A DNA stretch of 37,744 bases from Solirubrobacterales bacterium. GTDB taxonomy: Bacteria > Actinomycetota > Thermoleophilia > Solirubrobacterales > Solirubrobacteraceae. This document shows positions 1-37,744 of the stretch, piece by piece. The stretch is taken from positions 1-37,744 of the forward strand of contig JAOPZJ010000146.1 of the NCBI GenBank assembly GCA_025964155.1, written 5' to 3'. Made by a program: the position numbers and the translations under genes. The stretch's first letter is position 1. Every line of letters begins with the position of its first letter. The notes under the pieces are model-generated. The model worked only from the letters and a program-made list of their open reading frames with translations, had not been told where the DNA came from and searched no databases.

Positions 1-2
1 TG

Positions 3-581
3 CAGGAGGACGACGCCACCGCCCATCGCCAGATCGACATCAACGTGCATGGCGTGCTGTACGGGATGAAGATCATCCTGCCGCGCTTCGTCGCCCGGGG
101 TCGCGGCCACCTCGTGAACATCGCCTCCTCCGCCGGCAAGGGTGGGTTCCCCGGTGGTGCCACCTACTGCGGCACCAAGCACTTCGTCGTCGGCGTCTCC
201 GAGGCGGTCCGCGGCGAGCTGCGCGGCACGTCGGTCGAGATCAGCTGCGTCATGCCCGGCGTCGTGAACACCGAGCTCGCGACGGGGCTCGTGGAGGCGC
301 GCGGCATCAAGAACGTCAACCCGCAGGACGTGGCCGACGCGATCGTCGAAGCGCTGCAGGTGCCGCGCTTCGACGTGTTCGTCCCCAAGTCCATCGGCCC
401 GATCACGAGCGTCATGGGCCTCGTCCCGCGCCGGGGCCGCGAGGCGATCGTCCGGGCGATGAAGGCCGACCAGGTGCTCATGTCCGCCGATCCCGACGCC
501 CGCAAGGCCTACGAGCTGCGCGCCGCGCAGTCCGAGCCGGGCCTGGAGCCGGGCGAGCCCGTCAAACAGCTGACGGAGTAG
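3..581 (+). CDS. SDR-family oxidoreductase, 5'-truncated by window edge
   Basis: This is the C-terminal part of a short-chain dehydrogenase/reductase, an NAD(P)-dependent oxidoreductase. The reading frame is open from base 3, so the N-terminal TGxxxGIG nucleotide-binding motif lies outside the window. What remains is the central N-[IV]-x-G-x-x-x-G helix (INVHGVLYGMK), a serine-containing strand (NIASSAGK) and a YCGTK that fits the catalytic YxxxK, followed by a PGVVNTEL loop after the active site. The internal GTG at 45 falls in the middle of the fold and is not a real start. The substrate cannot be told. The stop overlaps the convergent hydrolase gene by 20 bp. Confidence 0.9.
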   Translation, partial: QEDDATAHRQIDINVHGVLYGMKIILPRFVARGRGHLVNIASSAGKGGFPGGATYCGTKHFVVGVSEAVRGELRGTSVEISCVMPGVVNTELATGLVEARGIKNVNPQDVADAIVEALQVPRFDVFVPKSIGPITSVMGLVPRRGREAIVRAMKADQVLMSADPDARKAYELRAAQSEPGLEPGEPVKQLTE

Positions 582-1470
582 GCGCCCCGAGCCACTCGGC
601 GATCCGGGCGCCGATCTGCTCGCCCGCGTCCTCCTGGAGGAAATGCGAGGCGTTCTCGATGATCTCCGGCGGGGGGGCGTTGATGACCTCCGCCAGCCGC
701 ACGCCGACCTTCGCCGGGATGATCGGGTCCCCGTCTGCCCAGAGGACGAGCTTGGGCCGGTGGTCGGCCGCGAGCGCGTCGCGGACCGCGCGCCCGGCCG
801 CGGCGCCTTCCATCTCCGGGTTCGTCGGGAGCATGAGCGGGAACGCGCGGGCGCCGGCCTTGGACGCGGCGCTGGGGAACGGCGCCTCGTAGGCCGCGAC
901 GACGTCATCCGACAGGCCGCGTGCACAGGCGCCGTTGACGAGGAACCCGATCGGCAGGTCCTCGGTGCGCTTGACGAAGTCGCGGAAGGCCCGCCACGCG
1001 TCCGTCATCGGCTGCTCGCCGGTGAAGAGGCCGGTGTCCAGGACCACGAGGCGCTCGAAGCGCTCGGGCTGCTGCACGAACATCCGCATCCCGATCGGGC
1101 CGCCCCAGTCGTGGACGACCATCGTCCCGCCGGTCAGCTCGAGGTGCTCGGCGAGGTCACCCATGAGGCCTGCATGACGGTCGTAGGCGTACCAGTCGAT
1201 GTCCGTCGGCTTGTCCGATCGTCCGAAACCCGCGAGGTCCGGGACGATGCAGCGGTAGCCCGCCGCGGCCACCGCCGGGAAGACCTTGCGCCACAGATAG
1301 GACCACGTCGGCTCGCCGTGCATGAACCACACCGGCGGACCGTCGCTCGGACCTTCGTCCAGGTAGGCGACCCGCAGACCCTGCAGCTCGGCGTAGTGTG
1401 GGGCGAAGTCGAAGCCGGGCAGTCCGGCGAACGCATCATTCGGCACCCTTACGGTGTCTTGTGTGGGCAT
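562..1470 (-). CDS. Alpha/beta hydrolase of the haloalkane dehalogenase type (HLD-I-like)
   Basis: A 302-residue alpha/beta hydrolase, the usual length for haloalkane dehalogenases, which hydrolyse carbon-halogen bonds through an Asp-ester intermediate. It has the HGEPTWSYLW oxyanion segment (residues 51-60), nucleophile Asp121 in VHDWGG with the adjacent halide-binding Trp122, an acid near Asp248 (WADGDPI) and His276 (ASHFLQED). Aligned by eye to DhlA, the second halide-binding Trp (DhlA W175) is Gly180 here, so halide-ester activity is uncertain and another ester or epoxide substrate is possible. ATG 1470 was chosen because the homology begins there and a TAGGTT box lies 7 nt upstream. The frame stays open upstream but that part does not resemble the family. 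Confidence 0.85.
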   Translation of the reverse strand: MPTQDTVRVPNDAFAGLPGFDFAPHYAELQGLRVAYLDEGPSDGPPVWFMHGEPTWSYLWRKVFPAVAAAGYRCIVPDLAGFGRSDKPTDIDWYAYDRHAGLMGDLAEHLELTGGTMVVHDWGGPIGMRMFVQQPERFERLVVLDTGLFTGEQPMTDAWRAFRDFVKRTEDLPIGFLVNGACARGLSDDVVAAYEAPFPSAASKAGARAFPLMLPTNPEMEGAAAGRAVRDALAADHRPKLVLWADGDPIIPAKVGVRLAEVINAPPPEIIENASHFLQEDAGEQIGARIAEWLGAPTPSAV

Positions 1471-1477
1471 GCAGCAG

Positions 1478-1483
1478 AACCTA
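1478..1483 (-). promoter_or_regulatory. Putative -10 box for the hydrolase gene
   Basis: TAGGTT on the minus strand sits 7 nt before ATG 1470. The spacing matches TANNNT boxes before several other genes here and suggests a leaderless transcript. No clear -35 element is seen. Confidence 0.4.
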
Positions 1484-1503
1484 CCCCGGCCGGTCGACCC
1501 CGC

Positions 1504-1509
1504 GAGGAG
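1504..1509 (+). promoter_or_regulatory. Ribosome binding site deciding GTG 1517
   Basis: GAGGAG lies 7 nt before GTG 1517. This favours GTG over the upstream in-frame ATG at 1454 and places the start directly before a signal peptide. Confidence 0.65.
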
Positions 1510-1516
1510 TCCGAAG

Positions 1517-3421
1517 GTGAACAGCGTCAGACATAGGATCGTGATCGCCGCGATCACGGCCGCAGCGCTCCTCCTGCCCGCTTCCGCGCCGGCCGCCGTG
1601 CCGTCCACCGCGGTCTCCGCGCCGGCGGACCAGTTCGCGCCGACGTATGACTGGCTCGACGGCAACGGCCCGCACGTGCTGCGGGTGAACGGCGTCGCTG
1701 GCGGCACCGGCAGCGGTGACAAGGTCGACATCTACTGCCTGCGTCGCGGGGAGGCGACGGCGCCGGTGATCGAGGACGTCCCCGTCGCCGCGACCGGCCG
1801 CGCCTTCAGCGCCGCGCTGGACGCCAGCCTCCCGGCCCTGCGGACCCCGTGCCGCCTGCGGGCGCTGCCGACCTCCGGCATCCCCGCGGACCTCGCGCCC
1901 TACCCCGGGCCGCGCTTCTTCCCCTCCGGGCTGCGCGACTTCCGCGAGCAGAATCTCGTCAATCCGAACGTCGGCGTGCTCTACGACGTCGACCTCAACA
2001 CCGTCACGCCCGCGAACACGAGCACCGCGCATCTGCAGACCTTCGGCGGTTGCGGGCTGTGGGATGCCCGCCCGCTGGACCCCGCCGTGGCGCCGGACGC
2101 GCCCGCGCGCAACGTCTTCGACTGCGCCGGCTGGGCCGACGACGTGGCGGACGCCCCGCCGACGCGCAGCGAGCTGCAGGTCGACGGGCGCAACGCGTTC
2201 ACCGGTGCGATGGCGACGCTCTCCACGTCAGCCCTGCCGGACGTGCCCGACCGCCCGGCGCTGACGCGCACGGCGTCCCGCGACGCCGTGACGGGACTCC
2301 TGTCCCTGCGCGAGAGCACCGAGGTCGTGCGCTGTGAGACGCAGCCGCCGGCCTACCCCCTCACCAGCGCCGGGGACTGCGGGCGCTTCGTCAGCGCCGG
2401 CGTGCGGTTCGTCCGCGAGGCCACGATGAGCCGCGACGGCCGCGTCACCACGATGCGCGACCGATGGGAGTCCTCCGACGGCGCCGAGCATGCGCTGGAC
2501 CTCCTGTTGGAGGTCGACCTCTCCTCCCAGCAGTACGGCATCCAAGTGCCGTGGGTCGGACCGGCCGTGTCGGCGTACGCGGGCACGGCGAGCATCAACG
2601 GCCCGCCCGCTGCGCCGGCGTCCATCCTCGTGCGCAGCAACCGCGACGTCCCGGACGGCGACCTGGCCAACCCGACGGGGGCGGTGACCTTCTCGACGGC
2701 ACCTTCGAGCATCGAGTTTGTCTCCGTCGAGAACCCGTCCCGGTACATGCAGCTGCGCTACCTGCGCCAGATCCCCGCCGGCGGTGCGCTGGAGCTGACG
2801 CACACGTTCTCGATGGCACCGACCGCCGCTGAGTCGGCCTCGCTGGCGGCCCTGGCCGAGGACTCCTACGGCGGCCCGTCCGTCGCGATCGCCGCGCCGG
2901 CGGCCGCCACGACGAGCACCGTGCCGAAGGTGACCGTTCGCGGGACCGCCTCCGACAACCGCGGGGTGGCGCGCCTCACCGTCGCCGGCCTCCCGGTCCC
3001 CGTCGCCGCTGACGGCACGTGGAGCGGGGAGGTGACGCTCACGCCGGGCCCGAACACGATCGTCGCCCACGCGACGGACGGTGCGGGCAACGCCAGTGAG
3101 GCGTCGGTCGCCGTGACGTACGCCCCCGTCACGGGCACACCGTGCGTCGTCCCGCGCATGAAGGGCCTGCGGCGGATCAGCAGCGCGAAGAAGCGTGTGA
3201 CGAAGGCCGGCTGTCGCTTCGGCCTGGTGTTCTACCGGTACGTCAAGCCGACGAAGATCCGCAAGGGCAAGAAGATCATCACCGTCGTGACGCGCCGCGG
3301 CACCGTGCTGGGGACCAAGCAGAAGATCGGCGCGAAGCTCCGGCCGGGGGCCAAGGTCGACGTGGTCGTGCAGGGACGCGTGCCGAAGAAGCCGACGCCC
3401 AAGCGGAAGGCGGCGGGGTAG
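1517..3421 (+). CDS. Secreted protein with Ig-like and PASTA-like C-terminal domains
   Basis: A 634-residue exported protein of unknown function. From GTG 1517 it begins with a basic n-region and hydrophobic core ending in an Ala-rich cleavage site (ASAPAA), a Sec-type signal peptide. Residues of about 30-450 form a large Cys-containing region I do not recognise. Residues of about 455-540 look like a bacterial Ig-like fold of the kind found in surface and carbohydrate-active proteins (VRGTASDNRGVARLTV, NTIVAHATDGAGN). Residues of about 543-620 resemble a PASTA domain (VPRMKGLRRISSAKKRVTKA), followed by a Lys/Pro-rich tail. PASTA-like tails often bind cell wall or mediate surface attachment. 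It is divergent from the hydrolase gene (46 bp apart) and convergent with ppa (10 bp apart). Confidence 0.8.
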   Translation: MNSVRHRIVIAAITAAALLLPASAPAAVPSTAVSAPADQFAPTYDWLDGNGPHVLRVNGVAGGTGSGDKVDIYCLRRGEATAPVIEDVPVAATGRAFSAALDASLPALRTPCRLRALPTSGIPADLAPYPGPRFFPSGLRDFREQNLVNPNVGVLYDVDLNTVTPANTSTAHLQTFGGCGLWDARPLDPAVAPDAPARNVFDCAGWADDVADAPPTRSELQVDGRNAFTGAMATLSTSALPDVPDRPALTRTASRDAVTGLLSLRESTEVVRCETQPPAYPLTSAGDCGRFVSAGVRFVREATMSRDGRVTTMRDRWESSDGAEHALDLLLEVDLSSQQYGIQVPWVGPAVSAYAGTASINGPPAAPASILVRSNRDVPDGDLANPTGAVTFSTAPSSIEFVSVENPSRYMQLRYLRQIPAGGALELTHTFSMAPTAAESASLAALAEDSYGGPSVAIAAPAAATTSTVPKVTVRGTASDNRGVARLTVAGLPVPVAADGTWSGEVTLTPGPNTIVAHATDGAGNASEASVAVTYAPVTGTPCVVPRMKGLRRISSAKKRVTKAGCRFGLVFYRYVKPTKIRKGKKIITVVTRRGTVLGTKQKIGAKLRPGAKVDVVVQGRVPKKPTPKRKAAG

Positions 3422-3431
3422 CGCGGCGGCG

Positions 3432-3932
3432 TTACCGGGCGGACTGCCTGGCGGCCCAGCGCTCGCGGGCCTCGGCGATGACCTCAAGGGCCTCGGCCTT
3501 GTCGTACCACCCGTCGACGATGACCTCCTTGCCCTCCGGCTGCTTGTAGATCGCGAAGAAGTGCGCGATCTCCCGGGTCAGCGAACTGGGCAGGTCCTCG
3601 AGCGAGTCGATGTGGTTCCAGTTCGGGTCTTCGAGCGGGACGCACAGGACCTTGTCGTCGACACCCTTGTCGTCGCTCATCTTGAAGAGCGCGATCACCT
3701 TCACCGGGATGACGCAGCCCGGGAACGTGGGCTCCGAAACGCAGACCATCGCGTCCAGCGGATCGCCGTCCTCCCCGTGGGTGTCCGGGATGAAGCCGTA
3801 GTCCGTCGGGTAGACGACGGAGCTGAAGAGGAAGCGATCGAGCTTGATCGCCTGCAGGTCCTCATCCCATTCGTACTTGTTGCGGCTGCCCTTCGGGATT
3901 TCGACCAGGCAGAGCGTGGGTTCGGCGGACAT
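3432..3932 (-). CDS. ppa: Inorganic pyrophosphatase, family I
   Basis: A 166-residue soluble Mg-dependent pyrophosphatase that hydrolyses PPi to two phosphates and so pulls biosynthetic reactions forward. Length and sequence fit the short hexameric prokaryotic class. Seen: the EIPKGSRNKYEWD start of the active site, YPTDYGFIP, and the signature DGDPLDAMV with metal-binding Asp55, Asp57 and Asp60. ATG 3932 is the family start. A longer in-frame extension to 4088 would overlap the transketolase gene and has no homology. A TAGCCT box lies 7 nt upstream, so transcription from this divergent region may be leaderless. Confidence 0.96.
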   Translation of the reverse strand: MSAEPTLCLVEIPKGSRNKYEWDEDLQAIKLDRFLFSSVVYPTDYGFIPDTHGEDGDPLDAMVCVSEPTFPGCVIPVKVIALFKMSDDKGVDDKVLCVPLEDPNWNHIDSLEDLPSSLTREIAHFFAIYKQPEGKEVIVDGWYDKAEALEVIAEARERWAARQSAR

Positions 3933-3939
3933 GGGGCGC

Positions 3940-3945
3940 AGGCTA
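3940..3945 (-). promoter_or_regulatory. Putative -10 box for ppa
   Basis: TAGCCT on the minus strand, 7 nt before the ppa ATG at 3932; leaderless arrangement as for the hydrolase gene at 1470. Confidence 0.4.
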
Positions 3946-4035
3946 CCCGAGCGCGGGCCTCCGATGCCCCCTGAAGCGTGAACACGGCGCGCGCCCGCGT
4001 GGTTGTAGCGGTCTTGGAGATAGGCTGCAAGGTCC

Positions 4036-6042
4036 ATGACCGAACCGATCGACCAGCTCTGCATCGACACGATCCGTGCCCTGAGCATGGATGCCGTTCA
4101 GGCGGCGAACTCCGGCCACCCGGGGTTGCCGCTTGGTATGGCTCCGGCGGCGTTCGTGTTGTATGCGGATGTGATGAAGCATGACCCGGCTGATCCGGAC
4201 TGGCCGGATCGCGATCGCTTTGTGCTGTCGGCGGGCCACGGGTCGATGCTGTTGTACTCCGCCCTGCACCTCGCGGGCTACGACCTGTCGCTGGACGATC
4301 TGAAGCACTTTCGCCAGTGGGACTCGCGGACCCCGGGGCATCCCGAGCGCGAGCGCTTGGCGGACGGGCGCTGGCGCACCCCGGGCGTGGAGGTCACGAC
4401 CGGCCCACTGGGCCAGGGGTTCGGCAACGGTGTGGGGATGGCAATCGCCGAGCAGCACCTGCGTCACACGTTCGGCGCGGAGGTCCAGGATCACCACATC
4501 TACGCGATCGTCTCTGACGGTGATCTGATGGAGGGCGTGGCCTCCGAGGCAGCGTCGCTGGCGGGCCAGCTTGGGCTCGGCAAGCTTGTCTATCTGTATG
4601 ACGACAACGACATTTCGCTGGACGGTCCGACGTCGTTGAGCTTTGACAGCGAGGACGTCTCCAAGCGCTTTGACGCCTACGGCTGGCAGGTGCTCGAGGT
4701 CGGCGACGCAAACGACGTGCACGCGCTGCGCGCCGCCGTGGCCGAGGGCAATTCGGAGACCGAGCGCCCGACGCTGATCCACGTCAAGTCGATCATCGGC
4801 TATCCCTCCCCGCACAAGCAGGGCACCTCCGCTGCGCACGGCGCACCGCTCGGCGAGGAGGAGGTCCGCCTGACAAAGGAGGCGATGGGCTGGGACCCGG
4901 ACAAGACGTTCTTCGTGCCCGACGGCGTGTATGAGCGCTTTCAGCGGCGCGGCCGCAAGGGCGCACGGGAGCGTTCGGCGTGGCAGCAGCGCCTGGACGC
5001 GCTGAAGCAGGACGCCGCCAAGGCCGAGCTGTGGGACTGCGCCTGGGCCGGCAAGCCGCTGCCCGGCGTCGGCGAGGCGCTGGCCCCGGGGGCGATCGAC
5101 TGGGGCAAGCCCGCCCTGGCCACGCGCGTCGCGGGCAAGCAGGCGATGGCGGCCTTTGATTCGTTCGTGCCGACGATGGTCGGTGGCGCGGCGGACCTGT
5201 CGGGTTCGACGAACACGATGTTTCCCGGCGGTGATGAGGAGCGCCTCACGCGCGATCACGTGGGCCGCAACGTGTACTTCGGGGTGCGTGAGCACGGGAT
5301 GGGCGCCGCGGTCAACGGCATGGCCGCGCACGGCGGCATCGTGCGCCCGTACGGCTCGACGTTCCTGCAGTTCGCCGACTACATGCGCGGCGCGATCCGC
5401 CTCAGCGCGCTGCAGGAGCTGAAGGTTGCGTGGGTGTTCACGCACGACTCCGTCGCGCTCGGCGAGGACGGCCCGACCCACCAGCCCGTCGAGCATCTCG
5501 CCGCGCTGCGCGCGATCCCCCATCTCACGGTGCTGCGCCCGGGCGACGCGATGGAGACCGCCGAGGCGTGGCGCGTGATCCTGGAGGACCTCGACGGCCC
5601 GGCTGCGCTCATCCTCAGCCGCCAGAACCTGCCGGTCATGACCGACGCGCCCGTCCGTGACGGCGTCGCCCGCGGCGCCTACGTCGTGCGCGCGACGGAG
5701 GAGGTGCCGCAGGCCGTGATCGTCGGCACCGGCTCCGAGGTCCACACCGCCCTGGAGGCGGCGGATCTGCTGGCGGCCGACGGCCTCAGGGTGCAGGTCG
5801 TCTCGATGCCCTCGTGGGAGCTCTTCGCCAAACAGGACCAAGCCTACCGCCAGTCCGTCCTGCCGGCCGGCGTGCCGAAGGTCTCCGTCGAGGCCGGCAT
5901 CGCGATGGGCTGGAGCCAATGGGTCGACGCCAGCGTCTCGATCGAGCGCTTCGGCGCATCCGCCCCCGGCGACGTCGTGCTCGAGCGCCTCGGCATCACC
6001 CCCGCCGCCACCGCGGCCAAAGTCAAGGAACTGGTGGGCTGA
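4036..6042 (+). CDS. tkt: Transketolase
   Basis: A 668-residue, full-length thiamine-diphosphate enzyme that moves two-carbon units between sugar phosphates in the non-oxidative pentose phosphate pathway. Domains in order: the N-terminal ThDP domain with active-site His28 and His68 (SAGHGS) and the cofactor segment SDGDLMEG...YDDND (160-192), the pyrimidine-binding domain with the signature [14 protein letters not shown], and a C-terminal domain with [12 protein letters not shown] 4036 follows a TAGGCT box by 9 nt with an AAGG in between. Codons in roughly 4120-4680 end in T unusually often (ctt, ggt, tat, gat, ttt) compared with the rest of the gene. Its end overlaps the convergent lytic transglycosylase gene by 20 bp. 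Confidence 0.97.
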
Positions 6043-7570
6043 GGACCGGGGCCGGCGCCGGCGCGCCGGCCGCCAGCAGGGGCAGGAGCTCGCGGGCCTG
6101 CGAGCTCACCGTCACGTGGATCGCGGCGGGCTCGCGCACCCATGCGATGAGGTTCAGGGCGGTGAGCCTGTCCAGCGCGAACTGGAAGGCCTTGGCCTGG
6201 GCCGAGCTGACGTACCGGCGGGCGATGTCGAACGTGTAGCCGGTCGTGTGCAGCGAGTACTTCTTCGTCGCCTGGATGTTCGAGGCGGTCAGCAGGTGCT
6301 GGTAGGGCCGGTCGCGGATCGTGCTCGTGACGATGAGCGGGGCGCTGCCGGAGATGCCCTGAGCCGCCGCGCCCAGGTACTGCAGGACGGCCAGCGCCTC
6401 CGGACGCAGGGCGCGATACAGGCGCTTGGACTGCTTCAGTCGCGGGGCGAGCTCGCCCATCGACGGCGAGATCTGGATGCCGTAGCGCGCGAGGCTCGTG
6501 CGGTCCAGGGCGATGAGCGTCCGTGCCGCCTCGGCCCGACCCAGTGCGAAGGGGTCGGCGTACTCCGGGACGCTGCCTTCGGGGTGCAGCACCTCCTCGG
6601 CGGAGTTCTTGTTCGTCTGCAGGTTTGCGACGACGGCCAGCGCCGCCGGGTCCGCGCGGTACTGACGCATGATCGACTCCGCGGCGCGCACCCGCCACAG
6701 GTACGTCGACGAGTCATCCCCCAGGCCGGCCAGGAACGCGTAGGCACGGCGGTGATCGACCGGTGACGTGCCGAAGAAGAGCTGGGCGTAGGGGATGTCC
6801 TTGGCGCCGTAGCGGCTCAGCGCCGTCTGCAGGTTGCCGATGCCCATGTGGTACCCGACGATCGCCAGTTCGGCGTCGCCGTGGAGGTCCCGACGCGCGA
6901 TGCCGAGGTACTTCACGGTCGCCGCCAGCGCCTTGTCGGGGTCAAAGCGCTCGTCGACCCGGCGGCGCTGGCGGACACGGGCGGCCACCTTGTGACCGCG
7001 CGCGATGCCGCGCGTCAGCCGCGTGGACGCCGCCACGTCGACCTTCATCCCCAGCAGGTTCGTTGCGGTCTCGGCGAGGATCTGCGTGAGGCCGGCGGCC
7101 CCGCTGAGGTCCCGGCCGGCTTGCGCGTCGGGCCGTCCGGCGCTCTCAAGGAACACGATGCCCTCGAGGACATTCGGGTCCACGTCGCCCGCCTTGGCCG
7201 CCCGCTCGACCTTCGGCCGCAGCGCCGCCACACGCTGGGCGGTCGCCACCGCACCCCCCGGCGACTTGGCGTACAACACGTGCGCGAGCCCGGCCGCGGC
7301 GCGGGCCTCGCGGTCCGCGCGCAGCGCCGGGGTGTAGCGCAGCGGGTCCATGCCCTGACCGGATGTCGCCCCGGGGAGCAAGGCCGAGGGGTTCCGACCG
7401 CCGTCCGCGTTGCCGCCGCCGGACTGGCGCAGCAGCACGGCGGCCAGGCCGCCGCCCGTCACGATGGCCAGGACGAGCAGGGCGCCGGCCCGCACCCGGC
7501 GACGTCGCTGGTCGTTGCGGCGGGCCGCCGACGGACGTGGGGAACGCGGCGGGCGGGACGAGATGGCCAT
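6023..7570 (-). CDS. Membrane-anchored lytic transglycosylase with M15/DUF5715-like C-terminal domain
   Basis: A 515-residue cell-wall protein. A basic N-terminus is followed by one membrane segment (about 26-47) and a linker. An SLT-type lysozyme-like domain spans about 115-300, with catalytic Glu142 in FLESAG, AGLTQI (159-164) and GYHMGIGN (239-246). Residues of about 390-490 carry S439-x-H441...D448 and H485 in the pattern [12 protein letters not shown]...IHVTV. This resembles the zinc site of M15/VanY-like peptidases and the DUF5715 family. If both parts are active, one protein could cut glycan strands and peptide stems; the second activity is inferred from the pattern alone. The partner process (division, sporulation or secretion) is unknown. 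Upstream lies the divergent GNAT gene. Confidence 0.85.
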
Positions 7571-7623
7571 CTCCCCAACCGTGCCACACCTTCCTGAAGA
7601 CTCGTCGTGCGACCCTACGCGGC

Positions 7624-8034
7624 GTGGCTCATCTGTCTACCGACCCCTCGCGCCTGGACGTCGACCTCATTCACGCCTTCCTCAGCGAACGCGCCTACTG
7701 GGCGATCGGGCGCACCCGCGAGGTCACCGAGCGCGCGATCGCGAACTCGCTGTGCTTCGGCGCGTACGCCGACGACGGCGCCCAGGTGGCGTTCGCGCGA
7801 GTGGTCACCGACAGGGCGGTCTTCGCCTATCTCGCCGATGTCTTCGTCGTGGAGGCGGTCCGGGGCCGCGGCGTCGGCAAGGCGCTGGTGGCGGCGATCC
7901 TCGCGCACGAGGACGTCCGTGGCCTGCGGCGCGTCGTCCTGGTGACCGACGACGCCCACGAGCTGTACGCGCGGTTCGGGTTCACGGCGCTGGCCGAGGC
8001 GGAGAACTGGATGAACATCCGCCGGTCGACCTGA
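7624..8034 (+). CDS. GNAT-family N-acetyltransferase
   Basis: A 136-residue single-domain acetyltransferase expected to move an acetyl group from acetyl-CoA to an amine. It has the acetyl-CoA pyrophosphate-binding motif A (VRGRGVGKALVAAI) preceded by YLADVFVV, and a C-terminal YARFGFTAL that matches the usual Y-x-x-x-GF end. The N-terminal LSERAYWAIGRTREV is typical of a small bacterial GNAT subgroup. GTG 7624 was picked because the conserved region begins about 10 residues later. No clear ribosome binding site is visible, so the start is uncertain. The substrate is unknown. Confidence 0.88.
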   Translation: MAHLSTDPSRLDVDLIHAFLSERAYWAIGRTREVTERAIANSLCFGAYADDGAQVAFARVVTDRAVFAYLADVFVVEAVRGRGVGKALVAAILAHEDVRGLRRVVLVTDDAHELYARFGFTALAEAENWMNIRRST

Positions 8035-8613
8035 GCGTGCGCATTGGCCAACGTGCGGGGCGTCTGTGGTGCTCGCGCGAGGGTGCGAGGCGCGTGTGGC
8101 GTTGACGCGAGCGAACCCCGCGGCGTGTGATGCGCTTGAACGGCGGGCACTGACGGCGGAGGGTGCCGGCGCGACGGTGCGGGGGTGGCGGACCGTTGTG
8201 GCTGGCGCGTTGCCGCTCGCGACCGCGGTGAGTGGAGCCCAGGCCGTCACGGAGGCGCTCCATGCTCGACTCACGCCGAAAGTGGCGCGTTGGCGCTCTT
8301 CCAGGCGGCGCCCACCGCGTTTGCCGATCGAGCGTCACGTTCCCGCTGCCAGGTGGCGGATCTGTGACGCTCGATCGATCGGGCGGCCGTCGCTTGGTGA
8401 CATCCGAGGTCACACCACGGGCTTCGCACTCCCCCGTCAGTGCGGCCGTTAGAGACGCCCCGCACCACGCCAAGCTCAATCGCGCCAGCGTCACAAGCGC
8501 CCAGTGTCCAGACCTAGGCGCAGGCTCCAGGCTCCGATGCCGGCGCACGATTGACGTGGCTCCGGTGCCCGCACCGTGATCACGACCGCTCGGGAACTGC
8601 CACCCTTCTCCGC
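8035..8613 (+). repeat. 579-bp intergenic region full of inverted and direct repeats
   Basis: No convincing gene is present; the open frames here have no recognisable domains or ribosome binding sites. Three repeat systems are seen. (1) A 13-bp inverted pair, GTGCGGGGCGTCT at 8053-8065 and its complement at 8453-8465, continued by a related pair around 8138-8155 and 8433-8450. (2) A stem formed by 8096-8110 with 8480-8494, also found compactly at 35129-35178. (3) A 14-bp perfect inverted repeat at 8325-8338/8364-8377 whose right half recurs near 12.5 kb. It resembles a nested non-coding mobile or REP-like element. Confidence 0.6.
8325..8377 (+). repeat. Dispersed palindromic element, copy 1
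   Basis: Arms CGATCGAGCGTCAC (8325-8338) and GTGACGCTCGATCG (8364-8377) are exact complements, separated by 25 nt. Positions 8343-8377 match 12475-12509 at 34 of 35 bases, so this is a repeated unit and not a chance palindrome. Confidence 0.7.
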
Positions 8614-9180
8614 ATGCCCGCCGTCTGGCTCATCCGTCACGTCCCGGCCGCTGGCAACATCGGCGGCACGTTCATGGGGCAGCTGGACGGCGAGCCGGAC
8701 GCGAACAGCCTCGTGCAGGCGGCGGCGCTGGCCGGCACGGTCGATGCCGACGCGGTGCTGGCCAGCCCGCTGCGGCGTGCCGCGCTGACCGCGGCCGCGA
8801 TCTTCCCCGGCCGCGCGATCATCCATGACGTGCGGCTGGCCGAGCGTCACCTGGGCCGCTGGCAGGGTCGGACCAAGACGCAGGTGCGTGAGGAGCAGCC
8901 CGGGGCGTTCACGACGGCCGGGACGCTGGATCTGCGCGTCACGCCGCCGGGCGGTGAGCCCTTCGACGCGCTCTGCGCGCGCGTGCACGCAGTGCTCGTC
9001 GAGCTCGCGCGGCAGCCGGCGGACGAGCGCATCGCCGTCGTGGCCCACAACGGCGTCCTGCGCACCGCGCGCGTCCTGCTGGGCCTCATGGCGGTCGAGG
9101 AGGCGTCCGTCACACCCGAGCGCTTCGCCGAGCCCGCGCTCGTGCAGGTGGACGCCGCGACCTTGCGGGCGGCCCGCTAG
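8614..9180 (+). CDS. Histidine phosphatase family protein
   Basis: A 188-residue protein of the phosphoglycerate-mutase-like histidine phosphatase superfamily. Arg8-His9 (LIRHVPAAGN) provides the phospho-accepting histidine. Other core elements are the DAVLASPLRRAALTA helix, the acidic LAERHLGRWQG and the second histidine in VAHNGVLRT. The usual RHG is RHV here, which also occurs in other members. Substrates in this superfamily range from sugar phosphates to nucleotide and vitamin intermediates and cannot be told from sequence. ATG 8614 begins at the conserved first strand; the frame upstream lies in the repeat region. The stop overlaps the convergent oxidoreductase gene by 4 bp. Confidence 0.88.
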   Translation: MPAVWLIRHVPAAGNIGGTFMGQLDGEPDANSLVQAAALAGTVDADAVLASPLRRAALTAAAIFPGRAIIHDVRLAERHLGRWQGRTKTQVREEQPGAFTTAGTLDLRVTPPGGEPFDALCARVHAVLVELARQPADERIAVVAHNGVLRTARVLLGLMAVEEASVTPERFAEPALVQVDAATLRAAR

Positions 9181-10289
9181 GACGCGTCGGCGCGGGGACG
9201 CGCGAACGCCGGGTCGGCTTGGCGCAGGTACCAGCCGAACGCGCGGTCGACGATGCGCTGGCGCCCGAACGCGCGCAGGCCGAGCGTCAGCAGGCGCGGC
9301 GGGATGACCGGCAGCAGCCGCTGCAGTCCGAGCGCGCGCCTGAACGCACGGCGGTGGCCGGCGCTGAACTCGTGGTAGTTGGCCAGCGCCCGCTCGAGCG
9401 GCTGCTCGCCGGCGTGGACGGCGCGCAGCTCGCGACCACACGCCACGCCGAAATACAGCGCGGTGCGGATGCCCTCGCCCGACAACGGGAAGCAGTGCCC
9501 GGCGCTGTCGCCGACGAAGAAGACGCCGGCCTCGGTGGCGGGCCGCAGGCGATGCGGGAACCAGTTGCCCTGATAGCGGACCGCGTCGACGTCCAGGCGC
9601 TCGGCAAGCGCGACCGTCGGCCGGCGGACGTGGTCGCGCGGCGCGTAGCTCCCGACCCCGACGCGCTGCTCGCCGGCGGCCGGCACACGCCAGCCGTAGC
9701 CGCGGCGCACGAGGTCGCGCTCGATCCAGATGTCCAGCGCGTCGTCCGGGCCGCCTGAGTGCGGGTGCACCTCAAGCCCACGGCTCAGCGGCGCCGCGGG
9801 CGGCTGGTACCCCGAGGCGCCCAGCACACGCCGCCAGCCCAGCGCGTCCACGACGACGGGCGCGTGCAGGTCGCCGCGGTCGGTGCGCACGCCGCCTGGG
9901 CAGCGGCCGTGGACCTTGGCCGTCTCGAAGCGCGCGTCGCTCTGGGCGAAGAGCAGCTCGCAGAGCTGCCGGTAGTCGAACGAGGACCAGCTCCACGGCA
10001 GGCGGAAGCGCGCCGTCCCGTGGGCGGTCGTGAAGGTCATGTCCGGCAGTTCCTGGCGGATCGAGTCCGTCACGCCCATCGCGTGCAGCCACGGCGTGGG
10101 CGCCGCACAGGCCGACGTCGCCCGCTCCCCGACGGCGTAGCGGTCGACGACGAGCACGTCGGCCCCGCTGCCGGCCAGCTCGCGCGCCACCGCCAGCCCG
10201 GCGAAGCTCGCCCCGCAGACGAGGATGTCGGCGCGCGTCCCGTCCAGCGACGTGCGCCGCGTCCCCCGTGTCGTCACGCGCTTCGTCAT
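9177..10289 (-). CDS. FAD-dependent oxidoreductase, geranylgeranyl-reductase/FixC-like
   Basis: A 370-residue flavoprotein of the COG0644-type family, which includes geranylgeranyl reductases, FixC-like proteins and some hydroxylases. The N-terminal dinucleotide-binding fold is ILVCGASFAGLAVAREL with the acidic end VVDR. The second FAD motif is GVFFVGDSAGHCFPLSGEGI, where GD contacts the ribityl chain. Members commonly reduce isoprenoid double bonds or oxidise small molecules. With isoprenoid genes far away at 35-37 kb, a link to isoprenoids is only a possibility. A poorly conserved N-terminal stretch of about 18 residues precedes the fold, so the true start may be slightly downstream. It is divergent from the ComA-like gene across 122 bp. 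Confidence 0.85.
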   Translation of the reverse strand: MTKRVTTRGTRRTSLDGTRADILVCGASFAGLAVARELAGSGADVLVVDRYAVGERATSACAAPTPWLHAMGVTDSIRQELPDMTFTTAHGTARFRLPWSWSSFDYRQLCELLFAQSDARFETAKVHGRCPGGVRTDRGDLHAPVVVDALGWRRVLGASGYQPPAAPLSRGLEVHPHSGGPDDALDIWIERDLVRRGYGWRVPAAGEQRVGVGSYAPRDHVRRPTVALAERLDVDAVRYQGNWFPHRLRPATEAGVFFVGDSAGHCFPLSGEGIRTALYFGVACGRELRAVHAGEQPLERALANYHEFSAGHRRAFRRALGLQRLLPVIPPRLLTLGLRAFGRQRIVDRAFGWYLRQADPAFARPRADAS

Positions 10290-10395
10290 CTCACGGGCTT
10301 CCGCACACCGCCGGTGGGTCGGGATGCGGCGTCACGTGATGCTCCATCCAACCGAGGTCGCGCTCCCGAAAGGCCGGGTGGACGCGGCTTGCCGA

Positions 10396-10401
10396 TAGGG
10401 T
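10396..10401 (+). promoter_or_regulatory. Putative -10 box for the ComA-like/ATP-grasp unit
   Basis: TAGGGT lies 10 nt before GTG 10412 in the divergent intergenic region (10290-10411). No clear Shine-Dalgarno is visible, consistent with a very short leader. Confidence 0.3.
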
Positions 10402-10411
10402 CCTGCGACAG

Positions 10412-11182
10412 GTGACGCTCCCTCCAAACGTTCTCCCGCTCCCGTCGCGGCCGGCCAAACCGCGCGTGTCGGGCCTGACCCACGTGCTCGACCAAGGGCT
10501 CGGCCCCGCCGAGGTCACGAGCCTGCTCGCCGTCGCCGGTCCGCACATCGATCTCGTCCGTCTGGGCTGGGGCTCTGCGCTCGTGACCGCCAACCTCGCC
10601 GACAAGCTCGCGCTGTATCGCGAGCAGGACGTGCCCGTCATGGTCGGCGGCACGCTCAGCGAGCTCGCGTGGCTCCATGGTCGTGTCGACGAGCTGCGGC
10701 GCTGGCTGCAGGAGCACGCGATCGACCGCGTCGAGGTGTCGTCGGGCGTCGTGCCGATCCCGACCGACGAGAAGCACGCGCTCATCGCGCTGCTGGCGCA
10801 GGACTTCACCGTCTACGCCGAGGTGGGGGAGAAGGACAGCGACGCCATCCTGGCACCGTACCGCTGGGTGCAGCTCATCCGCGAGGCATTCGAGGCGGGC
10901 GCGGAGCTTGTCGTCTGCGAGGGTCGCGCGACCGGCACCGCGGGCCTGTACCGCGCCGACGGCGAGGCTCGGACCGGGCTCATCGACGAGATCGTGCACG
11001 AGATCGATCAGGCACGGCTCGTCTTCGAGGCGCCGCGCAAGGACCAGCAGTCCTGGCTCATCAACCGCTTCGGCTCAGACGTGAACCTCGGCAACGTGCC
11101 GCCGGCGGAGGTCATCTCGCTCGAAACCCTGCGCCTGGGCCTGCGCGCGGATACGCTCGCGACGTTCCACGCACGCGCGTGA
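10412..11182 (+). CDS. ComA-family phosphosulfolactate synthase-like protein
   Basis: A 256-residue protein of the ComA/YitD family. Characterised members add sulfite to phosphoenolpyruvate to give (2R)-phospho-3-sulfolactate, the first step of one coenzyme M route. Family landmarks: KPRVSGLTHVLDQGL, GGTLSELAW, VEVSSG, YAEVGEKD, CEGRATGTAGLY, FEAPRKDQQSWLI, VNLGNV and SLETLRLGLRADTL. The position usually seen as K-x-G-W-G-T is VRLGWGSA here, so a conserved Lys may be Arg. This rests on my memory of the family pattern and should be aligned. The stop codon overlaps the next gene's GTG (GTGA), so the two are translationally coupled. No other coenzyme M gene is visible, so the product may be a different sulfonate. 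Confidence 0.88.
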   Translation: MTLPPNVLPLPSRPAKPRVSGLTHVLDQGLGPAEVTSLLAVAGPHIDLVRLGWGSALVTANLADKLALYREQDVPVMVGGTLSELAWLHGRVDELRRWLQEHAIDRVEVSSGVVPIPTDEKHALIALLAQDFTVYAEVGEKDSDAILAPYRWVQLIREAFEAGAELVVCEGRATGTAGLYRADGEARTGLIDEIVHEIDQARLVFEAPRKDQQSWLINRFGSDVNLGNVPPAEVISLETLRLGLRADTLATFHARA

Positions 11183-12156
11183 CGCCCGCGACAGACCGCC
11201 CCGCCGTCCTCCTGACGGGGGTGGGCAAGCGCTTTGACATCGTCTCGTCGTTCGCGCGCCACGCCTTCACGATCGCCGCGGACCCGAGCCTCCTGGCGCC
11301 CGCACGCTACGCCGCAGACCTCGCGGTGATCCCGCCGCGCATCGACGATCCGGGCTACATCCCGTTCCTGGCGCAGCTGGTGGCCGAACACGACGTCAAG
11401 GCCGTCGTGCCGCTGACGGACCTGGACATCCACGTGCTCGCGGCGGCCGGCGACGCGCTGCCGGCGTTCGTCGCCGGCGTGGACACCTGCGAGGCGATGT
11501 ACGACAAGTACCGCACGCATGAGGAGCTGACCGCGCGCGGGCTGCCGTCGCCGCCGACGGTGCTACCCCCGGCCGAGCCGTCCCGTTACCCGGTGATGGT
11601 CAAGCCGCGCCAGGGCTCGGGCGCCCGCTCGATCCACCCCTGCGCGGACCGCGAGGAGATGGAGTTCTTCATCCGCTACGTCAAGGAGCCGGTGATGGTG
11701 CAGCGGCTCATGGGCGGCCCGGAGTTCTCCGTCGACGTGCTCTGTGACCTGGACGGCCGCTGCCTGAACGCGATCCCGCGCACGATGCTGGAGTCGCGCG
11801 GCGGCGAGTCGATCAAGGGCCAGGTCATCCACGACGAGGAGCTCATCGACCTCGCCCGGCGCGTCGCCGAGGCCTTCGCGTTCCGCGGGCCCGGCACGAT
11901 CCAGATGTTCCGCGACCCGGACATCGGACTCGGGATCACCGACGTGAACCCGCGCTTCGGCGGCGCGTTCCCGGCCCCGATGTACGCCGCGCTGGAGGGC
12001 CGCACCTACCCGGAGCTCATCGTCCGGATGGCGCAGGGGGAGACGATCGAGCCGCACGTCGGGGAGTTCCGCTCCGGCCACCACTTCACGCGCTACTACG
12101 AGCAGCTCGAGCTCGACGAGCATCAGCGCCCCACCGGCCGGCCGATGCTGGGCTGA
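11179..12156 (+). CDS. ATP-grasp ligase, carbamoyl-phosphate-synthase-like
   Basis: A 325-residue ATP-grasp enzyme; such enzymes activate a carboxylate as acyl phosphate and join it to a nucleophile, often an amine. An N-terminal Rossmann-like pre-ATP-grasp domain (AVLLTGVGKRFDIV, VVPLTDLDIHVLA) is followed by the ATP-grasp region with Lys in YPVMVKPRQGSGARS, GGPEFSVDVLCD and the metal-binding end TDVNPRFGGAFP. GTG 11179 overlaps the TGA of the upstream ComA-like gene by 4 nt, implying coupled translation and a shared pathway. An obvious guess is ligation of a sulfolactate-type acid to an amine or amino acid, but that is inference. A repeat-rich convergent gap follows. Confidence 0.85.
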   Translation: MTPATDRPAVLLTGVGKRFDIVSSFARHAFTIAADPSLLAPARYAADLAVIPPRIDDPGYIPFLAQLVAEHDVKAVVPLTDLDIHVLAAAGDALPAFVAGVDTCEAMYDKYRTHEELTARGLPSPPTVLPPAEPSRYPVMVKPRQGSGARSIHPCADREEMEFFIRYVKEPVMVQRLMGGPEFSVDVLCDLDGRCLNAIPRTMLESRGGESIKGQVIHDEELIDLARRVAEAFAFRGPGTIQMFRDPDIGLGITDVNPRFGGAFPAPMYAALEGRTYPELIVRMAQGETIEPHVGEFRSGHHFTRYYEQLELDEHQRPTGRPMLG

Positions 12157-12216
12157 CCGGCTCGTTCTGACCGGTAGCCGCGTCCGTGCGCCGGACAACA
12201 CAGACCGCCGACCACC

Positions 12217-12330
12217 GCGAGTGTCGGATCGGCCCGGCTGAGCGCTGTCGATCCGACGCTCGGGCTTCGGACGCCTGTCCTGTGAGCGCGAGTGTCGGAT
12301 CGGCCCGGCTGAGGGCTGTCGATCCGACGC
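12217..12330 (+). repeat. Two tandem 43-bp hairpin repeats
   Basis: Units at 12217-12259 and 12288-12330 differ at one base (CTGAGCGCT versus CTGAGGGCT) and start 71 bp apart. Each contains GTCGGATCG and CGATCCGAC as inverted arms around a 17-nt loop. In the first unit the stem extends to 14 pairs (12218-12231 with 12249-12262) with a single G-T. Confidence 0.75.
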
Positions 12331-12456
12331 GGCGCCGCACGCGCCGCGCCGAAGATCCAGCTGGCGGGGATGGCCTGACGGGGCGGGAGCTACACAGGCT
12401 GAGGAGATGCGCCGGCGTCTTGGCCCGCGCCGCAGCCACGAGGCTGCCCGCCCCGC

Positions 12457-12509
12457 CAATCGGAGGTCACGGTTCCGCTGCCAGGTGACGGATCTGTGAC
12501 GCTCGATCG
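12457..12509 (+). repeat. Dispersed palindromic element, copy 2
   Basis: The right 35 bp (12475-12509) match 8343-8377 with one difference. The left arm (CAATCGGAGGTCAC) has drifted and pairs only partly with GTGACGCTCGATCG, whereas the arms of copy 1 are perfect. Confidence 0.65.
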
Positions 12510-12526
12510 GTAGGACAGCGGTGTGA

Positions 12527-12548
12527 GCTTCACCGCGGTTCGTGAAGC
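12527..12548 (-). terminator. Terminator-like hairpin after the diguanylate cyclase gene
   Basis: GCTTCAC (12527-12533) and GTGAAGC (12542-12548) form a 7-bp stem with an 8-nt loop just past the minus-strand stop at 12552. There is no T-run, as is common in G+C-rich genomes. Confidence 0.45.
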
Positions 12549-12551
12549 GGG

Positions 12552-13625
12552 TCAGGCGACCGCGGTCTGCGGGAGCGATGCGGCCTGATACCCGACGACG
12601 CGGTTGCGGCCCTGTGTCTTGGCTGCGTAGAGCGCGTCGTCGGCGCGCTGCAGCAGCACCTGAGGGGAGGTCCCGTGTTGCGGGAAGCTCGCGACGCCGA
12701 AGGAGACCGTCAGCGGCACCGGGTCCTGCGCCAGCGCCTGCTCCACGACCTCGCGCAAGCGCCCGGCGGCCACCAGCGCGGCCGCCATATCGGTGTCGGG
12801 CAGGATCACGGCGAACTCCTCCCCGCCGTGGCGGGCGATCGTGTCGCCGGCTCGGCGGTGCTGGTCGATGAGCTTGGCGAACCGCCGCAGGGCCTCGTCG
12901 CCCGCGGCGTGGCCCTGGGCGTCATTGACGCTCTTGAAGCGGTCCAGGTCGCCGATGAGCACGGACAGCGGGCGTCCGGTGTGCAGGGCTCGGTGCAGCT
13001 CGCTGGCGAAGACCTCGTCAAAGCCCCGGCGGTTCAGCAGTCCGGTCAGCGCATCGGTACGCGCGTCGTCGGTCAGACGCTCGATGCGGCCGTCGAGGCG
13101 GGTCTTGAGACTGCCGACGAAGAGCCCTGCACCGAGCATCGCGGCGATCGTGGTGATCCAGTGCGTGACGGCGGAAAACGGCGGTGGACCAAGGGCGATG
13201 ACGAACGCGTATTCCGCAGCGACGACCACCAGCTGCAGCAATGCCTCTCGCCGGCTGAAGACGTAGAAGGCGTACAGGATGCCCCAGAGGTAGAACAGGG
13301 ACGCGGCGTTCGGAACGCCGCCGGTGAAGTGGATCTCGGCGGTGGCCAGGGCGCCCCCGAGGCCGACCAGCGAGCTGATCGCGCGTGGGGGCACACGAGG
13401 CCCGTAGGCCAACAGGATCGCGGTGATCCCTGCACACGCGGCGGAAATCGCTAACACCTGTGGCACCTCGACCGACGAGTCGTGCGGTGCAAGGACCTCG
13501 AACAGGGTGAGGACCGTGGCGGCGAGAAACAGCCACATCAGGCCCACGGCCGGCGATGCGCGACGCTCGGGCGAGAGCGAGTGCCTCAGGCGGGTCCAAA
13601 CCGGATGAAAGAAGGTCAGGGGCAT
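12552..13625 (-). CDS. Membrane diguanylate cyclase (GGDEF)
   Basis: A 357-residue protein expected to make cyclic di-GMP from two GTP. About six hydrophobic segments between residues 27 and 172 form an N-terminal membrane sensor of unknown ligand. A short helix (KTRLDGRIERLTDDA) links it to the GGDEF domain at about 188-345. The active-site motif is GGEEF (267-271), DLDRFKSVND supplies the metal site, and an RAGD (258-261) placed five residues before GGEEF is an intact I-site for product inhibition. No EAL domain is present. ATG 13625 lacks a clear ribosome binding site. It is not co-transcribed with an obvious partner. Confidence 0.92.
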   Translation of the reverse strand: MPLTFFHPVWTRLRHSLSPERRASPAVGLMWLFLAATVLTLFEVLAPHDSSVEVPQVLAISAACAGITAILLAYGPRVPPRAISSLVGLGGALATAEIHFTGGVPNAASLFYLWGILYAFYVFSRREALLQLVVVAAEYAFVIALGPPPFSAVTHWITTIAAMLGAGLFVGSLKTRLDGRIERLTDDARTDALTGLLNRRGFDEVFASELHRALHTGRPLSVLIGDLDRFKSVNDAQGHAAGDEALRRFAKLIDQHRRAGDTIARHGGEEFAVILPDTDMAAALVAAGRLREVVEQALAQDPVPLTVSFGVASFPQHGTSPQVLLQRADDALYAAKTQGRNRVVGYQAASLPQTAVA

Positions 13626-13813
13626 GCGGCGGGCGAACGAAATGTCGCACTCCCGATCGGCAGTCGAGCAGACGAACTTGAGAGTCGCCCCCTTGTTTAT
13701 GGAAAGTTTCGCGGCGAGCGGGACCCGCGGTGCGCGGCGTGGACGTACGGTCGGCGATGAGTTCGCGCGCGTCGCGCCATCTTCTTCATGAAACCGACCG
13801 TCAGGAAGTCACT
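13626..13813 (+). promoter_or_regulatory. Divergent intergenic region between the diguanylate cyclase and the pseudogene
   Basis: This gap has an A+T-rich patch (CTTGTTTATGGAAAG, about 13692-13706) that stands out from the surrounding G+C-rich DNA and is the most likely promoter area. The direction of transcription cannot be assigned. No gene is seen. Confidence 0.3.
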
Positions 13814-14100
13814 GTGTCACGAGTGAGACTCACGATTGCGATGTCATTGGACGGCTTTGTCGCGGGGCCGAACCAGAGCGAGGAGAACCTGCTGGGCGAG
13901 GGCGGGATGCAGCTCCACGAGTGGGTCTTCGAGCTGGCGGCCTGGCGCTAGCCACACGGCCAGGAGGGTGGCGACGTCAACGCGTCCACCGCGGTCGTCG
14001 AGGACGAACATCGCCCAGCAATAGCCGAAGGCAGGGCTGATCGACGAGTTGCGGCTCGGCGTCGTCCCGGTCCTCCTCGGAGCCGGCGCCAGGTCACCGG
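13814..14100 (+). pseudogene. Decayed RibD C-terminal/DHFR-family gene
   Basis: Remnant of a small dihydrofolate-reductase-like (RibD_C superfamily) protein. From GTG 13814, with AGGAAG just upstream, the frame reads the family N-terminus TIAMSLDGFVAGPNQSEENL. It meets a TAG at 13949 in the middle of a conserved stretch that continues in the same frame as PHGQEGGDVNASTAVVEDE. The typical C-terminal strand LIDELRLGVVPVLLGAGAR reappears in another frame at 14037-14093. The central part of the family (roughly 80-100 residues) is missing. The remnant therefore has an internal deletion, a frameshift and a nonsense codon. It runs into the 3' end of the convergent topoisomerase gene. Confidence 0.8.
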
Positions 14101-15149
14101 TCACCACGAGCCTCCGCGTACGCGCTGGCGTCGCCGCCGAGCAGATCGAGCACGGCGGCCTCGACCTCGCCGTGGACCGCGGTGTCGCTGAGGCCGCCGT
14201 CGTCCACGGCGGTCAGTCGGGTGACGACCTCACCGATCGTCTCGCCGGCGGCGTACTTGTCGAAGACGCGCGGATCGATGTAGGAGCTGCGGCAGACCGC
14301 CGGGGTGTTGCCCAGATGCCGGGCGACGTCCTTGACCGCGTGCGCGATGACGCGCTTGCGCGAGGGCACGTGCTCGGCGTCGACCTCGGCGACCGACACG
14401 GCCACGGCCGCCAGCACGGTGGCGTGCCACGTGCGGAAGCTCTTCGCCGATCCGGTCGGGACGCGCTCGGCGAGGTACTCGCTGACGTCGGACGTCCGGA
14501 GCGGGCGCCAGCCCTCCGTCGTGCGCCACCCGAAGAGCTGCCCGTCGCCGCTGCGCCCACGCTTGAGCCGGGCGACGAGGTCGGCCGAGAGCGGGTCGAC
14601 GACGTGCTGCACGCGACGCAGCCCGTGCTTGGCCGGGTAGTCGAACGTCACGACGCCCTCCTGCGTGACCTGCACGTGCTCACGCCGCATCGAGGTCAGC
14701 CCGTACGTCCCGTTCTCCCGCGCGTAGGTCTCACTGCCGATCCGGAAGAAGCCGACGTCCAGCAGACGGGCGACGCAGGCAAGGACGGCCTCCGCGGACG
14801 GACGGCCCACCTCGACGGCGAGGGTGTCGCGGACCTCTTGGCGCAGCAGCGGCAGGCCGGCGGCGAAGACGAGCGTCTCGTCGAACTTCCGGCGTGAGCG
14901 CCGCTGGTTCCAGGCGTCGTGGTAACGGTACTGCCGCCTGCCGGCGTCGTCGATGCCGGTCGCCTGAAGGTGACCCTGTGGGTCCGGGCAGATCCACACG
15001 TCCTGCCACGCGGGCGGGATCGCCAGGGCCGCGACGCGCGCCCTGGCCTCCTGGTCGGTTAGCGTCCTACCCCGCTCGTCGAGCAGCTCGAAGCCGCGCC
15101 CGCGTTTGCGTCGCGTCCAGCCCGGTCCGGCACAATCCACGCGGCGCAC
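14094..15149 (-). CDS. DNA topoisomerase IB, poxvirus/bacterial type
   Basis: A 351-residue type IB topoisomerase, which nicks one DNA strand through a 3'-phosphotyrosine and relaxes supercoils. The N-terminal clamp carries DCAGPGWTRRKRGRGFELLD and IPPAWQDVWICPDPQGHLQATG. The catalytic domain has FFRIGSETYARENGTYGL (first Arg), KSFRTWHATVLAA (second Arg and His) and active Tyr near 290 in CRSSYIDPRVFDKY. Length fits the small bacterial group. The start is GTG 15149; the DCAGPG motif begins four residues later, so little can be missing. Such enzymes are scattered in actinobacteria and are usually non-essential. Confidence 0.93.
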   Translation of the reverse strand: MRRVDCAGPGWTRRKRGRGFELLDERGRTLTDQEARARVAALAIPPAWQDVWICPDPQGHLQATGIDDAGRRQYRYHDAWNQRRSRRKFDETLVFAAGLPLLRQEVRDTLAVEVGRPSAEAVLACVARLLDVGFFRIGSETYARENGTYGLTSMRREHVQVTQEGVVTFDYPAKHGLRRVQHVVDPLSADLVARLKRGRSGDGQLFGWRTTEGWRPLRTSDVSEYLAERVPTGSAKSFRTWHATVLAAVAVSVAEVDAEHVPSRKRVIAHAVKDVARHLGNTPAVCRSSYIDPRVFDKYAAGETIGEVVTRLTAVDDGGLSDTAVHGEVEAAVLDLLGGDASAYAEARGDR

Positions 15150-15179
15150 ACCGACCCCACTGCCCGGGAATGGGTGTGC

Positions 15180-16589
15180 TTACACGCTGTCGGGCACGTC
15201 CGCGCGGTCCGGTACGGAGGTGGCGGTCGACCGCAGGATCCGCTCCAGGCGCCCGGCGACGGCCGGCCACGTGAAGCGCTCCAGCGCCTCCTGCTCGGCC
15301 GCGGCGGCGCGCCGCCGGCGCTCCACTCCGTCGTCGACGGCGTGCACGAGGGCGCGGGTGAGCGCGTCGGCGTCGTCGATGTCGAAGAGCCAGCCGGTCC
15401 GGCCGTCGTCGATGATGTGCGCCGGTCCCAGCGAGGCTGCGGCCACAGGGGCCACGCCGCACGCCATCGCCTCGACGAGGACCTGACCGAAGCTCTCGCG
15501 GGCGGACGGCAGCACGAGCAGGTCCGCCGCTGCGAGCAGCTCGGGCAGCTCGGACTGATCGTGCCAGCCCGCCAGCAGGGCGTCGTCCAGCCCGAGACGC
15601 GCGATCGCGTCCGCCGGATGCTCGCCCTCCCACTCGCCGGGGTGACCGCCGACGAGAATGAGCGTCGCGTCGCCGGCCATCCGCGCCTTGGCGGCGGCGA
15701 AGCACTCCAGCAGCAACGGCAGGCGCTTGACGCTCGTGAAGCGCCCGACGAAGAGGATGACCGGCCCGCGGGCGATCGTGTCCAGCACCTGCTCGCCGTA
15801 GGTGATCGAGCCAGGCTCCTCGCCGGGGGCCCAGCCGCGCGGGGCCTCGACGAGCACCCGGCGCCAGACCGCGCGCCGGTTCACCTCCAGCGGCCGGAAG
15901 GCGACCGGGTCAAAGCCGTTGGGCAGGTCGGCGAAGCGCCGGCGTTCCAGACCCAGCAGGCGCATCGCGCGCCGGCGATTGCCGGGCGCGACGATGAGGC
16001 GCTCGCTGTCGGACGCCCAGCGGCACAGGCGCCGCCGCCAAGCGGCGGCGTGCGGCGAGGCCAGCTCGCCGGCGGCGATCGCTTCGAGCATGAGCAGCTC
16101 GGTCCCGTGCAGGTGGGTCACGACCGGCACGCCGGGGGCGACGCGGGCGGCGGCCTCATGCAGCGGGGTGAGGTGGTGCAGGTGCAGGACGTCCGCGCTG
16201 CCTGCGTCCACGGCCTGAAGCTCGCGCGACCACGCGAGGACCTGCTCCTTGTACGCCGCGCCGTCGAGGCCGGCGAAGATCCGGTCCACGGCGCCGCCGC
16301 GGTCCTCGTAGGAGGGCTGCAGTGGCGCGGTCCCGGGTTCGGGCGCCGGCGCGCCGACGGGGTCGGCCGTCGCCAGCGCGCGTGTGAAGTCGACCTCGTG
16401 CACGTCCAGGCCTGCGTAAAAGGCCCGCGCGTCCGAGAGGTCGCCCCGATCGCGCCGGGAGCCGCTCAGCAACGTCAGATCGACGGTCTCGCGCGCGGCC
16501 AGCCCCCGGGCAAGGGCGCGCGCGACATACGCGGAGCCGCCCCTAGGGTAGAAGAGCGTTCCGGAGACGACACGCAGCGAAGGAATCAA
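15180..16589 (-). CDS. Glycosyltransferase, GT4-like GT-B fold
   Basis: About 469 residues of a retaining GT-B glycosyltransferase that would move a sugar from a nucleotide-sugar donor. The N-terminal half has the acceptor-domain loop FYPRGGSAYVARALARGLA and DVLHLHHLTPLHE. The C-terminal donor half has VILFVGRFTSVKRLPLLLE and the E-x7-E motif within ARESFGQVLVEAMACGVAP. Acceptor and donor are unknown. No in-frame ATG or GTG lies before the first strand (LRVVSGTLF). TTG 16589 is the most plausible start, CTG a few codons on is possible, and the long frame continuing to 17555 is a shadow of the next gene. The gene lies 50 bp downstream of the glycosidase gene and is probably co-transcribed. Confidence 0.85.
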   Translation of the reverse strand: MIPSLRVVSGTLFYPRGGSAYVARALARGLAARETVDLTLLSGSRRDRGDLSDARAFYAGLDVHEVDFTRALATADPVGAPAPEPGTAPLQPSYEDRGGAVDRIFAGLDGAAYKEQVLAWSRELQAVDAGSADVLHLHHLTPLHEAAARVAPGVPVVTHLHGTELLMLEAIAAGELASPHAAAWRRRLCRWASDSERLIVAPGNRRRAMRLLGLERRRFADLPNGFDPVAFRPLEVNRRAVWRRVLVEAPRGWAPGEEPGSITYGEQVLDTIARGPVILFVGRFTSVKRLPLLLECFAAAKARMAGDATLILVGGHPGEWEGEHPADAIARLGLDDALLAGWHDQSELPELLAAADLLVLPSARESFGQVLVEAMACGVAPVAAASLGPAHIIDDGRTGWLFDIDDADALTRALVHAVDDGVERRRRAAAAEQEALERFTWPAVAGRLERILRSTATSVPDRADVPDSV

Positions 16590-16639
16590 CAGGTATCCAG
16601 TATCGCAGGCCCATCGTGATCCCGGCCCTGGGCGCCCCG

Positions 16640-17431
16640 TCAGGATTCGTACGACAGGACGAGCGCCGTGGAGATCGGGCGGCCGTCCGGCAGTTCGATG
16701 CCGTGCTGCTCGCGGGGGCGGTTCACCAGCGCCCCGTGGCACACCAGGGCGGTCGAGCCGCCACCGTCCAGGTTCATCGCCGAGTGCGCGCCGAGCGCAA
16801 CAAGCTCGTCGGCCAGCTCGTCGAGGGTCAGGCCGGCCTCGTCCCAGTGGCGCCCGTCGCACGTGACGGCCAGCAGGTGCGTGTCGGTGAGGGCAAGCGC
16901 CGAACGCGGGTGGCGCCCGGCGCTGATGTCCGAGTCGAACTGGTCCGCGCCGGCGGTGAAGCCCTCGTCGTCGGTGTGCGTGATCGCCGAGAGCCCGTCG
17001 CGCACGAGCAGCGGACCGGCCTGCAGGAGGTCGCCGTCGGGGCTCTCGGGCAGGTCGTGGCGGCGCACGATGCTCATCCGATCCTCGCCGATGTGCACGC
17101 AGGCCCGGTTCGCCCCCCACGGAGCGGTGAAGGGGACGTGCTCGACGGCCGTGCCGTCGATCCGCAGCTCGCCGAGCGGGGCGTTGTGGGGCCGCACGAA
17201 GAAGCCACCGACGATCGCGTGGGCCACGTCGACCGACCGGCACCAGCGCACCAGCGTCTCGGGCTTGTCCAGACGCCTGGCCTGCACGCGCAGGCCGGTG
17301 AGCGGGAAGGCCGCGGCGTACACGGTGGTCTGGGCGCCGTCGGCCAGGTGCGGGCGCATCCTGACCACCGACGGGCAGGCGTCGGGGGCCGGGCGGGTCA
17401 TCGCGTAGTGGGGGGCGCGCACGAGCGTCAC
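16640..17431 (-). CDS. Phosphodiester glycosidase (NAGPA-type) domain protein
   Basis: About 263 residues with the phosphodiester glycosidase domain named after the mammalian uncovering enzyme NAGPA, which removes alpha-GlcNAc from a phosphodiester. Seen: IVGGFFVRPHNAPLGELRIDG, then DLLQAGPLLVRDG, SALALTDTHLL and the strongly conserved end MNLDGGGSTALVCHG...RPISTALVL. No signal peptide is evident from this start, which is unusual because many bacterial members are exported. GTG 17431 was chosen; ATG 17401 is an alternative and neither has a good ribosome binding site. The glycosyltransferase gene follows after 50 bp, suggesting joint work on a glycan or a glycosyl phosphodiester. Confidence 0.8.
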   Translation of the reverse strand: MTLVRAPHYAMTRPAPDACPSVVRMRPHLADGAQTTVYAAAFPLTGLRVQARRLDKPETLVRWCRSVDVAHAIVGGFFVRPHNAPLGELRIDGTAVEHVPFTAPWGANRACVHIGEDRMSIVRRHDLPESPDGDLLQAGPLLVRDGLSAITHTDDEGFTAGADQFDSDISAGRHPRSALALTDTHLLAVTCDGRHWDEAGLTLDELADELVALGAHSAMNLDGGGSTALVCHGALVNRPREQHGIELPDGRPISTALVLSYES

Positions 17432-17526
17432 AGACCTCTGGATACCCCTCGGTCGGCGAAGGGTTTCGGGGGACTCTTGCAGGCCAGTCGGCGGGCGACG
17501 TGACGATCGTGGTCTTGCGGATCGGG

Positions 17527-18135
17527 TCAGCGGGCGGTGGCTGGGGGCACCGCACCCACCGCCCGCCGGGCGAAGCACTGCAGCGCAGCGACGATGACGT
17601 CCGCGTCCGGCGGTGTGTCGGCCACCGGCGAGGTGGGTCCGACGAGCGCCTCGCCGACGCCGCCGACCAGCGCGGCGGCGGTGAGGTCGGCGTCCTGCTC
17701 GGGCAGCTCTCCCACGGCGATGCCTTTGCGCAGCAAGGCCGCCAGGTGCTGCCGGTAGGTCCGGCGGTAGGCCAGACGCTCGGCCTCGACGAGCGGGTCC
17801 ACCGGCTCGGCGATGAGCGCCCACGCCAACCGGGGATTGCGCAGCGCGCGGGCCGCGAACGTGCCCAGCACGGCCTCGACGCGCTCGACGACGGTCGCCT
17901 CCGCGCGCGGCAGACCCGCGGCGGTCAGCGCCTCCAGCTCGCGCGAGCAGACCGTGCGAAAGAGCTCGGCGAAGAGTTCGCCCTTGGAGGACCAGTGGCG
18001 GTACAGCGCGCCGTTGGAGACACCCGCCCCGGCGGCGATGGCGGCCACCGAAGCCTGCGCGTAGCCGCCCTCGCGGGTGAGCTCGAGCGCGGCGTGCAGC
18101 AGGCGCTCACGGGTGCCCGCGGCGAGGTCCACCAT
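17527..18135 (-). CDS. TetR-family transcriptional regulator
   Basis: A 202-residue one-component repressor-type regulator. The N-terminal helix-turn-helix spans about residues 8-55 (RERLLHAALELTREGG, ASVAAIAAGAGVSNGALYRHW). The rest is an all-helical ligand domain without recognisable ligand clues. ATG 18135 follows the crotonase stop by 7 bp. An upstream in-frame ATG at 18168 would overlap that gene. It is the third gene of the aidB-crotonase-TetR operon, so it may auto-regulate the operon through the palindrome at 20703-20742 and may respond to acyl-CoA, but the other TetR gene nearby is an equal candidate. Confidence 0.88.
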   Translation of the reverse strand: MVDLAAGTRERLLHAALELTREGGYAQASVAAIAAGAGVSNGALYRHWSSKGELFAELFRTVCSRELEALTAAGLPRAEATVVERVEAVLGTFAARALRNPRLAWALIAEPVDPLVEAERLAYRRTYRQHLAALLRKGIAVGELPEQDADLTAAALVGGVGEALVGPTSPVADTPPDADVIVAALQCFARRAVGAVPPATAR

Positions 18136-18142
18136 CGCGGGC

Positions 18143-19063
18143 TCAGCCCTTGAACGTCGAGGGGCCACGGTCGCCGAACGGGTCGTCGCGCTCGACGACC
18201 GCCTGCTTGAAGCCGGCCTCGGCGGCCCGTTGCTGAAAGGCGTAGCCCTCCGCGGTGTGGCGCGTGATGCCGTCGAACACCGTGCCGAGCACCTGCGTGG
18301 CGTGCAGCCCCTTGGTCATCGTCTCCTGGTTGACGAGGAGCTTCATCATCATCAGCTGGTTGACGGGCATCTGCGCGATGCGGGTGACGAGGATCTCCGT
18401 GCGCTCGTCCAGCTCGTCGGCCGGCGGCGCCTCGATCGCCAAGCCCCAGTCCAGCGCTTCTGCGCCCGACAGCGAGTCGCCGGTGAAGAGCAGGCGCTTG
18501 GCCCGCTGGGGGCCCAGGCGGTGCGTCCACATGGACGTCGTCGGCGAGCCCCACACACGTGCAGGGGGGTAGCCGATCTTCGCGTCCGCGGCGATGACGA
18601 GCAGATCCGAGCAGAGCGCCATGTCCGTCCCACCGGCCACGCAGAACCCGTGGACCTTGCAGACCACCGGCTTGTTGCAGTGGAAGAGCGACATGAACGC
18701 CCGGACGTTGCGGCCCATCATCGCGTAGTCGACCATCGGGTCCCACGTGCCGGACGGGTCGTGGTTGGCCGCCATCACCATCGGGTCCAGCGGCGAGCCG
18801 GGCGGCGGAGCGACGCGCTCGTCGCCCATCCGGCCTTGGCCTTCGGCGCTCTCGACGAGGTCATAGCCACCACAGAACCCCTTGCCGTTGCCCGACAGCA
18901 GGATCACGTGGACGCTGGGGTCCAGGTCGGCGCGCTCGACGCACGCCTCCAGCTCGGCGACGAGGCTGCGCGTGATCCCGTTGCCGCGCTCCGGGCGGTT
19001 CAGCGTGATGCGTGCCACGCGATCGCTGGCCGTGTAGGTCATCGTCGCCGGCTCCGAGGTCAT
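18143..19063 (-). CDS. Crotonase-superfamily (enoyl-CoA hydratase/isomerase-like) protein
   Basis: A 306-residue crotonase-fold protein expected to act on a CoA thioester. Seen: ARITLNRPERGNGI, GNGKGFCGGYDL (oxyanion hole strand), VHGFCVAGGTDMALCSDLL and KIGYPPARVWGSP. Against mitochondrial enoyl-CoA hydratase, the two catalytic Glu positions read Asp (GGTDMAL) and Pro (GYPPAR), so simple hydration is doubtful and an isomerase or other role is possible. An insertion of about 30 residues after the GGYDL motif is also present. ATG 19063 shares bases with the TGA of aidB (ATGA overlap), so translation is coupled. Confidence 0.88.
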   Translation of the reverse strand: MTSEPATMTYTASDRVARITLNRPERGNGITRSLVAELEACVERADLDPSVHVILLSGNGKGFCGGYDLVESAEGQGRMGDERVAPPPGSPLDPMVMAANHDPSGTWDPMVDYAMMGRNVRAFMSLFHCNKPVVCKVHGFCVAGGTDMALCSDLLVIAADAKIGYPPARVWGSPTTSMWTHRLGPQRAKRLLFTGDSLSGAEALDWGLAIEAPPADELDERTEILVTRIAQMPVNQLMMMKLLVNQETMTKGLHATQVLGTVFDGITRHTAEGYAFQQRAAEAGFKQAVVERDDPFGDRGPSTFKG

Positions 19064-20682
19064 GCCGGCAGCACGCGGTCGATGATGGCGCCGGCGTCGA
19101 CACCGGCGGGCAGCGTGCCGTAGACGCGTCCGCCCCCGCCGAGGCGCGCGGCGCAGAACGCGTCGGCTACCGCGGGCGCACCGTGCCGCACGAGCAGGCT
19201 GCCCTGCAGCGCGAGCGCGAGGTCCTCCACCATCCGCCGCGCGCCGAACTGGGCGGACGCCAGGCGCTCCTGCAGATCGCCCGCGCCGCTCGTCAGGCCG
19301 CCGACGCCGTCCTTGACGTCGCGCAGGTGGGCGTCCAGGCGGGCATCGCCGCCCAGGGCCAGGTCGCACTCGGCGAGGAACGCGGGGAGCGCCTCGGGCT
19401 CCTTGACCATCGCACGCATGACGTCCAGCGCCATGACGTTGCCCGAGCCCTCCCAGATGCCCGACAGCGGTGCGTCCCGGTAGAGCAACGGCAGACCGGA
19501 GTCCTCGACGTAGCCGTTGCCGCCGAGGCACTCCAGCGACTCGGCGGCGTGCGCCGCGGCGCGCTTGCAGACCCAGTACTTGGACACCGCGGTGCCAAAG
19601 CGCCGGAAGGCGGACTCGTCACCTGAGTCGTAGGCGCGGGCCATGCGCAGGGCCGTCGCGGTGGCCGCCTCCGATTCCACGGCGAGGTCGGCCAGGACGT
19701 TGCGCATCGCGGGCTGGTCTGAGAGGCGTACCCCGAACGCGGACCGCGACCGCGCGTGGCTGACGGCCTCCAGCACACCGCGGCGCATGCCGGCGGCGGA
19801 CCCCAGCAGGCAGTCCAGCCGTGTGTGGTTGACCATGCTGATGATCGCCGGCACGCCGCGGCCCTCCTCGCCGACGAGCCGCCCGCGGATCCCGCGGAAC
19901 TCGACCTCGGAGGACGGGAGCGACCGGGTGCCGAGCTTGTCCTTCAGGCGCTGGAACTCCATGCCCGGCCCCCGCTGCACGAAGAAGCACGACAGGCCGG
20001 CCGGCGCCTGCGCGAGGACGAGGAAGACGTCGCACGGCGGGTAGGAGCAGAACCACTTGTGGCCGTGCAGCTCGTAGGTGCCGTCGCCGAGCGGCGTGGC
20101 CTGCGTCGTATTGGCCCGCACGTCCGAACCACCCTGGCGCTCGGTCATCGCCATGCCCGCCAGGGCGCCGGTGGCGTAGTCCGGGCGCGTCAGGCGCTCC
20201 TCCCACTCGGCGGCGATCTCCCGCGCGCCCGCGCGCAGCGCCGGGACGACGGCGTACGTCATCGACACCGGGCACATGACGCCGGCGTTGATCTGGCTCA
20301 TGAGCATGAACAGGCCCGCGCGGACCACGTGGCCGCCGGAGCGCTCCTCGCGCCAGGGCAGCGAATGGACGTCGCGTTCGATGTTCGCGCGCAGAATCCA
20401 GTGCCACGACGGGTCCAGCTGCACCTCGTCGACGCGGTGGCCGTAGCGGTCGTAGGCGTCAAGCCGCGGCTCGTTGCGCTCCGCCCGCCGTGAGTGCTCG
20501 CGCGCTTGCGGTGACCCCGCCAGCTCCCCGGCGTCGCGCAGGCGGTCCACGCCCCAGCCCCCGCCCTCGCGATCGACCGCCTCCCGCAGCGCGGCCCAGC
20601 TCTCGAAGTGGTGGACGGGCTCCAGCGGCGAGGCCTGGTTGAGCACGTCACGGGTCTGCGGGTGCGCGTCGAGCAGGGTCAT
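19060..20682 (-). CDS. aidB: AidB-like acyl-CoA dehydrogenase
   Basis: A 540-residue flavoprotein, the length of E. coli AidB (541), and similar along its whole span by eye. Matches include VFNQ/VLNQ at the N-terminus, CPVSMTYA, GMAMTERQGGSDVRANTT, GHKWFCSYP, GLSCFFV, RLKDKLGTRS, CLGGNGYVEDSGLPLLYRD and IWEGSGNVMALDV. AidB is an FAD-containing acyl-CoA dehydrogenase-fold protein induced by alkylation stress and able to bind DNA; its substrate is not settled. Here it heads an operon with a crotonase and a TetR regulator, which suggests acyl-CoA metabolism more than DNA protection. AGGAG lies 7 nt before ATG 20682, and a large palindrome sits just upstream. Confidence 0.92.
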   Translation of the reverse strand: MTLLDAHPQTRDVLNQASPLEPVHHFESWAALREAVDREGGGWGVDRLRDAGELAGSPQAREHSRRAERNEPRLDAYDRYGHRVDEVQLDPSWHWILRANIERDVHSLPWREERSGGHVVRAGLFMLMSQINAGVMCPVSMTYAVVPALRAGAREIAAEWEERLTRPDYATGALAGMAMTERQGGSDVRANTTQATPLGDGTYELHGHKWFCSYPPCDVFLVLAQAPAGLSCFFVQRGPGMEFQRLKDKLGTRSLPSSEVEFRGIRGRLVGEEGRGVPAIISMVNHTRLDCLLGSAAGMRRGVLEAVSHARSRSAFGVRLSDQPAMRNVLADLAVESEAATATALRMARAYDSGDESAFRRFGTAVSKYWVCKRAAAHAAESLECLGGNGYVEDSGLPLLYRDAPLSGIWEGSGNVMALDVMRAMVKEPEALPAFLAECDLALGGDARLDAHLRDVKDGVGGLTSGAGDLQERLASAQFGARRMVEDLALALQGSLLVRHGAPAVADAFCAARLGGGGRVYGTLPAGVDAGAIIDRVLPA

Positions 20683-20689
20683 GCGCCGT

Positions 20690-20694
20690 CTCCT
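20690..20694 (-). promoter_or_regulatory. Ribosome binding site of aidB
   Basis: AGGAG on the minus strand, 7 nt before ATG 20682; it confirms the start. Confidence 0.6.
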
Positions 20695-20702
20695 GAGCGG
20701 TC

Positions 20703-20742
20703 GGTGAATCGGGATTCACAGCATCGTGAATCCCGATTCACC
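20703..20742 (-). promoter_or_regulatory. Nested palindromic operator upstream of aidB
   Basis: GGTGAATCGGGATTCAC (20703-20719) and its exact complement (20726-20742) are separated by 6 nt, a perfect 17-bp inverted repeat. Each arm is itself a palindrome (GTGAAT-4 nt-ATTCAC), which is the size and form of a TetR-family site, so two adjacent operators are likely. It lies between the upstream TetR gene (stop at 20745) and the aidB ribosome binding site. Confidence 0.7.
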
Positions 20743-20744
20743 TG

Positions 20745-21380
20745 TCAAGCGTCGCCCTGTTGGCGCGGCGCGACGAAGGTGGCGACGAGCTCGGTCGCGA
20801 AGGTGATGAGGCGCTCGTCGCTGAAGTGCTGGGGATCCGTCAGCGCCAGGCGGATCCCGTGCTCGGCGCCCGCGATGAGGATGCTCGTCGTCAGCTCGGC
20901 GTCGAGGTGGCGCAGCCCCATCCGCTCCAGACCCCAGAACACGAGCGGCTCGATCTGCAGCAGGAAGCGCGCGTGGTGGTGCTCGACGTTCGCGCGCGCG
21001 GCAGGCGGCATACCGTCGGCGGGCAGCACGAAGATCCGCCACGTCGCCGGCCTGAGGCGGGCCGAGCGCAGCACCTGGAGCAACGCCTGCTGCAACACGC
21101 TCGCGGGGTCCTCGTACGGCGGCCGCGGGATCGCGGCGGCCAGGTCGGCCACGGCCCGATCCAGCTCGCGGTCCACGAGCGCACGCAGGAGCTCCTGCGG
21201 GTTGTCGAACGAGGCGTACACGACGGTCTTGGCGAGCCCGGCCTCGCGGGCGACAGCCTCGATCGAGAAGGCGCCGAAGCCCTGCGAATCGACGATCTTC
21301 AGGGCGGCGTCCAGCAGTTGCTCGCGGCGTTCCTCGCGGGATCGGCGGGGCGAGTACTTGCGCGTCGGGAGCTTGGCCAT
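20745..21380 (-). CDS. TetR-family transcriptional regulator
   Basis: A 211-residue TetR-type regulator. A basic N-terminal arm (MAKLPTRKYSPRRSREERR) leads into a helix-turn-helix (QLLDAALKIVDSQG, FSIEAVAREAGLAKTVVYASF). The helical C-terminal domain gives no ligand hint. ATG 21380 is the start; the longer frame upstream is a shadow of the convergent/divergent genes. Its stop abuts the nested palindrome that precedes aidB, so it may repress that operon, or read-through may link it to the operon. It is divergent from a secreted-protein gene 42 bp away. Confidence 0.9.
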   Translation of the reverse strand: MAKLPTRKYSPRRSREERREQLLDAALKIVDSQGFGAFSIEAVAREAGLAKTVVYASFDNPQELLRALVDRELDRAVADLAAAIPRPPYEDPASVLQQALLQVLRSARLRPATWRIFVLPADGMPPAARANVEHHHARFLLQIEPLVFWGLERMGLRHLDAELTTSILIAGAEHGIRLALTDPQHFSDERLITFATELVATFVAPRQQGDA

Positions 21381-21390
21381 CGGGTCAAGC

Positions 21391-21416
21391 TTGACATCCC
21401 GTCCGGTGACTACGAT
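21391..21416 (+). promoter_or_regulatory. Promoter of the secreted protein gene, leaderless type
   Basis: TTGACA (21391-21396) and TACGAT (21411-21416) with a short 14-nt spacer; the -10 box ends 6 nt before ATG 21423 and no Shine-Dalgarno is present. Confidence 0.5.
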
Positions 21417-21422
21417 GCGGCC

Positions 21423-21953
21423 ATGCGCCGATCCGCCGTGCTGCTCTCCCTGACCGCCGTCCTCGTCGGCAGCACCACCGCGGTCCACGCCGCGCCCGCC
21501 CCGGTGGCCAAGGCGCTGCAGCCGACCCTCACGCAGCTGAAGGCCAAGACGACGCTCCCGATCCTGTTGCCGTCGGTCTTTCCCGTCACACCGTTGAAGG
21601 GCAAGCCGCTCTACTCCGTCGTCAGCGCCAAGGCCAAGCGGTGGGATGTCGTCCTCGGCTACGTGCCTGCCTGCAACGGCGCCAACGTGTGCGCGGCGGG
21701 CAACCTCTCCGTCGAGAAGACGGCGCGCAAGCTCACGTCGGCCGACGGCAGCAAGGTCAAGCTCCGCGACGGCGTGGTGGGCCGCTACCAGCCGCTGTCC
21801 TGCGGGGCCAGTTGTTCGGCGCCCTCGATCGCCTTCCGCGCGCACGGCGTCATCGTGACCTACCAGCTGAAGCTGGACCTGAAGAAGGGCGAGACCGACC
21901 GTGGCGGCTTCGTCAAGGTGGCGAACTCCGCGCTGGCCGGGGGGCTGCGGTAG
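21423..21953 (+). CDS. Secreted protein of unknown function
   Basis: A 176-residue exported protein that I do not recognise. The first 24 or so residues form a Sec signal peptide (basic MRRS, hydrophobic LLSLTAVLV, cleavage near AVHAAPA). The mature part has four cysteines in two close pairs (ACNGANVCAAG and SCGASCSAPS), which could form disulfides outside the cell. It also has a Lys-rich middle and a predicted beta-rich C-terminal half (IVTYQLKLDLKKGET). It has its own promoter and a strong hairpin behind it, so it is probably a single-gene unit. Confidence 0.75.
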   Translation: MRRSAVLLSLTAVLVGSTTAVHAAPAPVAKALQPTLTQLKAKTTLPILLPSVFPVTPLKGKPLYSVVSAKAKRWDVVLGYVPACNGANVCAAGNLSVEKTARKLTSADGSKVKLRDGVVGRYQPLSCGASCSAPSIAFRAHGVIVTYQLKLDLKKGETDRGGFVKVANSALAGGLR

Positions 21954-21971
21954 CTCGCTCGCGGCGCGCGT

Positions 21972-21989
21972 CGGGGCCGCGCGGCCCCG
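21972..21989 (+). terminator. G+C-rich palindrome, likely terminator
   Basis: A perfect 18-bp palindrome (CGGGGCCGCGCGGCCCCG) 18 bp after the stop at 21953, followed by GCGGGTCTTTG with a short T-run. Confidence 0.55.
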
Positions 21990-22068
21990 GCGGGTCTTTG
22001 TGGCGTCGCGACAAGCCGGCGGCGCCACGCTGGCGGCGAAAAACACGCACGCGCCGCGGCCCGCCGAC

Positions 22069-22074
22069 TAGCGT
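22069..22074 (+). promoter_or_regulatory. Putative -10 box, leaderless
   Basis: TAGCGT ends 6 nt before ATG 22081; no ribosome binding site is seen in between. No convincing -35 element. Confidence 0.45.
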
Positions 22075-22080
22075 CGGCCC

Positions 22081-23202
22081 ATGAGCTCCCCACATCCTGT
22101 CGTGATCTACGGCGCCAGCGGCTACACCGGCCGCCTCATCGCCGAATACCTGCGCGAGTACCACGTGCCGTTCGTGGCCGCGGGGCGTGACGCCGAGAAG
22201 CTGCAGGCGATCATGGACAAGGTCCCGGGCATCGAGACGGCGACATACGAGGTCAGGGCCGTCGAGCACACCGTCGAGGCGCTGACCGAGCTCTTCGCCG
22301 GGGCGAAGGTCGTCTGCAACACGGTCGGCCCGTTTGCGACCTACGGCATGACGGTCGCCGAGGCGGCCCTGGTCGCCGGGGCGCATTACATCGACACGAC
22401 CGGCGAGCAGAACTGGATGATCGACGTCCGCGACAAGCTCGGGGAGGCGTACGCCGAGCAGGGGCTGCTGCTGGCGCCCTGCATCGCGCAGATGTACACG
22501 AGCGGCGAGATCGCGGCGAACATCGCCCTGGAGGATCCGTCCGTCGACACCCTCGACACGCTCGTGCTGTGGGCCGGCGCGCCGACGATCGCGTCCACCG
22601 ACTCGATCTTCACGATCCTGATGGCCGACCACTTCTACCTGGAGAACGACGCGCTCGTGCAGTGGCCCGGCGCCGTCACGTTCGAGGCCGCCGTCCCGGG
22701 CCAGCACCCGACGAGCCTCGTCCTGCCGTGGGGCGGGACGTCGCACCCGGTGTGGTTCCAGGACGATCCGCGCGTCGTGACGTGCAAGTCCTACGGCGGT
22801 GTCTTCAACCGCGAGGTCATGACCGGCGTGGCACAGATCGCGCAGATGGTCGAGGAGCAGATCAAGCCGATGGAGAGCGCCGAGGAGCAGCAGGCGGCGC
22901 TCGGGGCGATCATGGCCCAGATGGACACGCAGACCCCGCCGCGCGAGAACCCGCGCGTCAACCGGTCGCTGGACAGTGTCGTCGGCAGCGGCCCGCTCGG
23001 GAGCACCCAGGTCGTCATCCGCGGCGCCTGCAACTACCAGCAGACCGGTCTGTTGCAGGCCTACTGCGCCCACGCGCTGCTCCAGCAACCGCCGCGTCGC
23101 GCCGGCTTCGCCTCCGGCTGCCAGGCCTTCGGCCATCGCGAGCTCCTCGGCGTGTTGCAGCGGTTCGGGCTCGTTGGTGAGCCGACAGTCACGCGGGTCT
23201 GA
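22081..23202 (+). CDS. Saccharopine-dehydrogenase-like NAD(P)-binding protein
   Basis: A 373-residue protein with an N-terminal Rossmann fold of the saccharopine dehydrogenase/trans-acting enoyl reductase type: VIYGASGYTGRLIAEYLREY binds the dinucleotide, AAGRDAEKL follows, then CNTVGPFATYG and HYIDTTGEQNWM. The C-terminal half (about 130-340) is not the true saccharopine dehydrogenase domain. Family members have diverse roles, including polyketide or lipid double-bond reduction, and the substrate cannot be inferred. The gene stands alone between a terminator and the large permease fusion gene. Confidence 0.85.
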   Translation: MSSPHPVVIYGASGYTGRLIAEYLREYHVPFVAAGRDAEKLQAIMDKVPGIETATYEVRAVEHTVEALTELFAGAKVVCNTVGPFATYGMTVAEAALVAGAHYIDTTGEQNWMIDVRDKLGEAYAEQGLLLAPCIAQMYTSGEIAANIALEDPSVDTLDTLVLWAGAPTIASTDSIFTILMADHFYLENDALVQWPGAVTFEAAVPGQHPTSLVLPWGGTSHPVWFQDDPRVVTCKSYGGVFNREVMTGVAQIAQMVEEQIKPMESAEEQQAALGAIMAQMDTQTPPRENPRVNRSLDSVVGSGPLGSTQVVIRGACNYQQTGLLQAYCAHALLQQPPRRAGFASGCQAFGHRELLGVLQRFGLVGEPTVTRV

Positions 23203-23278
23203 GCCGGTGAAGGGGGGCGCCGGCATCTTAGGCTGATCTAAAGAAGGTCAGAAATCTGCCGATATCGAGACGTGCACG

Positions 23279-26200
23279 ATGCTCGTCTCCGGCGCCAGCC
23301 CTACCACGCAGGCGCCGGATCACCCGAGGACCATCGGGTGGCAGGGCGCGACGGCGCTCGCGATGGGCGGCTCCAACCAGAGCCTGTTCCTCATCGCGGC
23401 GCTCGTGCTCGCGCAGGGCACCGCGGCCGTCCCGCTCCTCATCATCGGCCTGCTCGTCAGCTGGGCCGCCCTGCCGGGCTGGATCGAGCTCGTCCTCATG
23501 TGGCCCAAGCGCGTGGGCGGCATCTCCGCGACGTGCGCCGAGGCCTTCCGGCCCTACAGCCCGGTCCTGGCGAACCTCGCGGGCGTCGCCTACTGGTGGG
23601 GGTGGATCCCGACGTGCGGGCTGACGGCCATCCTGTCGGCCAGCGCGCTGAACCACTGGTACCTCCCCGGGGTGCCCGTCCAGGCACTGGCCACCGGCAT
23701 CATCGCCGTGTTCCTGCTCGTCAACCTGTGCGGCGTGCGGTGGGTCGCGCGCCTGGCGTTGCCGCTCGCATGCGCGTCGGCGCTGCTGGCGTTCGCGTCG
23801 GCGCTCATCCCGGTGTTCGCCGGTGAGGTCGATTGGCACCAGGCGGCGTCGTTTCACCTCCAGACGCCCTTCGACGGTGCCTTCGGCGCGCTGACGAGCG
23901 CGATGGCCGGCCTCTACCTCATCGGCTTCGCGGCCCCGGCGTTCGAGGCGGCCGCCTGCCACGTCGGCGAGATGCGCGACCCGGTCCGCTCGCTCCCCCG
24001 CGCGATGTACGCCAGCGCGTCGATGGCGTCGCTCTACTTCCTCGCCCTGCCGGTCGTCTGGCTCGGTGTGCTCGGACCCAGCGGACTCGAAGGCGAGCTG
24101 ATGAGGACGCTCGGCCCGACGTTCGCGCCGATGCTCGGCGCGGGCGCCAAGGCGGCGGCCATCTGGTTCATGGTCTTCAACATGTTCCACGGGACGCTGC
24201 AGCCGCTGGCCGGGGCGGCCCGCACGATGTCCCAGCTCTCGGACGACGGCCTCGTGCCGCGCATCCTCGGGCGGCGCAACCGCTTCGACGTGCCGTGGGT
24301 CGCCACGACGCTCACGGCCTGCTGCGCGATCGTGTTCCTCCTGTCGGGGTACCCGCTGTGGTTCCTCGCCGCCGCGAATTTCTGCTACCTCATCGGGATC
24401 ATCCTCCCGAGCGTGGCGGTCTGGCTGCTGCGCCGCGACGCCCCCGACATGGAGCGTCCCTATCGCGCGCCGCGGGGGACGATCGTGCTGGGCGTCGGGG
24501 CGGCCGGAGTCTGGGGCGTGTCGACGATCTTCGGCTTCCAGCAGTTCGGGCTGCCGACGGTCATCTCGGGCCTCGTCCTCGCCTACTCCGGGTCGCTGCT
24601 CTACGCCTATCGCACCTGGACGGATCGCCGGCGGGCGGGTGAGCGCGGCGTCCCGCGGTCACTGCACCTCAAGCTCACCGGTGCCATGGTGGCCGTCATG
24701 GCGCTCGACGGCGCTGGCTACCTGCTCGCCGTGAGCCATGTGCCCGCGGGCCAGTCCGAGCTCATGTCGGTTTTGGCGGACATCTTCGTGGCCGTGGCGA
24801 TCCTCACGATCACCGTCGGCCTCGTGCTCCCGGGCATGATCTCGCACGCGACGAGCGAGGTCGCGGGCGCTGCTGACCGCCTGGCCCGGGGTCCGCTCAC
24901 CGACTTCACGCTGGCGATGGAGGCCTTCAGCGAGGGGCGGCTGGACGCGGCGCATGCGAGCATCGCGATCGCGCCGGTCCACGTGCGCTCCCGCGACGAG
25001 GTCGGGGCGATGGCCCAGAGCTTCAACCTCATGCAGGAGGAGGTGGCGCGCGCCGCCCGCGCGCTGGACCTCGCGCGTGAGGGGCTACGGGCGACCGAAG
25101 ATCAGCTCGAGCGCACCATCGCCCAGCAGGCCGCGATCGCGCGCCTCGGCCAGCAGGCGCTCGAGGATGGCGACATCGACGGGCTCATGGACCATCTGGT
25201 CACCACCGTGGCGTCGGTGCTCAAGGCGGACGTCGTGGCGGTGCTCGAGCACGTCGTCGACGACGGCATGCGGGTGCGGGCCTCCACCGGCATGGCCTGG
25301 CGCCGTCGTCTCGTGCCGGTCGTCGAGGTCGGCGCGTGCGGCGACGCCGAGAGCACGGAGGGCGTGCCGGCGCTGCCGGAGCTGCTGGACGACACCCGTG
25401 CGCTGGGGGGCGTCGTCGTGCCGGTCCCCACTCGCGGCACGTCGTTCGGTGTCCTGTGCTGCGAGACGCTGGATCCCCGCGTCTTCTCGGGCGAGGAGAC
25501 CGACTTCCTGCGCGCGGTCGTCAACGTGCTGGCGGACGTCATCGACCGACGGCGGGCGGAGGAGGGCATCCGCCACCAGGCGCTGCATGACGCGCTCACC
25601 GGTCTGCCCAACCGCGCGCTGTTCCTGGACCGCCTGCGCCTGTCGCTGGCCCATGGTGCGCGCCGCGAGTCCGGCGTGGCTGTCGTGTTCCTCGACATCG
25701 ACCACTTCAAGCTCGTCAACGACTCCCTCGGCCACGGGGTCGGGGACGAGCTGCTCTGCCTGTTCGCCGCGCGGCTGGACGAGCAGATGCGTGCGGGCGA
25801 TACGGTGGCCCGCTTCGGCGGCGACGAGTTCGTGATGATCTGCGACGACCTGCCCGACGCCGAGGAGGCGCGCCGGATCGCCGACCGCGTCGCGGAGGCG
25901 CTGCGGGCGCCGTTCTCCCTCAGCGGGTACGGCGACCTCGTCGTGCGCGCGAGCATCGGCGTGGCGACGTCCCGAATCGGCTCCGACCGTGCCGATGCCG
26001 ACGATCTCGTCCGCGAGGCCGACGCCGCGATGTACCGCGCGAAGGACCGCGGCCGCGGCCGCGTGGAGGAGTTCGACGAGCGCATGCGCGAGAGCGCGAC
26101 GTCGCGCCTGCAGGTCGAGGCGGACCTCGCCCGCGCCGTGACCGACGACGAGCTGCGGCTCGTCTACCAGCCGATCGTGGTGCTGGACAGCGGTCAGGTC

Positions 26201-26899
26201 TGCGGGGTCGAGGCGCTCGTGCGGTGGCAGCATCCGCGTCGTGGCCTCCTGGCCCCGGCCGAGTTCATCCCGATCGCGGAGGAGACCGGCATGATCGTGC
26301 CGATCGGCGAATGGGTCCTGCGGGAGGCGTGCCGCCAGGCGGCGGCGTGGGCCCGCACCCGACCTGCGGCGGGCGCGCTGACGATGGCGGTCAACCTCTC
26401 CCCGCGGCAGGTCGCCGAGGCCGACCTGCCCGCGGTCGTCGCGCGCGTGCTGCACGAGACGGGTCTGGACCCCGTGAGCCTGCACCTGGAGATCACCGAG
26501 ACCGTGCTCATGGAGCAGGCCGAGGCGAGCGTCGAAGCGCTCAAGGCGCTGGGCGTGTCCCTCGTCCTGGACGACTTCGGCACCGGCTACTCGTCGCTGG
26601 CGTATGTGCAGCGGTTCCCGATCGACGTGCTGAAGATCGACCGCTCGTTCGTCGCCGACCTGCAGCCGCAGAGCGACGACGAGACGATCGTCGCCGCGAT
26701 CGTGAACATGGCGCGTAGCCTGCGCGTGGACGTCGTCGCCGAGGGCATCGAGACGGCGGAGCAGGCGATGACGCTGTCCGCTCTGGGCTGCCGGCTCGGG
26801 CAAGGGTTCTACTACGCCCGGCCGCTGCCGGCCTCCGCGGTCAGCCGGCTGCTGGACGGCGCGTTGCCGGTCGCCCCGGTCGCCGAGAGCTTCGTGTAG
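23279..26899 (+). CDS. APC-type permease fused to HAMP-GAF-GGDEF-EAL
   Basis: A 1206-residue membrane protein joining a transporter fold to cyclic di-GMP enzymes. Residues of about 18-446 are an APC-superfamily amino acid permease with about 12 helices (GWQGATALAMGGSNQSLFLI, EMRDPVRSLPRAM, GAARTMSQLSDDGLVPRIL, RPYRAPRG). Two more helices (about 464-520) lead to a HAMP-like linker (521-595) and a helical region. A GAF-like domain follows (about 615-755). The GGDEF domain has intact GGDEF (847-851) and an I-site RAGD (838-841). The EAL domain keeps E978 (EAL), N1039, E1071, D1098-D1099, K1119, E1155 and Q1175, so synthesis and breakdown of c-di-GMP are both possible. It probably senses or transports an amino-acid-like ligand and converts this to c-di-GMP levels. 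The start ATG is not firmly supported by a ribosome binding site. Confidence 0.93.
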   Translation: MLVSGASPTTQAPDHPRTIGWQGATALAMGGSNQSLFLIAALVLAQGTAAVPLLIIGLLVSWAALPGWIELVLMWPKRVGGISATCAEAFRPYSPVLANLAGVAYWWGWIPTCGLTAILSASALNHWYLPGVPVQALATGIIAVFLLVNLCGVRWVARLALPLACASALLAFASALIPVFAGEVDWHQAASFHLQTPFDGAFGALTSAMAGLYLIGFAAPAFEAAACHVGEMRDPVRSLPRAMYASASMASLYFLALPVVWLGVLGPSGLEGELMRTLGPTFAPMLGAGAKAAAIWFMVFNMFHGTLQPLAGAARTMSQLSDDGLVPRILGRRNRFDVPWVATTLTACCAIVFLLSGYPLWFLAAANFCYLIGIILPSVAVWLLRRDAPDMERPYRAPRGTIVLGVGAAGVWGVSTIFGFQQFGLPTVISGLVLAYSGSLLYAYRTWTDRRRAGERGVPRSLHLKLTGAMVAVMALDGAGYLLAVSHVPAGQSELMSVLADIFVAVAILTITVGLVLPGMISHATSEVAGAADRLARGPLTDFTLAMEAFSEGRLDAAHASIAIAPVHVRSRDEVGAMAQSFNLMQEEVARAARALDLAREGLRATEDQLERTIAQQAAIARLGQQALEDGDIDGLMDHLVTTVASVLKADVVAVLEHVVDDGMRVRASTGMAWRRRLVPVVEVGACGDAESTEGVPALPELLDDTRALGGVVVPVPTRGTSFGVLCCETLDPRVFSGEETDFLRAVVNVLADVIDRRRAEEGIRHQALHDALTGLPNRALFLDRLRLSLAHGARRESGVAVVFLDIDHFKLVNDSLGHGVGDELLCLFAARLDEQMRAGDTVARFGGDEFVMICDDLPDAEEARRIADRVAEALRAPFSLSGYGDLVVRASIGVATSRIGSDRADADDLVREADAAMYRAKDRGRGRVEEFDERMRESATSRLQVEADLARAVTDDELRLVYQPIVVLDSGQVCGVEALVRWQHPRRGLLAPAEFIPIAEETGMIVPIGEWVLREACRQAAAWARTRPAAGALTMAVNLSPRQVAEADLPAVVARVLHETGLDPVSLHLEITETVLMEQAEASVEALKALGVSLVLDDFGTGYSSLAYVQRFPIDVLKIDRSFVADLQPQSDDETIVAAIVNMARSLRVDVVAEGIETAEQAMTLSALGCRLGQGFYYARPLPASAVSRLLDGALPVAPVAESFV

Positions 26900-27021
26900 A
26901 CGGCGGGCGACACGGGATTCGTCGCGTCGGCGGCCGGGTATGCGGGTGCGCACGATCCGCCGCAGGGTGGGTGAAAAGCAGACCCTATCGACTCATGCGA
27001 AAGGTCAACCGGACCGATACC

Positions 27022-27027
27022 TACACT
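27022..27027 (+). promoter_or_regulatory. Putative -10 box deciding GTG 27034
   Basis: TACACT ends 6 nt before GTG 27034, the same spacing as at 21423, 22081 and 29650. It supports that start over the in-frame GTG 26971 or ATG 26995. Confidence 0.45.
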
Positions 27028-27033
27028 GTCACC

Positions 27034-27465
27034 GTGGTCCTGCTTCCCAACCACATCGAGACGTACCCCGACCGCGACGGCCTGCCGACGGTCGCGATCA
27101 CGTTCGATCTCACCCCCGTGGAGGTCGACGCGACGCTCCACGCCCTGCGCATCGTGCGTGAGGCGCGCTTCGCCCTGGCGCAGATCTCCACCGACGACGC
27201 GCTCGCGCTCCGTGAGCTGACGGCGCTCGTCGACGTGCTCGCCGACCTGTCCGGCGGTGAGGGCGTGGGCCGCATCCAGACCGCGGTGGCCCGGCTCGGC
27301 GTCCTGCGCGACGGCCTCGCGGAGTTCGTGGCCGCCGAGCACCTGGAGCGCGAGGGCGATGCCGCGGCCCGCCCGGTCGTGTTCGACGTCCTGGAGTCGA
27401 TCGAGGACATCCACACCCGCGCCGTGCGCGCCGCGCTCGACAGCGCGCTTTCAGCGGAACGTTGA
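27034..27465 (+). CDS. Hypothetical protein, mostly helical
   Basis: A 143-residue soluble protein from GTG 27034; I recognise no family. The N-terminal third is strand-like (VVLLPNHIETYPDRDGLPTVAITFDLTPVE has alternating hydrophobics, given here only to mark the region: VVLLPNHIE, PTVAITFDLTP). The remainder is rich in Ala, Leu, Glu and Arg and looks helical (TLHALRIVREARFALAQIS, RELTALVDVLADLSGG). No signal peptide, Cys pair or membrane segment is present. In-frame starts at 26971 and 26995 exist but lie upstream of the promoter-like box. It is convergent with pyruvate kinase across a strong shared hairpin. Confidence 0.65.
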   Translation: MVLLPNHIETYPDRDGLPTVAITFDLTPVEVDATLHALRIVREARFALAQISTDDALALRELTALVDVLADLSGGEGVGRIQTAVARLGVLRDGLAEFVAAEHLEREGDAAARPVVFDVLESIEDIHTRAVRAALDSALSAER

Positions 27466-27473
27466 CGCCCCGG

Positions 27474-27499
27474 CGTCGATGGCCCCGGGGCCGTCGACG
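27474..27499. terminator. Bidirectional terminator hairpin
   Basis: A 26-bp near-perfect palindrome centred at 27486/27487 (13-bp arms, one G-T type mismatch) between two convergent stops at 27465 and 27516. It would end transcription from both sides. Confidence 0.65.
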
Positions 27500-27515
27500 T
27501 GACCGACAGGGCCTC

Positions 27516-28949
27516 CTACGGGCCTTTCGGCGGGATCTCCCGCAGCATGATGAGGCTCGTCGCCCCGGGGGTCCCCGTCCGGCGCCCGGCGGTCAGCACG
27601 ACGCGCCCGTCGACCGGCACGCCGCCGATGTCCCTGGCCGTTTCGAGCGACTGGTCCACGAGCTCCTCGACGGACTCCGCCAGGCTGGCCGTCACCGGGA
27701 TGACGCCCCACTCGAGGGTCAGCTGCTGCGAGACGATCGGGTCGTGGGTGAGCGCGATGATCGGCTGATCGGGGCGGTACTTCGCGCACGCCCGGGCCCC
27801 GCCGCCGGTGGCGGTCGGGATGACGAGGGCATCGGCGTGCAGCGCCTGGGCGAGCTGCACCGCCGCATGGAGGACCGTCGCCGGCGCCGAGCCCGGCGGG
27901 TGCACCCCGCGGGCGCGCCCGTGGATGACCGGGTACTCCTCGGCCGCGTGCGCGATCATCGCCATGGCCCGGACCGCCTCGACGGGGTACTCGCCGATCC
28001 CCGTCTCCGCCGAGAGCATCACGGCCGAGCTGCCGTCGATGACCGCGTTGGCGACGTCCGCCGCCTCGGCCCGCGTGGGCTCGGCGGCGTGGATCATCGA
28101 CTCGAGCATCTGGGTCGCGGTGATGACGAGCTTCCCCACCTGCGTGGCGCGGTGGATCGTGTCCTTTTGCATCAGCGGCACACGCTCGACGCCGGCCTCC
28201 ACGCCGTAGTCCCCGCGGGCGACCATGATCCCGTCCGACGCGTCGAGGATCTCGTCCAGACGCTCGTAGGCCTCGACCTTCTCGATCTTGGCCACCGTCC
28301 GCGCCCGTGAGCCCAGCGCGACCAGGCGGGCACTCAGGTCCGCCATGTCGGCGGCCGAGCGGACGAACGACAGCGCGACGAAGTCGGCCTCCACCTCCGC
28401 GGCGAGCGCGAGGTCACCCACGTCCTTGTCGGTGATCGCCGGCAGGTTCGGTCGGGCGTAGGTCACGTTGATGCCCTTGCGCGCCGACAGCGGCCCCGCG
28501 CTCAGCGCCACGGCCTGGACACGGTCGGCGCAGATGTCCCGCACGGCGAAGCGCGGAAGGCCGTCCCCGATGACGAGCTCCGAGCGCTCGGTCACGAGCG
28601 CGACGAAGTCCGGGAAGTCCACGACGACGTCGCCGCGCTCGACCGCCGCCCCGGAGCCGACGAACGTGATGAGGTCGCCGCTGCCGACGAGCCGCAGCTC
28701 GGTGTCCGTCGACAGGCGCAGCTTCGGGCCCTGCAGGTCGAAGAGGATCCCGACGGTCCGCCCGGCACGCTCGGCCGCCGCCCGGGCCTCGGCGGTGCGG
28801 TGGCGCTGCTCCTCCTGTGTGCCGTGCGAGCAGTTGATGCGGATGCAGTCAACGCCGGCGGCCAGCAGGCGGTCCAGCATCTCGGGGGACTCGGTGGCCG
28901 GTCCAAGGGTGGCGACGATCTTCGTGCGGCGCGGGGTGCTCACGTTCAC
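27516..28949 (-). CDS. pyk: Pyruvate kinase
   Basis: A 477-residue glycolytic enzyme that converts phosphoenolpyruvate and ADP to pyruvate and ATP. Seen: RRTKIVATLGPAT at the N-terminus, RINCSHGT, the LFDLQGPKLRL metal/substrate loop, catalytic Lys221 in TVAKIEKVEAYERLDEI, and GDYGVE, KDTIHRATQVGKLVITATQML and SSAVMLSAETGIGEYPVE. The C-terminal allosteric domain is complete (TATGGGARACAKYRP). The usual RGDLGVE reads RGDYGVE here. The start is GTG 28949 or GTG 28943; a CACACT box 7 nt before the second would favour it. A shared hairpin lies behind the stop. Confidence 0.97.
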   Translation of the reverse strand: MNVSTPRRTKIVATLGPATESPEMLDRLLAAGVDCIRINCSHGTQEEQRHRTAEARAAAERAGRTVGILFDLQGPKLRLSTDTELRLVGSGDLITFVGSGAAVERGDVVVDFPDFVALVTERSELVIGDGLPRFAVRDICADRVQAVALSAGPLSARKGINVTYARPNLPAITDKDVGDLALAAEVEADFVALSFVRSAADMADLSARLVALGSRARTVAKIEKVEAYERLDEILDASDGIMVARGDYGVEAGVERVPLMQKDTIHRATQVGKLVITATQMLESMIHAAEPTRAEAADVANAVIDGSSAVMLSAETGIGEYPVEAVRAMAMIAHAAEEYPVIHGRARGVHPPGSAPATVLHAAVQLAQALHADALVIPTATGGGARACAKYRPDQPIIALTHDPIVSQQLTLEWGVIPVTASLAESVEELVDQSLETARDIGGVPVDGRVVLTAGRRTGTPGATSLIMLREIPPKGP

Positions 28950-29002
28950 CAGTGTGCCAGCACCGGCCGAGATGGCCAGCCCGCGTTAGACGGCGGTGGG
29001 TT

Positions 29003-29512
29003 TCAGGCGTCCTCGGCCTGCGGGTCGTACGAGAACGGGTCGTACGGCAGGTCCGGATGCTCGCCGGGCCGCGAGAGGTCGTAACTGCGCATCTCACCGC
29101 TGTCCTCGTCGAACGCGACCGCGCGCTGCAGCGCGAAGGGCCGGTCGCCGATGCTGTCGCGCAGCTCGCTCAGCTGAGCGGAGACGTACCCCATAGCGCT
29201 CATCGTGCGAATCCGCGTCGCGAACAGCTCGCGCCCGACGTGCAGCGCGTTGTCTCGCAGCGCCTCGGCGAGGGACGGCGGAAGGTCGGCGATCTCGCCG
29301 ATCTCCTGCCTCGCCCATTGCGCCAGCCTGTGGGTCGTCTGGTCCGCGATCGCCACCCGCGCATAGAAGCCGTAGAAGAGCTCATGCAGCGCATCGGGCC
29401 GCTCGGCCTCGGGCACGCCGTCGACGAAGGCCCGTACGCTGTCGACGAGTGAGGGTGCCGGGGCGGCCGCGTTGCGGTCGCCGCGATCGGACCGGTCGTC
29501 TGGTGTGGACAT
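29003..29512 (-). CDS. Hypothetical protein, helical
   Basis: A 169-residue soluble protein that I do not assign to a family. Between a low-complexity N-terminus (STPDDRSDRGDRNAAAPAP) and a Pro/Asp/Tyr-rich tail (DLPYDPFSYDPQAEDA) lies a clearly helical core of about 95 residues (LHELFYGFYARVAIADQTTH, SLAEALRDNALHVGREL, TMSAMGYVSAQLSELRDSIG). The acidic, Tyr-rich C-terminus could be a partner-binding tail. ATG 29512 is chosen: TTGACC and GAACGT with an 18-nt spacer lie 7 nt upstream, a leaderless layout. GTG 29539 is an alternative. It is divergent from the SDR gene. Confidence 0.7.
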   Translation of the reverse strand: MSTPDDRSDRGDRNAAAPAPSLVDSVRAFVDGVPEAERPDALHELFYGFYARVAIADQTTHRLAQWARQEIGEIADLPPSLAEALRDNALHVGRELFATRIRTMSAMGYVSAQLSELRDSIGDRPFALQRAVAFDEDSGEMRSYDLSRPGEHPDLPYDPFSYDPQAEDA

Positions 29513-29637
29513 GCCATCGACGTTCGCACGCGCCGGCACGTCCGGTCAAGAAGTGCGGGTTCCATACGACCTTCTGGGCATCGGACCCGCTCTCCCTCGC
29601 CCGCTCGTGCGGTGACGACCGGCACGGCGTCGCGGCG

Positions 29638-29643
29638 TACCAT
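29638..29643 (+). promoter_or_regulatory. Putative -10 box, leaderless
   Basis: TACCAT ends 6 nt before ATG 29650; no Shine-Dalgarno is present. Confidence 0.45.
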
Positions 29644-29649
29644 CGCGGG

Positions 29650-30414
29650 ATGGTGAGCATGAGCGATGGCCGCGCGGTGCTCGTGACCGGGGCGTCACGC
29701 GGGATCGGCGCCGCGGTCGCGCACGCGTTCGCCTCGGCCGGGGACCGCGTTGCCGTGCATTACGGCCGGAGCGCGGACCGGGCAGAGGAGGTGGCTGCGT
29801 CGCTGCCGGGCGAGGGCCACGTCGTCGTCGGCGCGGACCTCGCTGACGCAGAGGCGGTGCGCCGCATGGTCGACGCGGCGGCCGATGGGCTCGGCGGCCT
29901 GGACGTGCTGGTCAACAACGCCGGCGTGTTCGAGGCGCACCCGATCACCGAGACGACCTATGAGGAATGGCAGCGCGCGTGGCAGGACACGCTTTCCGTC
30001 AACCTCGTCGGGGCCGCGAACGTGACGTGGTGCGCGGTGCAGCACATGCTGCCCCGCGGCACAGGACGCATCGTCAACGTGTCGTCGCGCGGTGCGTTCC
30101 GCGGCGAGCCGACACATCCCGCCTACGGCGCCAGCAAGGCCGCGATCATCGCCTTCGGCCAGTCTCTTGCGCGCGCACTCGGTCCCCACGGCATCGCCGT
30201 CACGGCGGTCGCGCCGGGCTTCACCGAGACCGACATGGCCGCCGAGGCGCTCGCGGGCGCGGAGGGGGACAGGCGGCGCGCGGAAAGCCCACTCGGACGG
30301 GTCGCCACGCCCGAGGAGGTTGCCGCCGCCGTCCTCTTCCTGGCGTCTGAGGACGCCGCGATGGCCAGCGGCTCCGTGCTGGACATCAACGGCGCGTCGT
30401 ACCTGCGGATGTAG
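29650..30414 (+). CDS. SDR-family oxidoreductase, FabG-like
   Basis: A 254-residue complete classical short-chain dehydrogenase/reductase. Seen: VLVTGASRGIGAAVAHAFA for the nucleotide, HYGRSAD after the second strand (an Arg that often selects NADP), LVNNAGVFE, VNVSSRG with the catalytic Ser, and YGASK with Tyr and Lys. It also has PGFTETDMAAE and the C-terminal GSVLDINGASY. Such proteins reduce 3-oxoacyl groups or oxidise alcohols; the substrate is not evident. ATG 29650 follows a TACCAT box by 6 nt. The end is convergent with a small secreted protein gene. Confidence 0.93.
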   Translation: MVSMSDGRAVLVTGASRGIGAAVAHAFASAGDRVAVHYGRSADRAEEVAASLPGEGHVVVGADLADAEAVRRMVDAAADGLGGLDVLVNNAGVFEAHPITETTYEEWQRAWQDTLSVNLVGAANVTWCAVQHMLPRGTGRIVNVSSRGAFRGEPTHPAYGASKAAIIAFGQSLARALGPHGIAVTAVAPGFTETDMAAEALAGAEGDRRRAESPLGRVATPEEVAAAVLFLASEDAAMASGSVLDINGASYLRM

Positions 30415-30421
30415 CGCCGAT

Positions 30422-30448
30422 CGCCGCCGGTAACCGCCGGCCGCGGCG
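30422..30448. terminator. Hairpin between convergent genes
   Basis: CGCCGC (30422-30427) pairs with GCGGCG (30443-30448) in the 34-bp gap between two convergent stops. The stem is short and there is no T-run. Confidence 0.35.
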
Positions 30449-30811
30449 CTACGGGCCTACTTGCGTGATGGACCCCTCGGACACATTCACCTCCGTGAAC
30501 GGGGAGTTGACGACATTGGTTCCGAGCCCCGGCAACCCGGTGACGATCTGCCCGATGTGAGAGCCGGCGGACGAGACGCCGCCACACGCTTGGGCCGAGG
30601 TGCTGCCGTTGTTCCCGCCCACCGCCGGCCGGTTCGTCCCGATGCAGCCCGCGGAGCCGATCTGGTTGCCGCCGACCATGACGGCGCCCAGCCCCGGGAC
30701 CCCGAAATCGAACGGCGCGATCTGCGCGCTCGCGCCAGAGACCGGAGCGGCGAGGGCCGCTGCGCCCGTCGCGACCACGATCGCCAGAAGCCGTCTGCGG
30801 ATGGACCTCAT
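30449..30811 (-). CDS. Small secreted Gly/Asn-rich protein
   Basis: A 120-residue exported protein. The signal peptide is clear (MRSIRRRLLAIVVATGAAAL, cleavage after SGASA). The mature 90 residues are rich in Gly, Asn, Ser and Val (GLGAVMVGGNQIGSAG, VGGNNGSTSAQACGG, GQIVTGLPGLGTNVVN) and contain two cysteines. The composition recalls chaplin-type or other self-assembling surface proteins of actinobacteria, but the chaplin motifs themselves are absent, so this is no more than a resemblance. A strong ribosome binding site (AAGGAG, 8 nt before ATG 30811) suggests high expression. Confidence 0.75.
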   Translation of the reverse strand: MRSIRRRLLAIVVATGAAALAAPVSGASAQIAPFDFGVPGLGAVMVGGNQIGSAGCIGTNRPAVGGNNGSTSAQACGGVSSAGSHIGQIVTGLPGLGTNVVNSPFTEVNVSEGSITQVGP

Positions 30812-30819
30812 GTTGCATG

Positions 30820-30825
30820 CTCCTT
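30820..30825 (-). promoter_or_regulatory. Strong ribosome binding site
   Basis: AAGGAG on the minus strand, 8 nt before ATG 30811; the best Shine-Dalgarno in the window. Confidence 0.7.
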
Positions 30826-30961
30826 ACCTGCCGGTCATGTCCTGGCGGCGCGCCTGAACGGGTCGCGGCCCACATGCTGACGCGGGCGCTGCGCCCGAGC
30901 GCCCGTCCGAAGGAACCGTTCGGACCTGATCGTCCGGTCCGATCGACCACAACCGTCGCCT

Positions 30962-31282
30962 TCACAGCGCGCCGGCCAGACCGGCGACGATCCAGGCGAA
31001 AGCCCCCACCCCGAGGAGGCGACGGAACCAGTTGACCCCGTCGATGACCTCCTCCCAGGCCCATACGCCGAGGCCGACGATGAAGACCGCGCGGCCGACG
31101 TCGTGTGCGGAGCCACCAGCGACGGCGGCGAGCCCCCACCCCGCGAACGCGAGCAGCAGCGGCGGGTTCGGGAACTGTGCGATGGGGAAGCGGCGCGGCC
31201 AGCCCGACCGGCCGAGCCGCCAAAGCTCGGCGATGCTCGCCGCGCGACTACAGCGACGAGGAGGGTCGCGTCGTTGGTGCAT
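30962..31282 (-). CDS. Small membrane protein of unknown function
   Basis: A 106-residue protein with a basic N-terminus and about three hydrophobic segments: PPLLLAFAGWGLAAVAGG, AVFIVGLGVWAWEEVIDG and LLGVGAFAWIVAGLAGAL. The stretch RSGWPRRFPIAQFPNPPLL before the first helix and GVNWFRRLLG before the last look conserved-like, and Arg residues there suggest orientation signals. I do not know a function. The start is uncertain: ATG 31282 is the only in-frame ATG, with a GGAG about 12 nt upstream. The gene points away from the ABC transporter operon. Confidence 0.6.
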   Translation of the reverse strand: MHQRRDPPRRCSRAASIAELWRLGRSGWPRRFPIAQFPNPPLLLAFAGWGLAAVAGGSAHDVGRAVFIVGLGVWAWEEVIDGVNWFRRLLGVGAFAWIVAGLAGAL

Positions 31283-31401
31283 TTCGTGCTTTGTCTCCGT
31301 ATCTCAAATTGGTCACGGCAGGCCCGACCTGCGACCTGAGAGGGATAGGCGGTGCGACCTCATGCCCAGTCGCCGCCCTGAATGTCCATCCTTGCGGCTC
31401 A

Positions 31402-31430
31402 TTGTGGGCTGGGCGATCGATCCGCATGAT
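31402..31430 (+). promoter_or_regulatory. Promoter of the ABC transporter operon
   Basis: TTGTGG (31402-31407) and CATGAT (31425-31430) with a 17-nt spacer; the -10 box ends 6 nt before ATG 31437, so a leaderless mRNA is likely. Confidence 0.45.
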
Positions 31431-31436
31431 CAGGGC

Positions 31437-32384
31437 ATGATCGAAATCGAGCACATCAGCAAGCGCTACGGAGAGAAGCTCGCCGTCGACGACATCAGCT
31501 TCGTCGTGAAGCCCGGGACGGTCACGGGCTTCCTCGGCCCCAATGGGGCGGGCAAGTCGACGACGATGCGCATGATCGTCGGCCTGGACGCGCCGAGCGC
31601 CGGAACGATCCGCGTCAACGGCGGCGCGTACCGCGACTTCCGGGCGCCGCTGCACGAGGTCGGCGCGATGCTCGAGGCACGGGCGATCCACACCGGGCGC
31701 TCGGCATACAACCACCTGCTGGCGATGGCGCAGACGCACGGCATCGGACGGGCGCGGGTGGAGGAGGTCATCGAGCTCGTGGGACTGAGCAGCGTCGCCC
31801 GCAAGCGCGCCGGCGGCTTCTCGCTGGGGATGGGACAGCGCCTCGGCATCGCCTCGGCGCTGCTGGGAGATCCTCAGACGGTGATCCTGGACGAGCCGGC
31901 CAACGGCCTGGACCCTGAGGGCATCCTGTGGATCCGGACGCTGCTCAAGCAGCTCGCCTCCGAGGGCAGGACGGTCTTCTTGTCGTCGCACCTGATGAGC
32001 GAGATGGCGCAGACCGCCGAGCATCTGGTGATCGTCGGGCGTGGACGCGTGATCGCTGACACGACGGTCGAGGAGGTGGTGTCCCGGGCCTCGGTCGGCG
32101 CGACGGTGCACGTGAGAAGTCCTCACGTCCCGGCGCTGCGCGATGCGCTGGCCGGCGACGGCGTCCGGATCCAGAGCCGCGAACGCGAGACGCTCGAGGT
32201 TCACGGACTCTCAGCCGAGCGCATCGGCGAGCTCGCGGCGCAGCGACAGTTGACCCTGTACGAGCTGACGCCGCAGCGTGCCTCACTGGAGGACGCGTAC
32301 ATGCGGTTGACCGGCGACGCGGTGGAGTACCGGACGACCACCGTCCCCGTGGTGACCGACGAGATCCTGGAGCAGGCAGCATGA
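31437..32384 (+). CDS. ABC transporter ATP-binding protein
   Basis: A 315-residue ATPase of the drug/lantibiotic-exporter type (DrrA/BcrA-like). Walker A is GPNGAGKST, the signature is FSLGMGQRLG, Walker B is VILDEPANGLD, and the switch His is in SSHLMSE. The C-terminal 90 residues form the extra domain common in two-gene exporters. It powers the partner permease encoded directly downstream; the two overlap by 4 nt (ATGA). The transported compound is unknown. A NarL-type kinase/regulator pair follows, the arrangement often seen for exporters induced by antibiotics or envelope stress. Confidence 0.95.
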   Translation: MIEIEHISKRYGEKLAVDDISFVVKPGTVTGFLGPNGAGKSTTMRMIVGLDAPSAGTIRVNGGAYRDFRAPLHEVGAMLEARAIHTGRSAYNHLLAMAQTHGIGRARVEEVIELVGLSSVARKRAGGFSLGMGQRLGIASALLGDPQTVILDEPANGLDPEGILWIRTLLKQLASEGRTVFLSSHLMSEMAQTAEHLVIVGRGRVIADTTVEEVVSRASVGATVHVRSPHVPALRDALAGDGVRIQSRERETLEVHGLSAERIGELAAQRQLTLYELTPQRASLEDAYMRLTGDAVEYRTTTVPVVTDEILEQAA

Positions 32385-33217
32385 GCACGACGACCCTGAC
32401 ATCCCCCGCCGTCGTTCGCGGCCGCGTCACCCGCGGCCGCGTCACCCAGCGCCACGTCGCGCGATCGGAGTGGACCAAGCTGTGGTCGTTGCGCTCGACG
32501 CGCTGGTCGCTGCTGGCAGCCGTCGTGTCGATGATCGGCCTGGGAATCCTCGTCGCCGTCGTCCAGATGAATCGCTGGAGCAGCCTCAGCCCCCACGATC
32601 GGTCCGCCTTCGACGCGATCGACGTCGGCGTCAGTGGCTACCACTTCGCGCAGCTGGCGATCGGTGTGCTCGGCGTGCTGGTGATCAGCGGCGAATACTC
32701 GACCGGCATGATCCGCTCCAGCCTCATGGCCGTGCCCAAGCGGTTGCCGGTGCTGTGGGCCAAGCTGGGCGCGTTCTCCGCCGTGACCTTCGTGCTGATG
32801 CTCGCGGCGGCATCCGTCTCCTTCTTCGCCGTGCAGGCGATCGTGACGTCCCATCAGGTCAATCACAGCCTGGGCGACCCGCATGCCCTGCGCGCGGTCA
32901 TCGGGACCGCCTTGTTCCTGACCGTTCTCGGGGCCCTCGGCGTGGGCCTCGGTGCGCTTATCCGCAACTCGGCGGGCGCCATCGCCGCCTTCGTCGGACT
33001 GCTGTTCGTCCTGCCGGGCGTCACGGCGCTGCTGCCGGCGAGCACCGCCGATGCGATCAGCCCGTACCTGCCGCTGAACGCCGGCAACACCGTGGCGACG
33101 AGCACGTTCGACAACCCCCAACACCTCTCGACGTGGACCGGGTTTGCCGTCTTCTGCGGCTACACCGCCGTGGTCGTCGGCGCCGCCGCCGTGCGGTTGG
33201 CGCGCCGCGACGCGTGA
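32381..33217 (+). CDS. ABC transporter permease (ABC-2 type)
   Basis: A 278-residue membrane partner of the upstream ATPase. About six membrane segments follow a basic N-terminus (SLLAAVVSMIGLGILVAVV, QLAIGVLGVLVISGEYSTG, AVTFVLMLAAASVSFFAV, GTALFLTVLGALGVGLGALI, AAFVGLLFVLPGVTALL and a last one near the C-terminus). The GEYSTGMIRSSL loop is typical of ABC-2 permeases that couple to DrrA-like ATPases. Its ATG overlaps the ATPase stop. Two exact 15-bp tandem copies in its start region (32417-32446) encode a repeated GRVTR, a likely replication-slippage duplication. Confidence 0.92.
   Translation: MSTTTLTSPAVVRGRVTRGRVTQRHVARSEWTKLWSLRSTRWSLLAAVVSMIGLGILVAVVQMNRWSSLSPHDRSAFDAIDVGVSGYHFAQLAIGVLGVLVISGEYSTGMIRSSLMAVPKRLPVLWAKLGAFSAVTFVLMLAAASVSFFAVQAIVTSHQVNHSLGDPHALRAVIGTALFLTVLGALGVGLGALIRNSAGAIAAFVGLLFVLPGVTALLPASTADAISPYLPLNAGNTVATSTFDNPQHLSTWTGFAVFCGYTAVVVGAAAVRLARRDA
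32417..32446 (+). repeat. 15-bp tandem duplication in the permease N-terminus
   Basis: CGCGGCCGCGTCACC occurs twice in a row and keeps the reading frame, adding five residues before the first membrane helix. Confidence 0.8.
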
Positions 33218-33220
33218 GCG

Positions 33221-33226
33221 TACGGT
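33221..33226 (+). promoter_or_regulatory. Putative -10 box before the histidine kinase
   Basis: TACGGT, 7 nt before GTG 33234. If used, the kinase/regulator pair could also be transcribed apart from the ABC genes. Confidence 0.35.
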
Positions 33227-33233
33227 GATGTAG

Positions 33234-34415
33234 GTGCCTCACGCGATGAGCAACGCGCTCGAGGGCGTGGCGTCGCTTCACCGCCGCCGGCCGGTGGTGG
33301 GAGACGCTGCGCTCGTCGCGCTACTGCTCGTACTCGGGTTGGCCTCGCACGCCGGGGACCTCCAGACCACCACGGCCGGCCGGGCCTTCACGGTCGCGCT
33401 GGTGCTGCCCCTGCTGTGGCGCCGGCGCTGGCCGGTCGGCGTCTTCGCGGTGATCGCGTTGATCGCCTTCGCGCAGTGGCTGGCGGACGCTCTGGCGTTC
33501 GGTGACGCTGCGCTGCTGGTGGCCCTCTACGGCGTCGCGGTCTCCCAGCCCCGCCGCGTCGCGCTGGCCGCCGCCGCAGTCGTCGCGTTCGGCGTCGTGC
33601 TGGCCAACCTGCGCTGGGCCCCCGGGAACGGGCTGCGGGGCTTCGTCGGGTTGTCCGGCCTGGCGACCGCCGCCTACGTGCTCGGGACGAACACCCGCAC
33701 CCGTCGGGCGCTGGTCGCTTCATTGCAGGAGCGCGCCGAGCGATTGGAGCGCGAGCGCGACCAGCAGGGCCAGCTGGCGGCGGCGGCCGAACGGGCGCGG
33801 ATCGCGCGCGAGCTGCACGACGTCGTCGCCCACAACGTCTCGGTCATGATCGCGCTGTCCGATGGCGCCGGCTACGCCCTCGACGAGGACCCGGCGCGTG
33901 CCAAGTCCGCGATGCGGAACGCCTCGCGGACCGGGCGCCAGGCGCTCGCGGAGCTGCGCCGGTTGCTCGGCGTGCTTCGCGACGGCGACGGCGATGCCCA
34001 GCTCGCCCCGCAACCGGGTCTGGCGCAGCTCGATGAGCTGCTCCAGGACGTTCGCAGCGCCGGCCTGCCGGTGAGCTATGAGGTGACGGGCCGTCCCTCC
34101 ACACCGCTGCCGCCGGGCCTCGAACTCGCCGTCTTCCGCATCGTGCAGGAGGCGCTGACCAACACGCTCAAGCACGCCGGCCCCGGGGCAGAAGCCCAGG
34201 TGCGGATGCTCCACGGCCACGGCGTGCTCGAGGTCGAGGTGCTCGACACGGGCAATCCGCTTCCCGACTTGCGGGTCGACGGCTCCGCAGGCCTGCGCGG
34301 GATGCGCGAGCGAGCGGCCGTCTACGACGGCGAGCTGGACGCCGGCCCCGCGCCGGACGGCGGCTGGCGGGTCCACCTCGTCCTGCCGCTCGAATCAGCG
34401 ACGCTGTCGGCGTGA
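33234..34415 (+). CDS. Sensor histidine kinase, NarL-partner (HisKA_3) type
   Basis: A 393-residue membrane kinase. Four to five hydrophobic segments (about residues 22-155) with short loops suggest sensing in or at the membrane. The dimerisation domain follows, with phospho-accepting His195 in ARELHDVVAHNVSVM, then an HATPase_c domain (about 285-390) with EALTNTLKHAG (N box) and GSAGLRGMRERAAVYDG (G box). The start could be GTG 33234 (promoter box 7 nt upstream) or ATG 33246 (AGGTG 8-9 nt upstream). The stop overlaps the response-regulator GTG by 4 nt. It lies 16 bp after the ABC permease, so it probably controls that exporter. Confidence 0.94.
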   Translation: MPHAMSNALEGVASLHRRRPVVGDAALVALLLVLGLASHAGDLQTTTAGRAFTVALVLPLLWRRRWPVGVFAVIALIAFAQWLADALAFGDAALLVALYGVAVSQPRRVALAAAAVVAFGVVLANLRWAPGNGLRGFVGLSGLATAAYVLGTNTRTRRALVASLQERAERLERERDQQGQLAAAAERARIARELHDVVAHNVSVMIALSDGAGYALDEDPARAKSAMRNASRTGRQALAELRRLLGVLRDGDGDAQLAPQPGLAQLDELLQDVRSAGLPVSYEVTGRPSTPLPPGLELAVFRIVQEALTNTLKHAGPGAEAQVRMLHGHGVLEVEVLDTGNPLPDLRVDGSAGLRGMRERAAVYDGELDAGPAPDGGWRVHLVLPLESATLSA

Positions 34416-35077
34416 CCACCCGAATCCTGCTCGTCGACGACCAAGAGCTCCTGCGGATGGGGTTTCGCATGGTGCTCGAGGCACAGGATGGCCTGGAAGT
34501 CGTCGGCGAGGCCGGCGACGGCGCCGAAGCGGTGGCGCTGACCCGGCAGCTTGAGCCTGACGTCGTCCTCATGGACGTCCGGATGCCGCGCATGGACGGC
34601 GTTCAGGCCACTCGTGCGCTCGTGGACGGTGGCAGCCGCTCGCGGGTCATCATCCTCACCACGTTCGACCTGGACGAGTACGCGCACGCAGCGCTGCGCG
34701 CCGGCGCCAGCGGCTTCCTGCTCAAGGATGCGCCGACCGCCGATCTCCTGTCGGCGATCCGCGCCGTCGCCAGCGGCGACGCCGTCGTCGCACCGAGTAC
34801 CACACGGCGCCTGCTGGCGACGATCGTCCACCAGCTGCCCGTCGCCGAGACGGACGTCGACCATCCGCGGCTGAGCTCGCTCACGCCCCGCGAGCGCGAG
34901 GTGCTGATGGCCGTCGCGCGCGGCCTCTCCAACGCGGAGATCGCCGACGAGCTCGTGCTGTCCGAGGCCACCGTCAAGACGCACGTCGGCCGCATCCTGG
35001 CCAAGCTTGCGCTGCGCGACCGCGTGCAGATCGTCATCTACGCCTACGACCACGGCCTCGTCGCCCCGGGGAACTGA
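34412..35077 (+). CDS. Response regulator, NarL/LuxR type
   Basis: A 221-residue two-component regulator. The receiver has acidic Asp9-Asp10, phospho-acceptor Asp55 (VVLMDVRMPRMDG) and Lys105 (GFLLKDAP). The C-terminal LuxR-type helix-turn-helix (about 155-215) has LTPREREVLMAVARGLSNAEIA and SEATVKTHVGRILAKLALRDR. GTG 34412 overlaps the kinase stop (GTGA), so the two are translated together. It likely activates or represses the ABC genes just upstream, but no operator repeat is recognised before 31437. Confidence 0.96.
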   Translation: MTTRILLVDDQELLRMGFRMVLEAQDGLEVVGEAGDGAEAVALTRQLEPDVVLMDVRMPRMDGVQATRALVDGGSRSRVIILTTFDLDEYAHAALRAGASGFLLKDAPTADLLSAIRAVASGDAVVAPSTTRRLLATIVHQLPVAETDVDHPRLSSLTPREREVLMAVARGLSNAEIADELVLSEATVKTHVGRILAKLALRDRVQIVIYAYDHGLVAPGN

Positions 35078-35118
35078 CGTCCGTGGGGCGAGGCGCCTGT
35101 GGCGCCGCCCACCCCAGC

Positions 35119-35206
35119 GCGAGGCGCAGTGGCGCTGACGCGAGCGCACCACGCGAACCTCGATCGCGGCAGCGCCACAGCGCCACAAGCGCCGGCACCC
35201 AGATCT
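35119..35206 (+). repeat. Dispersed hairpin element, compact copy
   Basis: GTGGCGCTG (35129-35137) pairs perfectly with CAGCGCCAC (35170-35178), and CGCGA/TCGCG continue the stem inside after one mismatch. Both flanks match the two separated halves at 8085-8113 and 8461-8516. Located between convergent genes, it may also act as a terminator for the response regulator and the prenyl synthase. Confidence 0.65.
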
Positions 35207-35258
35207 CACGATCGAGACCAAAGACCCTGCACGCCGTCGCTGCCGTCCAGGAGGCCGG

Positions 35259-36179
35259 TCAGGAGGAGCGCGCGTAGACGAAGTCGGCGATCTGCTCGAG
35301 GTCTGGGGCGCCGCCGGGCACCGCCCGGGCGAGCGCTGCGCGCGCCCTGCCGTGCGAGTCCGCCGCCATCGCGCGTGCTCTCTGGAGGCCGTACTGGCTG
35401 ACGTACGTGAGCTTCCCGTGTCGCTCATCGGAGCCGCGCGGCTTTCCCAGCTCGGCATCCGTTCCGGTCACGTCCAGGATGTCGTCGACGATCTGGAAGA
35501 GCACGCCCAGCTCGCCGGAGAACGCACGGAACTCGGCGAGCGTGGACGCCGCCACGTCGCTGAGGAGCAGCACGCACTCGATGGCGGCGCCGATCAGGCG
35601 GCCGGTCTTGAGCCTGTGCAGGCGGCGCAGCCCGACGCCTTGCTTGCCGGCGAGGTCGCGCACGTCGATGTACTCGCCGCCGACCATCCCGTTGACGCCA
35701 GTCGCGTCGGCCAGCTCGGCGACGGCCTCGAGCAGGCGCGCGGGATCGCCGCGCTGCTCGCGCAGGACGAGCCGGAACGCCTCGGCGTAGAGGGCGTCGC
35801 CGGCCAGGATCGCCACGTCCTCGCCGAAGCGCTTGTGGGACGTGGGCCGCCCGCGACGCAGGTCGTCGTCGTCGATCGCCGGCAGGTCGTCGTGGATCAG
35901 CGAGAAGGTGTGGATCAGCTCGACCGCGGCGGCGAGCGCGAGGACCTCGCGCGGGTCGCGTCCGATCGTGCGCGCCGTTGCGAGCGCGAGCACGGGCCGG
36001 ATGCGCTTGCCGCCTGCCAGCAGCGAGTAGCGCATTGCCTCCTCCAGGCCGGCGGCGCCCGGCTCGCAAGCGAACCGCAGGTTGATGAGGTAGTCCTCGA
36101 CGAGGGAGCGCAGGTGCTCGGGATAGCCGACCGCATCCTCGCCGGCCGCCGCGCCGAGGCGCGCGTGCGTGGTAGCCAT
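35259..36179 (-). CDS. Short-chain polyprenyl synthase (farnesyl/geranylgeranyl diphosphate synthase)
   Basis: A 306-residue trans-prenyltransferase that condenses isopentenyl diphosphate with allylic diphosphates. The first Asp-rich motif is the bacterial D-D-x4-D form (97-103, IHDDLPAIDDDDLRRGRPT) and the second is Asp232-Asp233-x2-Asp236 (FQIVDDILDVTG). LLAGGKRIRPVL, KTGRLI and GKLTYV also fit. The four-residue spacing in the first motif is typical of IspA-like FPP synthases, though C20 synthases share it; the product length needs an assay. IDI lies 95 bp upstream on the same strand and carotenoid genes lie beyond, so it probably supplies their precursor. Confidence 0.94.
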   Translation of the reverse strand: MATTHARLGAAAGEDAVGYPEHLRSLVEDYLINLRFACEPGAAGLEEAMRYSLLAGGKRIRPVLALATARTIGRDPREVLALAAAVELIHTFSLIHDDLPAIDDDDLRRGRPTSHKRFGEDVAILAGDALYAEAFRLVLREQRGDPARLLEAVAELADATGVNGMVGGEYIDVRDLAGKQGVGLRRLHRLKTGRLIGAAIECVLLLSDVAASTLAEFRAFSGELGVLFQIVDDILDVTGTDAELGKPRGSDERHGKLTYVSQYGLQRARAMAADSHGRARAALARAVPGGAPDLEQIADFVYARSS

Positions 36180-36274
36180 GATGTCGAGGGAGGCTGTACC
36201 ACCGGCGGCGCCGTGACCACTGGCCGCGATGCCAGCGTCGCCTCGCCCGCGGGCCCCGGCGGCTCGTCGTCAGC

Positions 36275-36826
36275 TCAGTGGACGCTGAGCGGCCGCCCGG
36301 CCAGCTCGCTGAGCTGGTTCTTGCACCACCACGAGAACTCGTCTGCCGTGTCGGAGAGGGCGGCGAGGACGAAGTCCTGCCAGCGCATCCATCGATACGT
36401 GGCCACCTCCGCGCGATTCGGCCGCGGCTCGCCCTCGGCGCGCGCGACGAACACCGGGCAGAACTCGTGCTCGACGATCCCGCGGAACGGCGGTGTGCGG
36501 TAGGTGTAGTCCGGGACGACCACCTCGATGCTGCCCGCGGTCATCCCGAGTTCGTAGTCCAGGCGTCGCTCGATGGCCGCGGTGAAGCTCTCGCCGGGCG
36601 CCGGGTGACCGCAGACGCTGTTGGTCCACACCCCCGGCCAGACCGCCTTGGTCGCGCTGCGCCGCGTGGCGAGGAAGCGACCGTCGGCGTCGAAGACGTA
36701 GCACGAGAAGCCCAGGTGCAGCGGTGTGTCGGCGTGATGAGTACACAGCTTCTCCGCGGTGCCGGTCGGCTCGCCCTTCTCGTTCACGAGCACAATGAGC
36801 TCTTCCTCCGCCATGTCCTCAATCAT
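36275..36826 (-). CDS. idi: Isopentenyl-diphosphate delta-isomerase, type 1
   Basis: A 183-residue Nudix-fold enzyme that interconverts isopentenyl and dimethylallyl diphosphate. Seen: VNEKGEPTGTAEK, HLGFSCYVFDADGRFLATRRS, catalytic Cys in WTNSVCGHPAPGE, the acidic LDYELGM, catalytic Glu in VEHEFCPVF and the C-terminal FSWWCK. ATG 36826 is used; ATG 36814 four codons on is an alternative and gives the usual family start. It lies upstream of the prenyl synthase gene and is divergent from the CrtA-like gene over 122 bp. Confidence 0.95.
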   Translation of the reverse strand: MIEDMAEEELIVLVNEKGEPTGTAEKLCTHHADTPLHLGFSCYVFDADGRFLATRRSATKAVWPGVWTNSVCGHPAPGESFTAAIERRLDYELGMTAGSIEVVVPDYTYRTPPFRGIVEHEFCPVFVARAEGEPRPNRAEVATYRWMRWQDFVLAALSDTADEFSWWCKNQLSELAGRPLSVH

Positions 36827-36948
36827 CAGGAGCCTGCGCCGGAATTGACGCCATCCCTTCGGCGGGTGCGGACGCGCCCAAGGGCCAGATGTGCATGCGG
36901 TGGGGTCACGTCGATCATCCCCCGAGCCGGTAAAGGTCGGCTTGATCC
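36827..36948. promoter_or_regulatory. Divergent promoter region of idi and the CrtA-like gene
   Basis: The only non-coding DNA between two divergent isoprenoid genes, so both promoters should be here. AAAGG about 12 nt before GTG 36949 is a weak ribosome binding site. No clear operator repeat is seen. Confidence 0.4.
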
Positions 36949-37638
36949 GTGCCCGTCGCCTCCTTTCACCTGACGCGCTATCCGGCGGTCACCACGCAAT
37001 TCTCGCGCATGGGGCTGGACCGCCTCCAGCTCCGGGGCGCGGAGGGTCTGCGATTCTGGCGGCTGCTCGGCACGGGCCGCGGGCGCACGATGACCCTCTC
37101 GGCCGACCTCCGGCGCTGGGGCATGTTCGCGGTCTGGGACGACGACGCGGCGCTGGACCGGTTCCTGGCGACATCCCCTGTGGCGCGTCGCTGGGCCGTG
37201 CTCGCGCAGGAGCGCTACCTGCTGCGGCTGGCACCCGTCCGCTGGCACGGGACGTGGGGCGACCGCGACCCGTTCGCCGGCGCAGTGCCTGTCGATGCCG
37301 GCGACGGCCCGGTGGCGATCCTCACGCGTGCCGCCATCCGGACGCGTTCTGCGCCCGCGTTCTACCGCGCGGTCGCGGGGCCCGACGCCGACCTGACGCG
37401 CCAGCCGGGAGTCCTGGCCGCGGTGGGCATCGGCGAGCGGCCCGTCCTGCGCCAGGCCAACTTCTCGCTGTGGCGCACGCTCGGCGACGCCACGCGCTAC
37501 GCCTACGCGCGGCCCGCCCACTCGGAGGTGGTCCGCCGCGCCCGCGCCGAGGGCTGGTTCACGGAGGAGCTGTTCGCGCGCTTCGTCCCGTACGGATCCG
37601 AGGGGACCTGGGCCGGCAGCGACCCGCTACGCGACTGA
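36949..37638 (+). CDS. CrtA-like spheroidene monooxygenase family protein
   Basis: A 229-residue protein resembling spheroidene monooxygenase, the carotenoid ketolase CrtA known from purple bacteria. The resemblance is in the N-terminal [20 protein letters not shown] and [25 protein letters not shown], the [26 protein letters not shown] core and the C-terminal [14 protein letters not shown] and [12 protein letters not shown]. CrtA adds oxo groups to acyclic carotenoids. Identification is from family-like motifs only. GTG 36949 gives a family-like N-terminus. It sits 1 bp from the convergent CrtI-like gene and next to idi, which supports a carotenoid role. Confidence 0.8.
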
Positions 37639-37639
37639 C

Positions 37640-37744
37640 TCACGCCGGCCCGATCGCGCGCGCCACGGAGCGGCCGCCGAGCACCACCAGCGGCAGCCCG
37701 CCGCCGGGATGCACGGTGCCGCCGGCGAGCCACAGGCCGCTCAC
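37640..37744 (-). CDS. CrtI-like carotenoid desaturase/oxidase, C-terminal fragment at window edge
   Basis: The last 34 codons of a phytoene-desaturase-family flavoprotein; the rest lies outside the window. The visible part reads GLWLAGGTVHPGGGLPLVVL, followed by GGRSVARAIG and the stop. It matches the FAD-binding G-x-x-T-H-P-G-G-G-x-P end of CrtI, CrtD and CrtN-type enzymes. Which of these it is cannot be told from so short a piece. It converges with the CrtA-like gene with a 1-bp gap and suggests that more carotenoid genes lie to the right. Confidence 0.75.
   Translation of the reverse strand: MSGLWLAGGTVHPGGGLPLVVLGGRSVARAIGPA

What the first reader, a model, noticed from the sequence alone, without database searches (positions are those of the whole stretch)
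23279..26899. Amino-acid-permease-like domain fused to HAMP-GAF-GGDEF-EAL
One 1206-residue frame joins a full APC-type transporter fold to two extra helices with a HAMP-like linker, a GAF-like domain and both c-di-GMP enzyme domains with all key residues and an I-site. Known transporter-kinase fusions such as CbrA join a solute transporter to a histidine kinase. Here the output is c-di-GMP, so the protein could read transport or binding of an amino-acid-like compound directly as second-messenger level. Whether the permease still transports or is a sensor only is open.
Basis: partly seen in the sequence, partly recalled or inferred. Interest (0 to 1): 0.85.

Follow-up and report, generated by a model that had tools for sequence, protein, structure and literature searches.

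The report
Permease-like receptor driving c-di-GMP signalling
A membrane protein built like an amino-acid transporter is used here as the sensing half of a receptor that makes and breaks down the bacterial second messenger c-di-GMP, and the same sensing half turns up with other signalling outputs in two bacterial phyla, usually behind a motility-type gene switch.

Summary
The fusion is real. One intact 1206-residue frame (23279-26899) carries an APC permease domain, two extra helices, HAMP, GAF, GGDEF and EAL, with all catalytic motifs. A single-contig relative of the same genus encodes the whole protein (62% identity), so it is not an assembly error. The permease, two helices and HAMP form a module found in nine more Thermoleophilia genomes and on a Paraburkholderia megaplasmid. 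Its permease core is about 67% identical whether the output is the same or different. Outputs are GGDEF-EAL, GGDEF-HD-GYP, or hybrid histidine kinases, two of which sit beside a REC-HD-GYP or REC-EAL gene. No stand-alone copy was found. All five matches of at least 11/12 to the FliA/WhiG consensus in the family loci and flanking regions scanned lie just upstream of these genes, their operon or divergent partner. I read it as an APC-type receptor (transceptor-like) that feeds a solute signal into c-di-GMP within a FliA/WhiG regulon. The ligand and whether it transports are unknown. The nearest named permease model is the TMAO permease, distantly. Transporter-sensor fusions (SLC5-STAC, Amt) are known; an APC version using extra helices and HAMP was not found in the held literature.

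The parts
23239..23265 (+). FliA/WhiG-class (sigma-28) promoter: TAAA-N15-GCCGATAT, ending 13 nt before the ATG
   Evidence: Only match of at least 10/12 in the window; expected 0.017 per window at 11/12; exact TAAA-N14-16-GCCGATA occurs twice in the 4.7-Mb genome with none for the reversed control
23279..26899 (+). Whole fusion gene, 1206 aa
   Evidence: full-length orthologues
23330..24616 (+). APC-type permease domain (aa 18-446), with GGSN (aa 30-33) in the first helix and GFAAPAFEAAACHVGE (aa 216-231) at the helix aligned with GkApcT TM6
   Evidence: Pfam; PDB profile matches to GkApcT and SLC7 chains; motif conservation
24662..24868 (+). Two extra transmembrane helices (about aa 462-530) with invariant D477, G480, Y481 and DIFV (501-504)
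   Evidence: Alignment A4; hydropathy; full-length matches occur only beside the APC domain
24869..25054 (+). HAMP relay domain (aa 531-592)
   Evidence: Pfam HAMP 30.7 bits, cut-off 25; in all module copies
25163..25558 (+). GAF domain (aa 629-760), poorly conserved (28%) and missing in other-output relatives
25574..26062 (+). GGDEF diguanylate cyclase domain (aa 766-928) with RxxD I-site
26111..26836 (+). EAL phosphodiesterase domain (aa 945-1186) with all catalytic motifs

Best explanation
The protein is a one-component membrane receptor. Its APC permease domain is the ligand-reading part; the extra helix pair (TM13-14) and HAMP relay the conformational state of the permease to a bifunctional GGDEF-EAL output, which shifts local c-di-GMP. 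The gene is transcribed from a FliA/WhiG-class promoter, so the receptor is made together with motility or pilus functions, and c-di-GMP may feed back on that sigma factor through RsiG. Shown by sequence: the fusion, intact catalytic motifs, the conserved portable module, exchange of outputs and the promoter motif. Inferred: that the APC domain binds a solute, that its state passes through TM13-14 and HAMP, that both enzyme domains are active, that the promoter is used, and the RsiG feedback. Open: whether it also transports.
For: APC-2TM-HAMP module in ten other genomes or records, with three output types: GGDEF-EAL (window, G002, G129, G080, G121, and G005 split over two contig ends), GGDEF-HD-GYP (G289/L021), HisKA-HATPase-REC (G384/L022, G315/L023, G138/L039, Paraburkholderia L115, the last with Hpt). 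APC identity 67.2% within the GGDEF-EAL set and 66.8% against other outputs, collapsing at the GAF and output borders; 59-67% to Paraburkholderia, another phylum. No stand-alone member; nearest lone permease is 33% identical. TM13-14 never found complete without APC. Kinase versions sit beside c-di-GMP genes: REC-HD-GYP divergent in G138, REC-EAL overlapping downstream in Paraburkholderia. All five promoter matches of at least 11/12 in 562 kb of scanned strands precede family genes, their operon or partner.
Against: No ligand, activity or structure evidence. The AlphaFold model from a four-sequence alignment failed (pLDDT 38), so the APC fold and 14-helix topology rest on profile matches and hydropathy. 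Several loci (G129, G121, G289) lack a good FliA/WhiG site and G080 is marginal; five of ten actinobacterial carriers lack FlhA. No c-di-GMP response regulator was seen in the short flanks of the G384/G315 kinase versions. The module tree is unresolved, so swaps cannot be ordered.
Confidence: 0.72

Rival explanations
1. True transceptor: the APC domain is a working transporter and the output reads substrate occupancy or flux, as proposed for CbrA.
For: APC helix-1 and helix-6 motifs are invariant across phyla; one third of APC positions are invariant in ten copies; APC is the best conserved domain.
Against: The TM5 lysine of proton-coupled APC transporters (GkApcT K191) is Ser/Ala in all members; it is also missing in the lone relative L030 by the alignment, so this does not separate sensor from transporter. 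Every copy found is tied to signalling; none stands alone.
Confidence: 0.35
2. Reverse direction: c-di-GMP domains regulate a transporter, so signalling controls uptake.
For: GGDEF I-site present; c-di-GMP can act allosterically (own knowledge).
Against: The output is replaced by histidine kinases with receiver and Hpt domains and neighbouring response regulators, which makes sense only if signal leaves the membrane part; HAMP is a standard outward relay.
Confidence: 0.1
3. The APC domain is only a membrane anchor, or an accidental gene fusion.
For: Patchy distribution: 10 of several hundred Thermoleophilia genomes searched.
Against: 59-67% APC identity over two phyla and three output types, with the core at least as conserved as the enzymatic domains; an intact full-length orthologue lies on a single-contig genome.
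Confidence: 0.05

Closest known systems
CbrA / CrbS SLC5-STAC transceptors (PMC7096432, PMC5715377, PMC13022988)
   Same: LeuT-fold transporter domain (LeuT relation of APC from own knowledge) fused to intracellular signalling enzymes; SLC5-STAC proteins are reported with kinase or GGDEF outputs (PMC5715377)
   Different: Transporter family is APC, not SLC5; no SLC5/SSF match; coupling through TM13-14 plus HAMP; adds GAF and EAL
KsAmt5 ammonium sensor kinase (PMC8534201, PMC10433425)
   Same: Transporter fold used as a receptor fused to a histidine kinase; a precedent for binding without efficient transport
   Different: Unrelated transporter fold and ligand; kinase output
WhiG-controlled DGC/PDE genes of Rubrobacter (PMC8325347)
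   Same: DGC/PDE genes behind TAAA...GCCGATAA promoters; Thermoleophilia carry WhiG and single-motif RsiG
   Different: No transporter-like receptor is described in the passages read; RsiG was not located here
Trimethylamine N-oxide permease (NCBIfam NF053774) and lone permease L030
   Same: Best named APC subfamily match; L030 shares YWxGWxP and EAAACxxGE motifs
   Different: Far below the model cut-off (125 vs 690 bits); no signalling domains; about 31-33% identity

Membership tests
APC superfamily (AA_permease_2) | Match above the family's gathering score over the transporter core | tested here: met
   112.6 bits, cut-off 27, aa 19-406; GkApcT and SLC7 chains found by profile
APC superfamily (AA_permease_2) | 12-helix 5+5 inverted-repeat fold | tested here: inconclusive
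   AlphaFold model unusable (pLDDT 38); hydropathy fits about 12 helices plus 2
Proton-coupled APC transporters (GkApcT/MjApcT type) | TM5 lysine in the Na2-site position | tested here: not met
   Ser/Ala at the position aligned with GkApcT K191 in nine members
SLC5-STAC transceptors (CbrA/CrbS) | SLC5/SSF transporter domain | tested here: not met
   No SSF match; APC match instead
SLC5-STAC transceptors (CbrA/CrbS) | STAC domain between transporter and output | tested here: inconclusive
   No such Pfam match; HAMP occupies the linker; presence of a STAC model in the library was not checked
Transceptor (transporter-like receptor) | Transporter fold covalently tied to signalling output, conserved independently of the output | tested here: met
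Transceptor (transporter-like receptor) | Ligand binding in the transporter domain controls output | not testable with these tools
   Needs biochemistry
Bifunctional GGDEF-EAL enzymes | Catalytic motifs of both domains and I-site | tested here: met
FliA/WhiG regulon | Promoter matching -35 TAAA, -10 GCCGATAA upstream of the gene | tested here: met
   consensus from PMC8325347
FliA/WhiG regulon | FliA/WhiG-type sigma factor in the genome | tested here: met
   TIGR02479 best E 2.3e-81 in G000
[quoted passage not shown]
   Not found in the regions fetched, several of them around FliA/WhiG hits; whole genome not searched

The most novel reading that the evidence does not exclude
A so far undescribed family of APC-type transceptors: a portable APC-TM13/14-HAMP input module, spread between phyla and kept in FliA/WhiG regulons, that converts uptake or binding of one conserved solute into c-di-GMP change, giving a taxis-like decision that bypasses the chemotaxis kinase and may feed back on its own sigma factor.
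Probability: 0.45. Interest if true: 0.82.

Novelty: new variant of a known kind. Interest (0 to 1): 0.68.

Why it matters
Few transporter-like receptors are known in bacteria (SLC5-STAC, Amt). An APC version with swappable outputs, found in two phyla and tied to motility-type sigma control, would show that a very common amino-acid transporter fold has been recruited as a receptor, would offer an input for c-di-GMP networks whose signals are mostly unknown, and gives a named host with a complete plasmid sequence (Paraburkholderia sp. PREW-6R) in which ligand, transport and signalling could be separated by experiment.

Tried and rejected
Assembly error or frameshift joining two genes: rejected by full-length orthologues in other genomes. 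AlphaFold model of the N-module: too weak to search with, so no fold search was run. A conserved gene neighbourhood: none found across carriers, apart from c-di-GMP response regulators beside two kinase versions. Ligand from paralogues: the carriers' other APC permeases are distant. Loss of the TM5 lysine as a mark of a transport-dead sensor: rejected because the lone relative L030 lacks it too in the alignment. RsiG motif scan of eight fetched regions: nothing. Strict link to flagella: rejected, since G384/G315 carry the promoter site but lack FlhA. Ordering of output swaps by tree: unresolved. Literature search for APC-GGDEF or APC-kinase receptors: nothing in the held library.

Full report
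OBSERVATION. The frame 23279-26899 translates to 1206 residues without a stop and has the codon-position GC pattern of a real gene (0.73/0.49/0.94). Pfam places AA_permease_2 at 19-406, HAMP at 538-589, GAF at 632-752, GGDEF at 768-927 and EAL at 948-1182, all above gathering scores. The catalytic and I-site motifs are intact and shared by relatives.

NOT AN ARTEFACT. The genus relative G002 (5.1 Mb, one contig) encodes the whole protein at 62% identity; G129, G080 and G121 do too. G005 (also L020, a Solirubrobacterales MAG) carries both halves at the ends of two contigs. The window genome itself is a 451-contig assembly, 89% complete.

A PORTABLE INPUT MODULE. Searching the first 630 residues through 232 genomes of the order, 399 of the class, 396 of the phylum and 129 of a sister order (the sets overlap) found ten carriers in the window's class and none beyond it in the wider phylum sample. 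The class is taken as Thermoleophilia from the Solirubrobacterales title of L020. Not all carriers have the same output. Six carry GGDEF-EAL, one GGDEF plus HD-GYP (G289/L021) and three a histidine kinase with receiver (G384/L022, G315/L023 with a broken frame, G138/L039). A plasmid search then found an eleventh copy on a Paraburkholderia megaplasmid (NZ_CP155075.1): APC-2TM-HAMP-HisKA-HATPase-REC-Hpt, in an overlapping gene set with a GAF-kinase-receiver gene upstream and a REC-EAL gene downstream. APC core identity is 67.2% within the GGDEF-EAL set and 66.8% between it and the other-output proteins; TM13-14 and HAMP behave likewise; GAF falls to 28% and the outputs are unrelated. Against Paraburkholderia the APC core is 59-67%, as close as within the class, which suggests horizontal transfer (inference). 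In the order search the only stand-alone relative, L030, matches at 33%, and the TM13-14 pair was found complete only beside this APC domain.

CONVERGENCE ON c-di-GMP. GGDEF-EAL and GGDEF-HD-GYP act on c-di-GMP directly. Of the kinase versions, G138 has a divergent REC-HD-GYP neighbour 85 bp away (L039:3855-4943) and Paraburkholderia an overlapping REC-EAL gene. For G384/G315 no such partner was seen within the flanks. Pairing of kinase and regulator is inferred from adjacency.

PROMOTER. TAAA-N15-GCCGATAT lies at 23239-23265. In 562 kb of scanned strands (family loci plus regions around sigma-factor and flagellar genes), all five matches of at least 11/12 to the strict consensus sit upstream of a family gene (window, G005, G384), its operon (Paraburkholderia) or its divergent partner (G138); G002 scores 10/12. 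The threshold and the pooled test were chosen after the motif had been noticed in the window, G002 and G005; the Paraburkholderia locus was found later and is an independent check. By shuffling within 200 bp, window, G002, G005, G384 and G315 gave 0 of 1000; G080 0.042; G138's own gene, G129, G121 and G289 not significant. In the two carriers G121 and G138 exact TAAA-N14-16-GCCGATA sites also precede genes whose protein looks like an HDOD signalling protein by eye (no family search was run). Schumacher et al. (PMC8325347) used this consensus for WhiG in Rubrobacter, mapped twelve promoters, five before DGC/PDE genes, and report WhiG with single-motif RsiG in Thermoleophilia. A FliA/WhiG-type sigma is present in G000. 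FlhA is present in G000, G002, G005, G138 and G289 and absent in G080, G121, G129, G315 and G384, so the link is to this sigma class rather than strictly to flagella.

LIGAND AND TRANSPORT. The best named APC model is TMAO permease NF053774 at 125 bits, far below its cut-off of 690. L030, the lone relative, shares YWxGWxP and EAAACxxGE. Family-invariant residues cluster at GGSN (30-33) and GFAAPA-EAA-CH (216-228), the regions aligned with the substrate-binding helices of APC transporters (own knowledge of the fold; alignment). The proton-coupling lysine is missing in all members and in L030. So binding is likely, substrate unknown, and transport undecided.

MECHANISM. Solute binding, or the transport cycle, in the APC domain would shift TM13-14, which continue into HAMP and the coiled linker and change the balance of GGDEF and EAL activity. 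The even number of helices keeps HAMP in the cytoplasm (topology inferred). Expression from a FliA/WhiG promoter would place the receptor among motility or pilus genes; if RsiG is present, c-di-GMP would feed back on the sigma factor. The RsiG step was not shown.

NOVELTY. Transporter-like receptors exist: SLC5-STAC proteins with kinase or GGDEF outputs (PMC5715377; CbrA, PMC7096432, PMC13022988) and KsAmt5 (PMC8534201). None of the held papers found describes an APC-type one. The library lacks most subscription papers, and domain-architecture databases could not be queried, so this is a new variant of a known kind rather than a categorical novelty.

LIMITS. Taxonomic coverage outside Actinomycetota is thin: the genome-contig scan used six exact 8-residue patterns and would have missed the Paraburkholderia copy. 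Several carriers are MAGs. No structure model was usable.

Noticed in passing
L115:2037-12717 (NZ_CP155075.1, Paraburkholderia sp. PREW-6R): Unannotated overlapping set of GAF-HK-REC, APC-HAMP-HK-REC-Hpt and REC-EAL genes next to two chemoreceptor genes, with TACA-N15-GCCGATAA at 6120 before the first gene.
   Followed up: partly
L038 (G121), frame 3222-7355 minus strand: The end of an HD-GYP-like coding sequence lies in frame directly upstream of the APC-GGDEF-EAL gene, possibly a remnant of a former partner gene.
   Followed up: partly
L023 (G315), about 6000-9055: The APC-kinase gene is split over two frames within the APC domain: a frameshift in that MAG, or real decay.
   Followed up: no
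L045 and L046 (G121, G138): Exact FliA/WhiG-type sites upstream of genes that look by eye like HDOD signalling proteins.
   Followed up: partly
window:12555-13625: A second GGDEF protein on the minus strand about 10 kb upstream; matches to the GGDEF-EAL part of the finding occur at 19 places in this genome.
   Followed up: partly
window:33234-35074: HisKA_3 kinase and LuxR-type response regulator pair following an ABC transporter ATPase gene (31032-32381).
   Followed up: no
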